Shown here piece after piece: positions 1 through 64,000 of a DNA stretch of 64,000 bases. The DNA lies in the NCBI GenBank assembly GCA_023269585.1, contig JAHFTC010000006.1, positions 1 through 64,000 of the forward strand. The letters run 5' to 3'. Source of the stretch: Opitutaceae bacterium. GTDB taxonomy: Bacteria; Verrucomicrobiota; Verrucomicrobiia; Opitutales; Opitutaceae. The notes under the pieces are model-generated. The model did not search any database and was not told where the DNA came from. It was given only the letters and a program-made list of their open reading frames with translations. The position numbers and the translations under genes were made by a program. Within the stretch, counting starts at the first letter, position 1, and the number at the start of each line of letters is the position of its first letter.

Positions 1-19
1 CCCGGGCTAAAGCACCGGG
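1..19 (+). repeat. class B hairpin CCCGG-GC-TAAA-GC-a-CCGGG
   Basis: Read directly. Confidence 0.75.
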
Positions 20-50
20 CCACGTCACGCGGGCGTTGTCTTGAGGTGGC

Positions 51-67
51 GGGGTGCTTCAGCCCCC
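51..67 (-). repeat. class B hairpin (minus strand: GGGG-GC-TGAA-GC-a-CCCC)
   Basis: Read directly. Confidence 0.7.
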
Positions 68-197
68 GCACTCCGACTCGGTCCGCAACACACGCCGAAC
101 CGCAGCCCTCGCCGAGTCCAATCGGCATTGCTTGTCGAACACGCCGAACGCAGCGCCCGGCTCCGCTCGGCGCCAACACCCAACTCGCCCCCTCCAG

Positions 198-218
198 CCC
201 GGGCTAAAGCCGGCCGGG
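198..218 (+). repeat. class B hairpin CCCGG-GC-TAAA-GC-cgg-CCGGG
   Basis: Read directly. Confidence 0.7.
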
Positions 219-242
219 CCACGTCGCGCGGAGGCCGCAGGC

Positions 243-325
243 CGAACCTACCGCCTACCGCCCACCGCCCACCGTCCACAGTCCACAGTCTACCGTCCAC
301 AGTCTACCGTCCACCGCTCACCGCC
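243..325. repeat. class D degenerate 7-bp tandem array
   Basis: ccaccgt/ccacagt/ctaccgt units up to the stop codon at 318-320 (minus). Confidence 0.8.
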
Positions 326-1130
326 TCCGCGGTCCGTCGATCCACGCACCCACTTCGTGGACACGGTGGAACTCCGCGCTCCACTCGGGGATCGGCGCGA
401 GCTGCCATTGCCACGCGCGGTCGGGTTTGCGGAGCCCGTCCATGCCGGGCATGCGCTCGCGCTTGAGTTCGCGGCCGTCGGCCGCGAGGTCGAGCCGTGC
501 GCGGTCGCCGAGCAGCACGCGCACGCCGGGCCGCGCCCCCAGCCACTGGATATGCCGCCGCGCCGCAATCGCGCCGCAGCGATCCTGCAGTTTGCCGTCC
601 TCGTCGGCACCGGGGAAACGATCCATCGGCACCACGCCGAGCTGGGAAATGCAGTTGGCCGAAACGATCAGATCCGGCTCGCCGCCGGGCGGCAGACCGG
701 GATCCCCCTTCGCAAAGAGCGCCTCCGCCTGCGCCGGCGTGAGCGTGCGCCAGCCGCGGGCCAGCTCGGCGAGCACACCGGTGGCATCCCACACCTCGGC
801 GCGGATCTTGCCGACGCTGCGCTTGGCCAGCCGACGCAGCTCCGGACCGAGCACGACATCCGTGAGAATCACCTCATCGAACCGCGCGGCGAGTTCCGCC
901 AACGGCACATCGCGGCAGTCGCCCGCGCCGAGCACGAGCACCCGCCGCCGCTCGCGGCAACGCTCCGCGCCCTCGAGGATCGCGGCCTTGCTGGCATCGA
1001 GGTGCGGCGTCCACGCCTGGGCCGTGCGCCGGTGCCGGTAGGTGATCGCCACATGTTCCTGCGCCATGCCCAGCAGCCGCGCCCACGGCGGGCAACGCAG
1101 GGTGAAGTAGCGCAACAGTTCGGCGAGCAT
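318..1130 (-). CDS. SAM-dependent methyltransferase-like protein
   Basis: 270-aa ORF with Rossmann-like 'RRVLVLGAGDCRDVPL...FDEVILTDVV' segment; family assignment by eye. Confidence 0.6.
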   Translation of the reverse strand: MLAELLRYFTLRCPPWARLLGMAQEHVAITYRHRRTAQAWTPHLDASKAAILEGAERCRERRRVLVLGAGDCRDVPLAELAARFDEVILTDVVLGPELRRLAKRSVGKIRAEVWDATGVLAELARGWRTLTPAQAEALFAKGDPGLPPGGEPDLIVSANCISQLGVVPMDRFPGADEDGKLQDRCGAIAARRHIQWLGARPGVRVLLGDRARLDLAADGRELKRERMPGMDGLRKPDRAWQWQLAPIPEWSAEFHRVHEVGAWIDGPRRR

Positions 1131-1178
1131 GCCCCGCCGAGCAAAACCGCCCGCCGCCCGCGCGCCAGCGCAGAACGA

Positions 1179-1709
1179 TCAGCGGCGTGGATCGCCGGGC
1201 AGCGGATTCAGCGTGGAAGACGAGGTTTCTCCCGGCGTTCCCGCTTGCCGGCCGGGCCCTGTCGCCGCCGCTGAAGCATCCCACGCGATCAGGCTCATGA
1301 AGTCCTTCCTGCAACGCATTTGCCTGGCAACACTCCCCTCCCTCGGGGCAAACAACTCCGCGAGCAGCACCGTCGTTACCGCTTCGACTGCACCGGCCGG
1401 GAGCGGGCCCTTGTAGTGGAATTCCTTATTTATCACCGCGGTCCATGCGGCGTCCCGCGAGAACGGAATGTAGACAAGAACCGCGGACTCACTCTGGCCG
1501 TAATAGATGCCCTTCCCGTCCTTGAACCACGGTGTATATCTTCCGGCGCGTACAACAACCTTGTCCTTGAGCAGCGGATTGCTGATCACGTACTCCCTCG
1601 ACAAGCTGAAACCCGAGACGGAAGCATCGTCCACGGTGCTCACATTCGGTGCCGCATATGCAACAGCAGCGAGTGCGATCAAGAGCCAGAAGGTTGTTAA
1701 GGTACGCAT
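1179..1709 (-). CDS. secreted hypothetical protein
   Basis: Internal ATG gives signal peptide 'MRTLTTFWLLIALAAVAYAA'; no family recognised. Confidence 0.5.
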   Translation of the reverse strand: MRTLTTFWLLIALAAVAYAAPNVSTVDDASVSGFSLSREYVISNPLLKDKVVVRAGRYTPWFKDGKGIYYGQSESAVLVYIPFSRDAAWTAVINKEFHYKGPLPAGAVEAVTTVLLAELFAPREGSVARQMRCRKDFMSLIAWDASAAATGPGRQAGTPGETSSSTLNPLPGDPRR

Positions 1710-1877
1710 AGAAATGTCACGACCTCGGCGCGGAGGATTGCTTGGTTGAAGGGGTTGTGAATTCCAGGGGAGCAGTTTCTTCGCGGGCGCCGTGCCGACC
1801 GGCCGTGCCCGGTTTCGCAGGACCAGCAAGCCGGCGAGAGGGCTCGAAGTCGAGCCTGTTGCGGCGCGGAGCCGGCG

Positions 1878-1944
1878 GGAGCTGCACGGTGTCGAGCGGG
1901 TCGGCCTGAAGGCGCGACCTACGCGCCGGATGCTCCCGCTACGC
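1878..1944 (-). repeat. class A compound GTAG hairpin
   Basis: Minus strand: GTAGCGGGAGC...GTAGGTCGCGCCTTCAGGCCGACC...GCTCCCGC nested hairpins. Confidence 0.7.
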
Positions 1945-2010
1945 ACAGAAAAAGCGCCGCTCTTGCGAGCGGCGCCTGGGGAAGAAACAGAATTGGATTA
2001 CCGGATACCG

Positions 2011-2076
2011 GCAACAGTCAACGGTCCACCGTCCACCGTCCACCGTCCACCGGTCACCGTCTACAGTCCACCGGTA
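2011..2076. repeat. class D degenerate 7-bp tandem array
   Basis: caacggt ccaccgt ccaccgt ccaccgt ccaccgg tcaccgt ctacagt ccaccgg just 3' of maeA stop. Confidence 0.8.
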
Positions 2077-2083
2077 CACCAGT

Positions 2084-3757
2084 TCAGATGTACTCCTGGT
2101 ACTCGGGCACGTACATGCGGGCGCGGACATCGGCCTCGATATCCGCCGGCTTCGGGAGCTGCGCGAGTCCTTCGCGGTGGCACTCCTCGACGACGGCGGC
2201 GGCGATCTTGGCCGAGACTTCGCGGATCTTCGAAAACGGCGGGTACACGCGGCGCACGGCCAGATCCTCGGGGCCGACGAGACCGGCGAGGGTCTGCGCA
2301 GCGATGAGGAACATCTTGTTCGTGACCTGCTTCGACTCGCACGCGAGGGCGCCGAGGCCCACGCCGGGGAAGATATACACGTTGTTGCCCTGGCCGGGCA
2401 CGTAGGTCTTGCCGTTGAGGGTCACCGTCGGGAACGGGCTGCCGGAGGCGAAGATCACGCGGCCTTCGGACCACGTGTAGGCCTCCTCGGCGGTGCACTC
2501 GGCCTTCGAGGTCGGGTTCGAGAGCGCGAAGATGATCGGCTGCTCGTTGTACTGCGCCATCTTCTCGACGATCGTCTTGGTGAAGGTGCGCGGCACGCCG
2601 GAGACGCCGATGAGGGTGGTGGGCTTAAGGACGTCGACCGCCTCCTCGAGGGTGGCGATGAACTTGGCGTCCTGGGCGTAGGGAACCTTGTGCTCGGCGA
2701 GCTTGCCGGGGCGCTCCTTGACCACGAGTCCCTGGGAGTCGACGAACCAGCAGCGCTTGCGCGCGTCGGCCTCGGACATGCCCTGTTGCACGGCGGCCTC
2801 GACAAAGATGTCGGCGATGCCGGTGCCCGCTTCGCCGGCGCCGAGGAAGAGCAGCTTCTGGTCGACGAGTTTGCCGCCGTTGAGGCGCAGTCCGCCGAGG
2901 ATGCCGGCGAGGGCGACGGAAGCCGTGCCCTGGATGTCGTCGTTGAAGCTGAGGACGTCCTTCTCGTACTTGTGGAGGATGCGGAAGGCGTTGGTGTTGC
3001 CGAAATCCTCCCACTGGACGAGGACCTTCGGGTAGGCCTTCTTCACGGACTGGACAAACTCCTCGATGAGCTCGTCGTACTCGGGGCCGCGGAGGCGTTT
3101 CTGGTTGAGGCCGACATACATCGGGTCCTCGTGCAGCTTCGGGTTGTCGGTGCCGACGTCGATGGTGATCGGCAGGCAGCAATAGGGGTGCACGCCGGCG
3201 CAGGCGGTGTAGAGGCCGAGCTTGCCGATCGGAATGCCCATGCCGTAGGCGCCGAGGTCGCCGAGGCCGAGGATGCGCTCGCCGTCGGTGACGACGATCA
3301 TGCGCACGTCGGGCTGGGGCCAGTTGGCGAGGATCTCGGCGATGTGGCCCTTGTCCTTGCTGGTGATGTACAGGCCGCGCGGGCGGCGGTAGATGGCGCC
3401 GAACTCGAGGCAGGCCTGGCCGACGGTGGGGGTGTAGATGATCGGGATCATCTCATCCGGAAACTCCTCGATGAGGCGGTAGAACAGGGTCTCGTTTCGG
3501 CCCTGGAGGCTCGAGAGGAAGATGTACTTGTCGAGTGGATCGGTCTTGCGGCGGAAGTTGGCGATGGCGCGCTGGAGCTGCTCCTTGAGCGGGAAGACCC
3601 GCGGCGGCAACAGGCCGCGCAGACCGAGGGCGTCGCGCTCGCGCTCGGAGAAGGCCGTCCCCTTGTTGAGGATCGGGTTCGCGAGCAATGCGGTGCCACG
3701 GGGAAGCATCGGACCTGCATAGGGTTGCAGGCCGCCAGCACGAGGTCTAAGAGCCAT
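2084..3757 (-). CDS. maeA: NAD-dependent malic enzyme
   Basis: Full-length malic enzyme: 'IIYTPTVGQACLEFG', 'VVTDGERILGLGDLGAYGMGIPIGKL', 'FLGAGEAGTGIADI', 'IFALSNPTSKAECTAEEAY'. Confidence 0.95.
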   Translation of the reverse strand: MALRPRAGGLQPYAGPMLPRGTALLANPILNKGTAFSERERDALGLRGLLPPRVFPLKEQLQRAIANFRRKTDPLDKYIFLSSLQGRNETLFYRLIEEFPDEMIPIIYTPTVGQACLEFGAIYRRPRGLYITSKDKGHIAEILANWPQPDVRMIVVTDGERILGLGDLGAYGMGIPIGKLGLYTACAGVHPYCCLPITIDVGTDNPKLHEDPMYVGLNQKRLRGPEYDELIEEFVQSVKKAYPKVLVQWEDFGNTNAFRILHKYEKDVLSFNDDIQGTASVALAGILGGLRLNGGKLVDQKLLFLGAGEAGTGIADIFVEAAVQQGMSEADARKRCWFVDSQGLVVKERPGKLAEHKVPYAQDAKFIATLEEAVDVLKPTTLIGVSGVPRTFTKTIVEKMAQYNEQPIIFALSNPTSKAECTAEEAYTWSEGRVIFASGSPFPTVTLNGKTYVPGQGNNVYIFPGVGLGALACESKQVTNKMFLIAAQTLAGLVGPEDLAVRRVYPPFSKIREVSAKIAAAVVEECHREGLAQLPKPADIEADVRARMYVPEYQEYI

Positions 3758-3916
3758 AAGTGGGTGAGTTAATGATGGCGCGTCCCTGGTTGAAAGACTG
3801 ATTTTCCCCGCTTTGCATTAACGGCAGTCCGGGGACCCCGACCGGCGCGTTTTCGGCTCCGACGTGCAACGCTCGCTTGTCAGCGGCGGTTTTTTCCCCA
3901 CGGTCGCTCATACGTA

Positions 3917-4240
3917 ATGAGTGTCTCGCAATTCTCCGGCGTCACCATCCACACCAAGGCCAATGTCTACTTCGACGGCGGCGTCGTCTCGCACACCGTG
4001 CTCTTCGCCGACGGCACCAAGAAGACCATCGGGGTGATTCGCCCAGGCACGTATCACTTCGGCACCGCCGCCCCGGAACGCATGGAGATCGTCGCCGGCG
4101 CCTGCAAGGTGACGCTCGACGGCCAGTCCGAGGTCCAGACCTACGGCGCGGCGACCTATTTCGACGTCCCCGGCAAGAGCGGATTCACGATTGTGGTCGA
4201 AGCCGGACTTTGCGAATACGTGTGCTCGTTCCTCGCCTGA
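3917..4240 (+). CDS. ppnP: pyrimidine/purine nucleoside phosphorylase (PpnP/YaiE, DUF1255)
   Basis: 107 aa, '[47 protein letters not shown]'. Confidence 0.93.
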
Positions 4241-4290
4241 ACGGGCGACGCCACGTTTGCTCTCCCACCGCCGGCAACCGACTCACCCGC

Positions 4291-5055
4291 GTGTCCTCAA
4301 ACCCCTCCGCTTCCCGTCCGAACCCTGATCACGCCACTTGGCTGAAGGGTCCGGAATACCCGTGCGATCTCCCCGGCCCCGGCCCGCGCCGGCCCTGGCA
4401 CATCGTCTTGCTCGGGCCCCCGGGCGTGGGCAAGGGCACCCAGGCCGACCTGATCGTGCAGACGTTCGGCGCGTGCCAGCTCTCCACCGGCGAAATCTTC
4501 CGCAACGCCATCGCGGCCGGCCTCGACCGCGCCTCGCCGGCGATGCGCCAGGCGCTCGTCGAGATGCAGCGCGGCGCCCTCGTGCCCGACGACCTCGTCG
4601 TCGAGATCGTGCGCGAACGCCTCCGCTGCCTGTCCTGCACGCAGGGCTTCCTGCTCGACGGCTTTCCGCGCACCCGTTCGCAGGCTGAGGCGCTCGACGG
4701 CATCCTCGCCGAAGCCGGGACTACGCTCGATGCCGCCGTCAATTTCATGGCGAACGACGCTGAGATCATCACCCGCATCTCCGGTCGCCGCGTCTGCCGC
4801 GCCTGCAAGGCCACGATCAACCTCGACATATCGCCGCCGCGCATCGCCGGCGTGTGCGACAAATGCGGCGGGGCGCTCTTCCAGCGGGATGACGACAAGC
4901 CCGAGGTCGTGCGCAACCGACTGGTCGCCTACCATGCGACGGCCAAGCCCGTGCTGGACTTCTACCGGTCCAAGGGATTGTTGCACGAGATCCCGGTCGG
5001 CAACACACCGCTGGATACGTTCGAGAAGACCCACAAAGTGCTGCTCGCCGTCTGA
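4291..5055 (+). CDS. adk: adenylate kinase with Cys-containing LID (probable GTG start)
   Basis: 'IVLLGPPGVGKGTQADLI', 'GFLLDGFPRTRSQAEAL', LID 'CRAC...CDKCGG'; GTG at 4291 is in frame. Confidence 0.9.
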   Translation: MSSNPSASRPNPDHATWLKGPEYPCDLPGPGPRRPWHIVLLGPPGVGKGTQADLIVQTFGACQLSTGEIFRNAIAAGLDRASPAMRQALVEMQRGALVPDDLVVEIVRERLRCLSCTQGFLLDGFPRTRSQAEALDGILAEAGTTLDAAVNFMANDAEIITRISGRRVCRACKATINLDISPPRIAGVCDKCGGALFQRDDDKPEVVRNRLVAYHATAKPVLDFYRSKGLLHEIPVGNTPLDTFEKTHKVLLAV

Positions 5056-5460
5056 GGCGTGTCGAGACGCGGGTAGAGGAACAAGAGCTGCACCGTCGGT
5101 GGTACACGCCGCGGGGCTCCGCCGCTCCGGTTTCTCCTCGGTTTTCCGGCTCTCGTCGCTCGGCCGCTTCACGCTCGCCTGACTGATCAGGCCTGCGCGG
5201 CGGCGCGACCGCTCTGTTCTCGCGCCGGCCCCGCGTATCGCCCAGACGGATCCGCGGGCCACGGGAAACGCACCCCGCCCAACGGAGCACGCGCCTCCGA
5301 ATTAGGGCGCGGGAGGGGGGCCGTTCCTTGGGCGGTCGCGGTCCGCCCGGGCGACCGAACCGGCCTCGCAATCGTCTCCGGGATCCAAGGAGAAGAATCA
5401 CGACGGGCGCGCGATCGGCCGCGCCCCCCCTTCCGCCCCGCCAGCCAGGGGCCGCATTCC

Positions 5461-5506
5461 CAACGGCCCAATTCGTGTTACGATCGTAACACGAATTGGG
5501 CCGTTG
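5461..5506. repeat. 46-bp perfect palindrome with no spacer
   Basis: CAACGGCCCAATTCGTGTTACGA|TCGTAACACGAATTGGGCCGTTG, between convergent adk and queD. Confidence 0.97.
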
Positions 5507-5727
5507 ATGCGTCCGGCGCCGCGCGGCTCTGCTTCACGCCGGTTGAACAACCGAACCTCTTCCCACGATGAAGCTCCACCTCCAGGGAGAGCCGGCGTCG
5601 CGGCCAGCCCAGCCCGCAAATCCGAGTCAACCGGCGGATGGGGCGCGACGATCGCCCCGCGCTTCCGGCAACTTGTTTGCCTCCGGCGGAGGCGCGGGGT
5701 CGCGACAGCTCAACAGAATGGTCCCGT

Positions 5728-6177
5728 TCAGAGCGTGAACCGCGCGAAGTTGCGCGCGTCCTCGCCCACTTCGACGGCCGTCAGCCACGCCCGCCCACCC
5801 GAGTTTTCACGCACGAGCGGGTCGAGGCTGCGGAACGCCCACTCGGCAAGCCCCTCGCAGGAGCAATTGGGGACGATGGTCGCCTTCCAGACCGTCGGCG
5901 CGGCCTCAAGCAGGACCTCACGCATGGGATCGTCGAAATTGAAGAGGCAGGCGTGGTCGAGGTTCTTGTCGATCCACTGGCGGATGTACTTGAGCCGGCC
6001 GAAATCGACCACGAAGCCGTTGGCGTCAGGCGCGGCGCAGGCGAACGTGAGGGTGAGGCTCCAGTTGTGCCCGTGGATGTTCGCGCAGTGCCCGTCGTGC
6101 AGGTGCTGGCGATGCGCGAACGGAATGTCGTTGTACGTCTTCGAGCAGGTGAGCATGGCGCGAACGAAAACGGCCAC
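5728..6177 (-). CDS. queD: 6-carboxytetrahydropterin synthase
   Basis: '[15 protein letters not shown]', '[25 protein letters not shown]', catalytic-region residues typical of QueD/PTPS. Confidence 0.9.
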
Positions 6178-6213
6178 GCGGGCCGGGAAAAGCGAAAAGG
6201 CGGCGAGCCGGCG

Positions 6214-6582
6214 CTATTTGCGCTCGGGCTTCTTGTTGCCGCCCTTCTTCTGGTTGTCGAGGTCGGTGATGTCCCGCTGCTCGAAGCCCTTGCTCGGGAA
6301 GAACTGCGCGATCGGCTCGATGAACGGCGTCAGGAAGGCGGGCTCGTTGCGGTTATAGATCCAACTGAAGAGTACGATGCCGCAGGCCGCCGAGAGCAGA
6401 ATCGACAGGAAGATCTTATTGGACCCTTGGTAGATTTTCACCACCACCACGATCACCAGAACCAACAACAGGAAGACGCCCGTCTTCATCAGAAACTGCG
6501 GGGGCAGTTTCTCGGTGACCTTCGACCATTCCAACGCAGCGAGCCAGATCATGACCGTACCTGTAGCGCATCCGACCGCCAT
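6214..6582 (-). CDS. small membrane protein, unknown
   Basis: 122 aa with two hydrophobic segments, same strand just upstream of queD. Confidence 0.55.
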   Translation of the reverse strand: MAVGCATGTVMIWLAALEWSKVTEKLPPQFLMKTGVFLLLVLVIVVVVKIYQGSNKIFLSILLSAACGIVLFSWIYNRNEPAFLTPFIEPIAQFFPSKGFEQRDITDLDNQKKGGNKKPERK

Positions 6583-6743
6583 TTCGAGTTCAAAGCCTGG
6601 TTCCGCGGGAGGTTGACCACCTCGTTACCGGCCCGGCGGCGACCGCCCCATCGTCCGGCGGTTGGTAGACGGTTACCGTTCAATCGTTCGCACGCCAAGG
6701 GGAGTGCCTGCAACTTCCGCCCCCTTTCGCTACCTTCCAGCCC

Positions 6744-7841
6744 ATGAAAATGACCTTCCGTTGGTTCGGGGAACAAGACGACTGCATCCACCTCTGGCAG
6801 GTGCGGCAGATCCCCGGCGCGCCCGGCATCGTCGGCGCGCTCTTCGATGTCCCCGTCGGCGAGGTGTGGCCGGTCGAGAAGATCGCGCACCTGAAGTCCA
6901 CCGTCGAGGCCTCCGGCCTCGCGCTCGAGGTCATCGAGAGCGTCAACGTCCACGATGACATCAAGCTCGGCGCGCCCTCGCGCGACCACTACATCGCCAA
7001 CTACGCCGAGACCCTCCGCCGCCTCGGCCGCGCCGGCATCAAGGTCGTCTGCTACAACTTCATGCCGGTCTTCGACTGGCTCCGCACCGACCTCGCGCAC
7101 CCGCTGCCCGACGGCTCCAACGCCCTCTTCTACGAGGCCGCCAAGGTCAAGGACCTCACCCCCGCGACCGTCCTCGACCTGTTCGCCAAGAGCTCCAACG
7201 GCTTCAAGCTCCCCGGCTGGGAACCCGAGCGCCTCGCCCAGCTCAAGGAGCTCTTCGTGAAGTATTCAGTTGTCGATGCCGACAAGCTCGTCGCCAACCT
7301 CAAGTACTTCATCGATGCGCTCATGCCCGTGTGCGAGGAGTTCGACATCCGTATGGCCATCCACCCCGACGATCCGCCGTGGCCCATGTTCGGCCTGCCG
7401 CGCATCGTCACCAACGAGGCCGACCTCGCCCGCGTCCTGTCGCTCAACCCGAGCCGCCACCACGGCCTCACGTTCTGCACCGGCTCGCTCGGCGCCAATC
7501 CCGCCAACAACCTCCCGGCCATGATCCGCCGCTTCGGCGCGATGGGCCGCATCCACTTCGCCCACTGCCGCAACATCCTGCGCTTCCCCAACGGCGACTT
7601 CACCGAGTCCTCCCACCTCTCCACCGACGGCTCCGTCGACATGTACGAGGTGATGAAGGCGTATCATGATGTCGGTTTCACCGGCTACATGCGCCCCGAC
7701 CACGGCCGCATGATCTGGAACGAGACCGGCCGCCCCGGCTACGGCCTCTACGACCGCGCCCTCGGCATCGCCTACCTCAACGGCCTCTGGGAAGCCGTCG
7801 GCAAGAGCGTCGCCCTCGACGGCGCCCACGCCCGCACCTGA
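6744..7841 (+). CDS. uxuA: mannonate dehydratase
   Basis: 'MKMTFRWFGEQDDCIHLWQVRQIPG', 'VCYNFMPVFDWLRTDL', 'HPDDPPWPMFGLPRIV'. Confidence 0.95.
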   Translation: MKMTFRWFGEQDDCIHLWQVRQIPGAPGIVGALFDVPVGEVWPVEKIAHLKSTVEASGLALEVIESVNVHDDIKLGAPSRDHYIANYAETLRRLGRAGIKVVCYNFMPVFDWLRTDLAHPLPDGSNALFYEAAKVKDLTPATVLDLFAKSSNGFKLPGWEPERLAQLKELFVKYSVVDADKLVANLKYFIDALMPVCEEFDIRMAIHPDDPPWPMFGLPRIVTNEADLARVLSLNPSRHHGLTFCTGSLGANPANNLPAMIRRFGAMGRIHFAHCRNILRFPNGDFTESSHLSTDGSVDMYEVMKAYHDVGFTGYMRPDHGRMIWNETGRPGYGLYDRALGIAYLNGLWEAVGKSVALDGAHART

Positions 7842-7877
7842 TCGCCCGTGGGCCCACCCCCCGCCGCCGCTCCCTCG

Positions 7878-7908
7878 TCCGCAATCCGCATTCCGCAATC
7901 CGCATTTT
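7878..7908. repeat. class C arm between uxuA and uxuB
   Basis: tccgcaatccgcattccgcaatccgcatttt. Confidence 0.8.
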
Positions 7909-7909
7909 C

Positions 7910-8767
7910 ATGAACACCACCCGCACCTCTCCTCTCTCCGGCAAGGTCGCCGTCATCACCGGCGGCGGCGGCATCCTCTGCGGCGCCATGGCGCGCGCCC
8001 TCGGCGCCGACGGCGTGAAGGTCGCCATCCTCAACCGCACCGCCGCCAAGGGCGAGGCCGTGGCCCAGGCCATTCGCGACGCCGGCGGCGACGCCCTCTC
8101 GCTCGCCGCCAACGTCCTCGACCGCGCCTCCCTCGAGGCCGCGCGCGCCGAGATCCAGCAGCGCTGGGGCGGCGTCGACATCCTCCTCAACGGCGCCGGC
8201 GGCAACCACCCGCGCGGCACCACCGCCACCGAGACGTGGCAGGGCGCCTCGCCCACCGCCGTCACCACCGGCCCGGGCAGCTTCCTCGACCTCGACGAGG
8301 CCGGCTTCCGCGCCGTCTTCGATCTCAACTTCATGGGTACGCTCCTGCCCACGCAGGTGTTCCTCCCGCTCCTCCTCGGCCGCCCAGGCTCGACCGTCAT
8401 CAACGTCTCCTCCATGGGCGCCTACCGCCCCATGACGAAAGTCCCCGCCTACTGCGCCGCCAAGGCCGCGCTCAACAACCTCACCAACTGGATGGCTGTG
8501 CACTTCGCCGAGGCCGGCCTGCGCGTCAACGCCATCGCCCCCGGCTTCTTCTCCACCGAGCAGAACAAGGCCCTGCTCTGGAACGCCGACGGCTCGCCCA
8601 CGCCGCGCGCCAAGAAGATCGTCGACCACACACCCATGCGCCGCTTCGGTAAACCCGAGGAGCTCGTCGGCGCCCTGCGCTGGTTGTGCGACGACAAGGC
8701 CAGCGGTTTCGTCACCGGAGCTGTGATACCCGTCGACGGCGGCTTCTCCGCCTACGCCGGGGTCTGA
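7910..8767 (+). CDS. uxuB: SDR-family oxidoreductase, probable D-mannonate oxidoreductase (B. subtilis UxuB/YjmF type)
   Basis: SDR motifs 'VAVITGGGGILCGAMA', 'ILLNGAGGNHP', 'YCAAKAALNNL'; directly downstream of uxuA. Confidence 0.83.
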   Translation: MNTTRTSPLSGKVAVITGGGGILCGAMARALGADGVKVAILNRTAAKGEAVAQAIRDAGGDALSLAANVLDRASLEAARAEIQQRWGGVDILLNGAGGNHPRGTTATETWQGASPTAVTTGPGSFLDLDEAGFRAVFDLNFMGTLLPTQVFLPLLLGRPGSTVINVSSMGAYRPMTKVPAYCAAKAALNNLTNWMAVHFAEAGLRVNAIAPGFFSTEQNKALLWNADGSPTPRAKKIVDHTPMRRFGKPEELVGALRWLCDDKASGFVTGAVIPVDGGFSAYAGV

Positions 8768-8835
8768 GCGAACAACACTTTGCGTCAGTCTATGTGGGGC
8801 GCCGGGCGGGTCCGGCGCCCCTTTCTTTTCCCCTC

Positions 8836-8859
8836 GTAGGTCGTCCCTTCAGGGCGACC
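8836..8859 (+). repeat. class A GTAG hairpin
   Basis: GTAGGTCG-T-CCC-TTCA-GGG-CGACC. Confidence 0.8.
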
Positions 8860-8903
8860 CGTGTAGTCCTACTTTCACGCCGGATGCGAGCGCATCGCCG
8901 CCC

Positions 8904-8924
8904 GGGCGGGCTGAAGCGCCGCCC
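8904..8924 (+). repeat. class B hairpin GGGCGG-GC-TGAA-GC-g-CCGCCC
   Basis: Read directly. Confidence 0.8.
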
Positions 8925-8973
8925 CACGACGGAGAGAGACCCGCCCCTCGGACCCGCGGCTTACACCTCCGCG

Positions 8974-9480
8974 TTACGGCGCCGCAACCACCTTCAGCAC
9001 ATCCGCCGCCTGCTGCGCGGTGGATGCCTTGAGGTCGCGCCACACGAGCTTGCCGTCCTTGAAGAGGTACGCCTGCCGCCCGGCGAAGCCCAGCGTCGTG
9101 GGCACCCCGAACGCCGCCGTCACCTTCTTGTCCGCATCGGCCACCAGCGGGAACGGAAACGAGTACTTCGCGCGAAACGCCTTCTGCGCCGCCACGTCGT
9201 CGGTGCTCACACCGACGACCTTCACGCCCTTGGCGGTGAGCTCCGAATACGCATCACGCAGGCTGCACCCCTGCGCCGTGCAACCGGGGGTGTCGGCCTT
9301 GGGATAGAAATACACCAACGCGTACCCCTTGGCGCCGTACGCCGCGAAATCGAAGGGGCCACCGCTGTCGTCGAGCGCAGTCACCGCCGGCACGGCGGCG
9401 CCGATCGCGAGCGGCTCGGCCGCAGCGCGAAGACCGAGCAGGGAGAGAATCATGGCGGAGAGAAAAACGAAACGTTTCAT
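8974..9480 (-). CDS. exported peroxiredoxin (Bcp/AhpC-TSA family)
   Basis: Signal peptide plus 'VYFYPKADTPGCTAQGCSLRDAYSEL'. Confidence 0.9.
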   Translation of the reverse strand: MKRFVFLSAMILSLLGLRAAAEPLAIGAAVPAVTALDDSGGPFDFAAYGAKGYALVYFYPKADTPGCTAQGCSLRDAYSELTAKGVKVVGVSTDDVAAQKAFRAKYSFPFPLVADADKKVTAAFGVPTTLGFAGRQAYLFKDGKLVWRDLKASTAQQAADVLKVVAAP

Positions 9481-9574
9481 GGGTTAGGGAAGAAGCGCAG
9501 AGGATAGCGAACATCCTCCGCCCCTCAAACGGCCCGGGCCGGTAGTAGCCCCGCGCATCCCGCCGCGATCCGTC

Positions 9575-9598
9575 GTAGGTCGTCCCTTCAGGGCGACT
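9575..9598 (+). repeat. class A GTAG hairpin
   Basis: GTAGGTCGTCCCTTCAGGGCGACT, near-copy of 8836-8859. Confidence 0.78.
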
Positions 9599-9660
9599 CG
9601 TCCGGTGCCGTTCCCCTCCCTCGCCTCCACCTCTTGAACCGCCCGGGCGGGTTAAACGCC

Positions 9661-9716
9661 CGACCGCCCTCCGCCCACCGGCCACAGTCTACCGTCCACC
9701 GTCGACTGTCCACCGA
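9661..9716. repeat. class D degenerate 7-bp tandem array
   Basis: cccaccg gccacag tctaccg tccaccg tcgactg tccaccg. Confidence 0.75.
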
Positions 9717-9878
9717 ACCACTTTCTTCCGAAATCTTCTAAGAAAATCGCCGCTCGCGTGTCTTAGGAGGGTGGAGCCACTCCGGCTCCGCTTCCGCGCC
9801 ATGCCCGCCCCGGCCTCCGCCAACGTTTGCTCGCCACCGCCCGGTAGTTCCGGTTTGGTGGCACCGCATACCCCACGC

Positions 9879-10385
9879 ATGGATCCGGAGACGCCCAACT
9901 TGGTCGCGTTGTTCGAGGAGGAGGAGAGCGGACTGCTGCGCTACGCGCTCGGTCTCGCCGGCCGCCGCTCCGTGGCCGAGGAGCTCGTGCAGGAGGCGTT
10001 TCTCCGCCTCCACCAGTCGTGGGGCGAGGTCGAGAACCCGCGCGCCTGGCTCTACCGCACGGTCCGCAACCTCGCCCTCAACCACCTGCGCGACCACCCC
10101 CACGAGGCCGAGCTCGATCCCGACGCCGCCCCGGTCGACGAACGCCCCGCCGCCGAGCGGCTCGGGCGCGACGAGGCCGTCGGTGCCGTCCGCCTGCTGC
10201 TCGCCGAGCTGCCGGCGGGCGACCGCCAGCTCATCCACCTCAAGTACCACGAGGAACTCCAGTATCGGGAAATCGGACGCCGCACCGGCCTGAGCGCCGG
10301 CAACGTCGGTTTCCGTCTCCACCACCTCCTCAACACGCTGGCCGACGGCCTCCGCCGCGCCGGCTTCGAAGGAAGCGAGGGTTAA
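9879..10385 (+). CDS. RNA polymerase ECF-type sigma factor
   Basis: Region 2 'LVQEAFLRLHQSWGEVENPRAWLYRTVRNLALNHLRD', region 4 'LKYHEELQYREIGRRTGLSAGNVGFRLHHLL'. Confidence 0.9.
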   Translation: MDPETPNLVALFEEEESGLLRYALGLAGRRSVAEELVQEAFLRLHQSWGEVENPRAWLYRTVRNLALNHLRDHPHEAELDPDAAPVDERPAAERLGRDEAVGAVRLLLAELPAGDRQLIHLKYHEELQYREIGRRTGLSAGNVGFRLHHLLNTLADGLRRAGFEGSEG

Positions 10386-10388
10386 GCC

Positions 10389-13124
10389 ATGAACCACGAG
10401 CACAACGCTCCCACTTCGCCCCCGCCCGCCGACCCCGAGCTGGAGGCGCGCATCGTCGCCTGGGTCCTCGGCGAAGCCGCCGCCGCCGAGATCGCCGCGC
10501 TCGAGCCCCTTGTCGCCGCCCGCCCCGAACTCGCCGTCTTCAAACGCCGGATCGAGGCCGTCCACGGTCTCGTCGCCGCAGCCGCCCGCCCCGACGCCGC
10601 ACCGCTCCGCCTCGCCCCCGCCCGCCGCGCGAAACTCCTCGCCACCCTCGCCTCCGCCTCTGCTGTAGCCGGGGGCGCCGCCCCCGGCCAAAACACTCCC
10701 GCGCCGAAGAAATCCAACGTCCTCCCGATGCCGGACCTGAAGAAGGTACGTCGCAAGGACCGCCAATGGCTCTTCGCCATCGCCGCCTGCTTCGTGGTGA
10801 TGCTGATGCTCGCGGGAATCCAATTGGGGACCGCGGAGAAGACCTTCTCGGGGTCGCAGGCGCAGATTTACCGGATCCGGCAGGAGGAGGAAGTGACTGC
10901 AAAGCGCCGACTTCAAATGACTGAGAGTGCCCGCGCTTCCCAGGTCGCTGCGATGGAATTGGCTGAGCTGAAAGCCGCCTCCGAGGCAGATGTGTCCCGT
11001 CTTCGGAGTATGGCGGAGGATTCGTCTGTTCTCCGCCGTGACGTTCGGAGCGAGGCCGGTTGGACTGACAGCGCCGTTCCTGCAGGTTCGCCCAACGAGC
11101 GCGTTTACGGAGCACTCAAATTCTCCCCTTCGGTTTCCCGCCAAGGTAAGGCCCGCGAGTTCTCAGCGGCGCCGGCGTCACCCGAAAAGCAGGAGGAAGA
11201 GGTCGTCACCCTCTCGCCATTCCAGGTCACTGCCTCCGAGACCGTAGGCTACTCTGCGTCCACCACCCTTGCCGGCATCCGCCTCAACACCGAGCTTAAG
11301 GATATCGGCTCCGCCATCACCGTCGTCACGCCCGAGTTCCTCAAGGACGTTGGCGCCACCGAAGCCAAGTCTGCGCTCCAGTACTCTGGCGGTGTGCCGC
11401 CCGCAGCCCAGCGCGACGATTTCCTCTCCAAACGCAAAGGTGGCCGCACCGCATCGGCTGCCCCCGTCGCGCTCGGCGGCCTCGGTGGCCTCGGTGGCGA
11501 CAAAGCTACCGACAAAGACGAGGAGATCGTCGTCCTCTCGCCCTTCGAGGTCACCAAGGACACGAGCTTCCTGAAGGGCAACCGCCCCCTAAAGAAGCCC
11601 AAGCGCCCCGATCCTTCGGCGACCTCCTTCGGCATGGGGCCAGGCGGTCTCAACGCCGATCAGGCTCTCCAACCCGCCCCGTCCACCCCGTCCACCGCGT
11701 CCACCCCGTCCACTTCGTCCACCCTGTCCACAGGCGCCACCCCCGCCGCCGGCGACCAGCCTTTCGCCAAGAAACCCGCCGCGCCGCCGCCCACCGCCGA
11801 CGAGGTCAGCGCCGCGCAGGAGCCCGTCTCCACGTTCTCCCTCCACGTGAGCGACGCCTCCTTCAAGCTCGCGCTCGCCGCCCTCAACTCCGGCAGCCTG
11901 CCCGAACCCGGCTCGATCCGCCCCGAGGAATTCTACAACGCCTTCGACTACGGCGATCCCGCGCCGGCCGCGGGCGAGCCGGTCTCCTGCCGCGTCGAGC
12001 AGGCCGCGCATCCCTTCGCCCAACAGCGCAACCTCGTGCGCCTCGCCGTGCGCGTGCCGGCCACCGGCCGCGGCGCCGGCACCCCGCTCCGCCTCACCGT
12101 GCTGCTCGACACCTCCGGCTCGATGGAGCGCCCCGACCGCCGCGCCGCCGTGCGCGCCGCGCTCGCCACGCTCGTCGGCCTGCTCGGCCCGAACGACCGC
12201 CTCACGCTCGTCGGTTTCGCCCGCCAGCCGCGCCTGCTCGCCGAGGCATTCGACGGCAACCACGCCAGCCAGGCGCTCGGCCTGCTCGACCGCACGCCCG
12301 CCGAGGGCGGCACCAACCTCGAGGAGGCGCTCAAGCTCGGCGGCGAGCTCGCCCGTCGCCATTTCGCGGCGACTGCGCAAAACCGTATCGTCCTCCTCAC
12401 CGACGGCGCCGCCAACCTCGGCGACGCCGACCCCGAGCGCCTCGCCGCCGCCATCGAGTCGCTGCGCAGCCAGCGTATCGCCTTCGACGCCTGCGGCGTG
12501 GGCCTCGAGGGCATCGACGACGACATGCTCGAAGCGCTCACCCGCAAGGGCGACGGCCGCTACTACGTGCTCAACTCGCCCGAGGCCGCCGATGCCGGCT
12601 TCGCCCGCCAGCTCGCCGGCGCGTTCCGTCCCGCCGCCGAGAACGTGAAACTCCAAGTGCGTTTCAACCCCGCGCGCGTCGGCCGTTACCGTCTCGTGGG
12701 TTTCGAGAAACACCGCCTGCGCGAGGAGGATTTCCGCAACGACGCCGTCGACGCCGCCGAGATCTCCTCCGAGGAGGCCGCCGTGGCCGTGTACGAAATC
12801 GAGGCCCTCCCGCAGGGCGAAGGCGAACTCGGCGAAGTCTTCGTGCGTTTCCGCGATCCCAGCACGCGAACGATGGTCGAGCGCTCGTGGACGCTGCCCT
12901 ACGAGCCCCGCGCCATCGCCTTCGACCGCGCCTCGCCCAGTCTCCAACTCGCCGGCACCGCCGCCGCGCTCGCCGTGAAACTCCGTGGCGGGCCCGCCGG
13001 CGACCGCGTCGACCTCGACGCCCTCGCCCCCGTCGTCAACGCCCTCCGCTCCCGCCGCCCCGACGACCAGCGCCTCCAGGATCTCGCGACACTGTTCGAG
13101 CACCTCCGGCGGATGAAGAAATGA
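10389..13124 (+). CDS. VWA-domain protein with anti-sigma-like N-terminus and an embedded TonB-plug-like segment
   Basis: 'LTVLLDTSGSMERPDRRAAVRAAL' MIDAS motif; C-terminal YfbK/DUF3520-like region; plug-like 'VVTLSPFQVTASETVGYSASTTLAGIRLNTELKDIGSAITVVTPEFLKDVGATEAKSAL'. Confidence 0.88.
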   Translation: MNHEHNAPTSPPPADPELEARIVAWVLGEAAAAEIAALEPLVAARPELAVFKRRIEAVHGLVAAAARPDAAPLRLAPARRAKLLATLASASAVAGGAAPGQNTPAPKKSNVLPMPDLKKVRRKDRQWLFAIAACFVVMLMLAGIQLGTAEKTFSGSQAQIYRIRQEEEVTAKRRLQMTESARASQVAAMELAELKAASEADVSRLRSMAEDSSVLRRDVRSEAGWTDSAVPAGSPNERVYGALKFSPSVSRQGKAREFSAAPASPEKQEEEVVTLSPFQVTASETVGYSASTTLAGIRLNTELKDIGSAITVVTPEFLKDVGATEAKSALQYSGGVPPAAQRDDFLSKRKGGRTASAAPVALGGLGGLGGDKATDKDEEIVVLSPFEVTKDTSFLKGNRPLKKPKRPDPSATSFGMGPGGLNADQALQPAPSTPSTASTPSTSSTLSTGATPAAGDQPFAKKPAAPPPTADEVSAAQEPVSTFSLHVSDASFKLALAALNSGSLPEPGSIRPEEFYNAFDYGDPAPAAGEPVSCRVEQAAHPFAQQRNLVRLAVRVPATGRGAGTPLRLTVLLDTSGSMERPDRRAAVRAALATLVGLLGPNDRLTLVGFARQPRLLAEAFDGNHASQALGLLDRTPAEGGTNLEEALKLGGELARRHFAATAQNRIVLLTDGAANLGDADPERLAAAIESLRSQRIAFDACGVGLEGIDDDMLEALTRKGDGRYYVLNSPEAADAGFARQLAGAFRPAAENVKLQVRFNPARVGRYRLVGFEKHRLREEDFRNDAVDAAEISSEEAAVAVYEIEALPQGEGELGEVFVRFRDPSTRTMVERSWTLPYEPRAIAFDRASPSLQLAGTAAALAVKLRGGPAGDRVDLDALAPVVNALRSRRPDDQRLQDLATLFEHLRRMKK
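10665..10688 (+). repeat. class A GTAG hairpin inside the VWA CDS
   Basis: GTA-GCCGGGGGCG-C-CGCCCCCGGC; shares gctgtagccgggggc with the IDH element. Confidence 0.72.
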
Positions 13125-13376
13125 ATGCTCGCTCTCACACGCCTGCGGGTGGCCCCGGTTGCCCGCAAGCGCGCCACTCTCTCCCGTGGCGTGGCCACTC
13201 CGATATGACATTTCCCTGACAAACCCCTGACCCCCGCCTGACGACTTCGCACGCCGCTTGTGCGACAATCACGCACCGCTCCAGCTCCGTCGTTTCTTCC
13301 TCTTCGCCTCACGTCACCCGGACCGTCCTCGCCGCGGCCGGCACCAGCCCCAATCGCTTTCAATCCAAGGCATCCC

Positions 13377-16300
13377 ATGCACGCCAACGCCTCGCTCGGT
13401 TCCTCCATCCTCCCGCGGTTCCGCCTCCTGCCCCTCGCCGCCGCGTTCCTCTTCGCCGGCGCGCTCGCCGCCGCGCCAAAACCGGCCGACTCCGCCAAAG
13501 CCTCCACCTCGCTCACCCCCGAGGGCGGCCGCATCGTCGTCGACGTGCAGGGCGTGCCGCCCGCGGTGCCGCTCTTCTTCTCCGCCGTCGCCGAGCAGAC
13601 CGTGCGCCTCAGCTCCGCCGAGATCGCGGGCGAACTGCGCCTGAAACTCCACGTCGTGCAGGGCAAGCCCGAGGTGCTCTCGCTCGGCCTCAGCGGCGAC
13701 GGCGAAGTGGTGGACGTCACCGGCGCCGGCCTCGCCTCGTGGGCCGTGCGCCAGTTGCCGGGCGGCAAACGCTTCCTCGACCTCCGGCCCGCGCTCGCGC
13801 CGGGCGCCGCGGCACCCAGTGATTTCGATCTCGTGGTGCGCACCCGGCTCAGCAAACCGGCCGTGCCCGGCACCACGTCCGTGCTCATCGCCGCACCCGG
13901 CGACGCCGTGGGTTTCGCATCCACGATCACCCTACAGGCCGATGCCGCCCTCGATCTCCGCGTGACCGGGGCGATCAGCCTTGTCGCTCTCGGCGAGCCG
14001 CGCGGCCCGCGCGATCCCGTGCGCTTCCAGACCACCGGCGCCGGCGCGCTGATCGTGCGGCTCACCGCGCGCGGCGCCGCTCCCGCCGAGGCCGAGCTCC
14101 TCGGCGCGCTGCTCACCGGCAGGATCAACGAGGCGGCCAAGAGCGCGGAGTTCCGCCTGCGCGGCCAGTTGCGCTCCACGAAGGTCGGCGCGCGCCTCCA
14201 CCTGCTCACCGGTGCGGCCGCACCAAGCGAAAAGGCCACCGGCGACGGTTGGCACCTCGAACTCGCGCCGGCCGACAGCCCGTTCCGCGGCTACGAACTC
14301 GTCACCGAGCGCGAGGGCACGCTCGCCGTCGATCTTCCGTTCGCCGCCGCGATCCGCGAGACGGGCGAATGGCGCGTGCTTGATTTTTCGATGCCGGCCG
14401 GCGTGGTCGTGCCGCTCCAGCTTGAAGGACTGCCAGCCGGCGTGAGTTTCGACCCCGAACGCCCGGTGCTGCCCGTCGCCACCGCGCAGGGCTGGCAGGG
14501 CTTCCTGCCCGCCAACGGCGCCACCGCGCTCGCCTGGAAGCACCAAGCCAAGGCCGCCGAGGGCACGCTGTTCTTCACCAGCAGCGAGCAGACCGATTCG
14601 CGCCTCGGCGCCGGCTTGCTGCGCCAGGAGGCCAACCTCGAGTTGCGCATCCTCCAGGGGAAACTCACCGCCTTGCGCATCCGACTCGAAGGCCCGGGCG
14701 AAATCGTCGGCGTCGAGGGCGCCAACCTCGTGAACTGGAAGGTCCTGCCAGCCGACGGCGCCCGCGTGCTCGAGGTGCAGTTCAGCCGCCCGATCGAGCA
14801 GACCAGCTCGCTCACCGTGCGCAGCCAGACCGAGCTCGGCGGCTTCCCGATCCGCGTCGAGCCGCTACGGCTCGTGCCCGAGGGTGTGGTGCGCCACTCC
14901 GGCTTCGTGCGCGTCGCCAACGACGGCGCGGTGCGTCTCGAGGTGGCCGATGTCGCCGGCATGATGCAGCTCGCCCCCGAGCAGTTCCCCGCCGGCGAGC
15001 TCGACGACGAAGAGGTGCGGCAGACCTTCGTGTACCGTTTCCCGGCGGCGAACTACGGATACCGCCTGCTCGCCTCCCAGATCCAGCCGGAGGTCGGCGT
15101 CTCCGCCATCCTCACCTACGGCCTCGGCGAAACCGACCGCACCATCGCCGCCAGCCTCGAGCTCGACGTGCGCGAGGCGCCGTTGCGCGACTGGTCGTTG
15201 CAGATCCCGGCCGACTACACCGTCGTCGGCGTGACCGGCCAGGACGTCAGCGATTTCAACGCCGAGTCCACCGCCGTCGACGGCCACCGCACGCTCAAGG
15301 TGCTTTTCGGCGAACCCGTCGAGGGCCGCCAGTTGCTGCAGCTGCGCCTCGAGAAGAACCAGGCCGCCGCCGCGGGCGAATGGCGGTTGCCGGCGCTGCG
15401 GTTCCCCGGGGCGAAGTCGGTGCGCGGCCATATCGGGGCCGTGGCGACACCCGGTTACCGGCTCGTGCCCGCCGGCGTCGACCAGCTCGTCGAGGTGCCG
15501 TTGAGCTATTTTCCGCAGCAGACCACCGGCCTCCAGCAGGCATGGCGCCTGCGCGACGCCGAGTGGTCCGCCGCGCTCAAGGTCGAGGCGCTCGGCCAGA
15601 GCGTGCAGGCGGATGTGTTCCACCTCTACACCGTGAAGGAGGGCGTGGTCTACGGTAGCGTGCTGTTGAACTACTTCGTCGTCGGCGCGCCCGCCACCGA
15701 GTGGCGCCTCTCCGTGCCGGCCGAGGCGGGCAACATCGACGTCACCGGCCAGAACGTCCGCCGCGACTGGCGCCGCGAGGGCGACCAGATCGTCGTCTCG
15801 CTCCACCAGCCCGTGCTCGGCGCGGCGACATTGCTCGTGACCTTCGAGCAGCCGATGAGCGCCCGCGGCGGCGTGATCCAGCCCGGCCAGGTGCGCCCGC
15901 TCAACGTCCAGGCCGAGCGCGGCTACGTGCAGGTGGTGAGCCCGGCCCAGGTGAAGCACGAGATCCGCCAGGCCGAGGGCGGTCTCCTGAAACTGGAGCC
16001 ACTGGAGCTGCCCGCCGAGTTTCGCCTGCTCGCCAGCGCGCCGTCGCTCGCCATCTACCAATACACCGCCCGGCCCTTCGCGCTCGAGGTCGGCGTGGAA
16101 TGGTACGTCGCCGGCGAGACCGTCGACCAGGTCGTCGATTTCGCGAAGCTCTCCAGCCAGATCTCCCGCGACGGACAGGTCGTGACCGACGCCCAGTTCT
16201 TCGTGAAGACCCGCGGCCGCAAGGCCCTCCGCCTCGAGCTGCCCGCCGGCGCCAAGCTCTGGGAGGCCCGTGTCGACAACGAGATCGTCAACGCCCGCGC

Positions 16301-19300
16301 CGACGGCGGCCAGACCCTCGTGCCGCTGCCCGCGCGCCTCAATCCCAACGACCCGGTCGCCGTCGCCCTCCGGCTCGGCCAGCCCGCCACCGGCAGCGCG
16401 ACCATCCGGCTCGTCGCGCCGCGCACCCTCGCCCCGAGCGTCATCAACGAGTGGTCGATTCATGGCGACACCGGCCGGCAGCTCGTCCCGCGCGGCGGCA
16501 ACGCCGAGCTCGTCCGCCCCGCGCTCACCGAGACCGGCTTCGAGTGGATCGCCGAGCGCGGGCTGTTTTCCTCGGTGCTGCTCTTCGGGGTCACCGCACT
16601 CGCGGCGCTGCTGGCGCGCGGTTCCTCGCGCCGGCAGTTCTTCGCCGCGGTGCTCTTCGCCAACGTGTCGCTCGCGGCGCTGTTCGTCGCCGCGAGCTCG
16701 TTGGTCGAACGTCGCCCGAATCTCCAGTCGCTCACCTACGCCGCGACGATGGTGCCGACCGGCGAAAGCGTGACGATCAACGTCGCCAACCAACCCCCGC
16801 TGCTCGCGATGGTCTCCTGGTGGGGCGTGGTCGCCGCGTTGATCGGAGTGGCCGTGGCGCTGGTCGCGCACCTGCGGCGCTTCCCGGTCGCGCTTGCCGC
16901 TGGTGCGGCGCTGGCCGCAGGCGGGCTGCTCGCGCAACACGGCGGCGCCGCGCTCTTCTACGCCGCCGCCGGCATCGCGGTCTGGCTGCTCCTCCTCCTG
17001 CCCACCTTCAACCGCTGGAACGAGGACCGCCGCGCGGCCCAGCTCGCCTCCGCCGTGCCGCCTCCTCCGCCCTACGACGAACCCGCCCGCGCCGGCCCCG
17101 CCTCGGTGCTCCCGTTGCTCACGTTGGCCGGCCTGTGCGGCCTCGGCGGCTTCGCCCCGCCCGCCCACGCCCAGGACGCCGTGCAACAGTCCGCGCCACC
17201 CGCGCCCCACATCCAGTTTGTGGACAAGCCCGCCCAGTCCGCCGTGCAGACGTGGACGATCCGCGACGACCGCCTCTACGGCGAGTTGGAGCTCACCGTG
17301 CGCGGCGGCCCCGGCGACAGCTTCCTGCTGCTGCGCCCGCCGGCGGTGCTGACCGAGTTCAAGGCCGACGGTCTCCGCCTCGGCAAGGCCGAGAACAGCG
17401 GCCACCAGACCTCCTACTATGTCGCCCCCGAGCGCGACGGCCTGCTCACCGCCCGCGTGCGCTTCGAGCTGCCGGTGCCGAAGGGCACCAGCCAGCTCGC
17501 GCTGCCCACCGGCCCGGCGGCGACCCAGCGCGTGACGGTCGCCCTCGACCAGGGCGGCTGGGAGTTCTTCTCGCCCGCCGCGGTGCAGGTGCTTCCGACT
17601 CCGAATCTCGGAGACGGTCGCAGCGGTGCCACGCTCGTGCTCGCGCCGCAGAGCGACCCGGTCGTGCACCTGCTGCCGAAACGCCGCGACCTCGCGAACG
17701 AGGCGACGCAGTTCTTCGCCGAGACCACGCAACTCTTCCTCCCCGGCCCCGGCGTGGTGAACGCCCGCGTCGTCGTCTCGATCCGCCCGGTACAGGGCCG
17801 CGTGGGCTCGCTCACGCTCGACGTGCCCGCCGGCCTGACCATCGGCGAGGTGAAGGGCGAGGACACCGAAGTCTCCTCGTGGCGTTTCGACCCGGCGCAG
17901 CGCCGCCTGCAGATCACGCTCGCTTCGCCGCAGGAGCGCCAATTCCACGTCGGCATCGTCGCGCAGCTCGGCACCGGGGCGTTGCCGTTCGAGCTCACGC
18001 TCACGCCGTTGCGGGTGGTCGGCGCCGCCGGCGATGTTGGCATGGTCGCGCTCGCCTTCGGCGGCGACGCGCAGCCGGAAAGCGTGCGCGCCTCCGGTTT
18101 CTCCACCGTGAATACGGAGGACTTCGATTCCGACCTATTGCCCGAGGAGAACGACGACGAACCGGCCGCGACGCTGCAGCACGTGTGGCGCTTCGGCCAG
18201 GGCGGCGGCAGCGTTTCGCTGAAGATCGCGCCGGTCGCGCCCGAGGTGCGCGTCGTCGGCCGGCAGGTGATCTCGCTCGACGACGACCGCATGGTGATGG
18301 CCGTGGATCTCGCCACGGCGATCACGCGCGTCGGTCTGTTCAAACTCAGTTTCGCGCTGCCCGCCGGCCTCGAGGTCGAGGCCCTCAGCGGCGAGGCGCT
18401 CAGCCACTGGACCGAGGCGACCGAGGGTAACCAGCGCATCGTGACGCTGCACCTCAACGGCCGCACCATCGGCGACCAGCAGTTCGCCGTCACGCTCGCC
18501 GGCGCCGCGCCCCGCGCCCAGGACGCCTGGCCGATCCCGCACCTCCAGGTGCGCGAGGCCACGCGCCAGACCGGCGAGGCGCTCGTCGTGCCCGGCAAGG
18601 GCCTGCGCCTGCGCGCCGTCGAGCGCGAGAAGGTCACGCAACTCGACCCGCGGCAGGTGGGCGGCCTGCAGCCCGGCACGCTGGCGTTCCGGTTGTTGCA
18701 GGAGGACTGGTCGGTGAAGCTCGGTATCGAAGCGTTGGAGCCGTGGATCACCGTGCAGTCGCTGCAGGAGACCACCGTGCGCGAGGGCCAGACGCTCGTG
18801 CGCCTCGGCCTGCGCTACCGCGTGGAGAACGCCGCGGTGAAACAGTTCCGCGTGAAGCTGCCCGGCCTCGGCGAGGAACGCGCCCGCACCGTGCGCGCCA
18901 CCGGCACGACCGTGAGCGACATGGTGCGCGTCGCCGGCAGCGACGACACCTGGGAGATCCGCCTGCAACGCGGCGTCGCCGGCGAGACCGATGTGCAGAT
19001 CGAGTTCCAGGGACCGTCCTCGGGCGACCAGAAACTGGAGACGGTTGCGGTGCCGGAGTTCGTGGGCGCGCGGCAGGCGGTGCAGTTCGCCGTCGTGCGC
19101 GCCGGCGGCCGGCTCGAGCTCGAGACCGGGGCGCTGCCGCGCGGCTGGACGCGCGCCGACTGGAGCGCGGTGCCCGCGTTCCTCCAGAGCCGCACCGACC
19201 GCAGCGTGCCGGCGTTGTGCTTCCGCGTGGCCGAGGCCGAGGGCCCGCTGCCCGTGACCGTGCGCCGGCACGAGGTGGCCGAGGCGCTCAAGCTCCGCGT

Positions 19301-20351
19301 GACGCAGGGCGAACTCATGACGCTGTTCTCGCCAGTGGGCGAAAGCCTCACCGCGGTGGACCTGCGCGTCGACGTGCTCGAGAAGAGCACGCTGCGCGTG
19401 CGGTTGCCCGAGGGCGCGAAGCTCTTCAACACGTTCGTCAACGGCGAGAGCGTGGCGGTCGTGCGCGAGGGCGACGCGTTCCTCTTCCACGTCACGCCCG
19501 CCGCCGCCGGCGAGCGTTCGGCCGCGGTGCGGCTGGTGTACTCGGCCCCCGGAGACAAGGGCGGCGCGGTCGCGCTCGCCGGCCCGCGGCTCAACGTGCC
19601 GCTGGAGAACGTCTCGTGGCGGGTGGTCATCCCACCCGGCTACACGCTCGCCAGTTACGGCGGCGGACTGCGGCTCCAGGAGGCGCGTTCCGGCGGGTTC
19701 TTCGACGTCTCCGACTACCAGTCGTCGATCGTCTCGAAGCGTTCAGCCGACTCGAAGAAGGCCGTGGCGATGCTGCAGGAGGCGAATTCGCTGATGCAGA
19801 AGGGCGACCAGCAGAAGGCCAGCGAAGTGCTCACCCGCGCCTACAACACGCAGGCGCTCGACGAGGCCGCCAACGAGGACGCCCGCGTGCAGCTCCGGAA
19901 TCTGAAGACGCAGCAGACCGTGCTCGGCCTCAACACCCGCCGCCAGCGCCTCTACCTCGACAACCGCAGCGACGCCGCGCGCAACGAGCAGCTCGAGCAG
20001 GCGGCCAGCCTGAATCCGTTCATGCAGGGCAAGGTCAACTTCGACCCCTCGCAGGTCGACCAGATGCTCATGGGCAACTCGGCCGACGAGAACACCGCCC
20101 TGCGCGGCATCGCCGACCGCCTCGTGGACCAGCAGCTCGCCGCCGAGCCCGCCCCGCGGGCGCTCGACGTGACGCTCTCCGAACGCGGCCGTGTGCTCAC
20201 CTTCACCCGCAGCCTGCAAGTCGAGGGCGACAAGCCGCTCCAGCTCACGCTCGACGTCACCCGCACCGCCCGCCCGCCCTACGCCACCGCCGCGATGCTC
20301 CTGCTCGCCGTCGCCGGCATCGCCGCCATCCCCCTCGCCCGGCGGAGGTAA
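13377..20351 (+). CDS. very large (about 2,324 aa) exported, membrane-anchored beta-rich protein of unknown function
   Basis: Single uninterrupted frame; signal peptide 'LLPLAAAFLFAGALAAA'; TM cluster around 16.56-17.01 kb; C-terminal TM 'AAMLLLAVAGIAAIPLARRR'. Confidence 0.85.
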   Translation: MHANASLGSSILPRFRLLPLAAAFLFAGALAAAPKPADSAKASTSLTPEGGRIVVDVQGVPPAVPLFFSAVAEQTVRLSSAEIAGELRLKLHVVQGKPEVLSLGLSGDGEVVDVTGAGLASWAVRQLPGGKRFLDLRPALAPGAAAPSDFDLVVRTRLSKPAVPGTTSVLIAAPGDAVGFASTITLQADAALDLRVTGAISLVALGEPRGPRDPVRFQTTGAGALIVRLTARGAAPAEAELLGALLTGRINEAAKSAEFRLRGQLRSTKVGARLHLLTGAAAPSEKATGDGWHLELAPADSPFRGYELVTEREGTLAVDLPFAAAIRETGEWRVLDFSMPAGVVVPLQLEGLPAGVSFDPERPVLPVATAQGWQGFLPANGATALAWKHQAKAAEGTLFFTSSEQTDSRLGAGLLRQEANLELRILQGKLTALRIRLEGPGEIVGVEGANLVNWKVLPADGARVLEVQFSRPIEQTSSLTVRSQTELGGFPIRVEPLRLVPEGVVRHSGFVRVANDGAVRLEVADVAGMMQLAPEQFPAGELDDEEVRQTFVYRFPAANYGYRLLASQIQPEVGVSAILTYGLGETDRTIAASLELDVREAPLRDWSLQIPADYTVVGVTGQDVSDFNAESTAVDGHRTLKVLFGEPVEGRQLLQLRLEKNQAAAAGEWRLPALRFPGAKSVRGHIGAVATPGYRLVPAGVDQLVEVPLSYFPQQTTGLQQAWRLRDAEWSAALKVEALGQSVQADVFHLYTVKEGVVYGSVLLNYFVVGAPATEWRLSVPAEAGNIDVTGQNVRRDWRREGDQIVVSLHQPVLGAATLLVTFEQPMSARGGVIQPGQVRPLNVQAERGYVQVVSPAQVKHEIRQAEGGLLKLEPLELPAEFRLLASAPSLAIYQYTARPFALEVGVEWYVAGETVDQVVDFAKLSSQISRDGQVVTDAQFFVKTRGRKALRLELPAGAKLWEARVDNEIVNARADGGQTLVPLPARLNPNDPVAVALRLGQPATGSATIRLVAPRTLAPSVINEWSIHGDTGRQLVPRGGNAELVRPALTETGFEWIAERGLFSSVLLFGVTALAALLARGSSRRQFFAAVLFANVSLAALFVAASSLVERRPNLQSLTYAATMVPTGESVTINVANQPPLLAMVSWWGVVAALIGVAVALVAHLRRFPVALAAGAALAAGGLLAQHGGAALFYAAAGIAVWLLLLLPTFNRWNEDRRAAQLASAVPPPPPYDEPARAGPASVLPLLTLAGLCGLGGFAPPAHAQDAVQQSAPPAPHIQFVDKPAQSAVQTWTIRDDRLYGELELTVRGGPGDSFLLLRPPAVLTEFKADGLRLGKAENSGHQTSYYVAPERDGLLTARVRFELPVPKGTSQLALPTGPAATQRVTVALDQGGWEFFSPAAVQVLPTPNLGDGRSGATLVLAPQSDPVVHLLPKRRDLANEATQFFAETTQLFLPGPGVVNARVVVSIRPVQGRVGSLTLDVPAGLTIGEVKGEDTEVSSWRFDPAQRRLQITLASPQERQFHVGIVAQLGTGALPFELTLTPLRVVGAAGDVGMVALAFGGDAQPESVRASGFSTVNTEDFDSDLLPEENDDEPAATLQHVWRFGQGGGSVSLKIAPVAPEVRVVGRQVISLDDDRMVMAVDLATAITRVGLFKLSFALPAGLEVEALSGEALSHWTEATEGNQRIVTLHLNGRTIGDQQFAVTLAGAAPRAQDAWPIPHLQVREATRQTGEALVVPGKGLRLRAVEREKVTQLDPRQVGGLQPGTLAFRLLQEDWSVKLGIEALEPWITVQSLQETTVREGQTLVRLGLRYRVENAAVKQFRVKLPGLGEERARTVRATGTTVSDMVRVAGSDDTWEIRLQRGVAGETDVQIEFQGPSSGDQKLETVAVPEFVGARQAVQFAVVRAGGRLELETGALPRGWTRADWSAVPAFLQSRTDRSVPALCFRVAEAEGPLPVTVRRHEVAEALKLRVTQGELMTLFSPVGESLTAVDLRVDVLEKSTLRVRLPEGAKLFNTFVNGESVAVVREGDAFLFHVTPAAAGERSAAVRLVYSAPGDKGGAVALAGPRLNVPLENVSWRVVIPPGYTLASYGGGLRLQEARSGGFFDVSDYQSSIVSKRSADSKKAVAMLQEANSLMQKGDQQKASEVLTRAYNTQALDEAANEDARVQLRNLKTQQTVLGLNTRRQRLYLDNRSDAARNEQLEQAASLNPFMQGKVNFDPSQVDQMLMGNSADENTALRGIADRLVDQQLAAEPAPRALDVTLSERGRVLTFTRSLQVEGDKPLQLTLDVTRTARPPYATAAMLLLAVAGIAAIPLARRR

Positions 20352-20396
20352 GCGAAGCGGCGAGTTCCGTTTGCGCGTCCCGCAGCGGCGCCAAAG

Positions 20397-20427
20397 GGAT
20401 CATGTCAACCAATAGTTGACATGATCC
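20397..20427. repeat. palindromic element, copy 1 of the TCATGTCAAC-TATTG-GTTGACATGA family
   Basis: GGATCATGTCAAC-CAATA-GTTGACATGATCC between convergent genes. Confidence 0.93.
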
Positions 20428-20598
20428 GAGGGCGGGCGCCCTGCGGCGCCCCCGGGTTCGGGCTTACGCCTGCCACAAACGCCCCCTCAGTCCCGCCCGC
20501 CGCGGTCGACGAAGGCGACGCGCAGCACGGGTTGGCCCTCGACCGAAACGCCCTCGCACCCGACACTCGGGCGTACCCGCCGCGACACCGCTCGCCAC

Positions 20599-21333
20599 TC
20601 AGGACGAGGTGACCGTGAGGGTCGGCTCCGGCACTTCCTCGGTGTAGATCGCTTGGAAGGGCTTCGTCTCCTCGGAGACGGGAATCAGCTGCGTCACTGG
20701 CACCCGGGGCGCCCGCGTTTTCACGCCCCGCGACGAGCCGCGCCCCTCCGTCGTCGAAGTCTCGCGACGCTCGTAGGTTGTGATCGTGACGGTTCCGCTC
20801 ACCAGCCAGGGGCCGGCGTTGCCGTTCACCGGCTTGAAGTCGAGGATCTGCGCCAAGCAGCTGGTTTCCTGGATCCGGGAACGCGAGCGCTCGCGATAAT
20901 GCCGCTCCACGCGGCGCGCGGCATCGGTCCACATCGCCTCGAGGCGCAGGAGCTCCGCGCTCTGCCGGGTGCGTTCGTCGGAGGCCAGGGCTTCAGCGGC
21001 CGCCGCTTGGCGGGCTTGCTCCTTCGCGGCCGCCGCAAGTTCCGCCGTAGCCGTCGCCGCCCGGCGCGCCGTCGCGGCGGCGGCTTGCTCGCGTTCGTCG
21101 GCCGCGCGGGCCGCGGCTTCGTCGATCGGGTATTGGCTGCGCAGGTCGGCCGGCAGGAGTTCCTTGCCGACCGCGGCAAGCCCGCCGGCGTGGGCGATCA
21201 CCACGGTGCGCGGAGTCTGCGAGGCGATCCGCGCGTCGTGGAACACGCGGCCGTCGGAGAGGGCGATGTCGGCCGCGGAGAGAGCCGGAGCCAGAAGCGC
21301 CGCGCTCACCAGGATCAAAGCTAGTCTTTTCAT
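20599..21333 (-). CDS. exported hypothetical protein
   Basis: Signal peptide 'MKRLALILVSAALLAPALSAA', Ala-rich coiled-coil-like middle. Confidence 0.55.
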   Translation of the reverse strand: MKRLALILVSAALLAPALSAADIALSDGRVFHDARIASQTPRTVVIAHAGGLAAVGKELLPADLRSQYPIDEAAARAADEREQAAAATARRAATATAELAAAAKEQARQAAAAEALASDERTRQSAELLRLEAMWTDAARRVERHYRERSRSRIQETSCLAQILDFKPVNGNAGPWLVSGTVTITTYERRETSTTEGRGSSRGVKTRAPRVPVTQLIPVSEETKPFQAIYTEEVPEPTLTVTSS

Positions 21334-21550
21334 GGAGGAGGTACGGGGTTGAGAACCAGTTACAGGCCCACTCACGCCCGGATTGCTGGATACGAGGGGC
21401 GCGAGTGGGGTCTGAAGTGCAACCCTGATGACGGAGCGGAGCTGGCGTCGGTTTCATCGTCCCCGCTCCGCGACGAGCAGCCGCCCGCCATGCCCCGGCG
21501 ACGCACCGCACGCTCGCCACCGCCGCCGCCGTCGCCCATCCTGCGGCACC

Positions 21551-22180
21551 ATGCGACTCCTCGTCCCCCTTCTGCTCGCCCTCTCGGCAACAGGTCTGCT
21601 TTGCGGCGAGAGCCCGCGGGTGCGCCCGACGACTTGGGCCGAACCGTTGATCGAAACCTCGCTGGGCAACTCCTACCGGGTGAGTCCCGAGCTCTATCGT
21701 TGCGAGCAACCCACCCCGGACGACGCCGCCGACTTGCGGGCGCTGGGCATTCGCTCGATCCTCAATCTGCGCAAGCATCACACCGATTCGGACAAACTCG
21801 CCGCGGCCGGCTTCGCCCTGCTCGCCGAGCCCATGAACGCCGGCGAGGTCACCGAAGACCTTCTCGTGGCAGCGCTTCGGAAGTTCCACGCCGCGCCCAA
21901 ACCGGTGCTGGTGCACTGCTGGCACGGCAGCGACCGGACCGGCGTGTTCGTCGCCGCCTACAGAATCGTCTTTCAGGGGTGGACCCGTGAAGCGGCCTTG
22001 GACGAGTTCCGCAACGGCGGCTACGGGTTCCACAAGCGGTGGTACCCGAACCTGATCGAACTGCTCTCGAAGCTCGATCCCGCGGCGCTTCGCCAGCGGG
22101 TCCTGGCCGGCCCCACCGCAATACCGCCGGCGCCGGTCTCACCAGCCGCCACGCAAGCCCCAAGCCCGTCCTCCCAATAG
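21551..22180 (+). CDS. exported dual-specificity/tyrosine phosphatase-like protein
   Basis: CX5R active site 'VLVHCWHGSDRTGVFVAAYR', signal peptide 'MRLLVPLLLALSATGLLCG'. Confidence 0.87.
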   Translation: MRLLVPLLLALSATGLLCGESPRVRPTTWAEPLIETSLGNSYRVSPELYRCEQPTPDDAADLRALGIRSILNLRKHHTDSDKLAAAGFALLAEPMNAGEVTEDLLVAALRKFHAAPKPVLVHCWHGSDRTGVFVAAYRIVFQGWTREAALDEFRNGGYGFHKRWYPNLIELLSKLDPAALRQRVLAGPTAIPPAPVSPAATQAPSPSSQ

Positions 22181-22315
22181 GGGAGAAGGGCGAAGCGACT
22201 GCCTGCGCCACTCTCCGCGCGGCCGACACCGCCACTTCGCCAAACGCTTCGGCCAGGTAGGCCGTTGTGCGACAGACTCGCGATCCGCACGGTTGATCGC
22301 GACCTCTGAAAATGA

Positions 22316-22345
22316 CTCCGGCCCGGACTTCTGTCCGGGCCGGAG
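22316..22345 (-). terminator. rho-independent terminator of the 27-aa gene
   Basis: CTCCGGCCCGGAC-(4 nt)-GTCCGGGCCGGAG, 13-bp stem, followed on the minus strand by TCATTTT. Confidence 0.8.
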
Positions 22346-22350
22346 GTGTA

Positions 22351-22434
22351 TTACTCTTTAACGCTGTTGTAGTCGTAACCGGCGATCACGAAGATACCGG
22401 CAACGGCCACCCAGGCGATGATAAGGGCGATCAT
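22351..22434 (-). CDS. 27-aa single-TM small membrane protein MIALIIAWVAVAGIFVIAGYDYNSVKE
   Basis: Read directly: AGGAGG at 22445-22450 (complement), 10-nt spacer, ATG..TAA, then terminator hairpin; below the ORF-track length cut-off. Confidence 0.7.
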   Translation of the reverse strand: MIALIIAWVAVAGIFVIAGYDYNSVKE

Positions 22435-23034
22435 TATGTTAGATCCTCCTATGGTTTAAGGCCTCCACTCCGTGGGAGACACGGAGCTTTGGCGGTTTCT
22501 CTCACCCGGCGTTAACCGGGTTTGGGAAAATTGGTCTCGGGGATGACGCCTCATCGGGGACGCTTCCCACACAGCAGTAGTAAAGAACAGGGCCTAGAAC
22601 ACAGAGTAATACACACTAGTCAACAATCTGTTCGTAGGGGATTCCCTGAAAGTGCCACCCAACCCCACGCACGACCTTCTCCAGCAACACTTTACACGCA
22701 ACGTGACGTTCCCAAGTCGACGTTGAAGAGCCGTTCCGCGAAACCCCTTCGGTAAACGCAGCCACCGGGAAGAGGAGCCCTTGCGCTGTGCTATTCATCG
22801 TTCCTCGAACGATCCTTCGCACGTCAACGCACTGGTCCGCAGCATCGCGCGGTTGGCCTGCGGCCTTGGGGAACCGCCGCACCCTGCCGTGCCGGCGCGG
22901 CGTGATGCCCCAATCTGCCGTGCACGGGGCACACCCGCAGGATTTTCACAAATTCCTCATTGTCTCCCGCGCCCCCCAAAAACACCATCACCCTCCCGGG
23001 TCAGCTCAATGATCCGGCCCAACCCACGCCATCC

Positions 23035-23940
23035 ATGCAACTCTGGCATCGCCCAATCCTTGCCTCCGTCGCGCTCCTCGCCGCCGCCACCGCCTCGGCC
23101 CAAGATACGCCCGGCGCCGTCGTCTTCACCAAAGTCACCAGTACCACTGCGTGGACTAACAACAATAATGTTAACCTCGGTGCAGGCTCGAACCCCGCGG
23201 CCACCACGGTCAACTACAACGTCGCGTACGGCACTCCAAGCGTCACCTACAGCGCGCAGGTATCCGGCGGCTCCAACAACGCAGATGCGACGGTACTTCT
23301 GTCCAATCTCAGCCCGAACCTTCTCCAGTATACCGACTCCACTTGGTACACCAGACGCGTCTGGGTCAGCTTCTCGGCTGTCGCCAGTACGACCTCGGTT
23401 TGGAACAACGTGAAGCTCCTCGACGGCGGCTACACGAACTCATTCATCGTCGCCGGTGTGGGTGGCGTCGATGGCTGGGGGACCAACAGCACGCAGAATT
23501 GGGGCGTGGGTTACGGCCTCGAGAGCGGCACTAGCCCGGGCGGCAACGTGTTCGGGGATAGCGTCAGACTCGGGACCTCCAATGTGCCGATGACCACACG
23601 GTCCTATATTCTGATGCAGATCGATTTCATGGGTACCGGCAATACCAACTCCAATGCCGATGTCTTCACGATCTGGCGCTCGGAGAGCCCGTTCACCTCT
23701 CTGGGTACCAACGGAGCGCCGACCACCATCAGCAGCTTGGGTACAGCTCTCGACACCCAAGTAGGCGACTTCAACTTCGATCGCATCTCCGCCTACGCCG
23801 GTGCAGGCTCCAGACTCTACCTGACCGACATCACCATCACCGCCGAAATCCCCGAACCGTCCACCTACGCGTTCGCGCTCGGCACCGGGGTGCTCGCGCT
23901 GGTCGGCTACCGGCGGTATCGCAATCGCAAGGTCGCCTGA
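23035..23940 (+). CDS. PEP-CTERM sorting-domain protein
   Basis: Signal peptide and C-terminal 'IPEPSTYAFALGTGVLALVGYRRYRNRK'. Confidence 0.87.
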   Translation: MQLWHRPILASVALLAAATASAQDTPGAVVFTKVTSTTAWTNNNNVNLGAGSNPAATTVNYNVAYGTPSVTYSAQVSGGSNNADATVLLSNLSPNLLQYTDSTWYTRRVWVSFSAVASTTSVWNNVKLLDGGYTNSFIVAGVGGVDGWGTNSTQNWGVGYGLESGTSPGGNVFGDSVRLGTSNVPMTTRSYILMQIDFMGTGNTNSNADVFTIWRSESPFTSLGTNGAPTTISSLGTALDTQVGDFNFDRISAYAGAGSRLYLTDITITAEIPEPSTYAFALGTGVLALVGYRRYRNRKVA

Positions 23941-23957
23941 TCCTTCCGCCCTCTCCC

Positions 23958-23987
23958 GCCGGAGCAGTTCGCTGCTCCGGCTTTTTT
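23958..23987 (+). terminator. rho-independent terminator
   Basis: GCCGGAGCAG-TTCG-CTGCTCCGGC-TTTTTT. Confidence 0.93.
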
Positions 23988-24008
23988 GCGCCCCCAACCG
24001 ACCCGCGA

Positions 24009-24530
24009 TCACGCCTCCGTTCGCGTGCCGCCCCCATCCGAGTCGATCCAATCCGGCTCCGCCTCGCGCAGCGATTGGAGGTCGGGGTCCTCGAGCGCGT
24101 TCTTCAGGAACGACCCGTCGAGGGAGATGGCCCGGACCACCCGGGCCTTCGCTTCGGCGAAGTCGCCAATGAGGCAGGCGTAGCAGCCGAGGTTGAACTG
24201 GATGGTCGCGTCCTGCGGGTGATGCTCGACCGCCTCGACCAGGATCTTTTGCGCGGCCACCACCGTCGTCGCCCGCCGGGCCGCGTACGCCCACATGATC
24301 CACCAGCCGGCCTCGGTGGGATCGGTCTCGACCAACCGCTTCGCATACCGGCGCAGCTCCCGCCACTGCTCGGTGGCCTGCAACATCCCGACCCGCAGCG
24401 CGACCACCTCCGGCAGGTGGGCATGCTCCGCCGGGACGGCGTCCAGCTCGGCCTTGGCCTCTTTGACCATGCCGAGTTCCAGATAGCCACGAACGTGCGA
24501 GAGACGCCACTTGAGATCCACGCCTCCCAA
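24009..24530 (-). CDS. TPR-repeat protein
   Basis: 'ATIQFNLGCYACLIGDFAEAKARVVRAISLD' TPR pattern. Confidence 0.75.
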   Translation of the reverse strand: MGGVDLKWRLSHVRGYLELGMVKEAKAELDAVPAEHAHLPEVVALRVGMLQATEQWRELRRYAKRLVETDPTEAGWWIMWAYAARRATTVVAAQKILVEAVEHHPQDATIQFNLGCYACLIGDFAEAKARVVRAISLDGSFLKNALEDPDLQSLREAEPDWIDSDGGGTRTEA

Positions 24531-24618
24531 CGAAACAGCCCGGCCCGCTTTGGCAATGCTGGCCGCAACCGGCGGCGCACACCACGCCGCACAAACCCGC
24601 GCTCCTCGTTGCCCGGGC

Positions 24619-25446
24619 TCACCCGATCCGCCGGAAAAAATCCGCCTCGGCCTCGCGCGATGCCGTCCCGTTCGTCCGCGGCTTCAGCGCATACGACGGA
24701 TGCGGGTGCAAATGCTGCAGGATGTGCGGCCGCTCCAACCCGTGCGCCAGCATCAGTTCCTCGTTGCTGAGCAGGGCCACCGTCGGCCCGTCGGCCACCA
24801 CCCGACCGCCATCGAGCAGGATCGACCGCGGGCAGAGCTCCACCACCAGCTCCAGGTCGTGCGAGGCGATCAGCTTCGTCGCCGCCACCTCGCGTAACAG
24901 CTTCTTGAACTCGCGCCGCCCCCGCGGATCCAGCCCGCTCGTCGGCTCGTCGAGCACGAGGATCGACGGCTCGTACGCCAGCACCCCCGCCAGACAGACG
25001 CGGCGCTTCTCGCCCTGGCTGAGGTGGTGCGGCGTGCGGCGTTCATAACCCGTCAGCCCCACCCGCGCGAGCGCCGAGCGTACCCGTTCATCCACCACGG
25101 CCGCGGCCAGCCCCAGCTGCTGCGGACCGAACGCCACATCGTCGGCCACGGTCCCGCAGAACAACTGGTCGTCGGGATCCTGGAACAGGACACCGACCTG
25201 GCGGCGCACCGCCTCGACGTTGCCCGCGGTCACGGGCAGGCCGTTGATGCGCACCGCGCTCTCCGCACCGGCCCGCTCGGGCAGGATGCCGTTGAGGTGC
25301 AGCAGCAGCGTCGATTTCCCCGAACCGTTGGCGCCGAGCAGGCCCACGCATTCGCCCGGCGCGAGCGACAACGTCACTTCCCGCAACGCCTCGGTGCCGT
25401 CCGGATAGCGGTAGCGCAGCCCGCGAACCTCGATCGCCGGAGTCAT
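24619..25446 (-). CDS. cbiO: ECF/cobalt-nickel type ABC transporter ATPase (CbiO-like)
   Basis: Walker A 'GLLGANGSGKSTL', signature 'LSQGEKRRVCLAG', Walker B 'ILVLDEPTSGLDPRG'. Confidence 0.92.
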   Translation of the reverse strand: MTPAIEVRGLRYRYPDGTEALREVTLSLAPGECVGLLGANGSGKSTLLLHLNGILPERAGAESAVRINGLPVTAGNVEAVRRQVGVLFQDPDDQLFCGTVADDVAFGPQQLGLAAAVVDERVRSALARVGLTGYERRTPHHLSQGEKRRVCLAGVLAYEPSILVLDEPTSGLDPRGRREFKKLLREVAATKLIASHDLELVVELCPRSILLDGGRVVADGPTVALLSNEELMLAHGLERPHILQHLHPHPSYALKPRTNGTASREAEADFFRRIG

Positions 25447-26090
25447 CGCCACCCCCTCGCGCACATCGCCAGAAAGATCCGCTCCGCCCGCTCCGAGGCG
25501 CGCACGAAAAGCCGTCCCAGCACCTCGGCCGGCATGCCCCAGGCGAACCGCCGCGGCCGGACCAGCGTCCGACTCAACCGCGCCCGCTGCATCCGCTGTG
25601 CCTCGTCGGCCAACACGAACAGGTAACGGTGCATGAGGGTCAGCGTCGTCACGAGCAGCGCCGGCACGCCCCACCGCCGCAGGACGCCGGGCAACGCGGC
25701 AAACGGCGTCACCGCGCCAAACACGATCACCGCCGTGAGGCAGAGGCCGCCGCGCAACGCGATCGCCCGCCACCCCGGGCCGGCCCCCTCGTGCCACGCG
25801 GCCGCGAACGCCGCGCCCGCCACGAACGGCGCAAAGCACACCAGCCGCCACGCCAGCCGGCGCAGCGGCACCCGTCCCACGATCACGGCCGTCGCGAGCA
25901 GGATCGCCACCGCCAGATGCCACCAAAGCCAGGATACCGGCACCACCGCCGTCCCCAGCACCAGTACGAGCAACGCGCCCAGTTTCACCGCCGGCGCCAG
26001 CCGCTGCAACGGCCCGTCCGCCCGCAGCGCCACGCGACGGTGGGCCGCGGTGGAATGGTCGGAGGATGCGCCGAGGTGGAAGCCGCTCAT
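25443..26090 (-). CDS. cbiQ: ECF transporter transmembrane component (CbiQ/EcfT)
   Basis: Hydrophobic protein with 'LTLMHRYLFVLADEAQRMQRARLSR' coupling helix; 4-bp ATGA overlap with cbiO. Confidence 0.88.
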   Translation of the reverse strand: MSGFHLGASSDHSTAAHRRVALRADGPLQRLAPAVKLGALLVLVLGTAVVPVSWLWWHLAVAILLATAVIVGRVPLRRLAWRLVCFAPFVAGAAFAAAWHEGAGPGWRAIALRGGLCLTAVIVFGAVTPFAALPGVLRRWGVPALLVTTLTLMHRYLFVLADEAQRMQRARLSRTLVRPRRFAWGMPAEVLGRLFVRASERAERIFLAMCARGWR

Positions 26091-26348
26091 ATGCCGTGCG
26101 CCGTAGCTATCCGCCAAACCCCCGCGCGCGGCAAAGCCCGAAATCGCCCCGCCGTGGTTTTCCAGCGCCACCATCCTTGCCTCCGCCCGGGGAACGCGCC
26201 AAACGGTTCAGCCGTGACCACGCAGTCGAGTGCCGCAACAGGGCGCGGCCTGCGTCGCCACCGCTCCGCCAACCGCGGCCCTCGTCCCTCGACGCCCGAC
26301 CCTCGTCTCCCGCCAAACGGTTCCGCCCCTTCCTCTTCGCCGCCCGTC

Positions 26349-26816
26349 ATGAGCGACCACCACGATCTCGCCGCTCCGCCGTCCCCCGGCGCCCACCCCG
26401 CGGTCGCGCCGCAGCGGGCCGCCCGGCCTTGGCGCAACGCACTGGTGCTCGCCGCACTGGCCGTCTTGGGCGTGCTCGCGGTGCGCTGGATCGGGCCGCG
26501 CCCGGCCTTCTGGTCGCCGCCCTGCCTCTTCCACTGGCTCACCAGCCTGCACTGCCCCGGCTGCGGCGGCACCCGCGCGGTGCACGCCCTCGTCCACGGC
26601 GACCTCACGCGCGCGTGGGCCTACAACCAACTTCTGGTGACAGCGCTGCCGCTCGCCGCGCTCTGGCTGCTGGCCTCGCTCGGCTGGTTCCTCGGCCGGG
26701 CCGCCCGGCCGGCGGCCATCCCGCGGGTGATCGCCCTCGCGTTGGCGCTCGCCGCCGCGGCATTCTTCCTCCTTCGCAACCTGCCCGGGTGGCCGTGGCC
26801 GCTGCCACCGGGTTGA
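26349..26816 (+). CDS. DUF2752 membrane protein
   Basis: 'LHCPGCGGTRAVHALVHGDLTRAWAYN'. Confidence 0.86.
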   Translation: MSDHHDLAAPPSPGAHPAVAPQRAARPWRNALVLAALAVLGVLAVRWIGPRPAFWSPPCLFHWLTSLHCPGCGGTRAVHALVHGDLTRAWAYNQLLVTALPLAALWLLASLGWFLGRAARPAAIPRVIALALALAAAAFFLLRNLPGWPWPLPPG

Positions 26817-26921
26817 GCGGGTCGATCCAAGGCGAGCCGATGCTTTGCCCATCGCTTTTTCTGGGCTCTCCTTCCGCCCCTGCTCTGCCTCTGTGACCTG
26901 TCCGGACTGCCGTCTCGCGGC

Positions 26922-27428
26922 TCAGTCCCCGGCCGCCAGCGAGAGCGGGACGGGCCAGATTCCCGTCGCCAGTTCCCGAGCACGCTCCGGCAGCCGCGGC
27001 ATGATGTAGGTCCACGCCGTCACCGGCACGCCGTTGGCCCGTTCCACCCGGACGATCGCCCGCCGGAACAGCACCGGCCGGTCCGGCGCGGCATCCTCCC
27101 AGGCGTCGAGCGTCGGCCACGCCACGCGGTAGTCCGCAAGCGTGATCAGCTGGCCCGAGACCGGCCGCCACCCTTCGCGGGAAAACTCGGAGGGCGGCTG
27201 ATGCAACAGTTCGCCCAGCCGCACGTGATCGGCCTCGGGTTCCATCGAGGCCTCCGCCAACACCGCGCCCACCGGCACCCGCAACGCCGGGCAGCCCGTC
27301 GGCAGTTCGTAGAGCCGGCCCCACAACTGCGCCGGGATCACCGAACACACGCCGCGACACAGCTGCGCGTGCACCGGCGAACCTTGTTTCAAGGTGCCGT
27401 AGGCGAAGAGACGAGTCTCCAGATTCAT
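26922..27428 (-). CDS. gamma-glutamylcyclotransferase (AIG2-like) family protein
   Basis: 'LFAYGTLKQGSPVHAQL', 'GRLYELPTGCPALR'. Confidence 0.88.
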   Translation of the reverse strand: MNLETRLFAYGTLKQGSPVHAQLCRGVCSVIPAQLWGRLYELPTGCPALRVPVGAVLAEASMEPEADHVRLGELLHQPPSEFSREGWRPVSGQLITLADYRVAWPTLDAWEDAAPDRPVLFRRAIVRVERANGVPVTAWTYIMPRLPERARELATGIWPVPLSLAAGD

Positions 27429-27813
27429 GGCGGTGGGGCGGCCGGGAACGGCGGGCGGGGTGCTGGCACCGTAACGAACAATCCCCCGATTTGAAGGTGA
27501 AACCGTGCCGGCCGGCCGTGGAGCGGGCCGCACCCCCGCCCGGTCAGGCCGCGCTGGCGTCGCAGCCGCGGGGCGGTTCCACCGGCGAGAAGCGTTCCCG
27601 GATGGATCACGACCGACCCCGCTTGCGTCCGGCCGCGCGCTGCGGCCCGCCCACCGGCCACGGCCCTCCATTTCCCGGACTCAACCCCGCCGCCCGCCGG
27701 CCGATGAGTAGCGCCAATGAAGCGATGGGGGAAACACCTTAAACCACGGTGCCGGCGGCACCGCGACATCCGACCAGCCGGTCCGCCTACCCAGACCCGG
27801 GCCTGATCCTCCC

Positions 27814-30800
27814 ATGCCGCTGTCACGCCCAAACACGGCAGCTCCTGGTCGCTGCCTGCTCTGCCTCCTCGGCGACCTCTCATCCGAGATCGTGGCCGTG
27901 CTGGGAGCCGATCCGGCGTTCGTGCTCCATGAAGCCACCCCGGGCACTGCGGCCGCAGCCCCGCGCGCACTGGCCCGCTACAACTTGGTCCTGACCTCCG
28001 AGACCGTCGCGGAGACCCACCACGCGACCCTCGTCGGGCCCAACCACATGGTGCGGTTGATGATCCTATCCAGCCAGCCCGCCGTCGACCGGGCCGTGCG
28101 CTGGATTCGCGCCGGTGCCGCCGACTATTGCAGCACCACGGCCGAAGACCTCGCCGCCCTGCCCGGCCGCGTCCGCGCCATTCTGGCCGGCCAAAGCGCG
28201 GCAGATACCTCCGCCAAACAGCGCCGGACCACCCGCCTCGCCCACCAACTCGCCACCGTGGTCGAGAAGGTCGGCGACGGCCTCACCCTCGTCGACGAAC
28301 ACGGGCGGTTCATCCTCTTCAATCGGGAGATGCGTCGCATCACCGGCCTCAGCCGGTCCACCGCCGGCGGACTCACCACTTTTCTCCACACGATCCATCC
28401 CGACCCGGCCGAATTCCGCCGCGCCCAGGAACGGGTCCGCGAAGCCCTGGCCACCCGGGAAAGCCGCGCGGGCGAGGTCGTCGCGTGCAACCGCACCGGC
28501 GCCACGCTGCTGCTCAGTGTCGTGGTTTCGCCCGTGCAGGTCGGCGATTCGCTCTGGGCCCTCAGCGCGTACAAGGACATCACGGCGCGCCGGCGGGCCG
28601 AGGTGGCCGTCGAGCTGCGCGAGAGCCGCGCCCAGACGTTCAACCAGGTCCTCCTTCAGCTCGCGCGCAACGAGCTCCTCTTCCGCGGGGACCGCACCGC
28701 CGCCCTCCACCTGCTCACCGAAACCGCCGCGCGCTCGCTCGGCGCCGCGCGCGTCGGCGTGTGGTTCTACGAAGCCGGCCGTACCGACCTCCACTGCGTC
28801 GATCTCTTCGAGCAGGACCCGCCGCGCCACAGCTCCGACCTGCATCTGGCCGCCGCCGACTACCCCGCCTACTTCGCCGCGGTTGAAAAACAGGAGATCA
28901 TCGCCGCCGGTGATGCCGCACACGACCCGGCGACGCGCTGCTTCGCCGCCACCTATCTCCAACCGCTGGGGATCGGCGCGATGCTCGATGTCCCCGTGCG
29001 TGTCGCCGGGCGCATCGTCGGCGTGGTCTGCCACGAACACGTCGGCCCGCCGCGCACGTGGAGCGCCGCCGAACAGGCCTTCGCCTCCGCGATCGGCAGC
29101 TGCGTCTCCCTCGCCCTCGAGGCCGAGGCCCGCCACCAGGCCGAGGCGGCGCTGCACGCCGCGCATGACCGGCTCAACGAGATCGTCGAGTTCCTGCCCG
29201 ACGCCACCTTCGTCATCGACGCCGCCGGCACGGTCACCGCCTGGAACCGGGCCATGGAGGAGATGACCGGCGTGCCGAAAGCCGAGATGCTCGGGCGGGG
29301 CCACCATGAATACGCCCTGCCGTTCTACGGCGAACGCCGCCCGATGCTCATCGACCTCGCGCTCCGGCGGATCGAGGGCGACAGCCGCCTCTACGAGACG
29401 CTGTCCACCGAGGGCCGCACCCTCTTCGGCGAGGCCCACGTCCCCTGCCTCGGCGGCGGCCGCGGCGCCTACGTCTGGGGCAGCGCCCGCCCGCTCTTCG
29501 ACCAGCACGGCCGCCTCACCGGCGCGCTCGAGAGCATCCGCGATGTCACCCAACGCAAGCAGGCCGAGAACGAGATCGTCGCCTGGAAACGCCGCTACGA
29601 GCTCGTCGCCGCCGCCTCCGGCCAGATCACCTACGAGTACAACCTCGAGACCGGCTTCATTCTCTGGAGCGACAGCGTCGAGCGGGTGCTCGGCTATCCT
29701 CTCGCGGAGCTCGGCGGCACCCTCCTGCGCTGGCTCCGCCTGATCCACCCCGCGGACCGGCGCCGCACCGCCGCGTGCCTGCACCGCAGCGTCCGCGCCT
29801 ACACCCCCTTCGACGTGGAATACCGGATGCGGCACCACGACGGCAGCCACCTCTGGTTCCGCGACCGCGGCTACTACATCATCACCGCCGACCGCGCCCG
29901 CTGCATGATCGGCATGCTCACCGACATCACCGCCGGCAAGCAGGCCGCCGAGGCCCTCCAGCGCGCCCATGCCCACCTCGAGGAGCGCGTCCGCGAACGC
30001 ACCGCGGAACTGGCCACCGCCAACTCCCGTCTGCGCGGCGAGATCGCCGAACGCGAGCGCATCCAGCAGGCCCTCACCGCCAGCGAGCAGAAGTACCGCC
30101 TGATGGTCGACTCCCTCCCGCAGGTCGTCTACGAGCTCGACCTCCACGGCAACGTGCTCGTGCTCAACCGCGAGGGCGTTCAGGCCGCCCGCGTCTCCCC
30201 CGAGGAGCTCGCCCGCGGCGTCAACCTCTTCTCCCTCGTCCACCCCGAGGACCACGGGCGCCTGCGCGCCAACTGGACCCGGCTGCTCGCCGGCCACCAC
30301 CTCGGCGGCGAGGAGTACCGTTTCCTCCGCCGCGACGGCTCCACCTTCCACGGCTCCAGCTACGCCCACCTCATTGTCCGCGACGAGCGCCCCGTCGGCG
30401 TGACGGGCTTCCTCATCGACGAGACCCACCGCAAGCAGGCCGAGGAGGCGCTGCGCCGCGCCCATGCCGATCTCGAGGACCGCGTCATCCAGCGCACCGC
30501 CGAGCTCGCGGAGAGCAACGCCTCCCTGCGCCAGCTCCTCGAGAAGCAGGAGATGAACATCGGTCTCGCCCACCAGGTGCTCCTGCTCGTCAACGCCGAG
30601 CAGCCCCGCAACAGCGCGCTGCCCGGCGGATGCGGCCTGTTCGCCGCCGGCCAGTCCATCCCGCGCTGCCTCGAGGGCGGCGACCACTTCTTCGTCCGCC
30701 GCCTCGCCGCGCCCGCCGGCCTCCGCACCCTCGTCAGCCTCAAGGACCAGTCCGGCCACGAGGTCGGCTGTATCCTGCGGAGCATCATCACCGACCTCCT

Positions 30801-31857
30801 CCACAACGCCCTCGTCGGCGCCGGCGGCGCCTACCCGCCCGGGGCCGAGGTCATCACCCGCCTCAACCGCGAGATCTGCCGCTCCCATCTTTTCCAGGAC
30901 GGCGACTTCTTCACCTCGATCAACCTGGAGATCGACCACGCCACGCTGCAGATGACCTACGTCGTCGCCGGCCACCCGCCCTTCCTGCTCGTGCGCGACG
31001 GCGCCGTCCTCCTCCTGCCCGACCTCCACGGCAGCGGCACCAACCTCCCGGTCGGCATGCTCGACCACCACGAGTACGGCGCCGCCGCCCTGCAGCTCCA
31101 GCCCGGCGACCAGCTCATCCTCTACACCGACGGCCTGCTCGAGGCGCCCGCCGCCCGCCAACGACCCCATCTCTCCTCCGCCGCGCTCGCCGACCTGCTG
31201 CGGGCCATCGTCGCCCGCCAGCCCGAGGCCCGGGTCGTGACCCTCGCCAACCTCCTGTTCCGCGAGGTCGCCGGCTGCACCTGCGACGAAGCCGTCTCCG
31301 CCCACGGGCTGCCCGACGATGTCGCCCTCGTGGCCCTCGAGATCGAGCGCCCCGCCCCCACCTTCGAGGACTGCCTCCGTCCCGCCAGCCTCGCCGAACT
31401 GCGCGCCCAGCGCGTGCGCCTTGCCGAGAAGATCACCGCGGAGTGGCGCAGCCACGGCGTCACCACTGCGCCGATGCGGCTGCACGTCGTGCTCGAGGAG
31501 GCGCTCTACAACGCCTGGCACCACGGCAACCGCGAGGACCCCGCCAAGTCGATCGTCGTGCGCCGCCGCTACGGCAACGACGCCTGCCTCGAGATCCTCG
31601 ACGAGGGCGCCGGCTTCGGCCTCGACCAGGTCGGCGACCCCACCGCCCACGAGAACCGCACCAAGCCCTCCGGCCGCGGCCTCTTCCTCATCCGCCGTTT
31701 CGCCGACGAGGCCCGGTGGTCGGACTCCGGCCGCCACCTCACCATGCACTTCGGCGACGAGCGGACCTTCACCCCCTCCGCCGGCCGCAGCCCGCTCCCG
31801 CGACTCGATCTTTGGAATACGCCTCGCCTTTCAACCGCCAACCAACCCAGACCATGA
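27814..31857 (+). CDS. multi-PAS/GAF sensor protein with PP2C (RsbU/SpoIIE) phosphatase and C-terminal RsbW-like HATPase domain
   Basis: Several PAS segments with 'RKQAE', GAF region, 'LILYTDGLLEAPA' PP2C motif, C-terminal 'LHVVLEEALYNAWHHGN...ILDEGAGFGLDQ...GRGLFLIRRF'. Confidence 0.92.
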   Translation: MPLSRPNTAAPGRCLLCLLGDLSSEIVAVLGADPAFVLHEATPGTAAAAPRALARYNLVLTSETVAETHHATLVGPNHMVRLMILSSQPAVDRAVRWIRAGAADYCSTTAEDLAALPGRVRAILAGQSAADTSAKQRRTTRLAHQLATVVEKVGDGLTLVDEHGRFILFNREMRRITGLSRSTAGGLTTFLHTIHPDPAEFRRAQERVREALATRESRAGEVVACNRTGATLLLSVVVSPVQVGDSLWALSAYKDITARRRAEVAVELRESRAQTFNQVLLQLARNELLFRGDRTAALHLLTETAARSLGAARVGVWFYEAGRTDLHCVDLFEQDPPRHSSDLHLAAADYPAYFAAVEKQEIIAAGDAAHDPATRCFAATYLQPLGIGAMLDVPVRVAGRIVGVVCHEHVGPPRTWSAAEQAFASAIGSCVSLALEAEARHQAEAALHAAHDRLNEIVEFLPDATFVIDAAGTVTAWNRAMEEMTGVPKAEMLGRGHHEYALPFYGERRPMLIDLALRRIEGDSRLYETLSTEGRTLFGEAHVPCLGGGRGAYVWGSARPLFDQHGRLTGALESIRDVTQRKQAENEIVAWKRRYELVAAASGQITYEYNLETGFILWSDSVERVLGYPLAELGGTLLRWLRLIHPADRRRTAACLHRSVRAYTPFDVEYRMRHHDGSHLWFRDRGYYIITADRARCMIGMLTDITAGKQAAEALQRAHAHLEERVRERTAELATANSRLRGEIAERERIQQALTASEQKYRLMVDSLPQVVYELDLHGNVLVLNREGVQAARVSPEELARGVNLFSLVHPEDHGRLRANWTRLLAGHHLGGEEYRFLRRDGSTFHGSSYAHLIVRDERPVGVTGFLIDETHRKQAEEALRRAHADLEDRVIQRTAELAESNASLRQLLEKQEMNIGLAHQVLLLVNAEQPRNSALPGGCGLFAAGQSIPRCLEGGDHFFVRRLAAPAGLRTLVSLKDQSGHEVGCILRSIITDLLHNALVGAGGAYPPGAEVITRLNREICRSHLFQDGDFFTSINLEIDHATLQMTYVVAGHPPFLLVRDGAVLLLPDLHGSGTNLPVGMLDHHEYGAAALQLQPGDQLILYTDGLLEAPAARQRPHLSSAALADLLRAIVARQPEARVVTLANLLFREVAGCTCDEAVSAHGLPDDVALVALEIERPAPTFEDCLRPASLAELRAQRVRLAEKITAEWRSHGVTTAPMRLHVVLEEALYNAWHHGNREDPAKSIVVRRRYGNDACLEILDEGAGFGLDQVGDPTAHENRTKPSGRGLFLIRRFADEARWSDSGRHLTMHFGDERTFTPSAGRSPLPRLDLWNTPRLSTANQPRP

Positions 31858-32165
31858 ACATCGCCATCACCCGCGAAAACCACACCGTGCGCCTCGTCCT
31901 CCAGGGCGAGATCGACGAACTCGCCGCCGAAGAGCTCAAGAAACGCCTGCGCGACATCTCCCTCACCGTGCCGCAACGCGTGGAGATCGACTTCGCGGGC
32001 GTCTCCCACATCGGCAGCGCCGGCATCGGCAAGCTGCTCGTCTTCTACAAGGACCTCGCGATCCACGGCGCCGTGCTCGCCCTCGTGCGCGTGCCCTCCC
32101 CGATCTACCACCTCTTCCGCGAGATGAAGCTCGACTCGATCTTCTCCATCACGGAAGGCCGCTGA
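31854..32165 (+). CDS. STAS-domain anti-sigma factor antagonist
   Basis: 'VRLVLQGEIDELAAEELKKRL...VEIDFAGVSHIGSAGIGKLLVFYK'; ATGA overlap with upstream gene. Confidence 0.92.
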   Translation: MNIAITRENHTVRLVLQGEIDELAAEELKKRLRDISLTVPQRVEIDFAGVSHIGSAGIGKLLVFYKDLAIHGAVLALVRVPSPIYHLFREMKLDSIFSITEGR

Positions 32166-32174
32166 GCGCCCGCC

Positions 32175-34262
32175 ATGAACGTCTTCTCCCGCCTCTCGTT
32201 GCGCAGCCGCATGCTCTGCGCCGGGCTCGCCCTCACCGCCGGACCGCTCCTCGTCATCGCCGCACTCGTCTACCGACAGAACGGCCGCATGACGGCCGTC
32301 GCCGTCGAGGAAAGCCAGGCGCTCGCGCACGCCGACCTCGATCACATCACGAAGGGCGTCGTCGCGCTGTGTACCGCGCAACAGGAGACGCTCGAACAGA
32401 TGCTCGCCGTCTCTCTCAAGATAGCCCAGGCCACGATCGCCCGCGCCGGCGAGCCCGCCCTCGGGTCGACCACGGTCGAGTGGCAGGCCGTCGACCAGTT
32501 CACCAAGCAGGCCACCACCGCCACGCTGCCCCGGTTCGAGCTCGGCGGCCAGTGGCTCGGGCAGAACGCCGACCCCGCCACCCTCGCGCCCGTGATCGAC
32601 GAGATCGCCGCGCAGGCCGGCTGCGCCGTCACCGTCTTCCAGCGGATGAACGCCGCCGGTGACATGCTGCGCGTGGCCACCACCGTCCAGAGCGCGGGCC
32701 GCCGCGCCGTGGGTACCTACATCCCCGCCCGCGCCGCCGACGGCCAGGCCAACCCGGTCGTCGCCGCGATCCTCGGCGGCCAGCGCTACACCGGCCGCGC
32801 CTTCGTCGTCGACGCCTGGTACCTCACCGCGTACGCCCCCCTCGCCGACCGCAACGGCCAGCTGCTTGGCATGGTCTTCGTCGGCATCAAGGAGCAGAGC
32901 GTCGCCAGCCTGCGCCAGCAGATCCTCGCCACCAAGGTCGGCGCCACCGGCTACGTCTTCGTCCTCGATTCAAAGGGCAACTACATCGTCTCGCAGAACG
33001 GCGCCCGCGACGGCCAGAACATCTGGGACACCCAGGATGCCGACGGCCGCTTCACCACCCGCGAAATCATCGCAGCCGCCAAGGCCGCGCCCGCCGGACA
33101 CACCGGGGAGATCGCCTACAACTGGAAGAACCCCAACGACCCCGCACCGCGCAAGAAGATCGCCCGCGTCGCCTACTTCCCCGCCTGGGACTGGGTGATC
33201 GGCGCCGGTTCCTACGAGGATGAGTTCATGGCCGCGCCGGCCAAACTCGGCGCCATCGGCCGCGCCGGCACCCGCACCATCCTCCTGGTCCTCGTAGGCA
33301 CCACGATCCTCGCCGCCCTCTTCTGGCTCGCCACCGCCCGCGCACTCTCCCGGCAGCTCATCCGCATCGCCGATGCGCTCCAGGCCGGCTCCTCGCAGGT
33401 GTTGAGCGCCGCCGGCCTGATCGCCGATGCCGGCCAGCAGGTCGCCGACGGAGCGAGCAGCCAGGCCGCCGCCCTCTCCAGCACCGCGCAGAGTCTCCAG
33501 GGAATGACTACGCGCGGCACCGAGGTCGTCCACCTCACCAACGGGGCCGACACGCTGATGAAGCAGAACATCGAGAAGACCGGCCAGTCCCTGCGCGCCA
33601 TTGTCGAGATGACGCAGGCCATGAACCGGATCGTCGCCGAGAGCGGCGAGATGGGGAAGATCATCAAGACCATCGACGAGATCGCCTTCCAGACCAACAT
33701 CCTCGCCCTCAACGCCGCCGTCGAGGCCGCCCGCGCGGGCGAGGCCGGCAAGGGTTTCGCGGTCGTCGCCGAGGAGGTGCGCAACCTCGCCGGCCGCGCC
33801 GCCGAGGCCGCCCGCACCACCCAGGTGAAGCTCGATTCCAACATCGGTCTCGTCCGCCAGGCCGGCAGCGGTATCCAAGGGGTGAACGACAACTTCGAGG
33901 CCATCGTCGAGACCGCCACCGTGATCGGCGAGAAGGTCCAGGCCATCACCACCGCCACCGAGCACCTCACCAAGGAGATCGGCACCATCTCCGACTCCAC
34001 CGGCCAGCTCGAGTCGGTCGTCCAGGGCAACGCCGCCAACGCCGAGGAGTCCGCCAGCGCCGCCGAGGAGCTCTCCGCCCAGGCCCACGAGATCGCCGCC
34101 CTCGTCACCGCTCTGGTCGGCGTCGTCCGCGGGGAGGGCGCACCTGCGCCCGCCGTCGACCGGCCACATCTTGTCTCCGCCGATCGGCGACACGCCGCCC
34201 GCCCCCTCGCTGCGCCCGATCCCGCCGCCCAGCCCGCCCCGGCCGGCAGCCGGCATGACTGA
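32175..34262 (+). CDS. methyl-accepting chemotaxis protein with Cache-type sensor
   Basis: MCP hairpin tip '[47 protein letters not shown]'; N-terminal TM and Cache-like region. Confidence 0.94.
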
Positions 34263-34339
34263 TTCCGCCCTCCGCTCAGGTCGCCGTTCCTGATTTCCTG
34301 AGTCCCCGATTGCCTCCCTCCGGGATTCCTCGCTGCCGC

Positions 34340-34954
34340 TCACCGGGTCAGCTCGTACATCGCATACCCGGCGCGCAGATTCGGGAGAAAATCACACGGT
34401 CGTTCCCAGTCGCCGCGCAGCAGCGCGCGGCGGGCGACCTTGATGCCCTCCTTCGCGCAGAACGCCTCGAAGTCGGCCACCGAAAGCGGGTTGGTCGGAC
34501 GCGTATCCGCCCAGTCGGTCGTGTAGACCTCGTTGCGCAGCCGGCCGCCGTGGCGCAGCGCGCCGATGCGGTTCTTCCAATACCCATGGTTCACAAACGC
34601 CACGGTCACGCACTTGCCCGCGCGCAGCGCCTCGCGCAACACCTCGGCCGGCTGCGCCAGCTCCTCGATCGTGCGCGAGAAGATCACCCGGTCGAAATAC
34701 GCGTCCGGTAACGCCCGCAGGAACTTCGTCATGTCGCCCTGGTAGGCCGTCACCCCGCGTTTCACGCACGCGGCCACCTTGTCGACATCGAGGTCCACGC
34801 CCACGGCGAAGACCTGCCGGGTCTGCATGAGATACTCGAGCAGCACGCCGCGGCCGCAGCCCAGCTCGCACACGCGGCTGCCCGCCTCGACCCATTCGCC
34901 GAGGAGGCGCATGTCGACCGTGCGACGTTCCGCGAGTTTTCCGGTGCTGGCCAT
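34340..34954 (-). CDS. metW: MetW-like methyltransferase
   Basis: 'GSRVCELGCGRGVLLEYLMQ', 'VIFSRTIEEL', 'VAFVNHGYWKNR' typical of MetW. Confidence 0.87.
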   Translation of the reverse strand: MASTGKLAERRTVDMRLLGEWVEAGSRVCELGCGRGVLLEYLMQTRQVFAVGVDLDVDKVAACVKRGVTAYQGDMTKFLRALPDAYFDRVIFSRTIEELAQPAEVLREALRAGKCVTVAFVNHGYWKNRIGALRHGGRLRNEVYTTDWADTRPTNPLSVADFEAFCAKEGIKVARRALLRGDWERPCDFLPNLRAGYAMYELTR

Positions 34955-35012
34955 CGCGCAACCTCTGGCAGGCCCGCCGCAGCGCGGCGAGAAAAACGTG
35001 CGGGCCTCCGCT

Positions 35013-35036
35013 GTAGGCCACCGCGCCGAGGTGGCC
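35013..35036 (+). repeat. class A GTAG hairpin
   Basis: GTAG-GCCACC-gcgccga-GGTGGC. Confidence 0.75.
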
Positions 35037-35112
35037 CGACGGAAAAGCCGGCTCAGCTCTCGTCCCTCGGCGCCCGGCTCTCGACCGATTTCGCCGTCCG
35101 CCGCGTCACCGC

Positions 35113-35868
35113 TCAGTACTGGCGCTGGCCGTCGGCGTCGTAGGCGCGGGGCGGGCCGGCCGTCGGGTGCGCGAGCTCAAACCCGCCCTCCGCTGTCAGC
35201 TCCGTCGGGAACGTCGTGTAGCCCTTGGCCAGCTGTTTGATGTATTCGGCGAGCGGACCGCTCACCGCGCCCGTCGCGGAGTCGTAGCCGATCTCCACGC
35301 GCTTCAGGTCGTTCTCCAGGAAATACTGCTGCGCCGCGGCCGCGATCTGCCGGGCATCGTTGTTCATCGTCGCGTTGATGGAATTCATCCGCACCTTCTG
35401 AAACGCCGGGACCGCCATCACCGCCATCAGCCCCGCCACCGGGACGACCGCGACGCCCATGTAGCCCATGATCAGGCCGGCGAGCGCCATCCCGCCGCCG
35501 ACCAGCGCCCCCTTGGCCTTCTTGATCCGCGACTGCGCCACGTGGCCGCAAACGATCGCCGGAATCATGAAGACGAAGAAGAGCGGAAAGAGCACGAACG
35601 TGCAGATGCCGCACACAAGGCTGACGGTCGCCAGTCCGCACCGCTTCGGGGTGCCGGTGAATGGATTGGCCGCACCGACCGCCGGCGCCAGCGGCGGAGG
35701 AACCGCGCCGGCGGCGGAAGGAAACGCCGCATCGACCCGCTTCCACTCCGCCCAGCCTTCGCGCCAGCACAGATCTGTCGGTTGCAGTTCGCCGCGCGCG
35801 ATCTTCTCGCGCACCTCGGCTTCGCTCACGGGGCCCTGCTGCACTCCTTTGACGGCAATATGGTACAT
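35113..35868 (-). CDS. GYF_2 + DUF4190-type membrane protein with pseudopilin-like C-terminal region
   Basis: 'MYHIAVKGVQQGPVSEAEVREKIARGELQPTDLCWREGWAEW' GYF_2; 'AVPAFQKVRMNSINATMNNDARQIAAAAQQYF'. Confidence 0.8.
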   Translation of the reverse strand: MYHIAVKGVQQGPVSEAEVREKIARGELQPTDLCWREGWAEWKRVDAAFPSAAGAVPPPLAPAVGAANPFTGTPKRCGLATVSLVCGICTFVLFPLFFVFMIPAIVCGHVAQSRIKKAKGALVGGGMALAGLIMGYMGVAVVPVAGLMAVMAVPAFQKVRMNSINATMNNDARQIAAAAQQYFLENDLKRVEIGYDSATGAVSGPLAEYIKQLAKGYTTFPTELTAEGGFELAHPTAGPPRAYDADGQRQY

Positions 35869-36054
35869 GGTGGAAACGAATCGGGGTTGTTCGGGTTGCG
35901 GCCCGATGCAGCCAGTCGCCCCCAACGCTGGCGAATCCAATCTTCCGTGCCACGCTCACACCGCACCGAGATCTGCACTGTTCCAAGGTCTGGCCACCGA
36001 GCCGCGGCTCACCCGTTCTACCTGCGGACGAATCTTCGCGAGGGTGTGCCCTGC

Positions 36055-36116
36055 CCCCGGCCCACCGCCCACCGTCAACAGTCCACCGTCCACTGTCTAC
36101 GGCCCACCGTTCACTG
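36055..36116. repeat. class D degenerate 7-bp tandem array
   Basis: ccaccgc ccaccgt caacagt ccaccgt ccactgt ctacggc ccaccgt tcactgc; feoB stop at 36111-36113 lies in the array. Confidence 0.8.
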
Positions 36117-38387
36117 CACCCAGCGCCACACCGCGGCCGTCGCCGCGCACAACGCCGCGCCGATCGCGATCGGCAGCAGCGCCGAGACCGCCGTCCACTT
36201 CGCGCTGCGCGTCTCCTTGTAGATCGTCCACAGCGTCGTCGAACATGGGTTGTGGCAGAGGCTGAAGAGCATGAGGCACACGGCCGTGAGCGTCGTCCAA
36301 CCGCCGGCCACGAGCAGGTCGCGCAGCGCGTTGTTCTCCGCCTCGAACATCACGCCGGCCCCCGCGCCGGCTGCGCCGACCACGAGCGACGTGAGCATGG
36401 CCACCGTCGGGATCACGATCTCGTTGGCCGGGATCGCGACGATGTAGGCGAGCAGGATCACGCCGTTGAGCCCGAGCGCGAGTCCCACCGGATCCATGCC
36501 CTCGATCAGCCACAACGCGAACGGTCGGCCGCCGGCATCCACGTTGCCGACGAGCCAGATCGCCGCGCCGGCCGGGGCGGCGAACACGATCGCGCGCCAG
36601 AGCACGAACAGCGTGCGGTCGATCAACGAGGTGTAGAGCGTGCGCCAGATCTGCGGCGGACGGTACGGCGGCAGCTCGAGGTTGAAGAAGCTCGCCTCGC
36701 CGCGCAGCACCGTGCGGCTCAGCAGCCACGACGTCGCCAACGACAGGAAGAACCCGAGCATCATCACCGCGGCGACGGTCCCCGCCGCGACCAGCCCGCT
36801 CCAGCGCGCCGGCGCGAGGGCGCCGATGAACACCGTCGCTAGCATGATCTGCGTGGGCCAGCGGCCGTTGCAGAGCGCGAAGTTGTTCGTGACGATCGCG
36901 ATCAACCGCTCGCGCGGCGAGTCGATGATCCGCGCCGCCACGACACCGGCGGCGTTGCAGCCGTAGCCCATCGCCAGCGTGAGCGACTGTTTGCCGTGCG
37001 CGCCCGCCGCCTGGAACATCCGGTCGAGGTTGAACGACACGCGCGGCAGGTAACCAAGATCCTCCAACAGCGTGAACGCCGGGAAGAAGATCGCCATCGG
37101 CGGCAGCATCACGCTGATGACCCACGCCGTCGCGAGGTAGATGCCGTCCGCGAAGAGCCCCACGAGCCACCCCGGCAACGCCAGCGCGAGCAGCGTCTCG
37201 CGCAGCCACGCGTGCCCCTGGTCCACCAGCAGCGTCGCCAGCCAGGCCGAAGGGACGTTCGCGCCCGCGATCGTGAGCCACAGGATCGCCGCGAAGAGCG
37301 CCATCATGAGCGGGAAACCGGTCCACGCGCCGGTGAGCCAGCGGTCCATCCGGCTCTGCCAGACCAGCCGCGCCGAGCGGCCCTCGCGCCGCACGCAGCC
37401 GTCGGCGATGCGTCCGGCCTGGCCGTAGATCGCCTCCGTCAAGGTGTCATGGAGATTCGGAGGCAACCGCCAGCGCAACCGCTCCACCTCCGCGAGCGCG
37501 GCCGCGACGGTGGGCGCCAGCTCCGCTGCCGGCGCCGTCACCGCTTCGGAGCCACGCGCCGTGACTTCGCCGAGCGCGGCATCGCCGCCGGCGGCGAGTT
37601 CGGCCAGGCGGCCGTCGGCCGCGGCCTCGAGCAGGCCGCGTTCGCCCGCGAGCATACGCAGCGCAATCCAGTCGCGTTGCGGCAGACCGGGGAACGCCGC
37701 GGAGAGTTTGGCGGCGACAGCGGTGATCGCCTTCTCCAGCTCCGGCAACGCCAGCCGCAGCGCAGGCGGGCGGCACTTCGTCTCGCCCAGCGCCACCTGC
37801 GCCACCGCCTCGAGCAGCTCGGGCAGGCCCTCGCCCTGCCGCGCGGCGCACGGTACGACGGGCACGCCGAGTTCGCGGGCGAGCTGGCGCGCGTCGATCT
37901 CCAGGCGATGCGCGCGCGCCTCGTCGATGAGGTTGAGCGCCACGACCACGCGGTCGGAGATCTGCAGCACCTGCAGCAACAAGTTCAGGTTTCGCTCCAG
38001 CGCCGTGGCGTCGACGACGACCACCGTCACATCGGGCCGGCCGAAGAGGATGAAGTTGCGCGTCACCTCCTCGTCGGCCGAGGCACTGAGAAGCGAATAC
38101 GTGCCGGGCAGGTCGACTAGCCGGTAGCGTTTGTCGCGGAAGGCGAACGCGCCCTCGGCACGCGCGATGGTCTTGCCCGGCCAGTTGCCGGTGTGCTGCC
38201 GCAGGCCGGTCAGGGCGTTGAAGACGGTGCTCTTGCCCGTGTTCGGGTTGCCCGCGAGCGCGACCACGAAGTCCGCCTCGCCCGGCTGCACGCCGAGCCG
38301 CTTCAGCGCCGTGCGCCGCGACGGGCACACCTCGCACGCGGGGGAGAGTTTCGGCGCGGCTGCGGGAGTGTTCGGTTCGGTGCTCAT
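36111..38387 (-). CDS. feoB: ferrous iron transport protein B
   Basis: G1 'LAGNPNTGKSTVFNALTGLRQHTGNWPGKT', 'DLPGTYSL', Gate-domain TM segments. Confidence 0.97.
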   Translation of the reverse strand: MSTEPNTPAAAPKLSPACEVCPSRRTALKRLGVQPGEADFVVALAGNPNTGKSTVFNALTGLRQHTGNWPGKTIARAEGAFAFRDKRYRLVDLPGTYSLLSASADEEVTRNFILFGRPDVTVVVVDATALERNLNLLLQVLQISDRVVVALNLIDEARAHRLEIDARQLARELGVPVVPCAARQGEGLPELLEAVAQVALGETKCRPPALRLALPELEKAITAVAAKLSAAFPGLPQRDWIALRMLAGERGLLEAAADGRLAELAAGGDAALGEVTARGSEAVTAPAAELAPTVAAALAEVERLRWRLPPNLHDTLTEAIYGQAGRIADGCVRREGRSARLVWQSRMDRWLTGAWTGFPLMMALFAAILWLTIAGANVPSAWLATLLVDQGHAWLRETLLALALPGWLVGLFADGIYLATAWVISVMLPPMAIFFPAFTLLEDLGYLPRVSFNLDRMFQAAGAHGKQSLTLAMGYGCNAAGVVAARIIDSPRERLIAIVTNNFALCNGRWPTQIMLATVFIGALAPARWSGLVAAGTVAAVMMLGFFLSLATSWLLSRTVLRGEASFFNLELPPYRPPQIWRTLYTSLIDRTLFVLWRAIVFAAPAGAAIWLVGNVDAGGRPFALWLIEGMDPVGLALGLNGVILLAYIVAIPANEIVIPTVAMLTSLVVGAAGAGAGVMFEAENNALRDLLVAGGWTTLTAVCLMLFSLCHNPCSTTLWTIYKETRSAKWTAVSALLPIAIGAALCAATAAVWRWVQ

Positions 38388-39316
38388 GCCTTCGCCTCGA
38401 TGAGGACCTGCTCGGTTTGTTCGCGGCGCAACGCCACGAGTGTGCCACGCACGCGAAACGCGATCGGGCTGCGCAGCGCCGCGGTGAACTCGCGCCCGAT
38501 CCGCGTGCCGGGCACCAACCCGAGATCGAGCAGCCGTTGCCGCGCCCGGCCCCGGATCACCGGCGACAGGCCCGCAATCACCGCAATGCCGCCCGGCGGC
38601 AGATCCGCCAGACGGCGACGCGAGACGCTACTGCGCTCCGCGGCCGTGGGCGCCACGTGCACGAGTTCCGCCTCGGCTGGGCTGAGCGCCAGCCAACGGC
38701 CATCGACCTCCAGTTCCACGCGATCGGGGTGTCGCCGCACCGCGCGCACCACCATTCCGGGTGCGAGGCCGACGCGATGGACCGCCGCGTAGAGCGCCGC
38801 CGGCTCGTCCTCAAGGTGGACGATCATCGCCGGCTCCGCCTCCGACCAGTCGAGCAGCGTAGGCGCTTCCTCAGTCGAGAAGTTGCCGTCGCGGTCGGGG
38901 ATCGGATCGCCGTGCGGGTCGAAACGCGGGTTTCCGAGATGATCGGCCAGAGTGTTCGCCTCGGCGGGCGAAAGCGCGTGCTCGGCGCGGTCGGCGCGCG
39001 CGTGCCACTTCTCCGGGGCCAACCCCGATTCGCGGGCGAAGCGCGTCTCGAGCAGGCGGTGCGAACGCAGCAGATGCCGTCCCCGCGTGCGCCCGACCGT
39101 GGTGAGCTCGTGGTGCGACCCGGCCCGCACCACCCAGCCGTCGCGCGCCAGCTGCTCGATCGCGCGGGCCAGGCGGTCGCGGGGCACCTCGAGCAGTCCG
39201 GCCATCGACTCCAGGTCGTCGGTACGTCCCTGCGCTTCGCGCTCGGCCAGGCGCTTGAGCACGTCGTCGCCCAGGGCCTCCGGCAGGTGGTTCGGCAGAT
39301 TTGTAGCGGGCGCCAT
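38384..39316 (-). CDS. DtxR-like regulator fused to FeoA domain
   Basis: N-terminal winged-helix/DtxR-like dimer region 'RAEHALSPAEANTLADHLGNPRFDPHGDPIP', C-terminal FeoA 'LADLPPGGIAVIAGLSP...RLLDLGLVPGTRI'; 4-bp overlap with feoB. Confidence 0.87.
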   Translation of the reverse strand: MAPATNLPNHLPEALGDDVLKRLAEREAQGRTDDLESMAGLLEVPRDRLARAIEQLARDGWVVRAGSHHELTTVGRTRGRHLLRSHRLLETRFARESGLAPEKWHARADRAEHALSPAEANTLADHLGNPRFDPHGDPIPDRDGNFSTEEAPTLLDWSEAEPAMIVHLEDEPAALYAAVHRVGLAPGMVVRAVRRHPDRVELEVDGRWLALSPAEAELVHVAPTAAERSSVSRRRLADLPPGGIAVIAGLSPVIRGRARQRLLDLGLVPGTRIGREFTAALRSPIAFRVRGTLVALRREQTEQVLIEAKA

Positions 39317-39321
39317 ATCGT

Positions 39322-39337
39322 GTAGCTAGTGCTACAT
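39322..39337. promoter_or_regulatory. candidate metalloregulator operator
   Basis: TGTAGC-TAGT-GCTACA dyad in the 66-bp divergent gap between the FeoA/DtxR fusion and the MntR-like gene. Confidence 0.45.
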
Positions 39338-39382
39338 TTTTCCGCTTGGTCAAGCGCCGTTCGTCTGTTCTAGTTTGCGGGC

Positions 39383-39841
39383 ATGCCCGCCGCACCCCGT
39401 TCCGCCCGCGCCACCACCGCGCGCGCGAAAGTCCGTCCGAGCCCGACCGTCGAAGCCCTGCGCCAGACGCGCGCCGCGCACGCCAACGAGTTGGCGGAGG
39501 ACTATGTCGAGGCGATCGCGGCGCTGGCGGCGCGCTGCGGCGAGGCGCGGCTGGTCGATCTCGCGCGCGAGCTCGGCGTGACGCACGTGACCGTGCACCG
39601 CGCGATCCTGCGGCTGGCCCGCGCTGGATTAGTGACGAGCGAGCCGTACCGCGCGATCTTCCTCACCGACCGGGGCCGCGCGCTGGCGGAGACCTGCCGC
39701 ACGCGCCACGAGACAGTTTTCGCGTTTCTGCGCAGCCTCGGCGTGCCCGAGGCGGTGGCCCGCCGCGACGCCGAGGGCATCGAGCACCACGTGAGCCCGG
39801 AGACGCTCGCGGCCTTTGCGAAGGCACTGCCGAAGGGCTGA
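39383..39841 (+). CDS. mntR: DtxR-family metal-dependent regulator (MntR-like)
   Basis: 'AEDYVEAIAALAARCGEARLVDLARELGVTHVTVHRAILRLARAGLVT...FLTDRGRALAETCRTRHETVFAFLRSLGVPEAVARRDAEGIEHHVS'. Confidence 0.87.
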   Translation: MPAAPRSARATTARAKVRPSPTVEALRQTRAAHANELAEDYVEAIAALAARCGEARLVDLARELGVTHVTVHRAILRLARAGLVTSEPYRAIFLTDRGRALAETCRTRHETVFAFLRSLGVPEAVARRDAEGIEHHVSPETLAAFAKALPKG

Positions 39842-39958
39842 CCGATCTCCGACTCGCCGTGGAGTTTTCGGCCGTACGCGCAGCGGTCTTCCGCTGCGCA
39901 GGTTCGGACGCATTCGCCCTCGCGGGCTTTTGCCCTGCGCAAACTCCAAGGGAGTGCT

Positions 39959-39997
39959 CGCTGGGTCATGTCAACTATTGGTTGACATGACCCAGCG
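39959..39997. repeat. palindromic element, copy 2 of the TCATGTCAAC-TATTG-GTTGACATGA family
   Basis: CGCTGGGTCATGTCAAC-TATTG-GTTGACATGACCCAGCG, 17-bp stem, between convergent genes. Confidence 0.95.
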
Positions 39998-40044
39998 TGC
40001 GGCCCCGGCGGCCGCAACCGTCCAACGCTGCGGTCCCCTCCGCG

Positions 40045-40075
40045 CAAAAAAGGCGCGCCGGAAATCGGCGCGCCT
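40045..40075 (-). terminator. rho-independent terminator of the MFS gene
   Basis: AGGCGCGCCG-GAAAT-CGGCGCGCCT with AAAAAA at the plus-strand left edge (U-tract on the minus strand). Confidence 0.85.
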
Positions 40076-40099
40076 CGGGAAAACGAAACTCGAACGGCG

Positions 40100-41509
40100 T
40101 CAGCTCACCGGTTCCTCGCCCGCCGCGATACGCCGCGCCTTCAACTCCTCGCCGATGGCGGCGACCTTCGCCTCGTTGAGCGGATAGAGGCACACCAGCG
40201 CGATCGAGAAGATGCCCAACCCGGCCGGGATAAGGCTCACCAGCAGAACCAGCCCGTGTTTGACGTCGTCGGTCTGCTCCACGTTCGGGATGAAACCCAC
40301 GCCGGAGAGCATCCAGCCGGCAATCGCCGAACCGAGAGCCCAACCGACCTTCTGACCGAAGGTCGAGGCGGAGAAGACCAGCCCGGTGGCGCGGCGCCCG
40401 TTCTTCCATTCACCGTAGTCGGCGGTGTCGGCGTACATCGACCAGATCAGCGCGCTGAGCGGACCGCCCGTGATCGAGCCGAAGACCTGCAGGGTGAAGA
40501 GCAACACGACCTGATCGGGCTTCACCACGAAGAACGCCGCGGTGCTCACCACCGCGATGACGAACATGATGATGAAGGCGGTCTTCTTGCCCACCATCCG
40601 CGTGAACGGGGTGAGAATCAGAACGCCGGCGATCGCCGCGGCCTGGCCGACGCCGTTGAACACCGAAACCATCCACTCGTAGCCGACCATCTTGGTGCCA
40701 AGGAACGGCAGCGACAGCTCCTGCGTGCCGACGAAGTATTTGAAGTAGTGCGCGGTGGCGGTGCTGCGGGTGGCGACGAAGAGGATGAAGGTCAGGGTGG
40801 TCGCGAGCAGGATCAGCCACGGCCGGTTGGTGACGAGGTCCTTCAGGTCGGCCCCGAGCGCCGGGCGTTGCGCCTTCGGCGGCTTCACCCGCTCGCGGGT
40901 GAAGAGGAACGTGATCATGAAGCAGGCCATCGCGATCACGCCGATGACCATGAAGGACAACTGCCAGCCGCGGGCGTCATTGCCCTGCCCGAGCGTCTTG
41001 ACCACGGGCAGCAGGAAGAGCGAGACGACGGTGCCCGCCGAATACGCGAAGAGGAACTTGATCGACGCCACCGCCGTGCGATCGACCGGATTCGACGAGA
41101 TGACCCCGAGCAGCGCGGTGTACGGAATGTTCACCGCCGTGTAGAGCATCATCAGGAGGTTGAAGGTGACGTAGGCCCAGACGATCTTGCCCGTCTCCCC
41201 GAAGCCCGGGGTGGTGAAGGTGAGCACGCCCATGATGACGAACGGGAGGGAGAACCACAGGATGTACGGCCGGAACTTGCCCCAGCGGGTCTCCGTGCGG
41301 TCGGCCAACACGCCGATCATCGGGTCGTTGATGCCGTCCCAGAGGCGGCTGATGAGGAACATCGTGCCCGCGGTCGCGGCCGAGATCCCGAACACATCGG
41401 TGTAAAAGAGCAGCAGATACGCCATGAACGTCTGCCAGTAGAGCACGGAGGCGAAGTCGCCGAAGCCATAGCTCACCTTTTCGAGGAAGGGTACTTTTTT
41501 CTCGGACAT
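40100..41509 (-). CDS. GPH-family (glycoside-pentoside-hexuronide) MFS sugar transporter
   Basis: 'KVSYGFGDFASVLYWQTFMAYLLLFYTDVFGISAATAGTMFLISRLWDGINDPMIGVLADRT'. Confidence 0.92.
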   Translation of the reverse strand: MSEKKVPFLEKVSYGFGDFASVLYWQTFMAYLLLFYTDVFGISAATAGTMFLISRLWDGINDPMIGVLADRTETRWGKFRPYILWFSLPFVIMGVLTFTTPGFGETGKIVWAYVTFNLLMMLYTAVNIPYTALLGVISSNPVDRTAVASIKFLFAYSAGTVVSLFLLPVVKTLGQGNDARGWQLSFMVIGVIAMACFMITFLFTRERVKPPKAQRPALGADLKDLVTNRPWLILLATTLTFILFVATRSTATAHYFKYFVGTQELSLPFLGTKMVGYEWMVSVFNGVGQAAAIAGVLILTPFTRMVGKKTAFIIMFVIAVVSTAAFFVVKPDQVVLLFTLQVFGSITGGPLSALIWSMYADTADYGEWKNGRRATGLVFSASTFGQKVGWALGSAIAGWMLSGVGFIPNVEQTDDVKHGLVLLVSLIPAGLGIFSIALVCLYPLNEAKVAAIGEELKARRIAAGEEPVS

Positions 41510-41701
41510 GTTGTTCTCCCGATGGGGGTCTTGAGGGGATTGATTGCTGGGGGGCGAAAGGCGGGACAGTGAGAGCCCGCCCGGTGGAAATCCACCCCGT
41601 TCTCCCGCCGCCGCTGCCGCGGCTCCGCGGAATGATGCATCCGCCGCTCGCCGCATCCGAGGCTGGCCAAGCCGGCCGCGCCCGCCCTCAATGGTGCGCG
41701 C

Positions 41702-41935
41702 ATGACCGCTCCCGCCCACCGCTCCAACGACCCGCTGCACGGCCTCACGCTCGAGACGATCGTCACCCGGCTGGAGAAATGGTACGGCTGGCCGGAGCTC
41801 GGCGAACGCATCCCGATCCGCTGCTTCCTCTTCGACCCGAGCGTGGCCTCCAGCCTGAAGTTCCTCCGCAAAACCCCGTGGGCGCGCCAGAAGGTCGAGG
41901 AACTCTACCTCGCGACCGTCCCGCCGAAGGAGTGA
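41702..41935 (+). CDS. VF530-family (DUF2132) DNA-binding protein
   Basis: '[61 protein letters not shown]'. Confidence 0.92.
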
Positions 41936-42036
41936 ACGCGCGGCGATTCTGAAAGGTGACGCCGTTCACAAGAGCGGCGCTATTCGCTGCCGTCAGCGGG
42001 CACAGTTCCCACCGGCCCCGCCGCAGGGTGCTCGCC

Positions 42037-42060
42037 GTAGGCCACCTCGCTGCGGTGGCC
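42037..42060 (+). repeat. class A GTAG hairpin
   Basis: GTAG-GCCACC-tcgctgc-GGTGGC. Confidence 0.75.
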
Positions 42061-42148
42061 CGCCCGAGCAGCCGGGTCGGCGCCCCGGCCGACAGACGCT
42101 GCCGCAGGCGAGAACCTTCGTGACGAGCCGGATCCGCTCCTGCGCCGG

Positions 42149-43825
42149 ATGTCTCGGGTTGCCGCGGCGGCGCTCCGCGTTCTCTCTGTGCCTCCCGTGG
42201 CCAAGAAGCGCTTCAACGACCATCCGTTCCCGTATCACGCCGAACTCGAGCTGGAGATCTCCACGCTCACCAACCTCGGCATCGGCCTCGGGCGCGTCGC
42301 GCTGCCGAACGCGGACTGCGGATTGCGGATTGCGGAATCCCCAAAGGCACCGGCCGCTCCAACCGCAACCGGAGTTCCGCCCGCCAATCCGCAATCCGAA
42401 ATCCGCGATCCGCAATCTCCGGCGGCCGCCGGCGGCTCCGGCTGGGTGGTGATGGTGCCCTTCGCCCTGCCGGGCGAACGCGTGCGCGTGCGGATCTTCC
42501 GCAACCACAAGAACTACTCCGAGGCCGACCTCGTCGCCGTCCTCACGCCCGCGCCCGAGCGCATCGCGCCGCGCTGCCCGCTCTTCGGCACCTGCGGCGG
42601 CTGCCAGTACCAGAATCTCGCCTACACCGAACAGCTCCGCTGGAAGCAGCGCCATGTCGCCGAACTGCTCCGCCACATGGCGAAGATCGAGTTCCCGGTG
42701 AACGCGGTGATCCCCTCGCCCCGCGAGTTCGGCTACCGCTCGAAGCTCACGCCGCACTTCGAATGCGGAGCGCGGAATGCGGATTGCGGATCGCCCCAAC
42801 CCGCGAACGCCCAGGCTGCTGCCGGAGGGGGTTCGTCCGCACCGGATGCACCGAGCGGAGTTTCAAATACAAGCGCCGCCGCCGGCCCCTCCGCCCAATC
42901 CGCATTCCGCAATCCGCATTCCGCATTTCCGATCGGCTTTCTCAAGGCGGGCTCACGTTTCACGTTGGTCGATGTTCCGCACTGCCCCATCGCGACCGAG
43001 GCCATCAACGCCCGCCTGCCCGCCCTGCGCGCCAGCATCCGCGAAAAGGCCGCCGCGGGCGGCTACCAACGCGGGGCCACCGTCCTCCTGCGCGACGCGC
43101 TCGAAGGCGTCACCTCCGACTACGAGGCCACCATCACCGAGGAGATCCCCTTCGCCGCCCCTGTAGCCGGCCGCGTCGAGGCCGGCCCATCCGCAACAAT
43201 CGTTGCGCCGAGTTCGCCGCCCCCAGCTACAGCGACCGCCTCCGCCCCAATCGCAAATCGGCAATCGACAATCGAAAATCCGCCGCTCCGCCTCCGCTTC
43301 CTCGCCCGCGACTTCTTCCAGAACAACCCGTTCATCCTGCCCGCCTTCACCGGCTACGTGCGCGAGCAGGCCGCGGCCTCCGGCGCGCGCTTCCTCGTCG
43401 ACGCCTACTGCGGCAGCGGCCTCTTCGCGCTCAGCGCCGCGCACCGCTTCGCCCGCGTGGCCGGCGTCGAGCTCAGCGCATCCTCCGTGCGCTGGGCGCA
43501 GGACAACGCCGCCGCCAACGGCATCGCCAACGCCTCCTTCCTCGCCGCCGACGCCGCCGCGATCTTCGCCGGGCTCGACTTCCCCGCCGCCGATACCGCC
43601 GTCGTGATCGATCCACCACGCCGCGGCTGCGACGAGCTCTTCCTGCGCCAGCTCGTCGCCTACGGTCCGCGCGCGATCGTCTACGTGTCGTGCGACCCGG
43701 CCACGCAGATGCGCGACCTCGCGCTGCTCCAGCCCGCCGGCTACGCGCTCACCGCCGTGCAGCCCTTCGACCTCTTCCCGCAGACCCGCCACCTCGAGTG
43801 TGTGATCACGTTGCAGAAAACCTGA
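42149..43825 (+). CDS. rlmD: 23S rRNA (uracil-C5)-methyltransferase, RlmD/RumA-like with TRAM domain; in-frame repeat insertions
   Basis: 'CPLFGTCGGCQYQNLAYTEQLRWKQ', 'DAYCGSGLFALSAA', 'VIDPPRRGCDE', 'VYVSCDPATQMRDL'; alternative GTG start at 42197. Confidence 0.9.
   Translation: MSRVAAAALRVLSVPPVAKKRFNDHPFPYHAELELEISTLTNLGIGLGRVALPNADCGLRIAESPKAPAAPTATGVPPANPQSEIRDPQSPAAAGGSGWVVMVPFALPGERVRVRIFRNHKNYSEADLVAVLTPAPERIAPRCPLFGTCGGCQYQNLAYTEQLRWKQRHVAELLRHMAKIEFPVNAVIPSPREFGYRSKLTPHFECGARNADCGSPQPANAQAAAGGGSSAPDAPSGVSNTSAAAGPSAQSAFRNPHSAFPIGFLKAGSRFTLVDVPHCPIATEAINARLPALRASIREKAAAGGYQRGATVLLRDALEGVTSDYEATITEEIPFAAPVAGRVEAGPSATIVAPSSPPPATATASAPIANRQSTIENPPLRLRFLARDFFQNNPFILPAFTGYVREQAAASGARFLVDAYCGSGLFALSAAHRFARVAGVELSASSVRWAQDNAAANGIANASFLAADAAAIFAGLDFPAADTAVVIDPPRRGCDELFLRQLVAYGPRAIVYVSCDPATQMRDLALLQPAGYALTAVQPFDLFPQTRHLECVITLQKT
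42308..42420. repeat. class C inverted-arm element inside the RlmD-like CDS (insertion 1)
   Basis: Arms gcggactgcggattgcggattgcggaat / aatccgcaatccgaaatccgcgatccgcaat; encodes 'NADCGLRIAE...NPQSEIRDPQS'. Confidence 0.8.
42764..42930. repeat. class C inverted-arm element inside the RlmD-like CDS (insertion 2)
   Basis: Arms tgcggagcgcggaatgcggattgcgga / caatccgcattccgcaatccgcattccgca; encodes 'CGARNADCG...SAFRNPHSAF'. Confidence 0.82.
43161..43283. repeat. class A GTAG...CTAC element plus 'aatcgcaaatcggcaatcgacaatcgaaaatc' inside the RlmD-like CDS (insertion 3)
   Basis: ctGTAGCCGGCC-gcgtcga-GGCCGGC ... ccagCTACag; then 'IANRQSTIENPP'. Confidence 0.75.
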
Positions 43826-43846
43826 GCCGTCTCCACCTTCCCCGCC

Positions 43847-44668
43847 ATGTCCAGCGACGCCGCGCCCCCGCCGCCCCCCGCTCCCCCGCCCGAGGAGGGC
43901 ATCGAGCTCCGCAGCCACTTCATCCGCTCGCGCAACGCTGTCATCATCCGCGCCACGCTCTCCGAGCTCTACGTCGACTACTTCCTCCATCTCGCCGCGC
44001 ACCAGCTCAAGCCCGACCCCGCCCACGTCGCGCTTTTCAAGGACGCCCTCGCCGCCTTCGTCCTGCACTGCACCGCCCGCCCGCGCTATGAGATGATCGC
44101 GTGGACGCTGCATTTCGAGGCGCCGATGGTGAACCTCTTCCTCACCGCCGACACCGAGGAGGAATCCGTCACCGGCCGCATCCTCGCCGACAACGTCCGC
44201 ACGATGGGCGGCAACCACCTCTACGCCGATGTCGTCGCGCAGAACAAACCGCCGCGCCGCAGCGCGGTGCCCTTCGCCGGCGCCGACGCCTTCCGCGCCG
44301 CCGAGGCGTTCTACCTCCAGAGCGAGCAACGCCCCGCGCGCTTCTTCGCCGTCGCGCCCGAAGAGTTCGTGATGGTCTGTTCGCACCCCGACTACGACCC
44401 CGCCTGGTTCGAGGCGCTCACCGTCGAAACCGTGCGTGATCTCGACAAAACGGAGACGCTCGCCCTCCTCGAACGCCGCCGCTACGTGTGGCGCTGCGGC
44501 TGCAACCAGCGGAAGCTCCTCCGCGTGCTCGCCCCCCTGGCGCGGGAAGATGCCGCCGGGCTTTTCGGCGACGACCCCTCCGCCAAGGTCACCTGCCCGC
44601 GCTGCGCCGCCCAGCACATCATCACCCGCGAAGCCATGGAAGCCTTCCTCGCCGAGCACCCGGCGTGA
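43847..44668 (+). CDS. hslO: Hsp33-family redox chaperone
   Basis: C-terminal CxC...CPxC: 'WRCGCNQRKLLRVLAPLAREDAAGLFGDDPSAKVTCPRCAAQHIITREAMEAFL'. Confidence 0.88.
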   Translation: MSSDAAPPPPPAPPPEEGIELRSHFIRSRNAVIIRATLSELYVDYFLHLAAHQLKPDPAHVALFKDALAAFVLHCTARPRYEMIAWTLHFEAPMVNLFLTADTEEESVTGRILADNVRTMGGNHLYADVVAQNKPPRRSAVPFAGADAFRAAEAFYLQSEQRPARFFAVAPEEFVMVCSHPDYDPAWFEALTVETVRDLDKTETLALLERRRYVWRCGCNQRKLLRVLAPLAREDAAGLFGDDPSAKVTCPRCAAQHIITREAMEAFLAEHPA

Positions 44669-44717
44669 GCGCCGTCCCCTCGACCCCTTCTGTCGTCCGC
44701 CCTCCGCTCCGCTCCTC

Positions 44718-44740
44718 ATTCCGCAATCCGCATTCCGCGC
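44718..44740. repeat. class C arm, intergenic
   Basis: attccgcaatccgcattccgcgc. Confidence 0.75.
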
Positions 44741-44863
44741 TCCCACCATCCGCCATCGGGAACCCCGCCCCCTCGCCCCGGTCCCACGCCCCCTGAACAC
44801 TCGACCGCGCCGCGGCACCCACCCGCGGCCTCCGGGCCCGGAACCGACCTCCTCGCCCCGCTC

Positions 44864-45412
44864 ATGACACCGTTTCTCCGCCTGCTCCTCATCGCCCTCT
44901 GCCTGCTCGGCTCCACCGCGCCCAGCGTGCGCGCCGCACCCGAGCCGGCCAACGCCCCCAAGGTCAAACTCACCTTCGTCAACGCCGAGAAGTTCACCGA
45001 CGTCGTCGTCGACGGCATGACGTCCAAGAGCGGCACCGATCTCCTCTTCAGCGAGCTCAACCGCCACCTCGCCACCCTCGCCCGGCGCCACCTCGCCCCC
45101 GGCCAGACGCTGGTGCTCTCCGTGCGCGACATCGATCTCGCCGGCGTCGTCGAGCCGTGGCGCGGTCCCGATTTCGGCCGGGTCCGCTATCTGCGCGACA
45201 CCCACCCGCCGCGCCTCGCCTTCGACTACCAGCTCCTCGGGGCCGATGGCACCGTCGCCCAGGAGGGGGCGGAACGGCTCACCAACCTCACCTTCCGTTA
45301 CCAGCTTTCAACGACGACCACGCGCGACACCACCCACTACGAGCAGCAGCTGCTCACCGACTGGATGGGCGCCACCTTCGCCACGCCGAAGCAGGCGAAG
45401 ACGAAACCCTGA
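44864..45412 (+). CDS. exported DUF3016-like protein
   Basis: 'VKLTFVNAEKFTDVVVDG...LFSELNRHLATLARRHLAPGQTLVLSVRDIDLAGVVEPW'. Confidence 0.8.
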   Translation: MTPFLRLLLIALCLLGSTAPSVRAAPEPANAPKVKLTFVNAEKFTDVVVDGMTSKSGTDLLFSELNRHLATLARRHLAPGQTLVLSVRDIDLAGVVEPWRGPDFGRVRYLRDTHPPRLAFDYQLLGADGTVAQEGAERLTNLTFRYQLSTTTTRDTTHYEQQLLTDWMGATFATPKQAKTKP

Positions 45413-45468
45413 CCTTCGCTTCGACCGTCGCGGCGCGGCATTCACCCACGCCTCCCCGGTTGTCTCAG

Positions 45469-45498
45469 GCCGGCACCCGCAAGGGTGCCGGCTCTTTT
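45469..45498 (+). terminator. rho-independent terminator
   Basis: GCCGGCACCC-GCAA-GGGTGCCGGC-TCTTTT. Confidence 0.88.
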
Positions 45499-45711
45499 GT
45501 CTTCAGCCCTACCAGCGCCCCTTGCCCGAGAATTTCACACCGCGAGCAGAGCGAGCGACGAACCGCCGTGGCGGAATTCGTGAGAATTTCGCGGGGTGTC
45601 CCGGACGAAAGCCCTACCGCTTCCGCTACGGGGTGAAATCGGCGCGCCTTGCACCGCCCCGCCCCTTTTCCGGATTTCCACCGGCCGCGTTCTTCGCCCA
45701 CGCTGCGCCCC

Positions 45712-46653
45712 GTGGCCGGAATCCTCCCGCTTCTGCTCCTACTCGCTCCGATCTTCGCGCTCATCGCGCTCGGGGCCGTGCTGCGCCGCGCGGGCTGGCT
45801 CACGCCCGAAGCCGACAGCAGCCTGCTGCGCCTCGGCGTGAACCTCTTTTTCCCGGCGCTGATCTTCAACTCCGTCGTCGGCAACGCCGCGCTGCACGAC
45901 CCGCGCAATCTCCTCTGGCCGCCGCTGCTCGGCTTCGGCTCGATCTGCCTCGGGTGGCTCGCGTCCTGGGGCGGCGGACGCCTCATCGGCCTCGAACGCG
46001 GCCGCGGGCTGCGCACCTTCGCGTTCACGACGGGGTTTCCCAACTACGCCTACCTCGCGATCCCGCTCGTGAGCGCGCTCTTCCCCCCGGCCACCCTCGG
46101 CGTGCTCTTCGTCTTCAACGTCGGCGTGGAGTTCGCGATCTGGACGGTCGGCATCCTCCTGCTGGCCGGCGGCTCGTTGCGCGAGGGCTGGCGCAAGCTC
46201 CTCAGCCCGCCCGTGCTCGCCCTGCTCGCCGCGGTCGCGCTCAACGCCCTCCGCCTCGTCCCGCCGGCGCCCATCGGCCAGACCATCGCCGCGCTCGGCC
46301 ACTGCGCCGTGCCGCTCGGCCTGCTGCTCATCGGCGCCTTCTTGGAGGAACACCTCCATCAACCCCGCGCGCTGCTCGACGCCCGCGTCAACCTCGCCTC
46401 CTGCGCGCTGCGCCTCGGGCTGCTGCCGCTCGCCCTGCTCGCCGCCACGAAAGCGCTGCCCGTCTCCGCCGAGCTCAAACAGGTCGCCGTCGTCCAGGCG
46501 GCGATGCCCGCCGGCGTGTTCACCATCGTCCTGGCTAAACACTACGGCGGCCAGCCGCTCACCGCCGCCCAGGTCGTCTTCGCCACCACCGCCGGCTCGC
46601 TCGTCTCGATCCCCCTCTGGATGCAGTTCGGCCGCTGGTGGCTCGGGGTGTAG
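45712..46653 (+). CDS. AEC-family transporter (probable GTG start)
   Basis: Ten-TM pattern, 'PIFALIALGAVLRRAGWLTPEADSSLLRLGVNLFFPALIF'. Confidence 0.85.
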   Translation: MAGILPLLLLLAPIFALIALGAVLRRAGWLTPEADSSLLRLGVNLFFPALIFNSVVGNAALHDPRNLLWPPLLGFGSICLGWLASWGGGRLIGLERGRGLRTFAFTTGFPNYAYLAIPLVSALFPPATLGVLFVFNVGVEFAIWTVGILLLAGGSLREGWRKLLSPPVLALLAAVALNALRLVPPAPIGQTIAALGHCAVPLGLLLIGAFLEEHLHQPRALLDARVNLASCALRLGLLPLALLAATKALPVSAELKQVAVVQAAMPAGVFTIVLAKHYGGQPLTAAQVVFATTAGSLVSIPLWMQFGRWWLGV

Positions 46654-47040
46654 GCGCGACGCCGCAGACGAGAGTCAAACCGACAGCAGCGGTAGGGACG
46701 GCGCGCCTGACCTGAGCTTGTCGAAGGTCCGCCGCCGTCCGTTCGCTCGGCAAATCCCTCGGTTCTGTTGAGGACGCGCCCGTCAGTCTGTTGGGCGCGG
46801 CTCCCGCAAAAACGCTCCTGCAATTGCGACTTCTTGTGCCTTATCATGGCCAAGGTTTGGTTGCCGCCGCGCCGCCCCAAGTCCACTGCCTCTTTGTTCT
46901 CTTCGTTACCCTCCGTCGTCTGCGCTTGCAGCGTGGACCGACCGGCAACGCCACGGGTTTCCCCGCCCGCACCGCGAGGCAAAAACTCTGCAACCTCGGG
47001 ATGGACGAGCGCCGGCGAACCCTCTAGCGTCGCCGCCCGA

Positions 47041-47889
47041 ATGAAGTTGCGACCCCTCTTGCCCCTCCTCGCCCTGTCGGTTTTTGCGACCGCCGGCGTG
47101 GCGCAGACCACCGACTCCGTCGCCCAACTCCGCCGCGATTTTGCCACCGTGCAACAGCAGCGCGACACCTTCGCCGAACAGCTCGCCCAGCTGCGCCGCG
47201 ACAACGAGGCCCTCCAGGCCGAGCGCGATGCGCTCCGCGCCCAGGAGGAGGTCGCCAAGGCCAAGCTCACCGCCGCCGAGACCAGCGCCGTCGAGGCCAC
47301 CGAGGCCGTCCGCGCGCAGAAGGAGGCCGAGATGACCGTCGACATGACCGTGCGCGCCTACGCCATCAAGGAGCAGGAAGCCGCCGACGCCGTCGAGGCC
47401 GCCAAGCTCGCCGCCGAACAGCAGCTCGCCGCCGAACAGGTTCGCGATGGCGCCCTCGCCGAAGCCGCGCGCCTCACCGCCGAACGCGACGCCGCCCAGC
47501 AGGCGGAGGCCGCCGCCCTCGCCACCAAGGCCGCGATGCAGAACGAACTCTACGCTGCCCAGATCCGGATCGAGAATCTCGGCCGCGCCCTCGCCGCCCG
47601 CAGCGGCGTGCCCTTCACCTCGCCCGCCCTCCTCGCCCCGACGCCCGTCGCCACCGAGGAGCCCGCCGCCCCGAAGGCCGCGGTCGCCGCCGCGGAGACC
47701 GCGTCCACCCCGCCGCCCGCCACGAGCTCGCTGCGCACCCACACCGTCACCGAGGGCGAAAACCTCTCGGTCATCGCGTTCAAGTACTACCAGTCGCCAA
47801 ACAAGTGGGACAGGATCGTCGCCGCCAACCGCGCGAAGCTCAAGAACCCCGACTCCCTCCGCCCCGGCATGGTGCTCATCATCCCCTGA
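47041..47889 (+). CDS. exported coiled-coil protein with C-terminal LysM domain
   Basis: Signal peptide, Ala/Glu-rich coiled coil, 'HTVTEGENLSVIAFKYYQSPNKWDRIVAANRAKLKNPDSLRPGMVLIIP'. Confidence 0.88.
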   Translation: MKLRPLLPLLALSVFATAGVAQTTDSVAQLRRDFATVQQQRDTFAEQLAQLRRDNEALQAERDALRAQEEVAKAKLTAAETSAVEATEAVRAQKEAEMTVDMTVRAYAIKEQEAADAVEAAKLAAEQQLAAEQVRDGALAEAARLTAERDAAQQAEAAALATKAAMQNELYAAQIRIENLGRALAARSGVPFTSPALLAPTPVATEEPAAPKAAVAAAETASTPPPATSSLRTHTVTEGENLSVIAFKYYQSPNKWDRIVAANRAKLKNPDSLRPGMVLIIP

Positions 47890-47917
47890 GCCCGGCCCGC
47901 CCCGGACCACTCCCCCC

Positions 47918-47944
47918 GCCCCGGCTTTCCGCCGGGGCTTTTTT
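47918..47944 (+). terminator. rho-independent terminator
   Basis: GCCCCGGC-TTTCC-GCCGGGGC-TTTTTT. Confidence 0.92.
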
Positions 47945-47990
47945 GTCGCCGATTTTCCGCCACAAACGCGCCGCCCGCCGCCTGCGCGTG

Positions 47991-48011
47991 GGGCGGTGCT
48001 TCAGCCCGCCC
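47991..48011 (-). repeat. class B hairpin (minus: GGGCGG-GC-TGAA-GC-a-CCGCCC)
   Basis: Read directly. Confidence 0.78.
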
Positions 48012-48107
48012 TTGCCGGTGCCGCGCTCGCACCCCGCGCGAGAACACCACCCGCCGCCCACCGCCTGTGGCGCCGCTCCGACCGCTCCCGCCTCTTCGCT
48101 CTCTGTT

Positions 48108-48217
48108 GTAGCGGAAGCGCTGCGCTTCCGTCTGCCCGATTCGCCCTTTGCTCGTAGCGGAGCCCGTGAGGGCTTCGATCCGCTCCGCCTCTGCCGTAGC
48201 GGAACGTTTCACGTTCC
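48108..48217 (+). repeat. cluster of three class A GTAG hairpins
   Basis: GTAG feet at 48108, 48154 and 48196; stems CGGAAGCG/CGCTTCCG, AGCCC/GGGCT within GCGGA/TCCGC, GGAACGT/ACGTTCC. Confidence 0.8.
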
Positions 48218-48438
48218 ACCTTCACCGCCTACCAATCACCGGCAACTGGCCACCGGCCAACCCCTCACGCGCAGCTTGCGCGCGAGCTGCTCTTCGAGGA
48301 TGTCGCGCACGCTGATCGGGAACGTGCTCACCTTGTGAGCACATTTTAGGAAACGGTCGATTGCGGTGAGCGCATCCGCGCTGCGCTGCAAAACCATCCC
48401 AAGGGGCGTAGCCGCAAGCCGCACCCCTTTTTGTCCGA

Positions 48439-48469
48439 GGTAGGGACGTTCCCCCGAAACGTCCCTACC
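48439..48469. repeat. class A symmetric hairpin GGTAGGGACGTT-7-AACGTCCCTACC
   Basis: 12-bp perfect stem. Confidence 0.85.
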
Positions 48470-48687
48470 CCGGAGGGCGGAAGGGCCACCCCGGCGCGGA
48501 GGCCAAGAAGCGGATCTACGCTCTCACGAGCCTCGCTCCGACGGAGTCTTTGCGGACGACGGACTGCGGCCGGTAACCAGTAGCCGGTGGCCGACGCTCC
48601 TGCGGGGGTGTGTTGCGTCTGCAACTCTCCGATGCCCCTTTGTGCCCTTCGTCGCCTTCTGTCGTCTGCGGGCTTCCGACCGCGGCG

Positions 48688-49614
48688 TCACACCAACGCC
48701 AGCACCACGCTGAGCGACACGATCGAGAGCGCGGTGCTCACGACCACGCTGCTCGCCGCCAGCGCCTCGTCGCCCCCGAGCTTACCGGCGAGCGTGTAGC
48801 TCGCCGCCGCCGTGGGTGTGGCGAGGAAGAGCAACGCGACCAGCGTCTCCTCGGGCGACAGTCCCATCCAACGCGCGAGCGGCCAGCCGAGCAGCGGCGT
48901 CACGCCCACCTTCAGCACCGACGCGAGCAACGCCTGCGTGCGTTTCCCCCGCAGCGGCATCGTCACCAGCGCACCGCCGATGCAAAGCAGCGCCAGCGGC
49001 AACGCCATCTGGCCCGTCACGGCGATCGCTTGCGCCAGCCATGCCGGCAACGTGAAACCCGCGGCGGCGACCGCGGCCCCGGCGAGGCTGGAGAGCAGCA
49101 GCGGATTGGTGGCGAGTTGCCAGCCCAACGTCCGCAGCGCCCCGGGCGCGGGCCGGCCGTGGCCGACGAGCAGAAGCAGGACACCGAGCGCGTTGGCGAC
49201 GACGGTCAGCGGCGCCATCGCGAGCGGCGCGAGCGGCCAGTGCGCCCCGGCGCCGCGCGCGGCCAGCGCCAGCGAGATCACCGGCAGGCCCACGTAGGCG
49301 AGGTTGCCGCGCACGGCCGCGTGCAGGAACGAGCCCATCGAGTCCGGCGAGACGCCCCGCACCTTCGCCACGACATAGGCGACGCCGAGCGCGAGCAGCG
49401 TGGCGCCGCCCATCACGCCGAACACCGTCGCCGCCCGCCCGCCGCCGACCGTCGCCCCGGCGATACTGGAAAACAGATACGCGGGCAGCCCCACGAAATA
49501 GGTGAGCCGGTTCAGCTCAGCCAACAGCGCGGGCGAGAGGAAGCGCGTACGCGTGAGCACCGCGCCGAGCGCGATGACGAGGAATACCGGCAAAACGATG
49601 ACAACGACAGCCAC
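48688..49614 (-). CDS. second AEC-family transporter (probable GTG start)
   Basis: 'VVVIVLPVFLVIALGAVLTRTRFLSPALLAELNRLTYFVGLPAYLFSSIA', TM pattern. Confidence 0.85.
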   Translation of the reverse strand: MAVVVIVLPVFLVIALGAVLTRTRFLSPALLAELNRLTYFVGLPAYLFSSIAGATVGGGRAATVFGVMGGATLLALGVAYVVAKVRGVSPDSMGSFLHAAVRGNLAYVGLPVISLALAARGAGAHWPLAPLAMAPLTVVANALGVLLLLVGHGRPAPGALRTLGWQLATNPLLLSSLAGAAVAAAGFTLPAWLAQAIAVTGQMALPLALLCIGGALVTMPLRGKRTQALLASVLKVGVTPLLGWPLARWMGLSPEETLVALLFLATPTAAASYTLAGKLGGDEALAASSVVVSTALSIVSLSVVLALV

Positions 49615-49670
49615 GCGCCGACGTTGCGGAAGGCCGCCGCGCTTGGCAAACGGCCGTTGGCGCGATCGCT

Positions 49671-49729
49671 GTAGGCCGGGGCGACGACCGGGCGATTTCG
49701 GGCATAGCCACCTCAACGCGGTGGCCTAC
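49671..49729. repeat. class A paired element GTAGGCC...GGCCTAC
   Basis: Inverted GTAG/CTAC feet 59 bp apart. Confidence 0.7.
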
Positions 49730-49807
49730 CACCGCCACCAACCGCCGTCGGCGCGACACACCGCCGCGCTTGCCTTCCCCCGGGACCACCGCCCACGCTG
49801 CGCACCC

Positions 49808-50137
49808 ATGACCGCTCCCGCTCTCACCGGCGCCCAAAAATCGCACCTCCGCAGCCTCGGCCAGACGATGGATTGCCAACTCATCATCGGCCGCGAAGGC
49901 ATCACCGCGTCCGTCGTCACCGAGCTGGAGAAACTTTTCGCGCGGCACGAGCTGGTCAAAGTGAAGCTGCTCGCCGAGCGCGACGAGCGCCCCGCGCTCT
50001 GCGCCGCCATCGAGGCAAAGACCCGGGCCGCCGAGGCGGGCGCCGTGGGCAAGACCGCGCTCTTCTACCGCCAGCACGCCGAGCCGGCGAAGCGCAGCAT
50101 CGAACTCCCCGAGTCCAAAACCCGCTCCGGGGTCTGA
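49808..50137 (+). CDS. YhbY-like CRM-domain RNA-binding protein
   Basis: 'LTGAQKSHLRSLGQTMDCQLIIGREGITASVVTELEKLFARHELVKVKLL'. Confidence 0.9.
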   Translation: MTAPALTGAQKSHLRSLGQTMDCQLIIGREGITASVVTELEKLFARHELVKVKLLAERDERPALCAAIEAKTRAAEAGAVGKTALFYRQHAEPAKRSIELPESKTRSGV

Positions 50138-50171
50138 GGCGGCGGCAAGCGCTGGATTCGTCGTCTCCCGT

Positions 50172-51224
50172 ATGGGTTCTTCCTCCGTATTCGACGATCT
50201 GCGTGCCGCGTTGGCGCAGGCCTTCCGCCACTTCCGGCCGCATCCGCCCCGACCGCACACCGCCGCCGCTGCGGCACCCGATCGTCACGGAGAGGACGCT
50301 GTCGACTGTTCGCTTCGCGCGGAGTGGCTCGAGCCCGGTTCGCCGTTTCCGCTTCCCGACTGGAATCAGGTCGGCACCTGGATCGCGTCGTTCCCACCGG
50401 CCCGGCATCAGGATCTCTGGTGCGGTGTCACCCGCCAGTGGGCCCTCGGCATCGCCAAGGCGTTCGGCGGCGGCTGCAACGTCTTCGAGACCGCGCAGGT
50501 GCTCGCCGTGCTCCCCGGCGACCTCGGCCGCGGCAAACGCGCGGTGAAACACTATGACGAAGTTTTGGCGACGCTGCGTGCCACGCTCCACGGGATGCTT
50601 CGCGCCGAATACCTCGGGAAATGCACCCTCTTCATCGCCCCCGACCAGGACACCTACTACCGCTACCTCTCGCTCTACACCGCGCCCGGTGAGCACATCC
50701 AGTCCGGTGGCGTTTATCTGAATCGTGGCAACTCGCACATCGCGCTGCCCTCCCCGGAATCGATGTTCCAGACCCGGGTGATCGCCCACGAGATGTGCCA
50801 CGACCTGCTCGGCCACCACCGACTGCCGCTGTGGCTCAACGAGGGCGTGACCCAGATCGCCGAAGCCGCGATCGCCGGCCGCCCGTTCGTCGAAGGCCAA
50901 AGCAAGACCATCAAGGAGCACCGCGCGTTCTGGACCCCGGACAACATCGCGCTTCTCTGGGGCGGCAAAGGGTTCGACACCCCCGGCGAAACCGCCGCCC
51001 TCAGCTACGATCTCGCCTACCTGATCGTGCAGGCGTTCCTCGCGCTGGATCGCGCGCGCATGGCCGCCGTCGTGTGCCGCGCCGAGCCCGCGGACGCCGG
51101 CTTCGCGGCCTTCCGCGAAATCTACCACCAGACTCCCGCGGACCTGCTCGAGGAAATGTTTGGCCCCGGCGACTGGAAAAACGGATACTCCGGCGACGCG
51201 GAGCTCCCGCCTTCCGCAAGCTAG
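50172..51224 (+). CDS. putative zinc metallopeptidase (gluzincin/peptidase MA-like)
   Basis: HExxH in 'VIAHEMCHDLLGHHRLPLWLNEGVTQIAEAAIAGR'. Confidence 0.72.
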   Translation: MGSSSVFDDLRAALAQAFRHFRPHPPRPHTAAAAAPDRHGEDAVDCSLRAEWLEPGSPFPLPDWNQVGTWIASFPPARHQDLWCGVTRQWALGIAKAFGGGCNVFETAQVLAVLPGDLGRGKRAVKHYDEVLATLRATLHGMLRAEYLGKCTLFIAPDQDTYYRYLSLYTAPGEHIQSGGVYLNRGNSHIALPSPESMFQTRVIAHEMCHDLLGHHRLPLWLNEGVTQIAEAAIAGRPFVEGQSKTIKEHRAFWTPDNIALLWGGKGFDTPGETAALSYDLAYLIVQAFLALDRARMAAVVCRAEPADAGFAAFREIYHQTPADLLEEMFGPGDWKNGYSGDAELPPSAS

Positions 51225-51510
51225 CGCGCAACCGTCGGCGCTGCGGGCCGGCGAGGCCCCTCACGCGGGCCGGGACTTCGCCTGATCCTCAGTCGAGCCC
51301 GAGCTCCCGCCCCACAAGCGCCAGCCTCTCGCGCTCGAACCCCACCGAGCCACACCACCCATCGCCCTGCCGCTCATCGACTTGCCGGCGTCGAACCGCG
51401 CCTCACCCACCGCGGCACCGTGGTCAAAACCGACCCTCCGAAAAAAACTTTCGCGCAGGCCTTGAAGAAAAACGGGCTTGTTCCGATCTGTTTCAGCGTC
51501 CACACATCGT

Positions 51511-51525
51511 TGGCACACTTCCCGC
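51511..51525 (+). promoter_or_regulatory. candidate sigma54 -24/-12 promoter
   Basis: TGGCAC-ACTTC-CCGC: GG and GC elements at canonical spacing. Confidence 0.4.
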
Positions 51526-51538
51526 AATAACGAATTCC

Positions 51539-51691
51539 ATGAACTGCTCGCTGCACACTATGACCGCTCCGGCCGCCCACCAGGGTTGCCCGCGAGCCTT
51601 TGTGCGCCTGCAGGCCGTCTCTTCCTGGCAGATCAACCAGGTAACGATGACGAAACGCGACGCCAACGCGTACGGGAAGTGGAAAAACTGA
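51539..51691 (+). CDS. possible 50-aa small protein
   Basis: ORF MNCSLHTMTAPAAHQGCPRAFVRLQAVSSWQINQVTMTKRDANAYGKWKN between a sigma54-like promoter and a strong terminator; could instead be an sRNA. Confidence 0.35.
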   Translation: MNCSLHTMTAPAAHQGCPRAFVRLQAVSSWQINQVTMTKRDANAYGKWKN

Positions 51692-51717
51692 GGAGCAATT
51701 AGCACCCGCATCCGAAG

Positions 51718-51744
51718 CCCACTTCCACCCGGAAGTGGGTTTTT
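51718..51744 (+). terminator. rho-independent terminator
   Basis: CCCACTTCC-ACCC-GGAAGTGGG-TTTTT. Confidence 0.92.
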
Positions 51745-52219
51745 AGTTTTTCGGAACCCAAGGCCCCTTCCGGGAAAACCGAGCGAAACGCTCGGGTTCT
51801 TTCCCAGAAAACAACCGCGGTTCCGCCCACGGGAACCGCACCGGCCGCCGAGGCCTGCGCCGTCGGGATGACGACGCCTCGCCAACCTCGGCACCGCACT
51901 CCGGCCGCATCCTTCCGCTGGTTGCGCTCAGCCATCCCTCCCGGCTTGTCCCGGTGAGTGCAGGACCCGCTCCTGCCCCACCGTCCAAGCCGTCTGCGAC
52001 GGGACGCGGGGCACGCCAGTCCCACCTCTGGGATGCGTGGCCGGAACCGCCCGCGGAGCCCGTCCGCCGTTTGAAACCTCTGCAGCGCAAAAACACGCTG
52101 CACGGCGACGGGCTCCCGGCGGACGCGGGGTTTCACCTCCGCACCGCCCGCGCAAATCGCGCCCCACGGCCATCCGCCGTCCCTTTCCTTCCGTTCACCA
52201 CATTTCCATCACCAATCAC

Positions 52220-52489
52220 ATGACCACCAAACACGCTTCTTCCGCCATGAAAACCAACCCGTCGACCATTGCCTCCCGAGCTTCCAGCCGCACCGCTTCC
52301 GCCGCCGCCGCGCGAGTTACGCGCCGCGCCGCGGGCTGGCCCTACTGCCTTCAGCCGGGTCGACCCAATTACGCCTTCGGTCCGCTCACCAATTCCGAGC
52401 TGCCTTTTTACGTCCACCTTCCGCGCCCTGCCTACCGGGCCCCCTCTTTGTGCAGTGAACAGCGGCTGAACGCCGCACCGCCCTCATGA
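52220..52489 (+). CDS. small basic protein (89 aa), translationally coupled to sigma factor gene
   Basis: ORF from ATG 52220 whose stop overlaps the next start (ATGA at 52486). Confidence 0.45.
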   Translation: MTTKHASSAMKTNPSTIASRASSRTASAAAARVTRRAAGWPYCLQPGRPNYAFGPLTNSELPFYVHLPRPAYRAPSLCSEQRLNAAPPS

Positions 52490-53175
52490 ACGCCGCACCT
52501 GCCGTTCCCGTTCTTTCCAACGTCCTTGATGTTCTCGATGTCGTCGATGCCGCGTTAGCCGGCCTCGATCGCCGCCTGCCGCTCCACGTGTCGCGTGAGG
52601 ATCTCGCCTCCGCCGGCCGCGCCGCCCTGGTCGCTTCGTTCCGCCAGGCCTCCGGTCCGCTCCACGAGATCCGCGCGTACTGCTTCGCCCGCGTCCGCGG
52701 TGCGATGTTCGACGAGCTCCGCCGGCTGGATCCGCTCTCGCGGCGCACCCGCGCCAAGGTGAGCGAGGTCCGCCGCGCGGCCGCCGAACTGGAGCAGGCG
52801 CTCGGCCGCTCGCCCAACGACGACGAACTGGCGACCTTCACCGGCCTCGCCCCGAGCGCCCTGCGCCAAGCGCTGCGCCTCGGGATCGCGGCCGACAGTC
52901 ACGAGACCGACGGCGAGGCCTTGGCCGGATTGGCCGACCACGCCGCCGTCTCCCCGGCCGCCCTGGCCGAGTCGCTGGATCTGATCGAGAACGTGCGGGC
53001 GGCCCTGGGCCGCCTGCCCGAGAGACACGCCTTCGTGGTCCAGCGGTACCACCTCGAGGAAGCCACCCTCGAGGAGATCTCCGGACAACTGGGCGTCTCG
53101 ATCGAACGGGTTCGGCAGCTGCGCGCTGCGGGCGAGAAGATGCTTCGCGAGGACCTCGAGGTCCTCGCTGTGTGA
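52486..53175 (+). CDS. FliA/WhiG-like sigma-70 family factor
   Basis: 'IRAYCFARVRGAMFDELRRLDPLSRRTRAK', region 4 'LPERHAFVVQRYHLEEATLEEISGQLGVSIERVRQLRAAGEKMLRE'. Confidence 0.9.
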   Translation: MNAAPAVPVLSNVLDVLDVVDAALAGLDRRLPLHVSREDLASAGRAALVASFRQASGPLHEIRAYCFARVRGAMFDELRRLDPLSRRTRAKVSEVRRAAAELEQALGRSPNDDELATFTGLAPSALRQALRLGIAADSHETDGEALAGLADHAAVSPAALAESLDLIENVRAALGRLPERHAFVVQRYHLEEATLEEISGQLGVSIERVRQLRAAGEKMLREDLEVLAV

Positions 53176-53264
53176 GACAGGGGAAAAGAAGCCAAAGAAC
53201 GCGGGCTGGGGCCGCTCCACCTCGGAGCCCCTCCGCCCGCGCAACCTCCAAACGGAAAAACACC

Positions 53265-53432
53265 ATGAACAACACTCGTCTCGTGTATCCGCCCTCTCCT
53301 TCGCCTTCGGCCTCCACGCCTTCCGCCCATCCTCGCTCCGTGACCCGAAGCACCGGGTCCGCCGTCTACCAGACACCGTGGCGGAGTCCGGCCGCGCTCG
53401 TCGACCACCCGAGCGACGCACCGCCCGCCTGA
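53265..53432 (+). CDS. possible 55-aa small protein downstream of sigma factor
   Basis: ATG 53265 in frame; Pro/Ser-rich; no homology recognised. Confidence 0.35.
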   Translation: MNNTRLVYPPSPSPSASTPSAHPRSVTRSTGSAVYQTPWRSPAALVDHPSDAPPA

Positions 53433-53511
53433 GCGCGGGCAAACCAAGCCGCACGGTGGATCCATGACTCCCGTCGTGCGGTGGTCGAGCGGCTGAGCCG
53501 TTCGCGCCCGG

Positions 53512-53549
53512 GGCCGTGCTGCCAAAGCGCAGCGCGGCCTTTTTGTTTT
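53512..53549 (+). terminator. rho-independent terminator
   Basis: GGCCGTGCTG-(8)-CAGCGCGGCC-TTTTTGTTTT. Confidence 0.85.
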
Positions 53550-53594
53550 CCACGCCCGCGCCCTCCGTATTCGGTGCCCCACGCGCCCTCCGTC

Positions 53595-53619
53595 GTAGCT
53601 GGACGGCGCAGCCGTTCAG
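53595..53619 (+). repeat. class A GTAG hairpin
   Basis: GTAG-CTGGACGGC-GCA-GCCGTTCAG, 9 bp with one G.T. Confidence 0.78.
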
Positions 53620-53646
53620 ACGCCCGCGTGGCCTCCCGTTTTCTTC

Positions 53647-54534
53647 TTGGGCCACAGCGCGTGCGCTGGTCCGCTCGAAACGGTGCATCGCCTTCCCGCT
53701 CCTCGTTTCCTCGCCGCCATCGACCTCGACGGCACGCTCTTCGACCACGACGGCCAAGTCGGCGCCGAGAATTTGGCCGCGCTCGATCGGTTGGTCGGTC
53801 GTGGCTACGGCGTCGTGCTGGCCTCCGGGCGACACCCGCAAAACATGGCCGGCATCGCCGCCGCGCTGCCGCACGTGCGCGCGATCGTGGCCTGCCAGGG
53901 CGGCGAAGTCTGCGACCGCACGCGCGGCCGGATTCTCGCGCAACATTTCATGCAGGCCGCCGATGTGGCGCTCGTGGTCGCGGCCGGATTGAGTGCGGGC
54001 TTCGGCGTCGTGGCGTACACGGAGCACGGCGAACACGCGCCGCGGGAATGCCCGGATGTCGAGCGCTACCGGCGGATCGCGAAGACCGTGGTCGAGTGCG
54101 TGTCGCCCGCGGTGTTTGCGGCGGAGCGCGTTTTCAAAGTCATGTGGATCGCGGAGGAGGCGCGACTGGAGGCGTTCCTGGCCGCGGGCGGTGCGGCGGG
54201 CTGTCGGCCAGCGGCGGCCGACTCGGTGCGTTCGCACCGCGAGGTTTTCGAATACGGTCCGCGCTGGGTCACGAAGGCGACCGGCACCGCGGTTGTCGCG
54301 CGGGAGCTCGGCATCGCGGCCGCGGACGTCGCGGCGTTCGGCGATGCCGACAACGACGTGCCGCTGTTTACTTGGGCGGGCTTCTCCGCGGCGATGCCGC
54401 ACGCCCGGCCCGAGGTGCGGCGCCGCGCCACGGTCACCGCGCCGGCCGGCCCGGCCGAGTCGGCCTTCGCGCGTGCCGTCGACCTTCTGCTCGCTACTCC
54501 TTCTCCTGCTCCAGCGACGCCTGCGCGGCCTTGA
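53647..54534 (+). CDS. HAD-family hydrolase (Cof-type)
   Basis: 'LAAIDLDGTLFDHDGQVGAENLAAL', 'KATGTAVVARELGIAAADVAAFGDADNDVPLFTWAG'. Confidence 0.87.
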   Translation: MGHSACAGPLETVHRLPAPRFLAAIDLDGTLFDHDGQVGAENLAALDRLVGRGYGVVLASGRHPQNMAGIAAALPHVRAIVACQGGEVCDRTRGRILAQHFMQAADVALVVAAGLSAGFGVVAYTEHGEHAPRECPDVERYRRIAKTVVECVSPAVFAAERVFKVMWIAEEARLEAFLAAGGAAGCRPAAADSVRSHREVFEYGPRWVTKATGTAVVARELGIAAADVAAFGDADNDVPLFTWAGFSAAMPHARPEVRRRATVTAPAGPAESAFARAVDLLLATPSPAPATPARP

Positions 54535-55375
54535 GCTTCTTCCGCTCGGCGGCGGGCATGGTCGGGAACGTCGGATCGAGTTCCTTCAGGCGCGCAGCGA
54601 TCGTCTCGGCGATCACCAGGCGCGTGAACCATTTGTGGTCCGCGGGCACCACGTGCCACGGGGCGTCGGGAGTCGCGGTGTGGCGGATCGTCTCCTCGTA
54701 GGCGGCCATGTAGTCGTCCCAGCGTGCGCGCTCGGCGAGGTCCGCGGCGGAGAACTTCCAATGCTTCTCGGGCTGCTCGAGCCGCTCGAGGAAACGCCGG
54801 CGCTGTTCGGCGCGCGAGACGTGCAGGAAGAACTTCAGGACCACCGTGCCGCTGCGCGCGAGGTGGCGCTCGAAGGCGCGGATGTCCTCGAAGCGTTGTT
54901 TCCAGATCTCGTCGGTCACCAGCGTTGTCGGCAGTTTCTGGACACCGAGCAGCTCGGGATGCACGCGGACCACGAGCGTCTCCTCGTAGTACGAGCGGTT
55001 GAAGATGCCGATCTGCCCGCGCCGCGGCAGCCGGCAGGTGCCGCGCCAGAGGAAGTCGTGGTCGAGCTCCTCGCTGTTCGGCGCCTTGAACGAGTGCACG
55101 GCGCAGCCCTGCGGGTTGAGGCCGGACATCACGTGCTTGATCGCGCTGTCCTTCCCGGCGGCGTCCATCGCCTGAAGGATGATCAGCACGCTCCAGCGGT
55201 TCTGCGCGTAGAGCCGCTCCTGCAGCTCGGCGAGCCGCTCCACGGTCTTCTCCAGCGCCTCGACGGCGTCCTTCTTCGAGGCGAGCCCGTCGGTGTCGGC
55301 GGGATCGTAGTCGGCGAGGCGGAAACGGCGGCCGTGGGCGACACGGTAGGTGCGGGGCAGAGTGGAGGTTTTCAT
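54494..55375 (-). CDS. ppk2: polyphosphate kinase 2 family protein
   Basis: 'VLIILQAMDAAGKDSAIKHVMSGLNPQGC', 'LDHDFLWRGTCRLPRRGQIGIFNRSYYEETLVVRVHPE'. Confidence 0.93.
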   Translation of the reverse strand: MKTSTLPRTYRVAHGRRFRLADYDPADTDGLASKKDAVEALEKTVERLAELQERLYAQNRWSVLIILQAMDAAGKDSAIKHVMSGLNPQGCAVHSFKAPNSEELDHDFLWRGTCRLPRRGQIGIFNRSYYEETLVVRVHPELLGVQKLPTTLVTDEIWKQRFEDIRAFERHLARSGTVVLKFFLHVSRAEQRRRFLERLEQPEKHWKFSAADLAERARWDDYMAAYEETIRHTATPDAPWHVVPADHKWFTRLVIAETIAARLKELDPTFPTMPAAERKKLKAAQASLEQEKE

Positions 55376-55453
55376 GCGGCAGGGCGGTGCGCGCAATCAA
55401 TCCGGTTGCCCCGTTTCCGCCACGACAAACCGCGCCGCCCGTCCGTCGCGCTG

Positions 55454-55852
55454 TCATACCGGAAACGGCACGCGCGTGAGGGGGCGGACGGCGAGGGCGA
55501 GCAACGCGCGTTCGTCGTCGTCGCCGGCCACGCGGTTGAGGTGGATCGTGCGGCAGGTGCCGCAACGGTGCAGCACGTGCCATTCGCCGCGCGGATCGAC
55601 GGACACGGCGATCGGCTCCATGCCGCCGCGGCACAGCGAGGCGCGGTCGCCGGGCGTGTCGTCGAGGTGCACGCTCCAGAGGCAGTGCGGGCAGTGGTTG
55701 CGGTGGCGCGTGCCGGGGGCATCGAGCGAGAACTCCAGGCCGCAGTGGCGGCATTTCAGATAGGAAGGGCGGGCGGAGCGACGGGGCTCGCGAAACGGGC
55801 TGCAGGAATCGTCAGACGGTCCGTCGTCGGACCGAAACGAGGAATGCGACAT
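55454..55852 (-). CDS. RNHCP-domain zinc-ribbon protein
   Basis: 'CRHCGLEFSLDAPGTRHRNHCPHCLWSVHLDDTPGDRASLCRGGMEPIAV'. Confidence 0.87.
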   Translation of the reverse strand: MSHSSFRSDDGPSDDSCSPFREPRRSARPSYLKCRHCGLEFSLDAPGTRHRNHCPHCLWSVHLDDTPGDRASLCRGGMEPIAVSVDPRGEWHVLHRCGTCRTIHLNRVAGDDDERALLALAVRPLTRVPFPV

Positions 55853-56108
55853 CGGGAAAACACAGTCGGAAGTGGTCTTCCCCGGTGGTGGAACGCGCGG
55901 GACGCGCGGCAGGAGAACAAACGCGGACACCTCGTTCCCGCACCATCGGCGCAAGACGGATGGGCGGACGAGCAACGATGCGGCGGGCGACGGACAGAGC
56001 TGACCGACCGGGAGCGGAGAGCAGGCGTGTCGCTACGCCGCTTCGCCCACAGTGGCCCGACCGAAGTTCGACAGGTTGGATTGGCGCGGTTGTGTCTGCA
56101 TCAATTAA

Positions 56109-58628
<2,520 letters not shown>

Positions 58629-58650
58629 GGCGCCAACGCCAAAACAAAAA

Positions 58651-58677
58651 GCCCCGGACCGCGGCGCGGTCCGGGGC
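58651..58677. terminator. bidirectional rho-independent terminator
   Basis: (A-rich) GCCCCGGACC-GCGGCGC-GGTCCGGGGC TTTT between IDH (+) and DUF4870 gene (-). Confidence 0.9.
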
Positions 58678-58699
58678 TTTTGCTAGACGAAAATCGGAA

Positions 58700-59074
58700 T
58701 CACTCGAACGTCGTCGCGAACCACTTCGCGAAGTGCTCGCCCACGACCGGCACCAGCTTCTGCTCGCCGTTGATGGCCGCGATCAGGCCCATGATCCAGA
58801 GGACGAACAAGGCGAGGCCGGCCAGCGGCGCGACGATCCAGCCGAGGAACGGCACAAACGAAAGCACGAAGCACGCCGCAAAGCCGATCGTGAGGCCCAG
58901 CGCCTGGCGCAGATGGAAGGCGCCCAGCTTGGTCTTGGCCTTGTTGTGCATCACGATCGCGATGACGATGCCCACGTAGCAAAGGATCGGCGTCACGTAC
59001 GCGAGGATCGCCACGGTCTTGTCTTCGCCGGCGGGCGCAACGGGAGCAGGAGGAGGAGCAGAGATGTCCGACAT
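58700..59074 (-). CDS. DUF4870-domain membrane protein
   Basis: 'KTVAILAYVTPILCYVGIVIAIVMHNKAKTKLGAFHLRQALGLTIG'. Confidence 0.88.
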   Translation of the reverse strand: MSDISAPPPAPVAPAGEDKTVAILAYVTPILCYVGIVIAIVMHNKAKTKLGAFHLRQALGLTIGFAACFVLSFVPFLGWIVAPLAGLALFVLWIMGLIAAINGEQKLVPVVGEHFAKWFATTFE

Positions 59075-59167
59075 GGTGGTGTTTGGTTTAAGGGATTGGC
59101 GGCCGACGGGGCCGACGGGAGCTGAGCCTACGGACCGCTTCGTATCAGGCAAACCGGTTCTGCGCCC

Positions 59168-59413
59168 TTACTTCGCCGCCGCGGCGAGCGCCTCCGGCGT
59201 CCACGCTGCCGGCCGCACCACGATCCGGTAATGAAGGTCGAGCGACTCCCCGGTGGCGAAATGCGGCTTCCCCTCCTTCGGATCGAAGGAGAACTTCCAC
59301 ACCACGGCGCCGTCGCGGGTCCACGCGAGGGAACCGAACTCGCGTTGCCATTCGGCGCGCAACGAGGAGGCCAACACCAGACAGAGGACCAGCACGGGGC
59401 GGAGGGGCGACAT
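59168..59413 (-). CDS. small exported hypothetical protein
   Basis: 81 aa with N-terminal signal-like segment. Confidence 0.5.
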   Translation of the reverse strand: MSPLRPVLVLCLVLASSLRAEWQREFGSLAWTRDGAVVWKFSFDPKEGKPHFATGESLDLHYRIVVRPAAWTPEALAAAAK

Positions 59414-59532
59414 GGACGAAGATTAGGCGTTTGCCCCGTTTTCGCGGATTATTCGGCCGTCTTGTTGTTGACCGGGGCCCCCGAAAAAACCGTCGCCCGC
59501 CGGGCCGTTTCCTGAAAACCTCCTCCTTTCTC

Positions 59533-61029
59533 ATGCCATTCAAAGCTCTCGGCCTCTCGCCGAACATCCTCCGTGGCGTCCAAGCCATGGGTTATACCGA
59601 CCCGACTCCGATCCAGTTGCGCGCGATCCCGACCGTGCTCGCCGGCAAGGATCTCATCGGCTCGGCGCAGACCGGAACCGGCAAGACCGCCGCGTTCGCT
59701 CTGCCCATCCTCACCAAGCTCGACAAGCACTCCTCCCGCGGCGCCCGCGTGCTCATCCTCGAGCCCACCCGCGAACTCGCCGCCCAGGTCGAAACCTCCT
59801 TCCGCGACCTCGCCCGCTTCACCGACATCCGCCCGCTCGTCGTCCACGGCGGCGTCGGCTACGGCCACCAGCGCAGCGAACTGCGCGCCGGCGTCGATGT
59901 CATCGCCGCCACCCCCGGCCGCCTGCTCGATTTCATCAAGGAAGGCCTGAAACTCGACTCAATCGAGATCCTCGTGCTCGACGAGGTCGACCGCATGCTC
60001 GACATGGGCTTCCTGCCCGATTTGAAGCGCATCATCCTCGCCTGCCCGGATGCGCGGCAGACGTTGTTCTTCTCCGCCACCGTGCCGCCTGAGATCGCCG
60101 CCGTCGCCGCGTTCGCGCTACGCGATCCGGTGCGCATCGAGGTGGGCGCCAACCGCGCCACCGCCCAGACCGTCTCGCACGCGATGTACCCGGTGGCGCA
60201 GGTGCAGAAATTCGAGCTGCTGCTCGCCCTGCTCGAGCGCACCGATTTCGACAGCGTGCTGATCTTTTCCCGCACCAAACACGGCGCCGACCGCATCGCG
60301 CGCCGGCTGAAGGCCGCCAACCACTCCGTCGCCGTCCTCCACGCGAACCGCTCGCAAAACCAGCGCGTCGAAGCGCTCGAGGGCTTCAAGAGCGGCCGCT
60401 ACGAGGTCATGGTCGCCACCGACATCGCCGCCCGCGGCATCGACGTGGCCGGCGTCTCGCACGTCATCAACTACGACGTGCCGAAGAATCCCGAGGACTA
60501 CGTCCACCGCATCGGCCGCACCGGCCGCGCGCAGGCCGTGGGTGACGCGTTCACGCTGATGGCCCCCGAGGACGAGGGCGATGTGCGCGACATCGAGCGC
60601 TTCGTCGGCAAACCGATCGAACGCCTCAAGGTCGAAGGTTTCAACTACGCCCCGTACGAGGCGCGCCCGCCGCGCCCGGAGAACCAGGGCTCCGGCGGCA
60701 AGGGCCGCTTCGCCCGCGGCGGCCAACAGGGGCGCCAGGGTGGCGGCCGGTTCGGCGGCGGTGGCGGCGGTCACCAAGGCGGCGGTCGCAGTCACGGCGG
60801 CGGCCAAAGCGGTGGCGGCTTCGGCAAATCGTCCCACGGACAGGGAGGCCAAGGCGGCCAGGGCCCGCGCCCGGCCCAGCAGCAGCCCAAGCCGAAGAAG
60901 CAAGGCTACGGCACCTCCCGCCACGAAGGCAGCGGCGCCGGTCCGGCTCCCGCCGAGTCCCCCTCGCGCCAACCCGCGGCCTCGCCGAGCGGCGTCCGCG
61001 GTTTCCTCTCACGCCTTCGCGGGCGGTAG
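59533..61029 (+). CDS. rhlE: DEAD-box RNA helicase, RhlE-like, with Gly-rich C-terminal tail
   Basis: 'GSAQTGTGKTAAFALPIL', 'LDEVDRML' (DEVD variant of DEAD), 'FSATVPPEI', 'VHRIGRTGRA'. Confidence 0.92.
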   Translation: MPFKALGLSPNILRGVQAMGYTDPTPIQLRAIPTVLAGKDLIGSAQTGTGKTAAFALPILTKLDKHSSRGARVLILEPTRELAAQVETSFRDLARFTDIRPLVVHGGVGYGHQRSELRAGVDVIAATPGRLLDFIKEGLKLDSIEILVLDEVDRMLDMGFLPDLKRIILACPDARQTLFFSATVPPEIAAVAAFALRDPVRIEVGANRATAQTVSHAMYPVAQVQKFELLLALLERTDFDSVLIFSRTKHGADRIARRLKAANHSVAVLHANRSQNQRVEALEGFKSGRYEVMVATDIAARGIDVAGVSHVINYDVPKNPEDYVHRIGRTGRAQAVGDAFTLMAPEDEGDVRDIERFVGKPIERLKVEGFNYAPYEARPPRPENQGSGGKGRFARGGQQGRQGGGRFGGGGGGHQGGGRSHGGGQSGGGFGKSSHGQGGQGGQGPRPAQQQPKPKKQGYGTSRHEGSGAGPAPAESPSRQPAASPSGVRGFLSRLRGR

Positions 61030-61292
61030 GTCGCCCCTTCGCCTTTAGCTGCAACAAAACGGCCCTCTCTTCCGAGAGGGCCGCTGCTTGTCTGTAGTCG
61101 TAGCCGTATACTACGAAAATCGGGAGTGGCGGAATCCCTGCGCCACGCGCCGGGGCGGACCGCTTTGATGGTGCGATCCTGCCGCCGGCATCGCGCTCCT
61201 TCAACTGTGGTCCCACGAACGGTCGAAACCCGCCCTCAGCGGTCCACCGTTCGGGCCAACGGCGCTCGCGGCGGTTCAGCTAGGAAGGCAGT

Positions 61293-61480
61293 TTGAACAG
61301 ATCACAGAAGCGGGGGAGAGACGGAAGGAGAGCACAGAGAAATGCTTGGCGAGTCTGAGCCGCGCCTTGGCGCGCCCACCAGAGGGTGAACGCGATCTTC
61401 TCTCCGAACTCTCTGCGCTCGCTTGCCTTGTCTCAGTGACCTCTGTGTCCAACTGCCTTGTTCCGCTTCAGTGGAACCCT
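61293..61480. repeat. class F 'CACAGAG...CTCTGTG' element, copy 1
   Basis: Arms resemble those at 62386-62580. Confidence 0.65.
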
Positions 61481-61540
61481 CTGTTCTGGGCACGGTTCTC
61501 CTCGGTCCTTCCGTTTCCTCTCAAGTAAATAGCCCGAAAT

Positions 61541-61629
61541 TGAACCACAGAGGACACCGAGAGGCGGAAGAGTCCCGAACTCACGCTCCTGTTCCGAACT
61601 CCGTGCACTCGGTGCTCTCTGTGGTGAAC
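61541..61629. repeat. class F inverted-arm element
   Basis: gaACCACAGAGgaCACCGAG ... CTCGGTGctCTCTGTGGT. Confidence 0.75.
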
Positions 61630-61769
61630 TTCCGCTCCTGATCTCCGTTCAAAGCAGCCACCAGCCCATTCCCCGCTCAGACCGAAGTATTTGCTTCCCC
61701 ACAAGGCCGCGCCTCTGCCACGCCAGCTCTTGTCCCTCGGCCCTCGCCCCTCGTCCGCAACCAACCGCC

Positions 61770-62120
61770 TCAGCGCCCGTACTCGTCGGCCACGCGGTGG
61801 GCCTTTGTCGTCAGTTCGCCCTGACACTCGGGCGAACCGCGCCGGAGATCGCGGCAGATCTGCGGGCGCTTCTCATAGATCTCGCAGAAGAACACCGGCA
61901 GTTGTCCCCGTTTTGTCGTGATCTGGAGCGCGATGCAGTGGCCGTCCTCCATGCGCATGTACGCGCGTTGCCCCACAAACCGCGCCACCCGTTCGGCGTC
62001 GTCGCCAAGGCGCGTCCAGTCGTCGCCGCTCACCCGGATGTAGGTGGCGGATTTCGAGAAGCAGCAGACGCCGCAGTTGAGGCAATCGGCAGGGATCTCC
62101 ATGGGCTCCGCCGCATCCAA
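61770..62120 (-). CDS. YkgJ-family cysteine-cluster protein
   Basis: 'DCLNCGVCCFSKSATYIRVSGDDWTRLG...FFCEIYEKRPQICRDL'. Confidence 0.88.
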   Translation of the reverse strand: MDAAEPMEIPADCLNCGVCCFSKSATYIRVSGDDWTRLGDDAERVARFVGQRAYMRMEDGHCIALQITTKRGQLPVFFCEIYEKRPQICRDLRRGSPECQGELTTKAHRVADEYGR

Positions 62121-62202
62121 CCAGCCGAGCGCCGAGTGTCGAGCATCGAGGGCCGGACCTGCGGAGTGCCCGAATCCTCACGGTGCAATCGGGCTTGCCG
62201 TG

Positions 62203-62281
62203 GTAGGGACGCCGCCTCGTGTTCTTCGCGGCGAAGAACACTGGGCCGGCGTCCGCGGCGGGCGCGGAGCGCCGGCCCTAC
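62203..62281. repeat. class A compound element GTAGGG...CCCTAC with inner 11-bp hairpin
   Basis: GTGTTCTTCGC-G-GCGAAGAACAC inside inverted GTAGGG/CCCTAC feet. Confidence 0.78.
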
Positions 62282-62385
62282 CCAAGGACACCTGCACCTT
62301 TTGTGCAGTGCAGCCAGTGCATCGTGAGGATTAGGGTGGAGTGCCAATCCCACCGCCTGCGGCGCCATCGACACATTCAGAAGTC

Positions 62386-62580
62386 CGAACTGGTCACAGA
62401 GGCAGAGGAGCGACGGAAAGAGATCACAGAGGGGGACTTGGGTAGACGAGTGCTGGTCCCGCCTACGCAGCCAAACAGGGAGCCTCTCCGGTCTTCAGGA
62501 TCTCTCCGATCTCTCTGTGCCCTCTTGCTTTGTCTCCGTGCCCTCTGTGTCCAACTGCTTCGTTCTGGCTCAGCGGATCG
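62386..62580. repeat. class F 'CACAGAG...CTCTGTG' element, copy 2
   Basis: ggtcacagaggcagaggagcgacggaaagagatcacagagg ... ccctctgtgtccaactgcttcgttc. Confidence 0.65.
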
Positions 62581-63376
62581 CTTCGACCCAGAGCGTCCGC
62601 GTCGGTTTCTTCGGATCGACGAGCACAAACATCGGCTGACGGCTCTCCAGCCGCTCCAGAGCGAACCGCACCGCCCGACCATCGGAGCGACGCTCCACCC
62701 GCGGTTCCGCTCCCAGCGCATCAACCCGCGCCAACGTGATGCGGTAGAGCGGGCGCTTGTTCACCTGCACGCCGGTCGACTCCACCGCCGTCACACGCAA
62801 CTCGGCGACCGCGCCATGGATCAGCATCCGCTCCGCCCTCCAGCGCTCCAGCAGCGAGTAGCCCGCCACGGCGAGCCCAATCGCCGGGAAGAGCAGAACC
62901 AACAAGGCGACCAAGCCGCCCTCGCTCAGCCGCGCCCCTTCGAGGCACGCCACGTTCGGGTCGCCCGCCACGTATCGGACCGTCGCCACCGCGCCCTCCG
63001 ACCAGCGTTGCCCGGTCGTGTAGCAACGTCCGCGCACCTGCGCCCCGTCCGGAGTGGAGAAGAGGAAATCGTAGCCGCGCACCCGCACCTTGTTGATTGA
63101 GGAGTTCATCCCCTCCACCCGTTCGATCCGCGCCTCCGCCGTGCGCACATCCGGCAGTTTCAACCGCAGCTCGAACGGCAGCTGCCAGGGAAAGAAAAAC
63201 GCCACGAAGACCATTCCGAACGCCGCGAAACAGAGCCCGAAGCCGACCGCAAACAGCGAGCCCGCCTCGCGCTTCACACGCTCCAGCAGCTCCGGCGGCG
63301 GGCGCCGCGGCACCGGAGCAGCCAGCACAGCCGCCAGTTGGTCGAGACGGGAGGTATCCGCAGAGTCAGGGTTCAC
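62570..63376 (-). CDS. DUF3592-like membrane protein
   Basis: Two TM segments flanking 'GYDFLFSTPDGAQVRGRCYTTGQRWSEGAVATVRYVAGDPNVACLEG'. Confidence 0.75.
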   Translation of the reverse strand: MNPDSADTSRLDQLAAVLAAPVPRRPPPELLERVKREAGSLFAVGFGLCFAAFGMVFVAFFFPWQLPFELRLKLPDVRTAEARIERVEGMNSSINKVRVRGYDFLFSTPDGAQVRGRCYTTGQRWSEGAVATVRYVAGDPNVACLEGARLSEGGLVALLVLLFPAIGLAVAGYSLLERWRAERMLIHGAVAELRVTAVESTGVQVNKRPLYRITLARVDALGAEPRVERRSDGRAVRFALERLESRQPMFVLVDPKKPTRTLWVEAIR

Positions 63377-63487
63377 GCCCCGAGCGTCGTCACCGTCCCG
63401 CCCGCAACAAGCGTTTTCCCCTTCGCGGAGAAACGGCGCGCCGCCGTGTATTCGGCAGGCCTGTGGCGGGGAACCGACCGAGCACCG

Positions 63488-64000
63488 CTATCTAGAACCG
63501 TCTACGACTCTCACATCGATGGAATCAACCCACCCAAAATACGCATCAAAAATGCCGAGAGGTTCGGCATGAAAGACTCCCACAACCTCAACACAGACGT
63601 CCTTGGGGAACTCCAGCTTGGGATCGCGCGAAGCGCCCAGCCAAAGAACTGCACCATCGGCCTCGGCCGGCCAACTTCTCATCTCAAAGCCATCTGAAAC
63701 TCCTCTCACACGGACACTTCGCCCATCAAAGACCGTCGCATTCCGCGCGAGCTCGTCGACGGACAGAACCATCTCCGACATCACTACGGCTCCATGCGGT
63801 ACTGCACGCTGGTGAACGCAGCCACAAGTTCCCACGAAGGACACTGCCGTTATGCAGATCACAGCACACGGAATGGTCCTCAAGAAAGCTGAGAAGGGTG
63901 GCGGGAGCCTTTTCACCCACCCTGCGGCATTCACCCAGGTTCTGGGCAGATTGGCCCGATCCACGGGTCGAGACATTGAAAGATGAAGCGGGGGCAACAT
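63488..64000 (-). CDS. putative lipoprotein/exported protein, start uncertain at window edge
   Basis: 'VICITAVSFVGTCGC' lipobox-like; OB-like 'ATVFDGRSVRVRGVSDGFE'. Confidence 0.5.
   Translation of the reverse strand: MLPPLHLSMSRPVDRANLPRTWVNAAGWVKRLPPPFSAFLRTIPCAVICITAVSFVGTCGCVHQRAVPHGAVVMSEMVLSVDELARNATVFDGRSVRVRGVSDGFEMRSWPAEADGAVLWLGASRDPKLEFPKDVCVEVVGVFHAEPLGIFDAYFGWVDSIDVRVVDGSR

Follow-up and report, generated by a model that had tools for sequence, protein, structure and literature searches.

Receptor N-terminal segments in the linkers of VWA-type probable anti-sigma factors and A2M proteins of Opitutaceae: candidate TonB-docking modules

The periplasmic linker of a VWA protein of 911 residues, encoded by an uninterrupted open reading frame at positions 10389-13124 of the window (the whole stretch of 64,000 nucleotides of an Opitutaceae genome that was analysed), includes a segment that by sequence is the N-terminal fragment of a TonB-dependent receptor (TBDR). 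It comprises a putative TonB box and the opening third of a plug, and is not a plug domain. Similar fragments occur in the linkers of related VWA proteins, where capture of receptor starts is required by the module phylogeny to have happened at least five separate times. The data come mostly from draft genomes of one bacterial family, and all features of the window described below lie on the forward strand. A PHROGs scan gave nothing useful.

Architecture of the sigma-linked VWA protein

Only 3 nt separate the VWA gene from an upstream ECF sigma factor gene (9879-10385; Pfam Sigma70_r2 2.2e-14, Sigma70_r4_2 5.4e-09), and a homologue of this sigma gene lies directly 5' of most VWA homologues checked. 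The pairing is also found in Rhizobium and Azotobacter. The YfbK-type proteins of Rhizobium bangladeshense and Azotobacter chroococcum plasmids share the vWF_A-VWA-YfbK_C series and a single hydrophobic segment, and the sigma gene overlaps or abuts the VWA gene upstream; in contrast to the protein described here, their linkers contain neither a box nor a receptor-like segment. On the 3' side, the sigma-VWA pair is directly followed in Opitutaceae and Verrucomicrobiaceae loci by a gene for a giant protein, which in the window is 2363 residues long (13260-20351); of the close-group loci with downstream DNA present, most have its homologue next after the VWA gene. Its product matches no Pfam family above cut-off.

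The first 93 residues (10389-10667) are predicted to form a cytoplasmic four-helix domain resembling anti-sigma domains (AlphaFold2 helices at residues 16-26, 32-44, 46-66 and 77-93; pLDDT up to 97). With this domain folded alone, 17 of 18 Foldseek matches in the PDB are anti-sigma domains, including MucA, a SigK-bound anti-sigma, RslA, ChrR and RsiW; each is weak (E 0.64-9.7), and it is the agreement among them that suggests an anti-sigma function. The domain has no Pfam match in this protein; three of 17 members give a weak zf-HC2 match, and in a paralogous branch (L119) a zf-HC2 anti-sigma zinc finger is weakly matched at the equivalent position. A single predicted transmembrane helix follows (residues 122-147, 10752-10829; an AlphaFold2 helix over the hydrophobic stretch WLFAIAACFVVMLMLAGIQL). 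This topology, with its anti-sigma-like structural matches, does not fit the VWA surface protein proposed in the earlier note. Beyond the linker lie vWF_A (PF12450; residues 473-551, 11805-12041; Pfam 2.1e-15), a VWA domain with a DxSGS motif (residues 570-732, 12096-12584; VWA_2 1.7e-14, VWA 4.8e-13), for which the Foldseek list consists mostly of VWA folds, and YfbK_C (PF12034, formerly DUF3520; residues 747-893, 12627-13067; Pfam 3.8e-25). Their order, with all three above curated cut-offs, identifies a YfbK-type VWA protein. From the sigma linkage, the transmembrane helix and the anti-sigma-like N-terminal fold, the protein is probably a single-pass membrane anti-sigma factor that restrains the adjoining ECF sigma factor.

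Among its closest parallels are the cell-surface-signalling anti-sigma factors FecR, PupR and FoxR, which share with it an adjoining ECF sigma gene, one transmembrane helix, a periplasmic part tied to the vocabulary of TBDRs and, probably, a cytoplasmic anti-sigma domain. The STN domain is the domain through which known anti-sigma factors and receptors communicate (PMC11637429). Two relatives (L019 and L049) have STN/FecR_C-like matches in the slot otherwise occupied by the receptor-derived module (STN 3.6e-06 and 3.5e-08). The present protein differs in that the sensor part is vWF_A-VWA-YfbK_C and that the putative TonB box and plug start of a receptor replace STN; Pfam detects no periplasmic STN or FecR_C in it. 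A search for A1-type receptors found no cognate receptor nearby, the only match on the contig being the module itself.

The receptor-derived module and its neighbours in the linker

The periplasmic linker (residues 148-471, 10830-11801) is mostly disordered, with pLDDT below 50 at residues 198-268 and 319-469, and hypervariable between orthologues; between congeners it cannot be aligned save for the module and pieces of the tail. A donor search for residues 143-268 found no convincing source. The module (residues 269-352, 11193-11444) consists of a box, a linker and the first third of a plug. Its clear part, residues 269-332 (11193-11384), is 68-69% identical to the N-terminus of a TBDR of the same genome (L002; E=9.1e-26), and a receptor-derived HMM scores the module at about 6e-26, a likeness well beyond chance. 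The earlier note had correctly traced the segment to the N-terminal linker and plug start of a TBDR; its peptide is in frame at 11193-11384, the start at 11191 given there being out of register.

The putative TonB box EEEVVTLSPFQV (pattern VVxLSPFxV) aligns with the box position of receptors at 32-35 bits, a sequence criterion, and the linker motif is GYxAxxTLAGxR. The box-region peptide is EEEVVTLSPFQVTASE, and the 20-mer that contains the box, EEEVVTLSPFQVTASETVGY, has a counterpart in the receptor. Moreover, a profile of box and plug-start segments also matches solved siderophore receptors (best E 1.5e-05). Receptors of the set carry an equivalent box between an optional STN domain and the plug (for example L129), as do characterised receptors (PMC9249621, PMC11637429), and we infer the TonB box label from this position and from sequence.

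The Pfam Plug family (PF07715) aligns with the module over positions 2-37 of 107 only, at 14.6 bits against a cut-off of 23.9, and AlphaFold orders it poorly (pLDDT about 41-67). Thus profile searches, a kind of check that the earlier note had suggested, returned a strong receptor-derived match and a Plug score below cut-off, and the idea of a plug domain or ligand-sensing module is not supported: only about one third of a plug is present, and many relatives keep the box alone. The stated lack of a β-barrel holds, Pfam finding only vWF_A, VWA and YfbK_C downstream of the module. Up to 69% identity links the protein to TBDRs over the box, the linker and the plug's first third; unlike them it has neither a complete plug nor a β-barrel, and an inner-membrane anchor takes the place of the outer-membrane barrel.

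A second partial copy of the receptor linker, also reported earlier, was placed at residues 377-400 (11517-11588) as a second putative TonB box, DEEIVVLSPFEVTKDTSFLKGNRP (box score 35.0 bits), which is kept in the G010 orthologue. That orthologue (L011) has a frameshift in its C-terminal part at about position 8200, possibly an assembly error or a sign of a pseudogene. A third borrowed piece, absent from the earlier note, is a segment resembling a Pal tether (residues 402-423, 11592-11657; KKPKRPDPSATSFGMGPGGLNA). It is identical at 20 of 22 residues to the mature N-terminus of a Pal-type lipoprotein of the same genome, whose best match is TIGR02802 Pal (1.4e-24, below the curated cut-off); amino acid identity is 91% and nucleotide identity with the lipoprotein gene 0.74. 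Both congeners hold a segment related to the Pal tether. A Pal-like piece in the A2M of G010 was not significant.

Distribution, origin and fate of the captured segments

When each of 81 VWA linkers was compared with 500 shuffles of its own sequence, 28 contained a TonB box that no shuffle equalled. About a third of the homologues thus carry the segment, so that, in answer to the survey question of the earlier note, it is not a feature of all those adjoining ECF sigma genes. Many VWA relatives retain just the box of 8-14 residues. When 1440 ORFs were scanned for the box, matches beyond receptors, VWA proteins and A2M proteins amounted to a stray handful. The receptor-derived HMM was run over seven related genomes; among the matches read, the only non-receptor carriers were YfbK-type and other VWA proteins, A2M proteins and VIT-VWA-receptor proteins, two apparent exceptions (166 and 281 aa) being frameshifted receptors.

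Among 20 A2M genes, nine exceed the box threshold set for the VWA linkers, and in 15 a V-x-L-x-x-[FY]-x-[VIA] box can be recognised by eye just 5' of the A2M domain. Within these proteins the borrowed module comes after the bait-region domain and ahead of the A2M domain. G014 has an A2M with the full module; in that of G002 the plug piece is larger and of another type (Pfam Plug 24.0 bits, above cut-off), and it is identical at 47 of 86 positions to a receptor of the same genome. These A2Ms share the module with the anti-sigma protein; they differ from it in having a protease-trap architecture and no sigma linkage. In the A2Ms of Bacteroides finegoldii (L219) and Parabacteroides distasonis (L220), the sequence ahead of the A2M domain looks by eye like a SusC-type start (VMIRGGGVQKKAAMTGSVASRS; EIVIRGYGSSNR), a similarity that is not statistically significant. 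The Bacteroidales A2M peptides NEIVIRGYGSSNR and DGVMIRGGGVQKKAAMTGSVASRS also resemble the start of SusC-type receptors by eye, a likeness without statistical support in the comparison with receptors (the only annotated receptor match had E=7).

Whole receptors are fused in frame to VIT-VWA proteins in three genomes: L098:1272-6998 (G000, C165; 1909 aa), L093:703-6468 (G056; 1922 aa) and L245:2278-6315 (G008; 1346 aa). The VIT-VWA halves of the G000 and G056 fusions are 65-67% identical and the receptor halves 34.5%; the latter are of different receptor types, each nearer to other receptors, which indicates that the VWA-receptor link was made more than once. Other contents of the linker slot were also observed. 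Hundreds of residues of autotransporter-type PATR repeats fill it in L017, L021 and L027, whose genomes are without the receptor type searched. The captured segment of L190 (G086) includes an EF-hand-like stretch, DRNHNGRLDPDE, before the module; receptors of that genus (L117) likewise have such a stretch ahead of the TonB box.

The origin of the modules is well delimited. In a BLASTP comparison of the VWA linkers with 47 receptors, 20 linkers matched. Every match fell in the interval from -37 to +88 relative to the box, and none of the 20 linkers matched a barrel, although the barrel makes up most of each receptor. The position of all 20 matches rules out random capture of any receptor piece. 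The module tree forces at least five gains, with 0% of bootstrap trees giving a single origin, which supports the domain shuffling considered in the earlier note. Among three congeners, module dS is 1.0-1.9 and that of the VWA core 0.25-0.5; a module dS above core dS implies replacement of the module later than the species split. Together, the tree and this excess of dS rule out one ancient graft passed down along with the VWA gene. The nearest receptors of the modules are usually in the same genome or genus. All 23 box-positive linkers are in genomes with at least two receptor-type matches, against 16 of 27 box-negative ones, a threshold set after the data were seen.

Selection on the module after capture is likely. 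In the G061 and G086 orthologues the module aligns gap-free at 76% identity, with a dN/dS of 0.23 (0.20 for the anti-sigma domain), whereas the flanking linker regions are 38% and 10% identical with dN/dS of 0.45 and 1.05; the argument comes from this one orthologue pair, with module dS near saturation. Between modules and their nearest receptors, dN/dS is 0.10-0.40 where dS is unsaturated, a value that includes time spent within the receptor. However, modules are broken in several relatives (L013, L014, L018, L064, L080) and lie on longer terminal branches than receptors, both signs of relaxed constraint.

Possible roles of the borrowed segments

Our preferred reading, quite possible if still short of probable, is that the module is a TonB-docking peptide that couples the activity of Ton, and perhaps also of Tol, to sigma control. 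A role as TonB client is plausible since the part retained is the putative TonB box. Known TonB boxes form a β-strand on TonB, and the signalling domain of FpvA binds its own TonB box (PMC9249621). The captured box would similarly add as a β-strand to the C-terminal domain of TonB, and the PMF-driven Ton motor would bind or pull the anti-sigma linker; pulling may alter its exposure to proteolysis or shift the anti-sigma domain, and sigma release would thereby be coupled to the load on the Ton system or to its availability. TonB binding, force and signal are what we infer here, beyond the architecture and the repeated capture. Since TonB is in the same membrane as the anti-sigma protein, the geometry would be unlike that of receptor pulling. 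In the genome of the window (G000), 24 TonB_C domain matches were found, candidate partners for the box and far exceeding its roughly seven receptors of the type searched; they include matches in C83, C52, C118, C25 and C37, some with tandem domains (at least four in a frame of 411 aa, three in one of 464 aa).

Docking on TonB would account for the taking of box and plug start only, for the box alone often being enough, for the module tracking the receptors of its own lineage with donor receptors needed, and for the STN domain in the same slot of some relatives. Against it, two thirds of the homologous linkers are without a box, as are the YfbK-type proteins of Rhizobium and Azotobacter; several modules are broken and on long branches; and the PATR repeats and Pal tether found in that slot are not TonB-specific. 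The tether is not the known Tol-binding part of Pal, so that this segment may represent general outer-membrane mimicry and not Tol docking. It may also tie the linker to the outer membrane or to the Tol-Pal state; TolA binds TolB by strand addition, as TonB does on TonB boxes (PMC7391070). A more general proposal is that such segments are portable TonB docking modules, the box and plug start of a cell's own receptors being copied repeatedly into anti-sigma factors and A2Ms and whole receptors being fused to VIT-VWA proteins, and that Ton, with Tol perhaps joining through the Pal tether, would act mechanically and directly on both gene regulation and a periplasmic protease trap. Taken as a whole this is tentative and on balance unlikely.

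Disordered linkers that tolerate insertion might instead collect, overwrite and lose pieces of exported proteins without any function, numerous receptor genes with a conserved box seeding ectopic recombination. The varied foreign content of the linkers (plug starts, PATR repeats, STN, TPR, the Pal tether), the often broken modules on long branches and only where donor genes exist, and the replacement implied by the dS values are as expected from such neutral capture. It leaves unexplained why a barrel piece is absent in 20 of 20 cases, why unrelated A2M and VWA proteins share the module with no other protein in the genome-wide search, and why many linkers hold on to the box alone; the conservation of the module against its flanks in G061 and G086, and a Pal segment 91% identical in amino acids but only 74% in nucleotides, also speak against it. 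We regard neutral capture as a rather doubtful explanation.

Alternatively, the borrowed N-termini could mimic exposed tails of outer-membrane proteins that are recognised by a protease or chaperone in the periplasm. In the anti-sigma linker such a decoy would offer a cleavage site reporting outer-membrane-protein traffic, at a place where regulated cleavage is expected; in A2Ms, where cleavage of the bait region triggers the trap (PMC9352918, PMC8267569), it would be bait for proteases attacking receptors, and the position of the module in A2Ms, given above, is in keeping with this. A decoy would also take in the Pal tether, a segment with no role in TonB docking, and accounts for A2M and Pal better than TonB docking does. 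However, it explains neither why conservation is best in the short box nor why whole receptors are fused to VIT-VWA, and it points to no particular protease; we consider it unlikely.

A graft that takes on a plug fold and serves as a ligand sensor is very improbable: the larger plug piece in the G002 A2M, above the Pfam cut-off, is in its favour, but here the coverage of the Plug family is partial, no barrel is present, and the score below cut-off with low AlphaFold confidence leads us to reject a folded sensor domain. A fusion of two genes by assembly or gene calling, conceivable given a source assembly of 216 contigs and a congener frameshift further downstream, is refuted by the intact frame and by many independent genomes, the single-contig G003 among them, in which this architecture recurs.

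TonB boxes outside receptors are known from colicins, which reach the cell from without and exploit its TonB; the putative box described here is instead carried by a regulator of the cell itself. To our knowledge, the TonB box has been little studied in Verrucomicrobiota, and a literature search with mainly open-access coverage found no report in which VWA proteins, A2Ms or VWA-type anti-sigma factors are linked to a TonB box or plug. If the module is a TonB client, the clients of Ton would extend beyond receptors and imported toxins to the cell's own regulators, and the question of how a cell gauges its Ton load would be answered directly. The independent captures, never including a barrel, amount to a natural experiment on the minimal receptor N-terminus for TonB recognition. 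Should they be neutral, the captures would still show with unusual clarity how fragments pass in frame from a large gene family to unrelated envelope proteins. The borrowing suggests a previously undescribed wiring between nutrient uptake and gene control.
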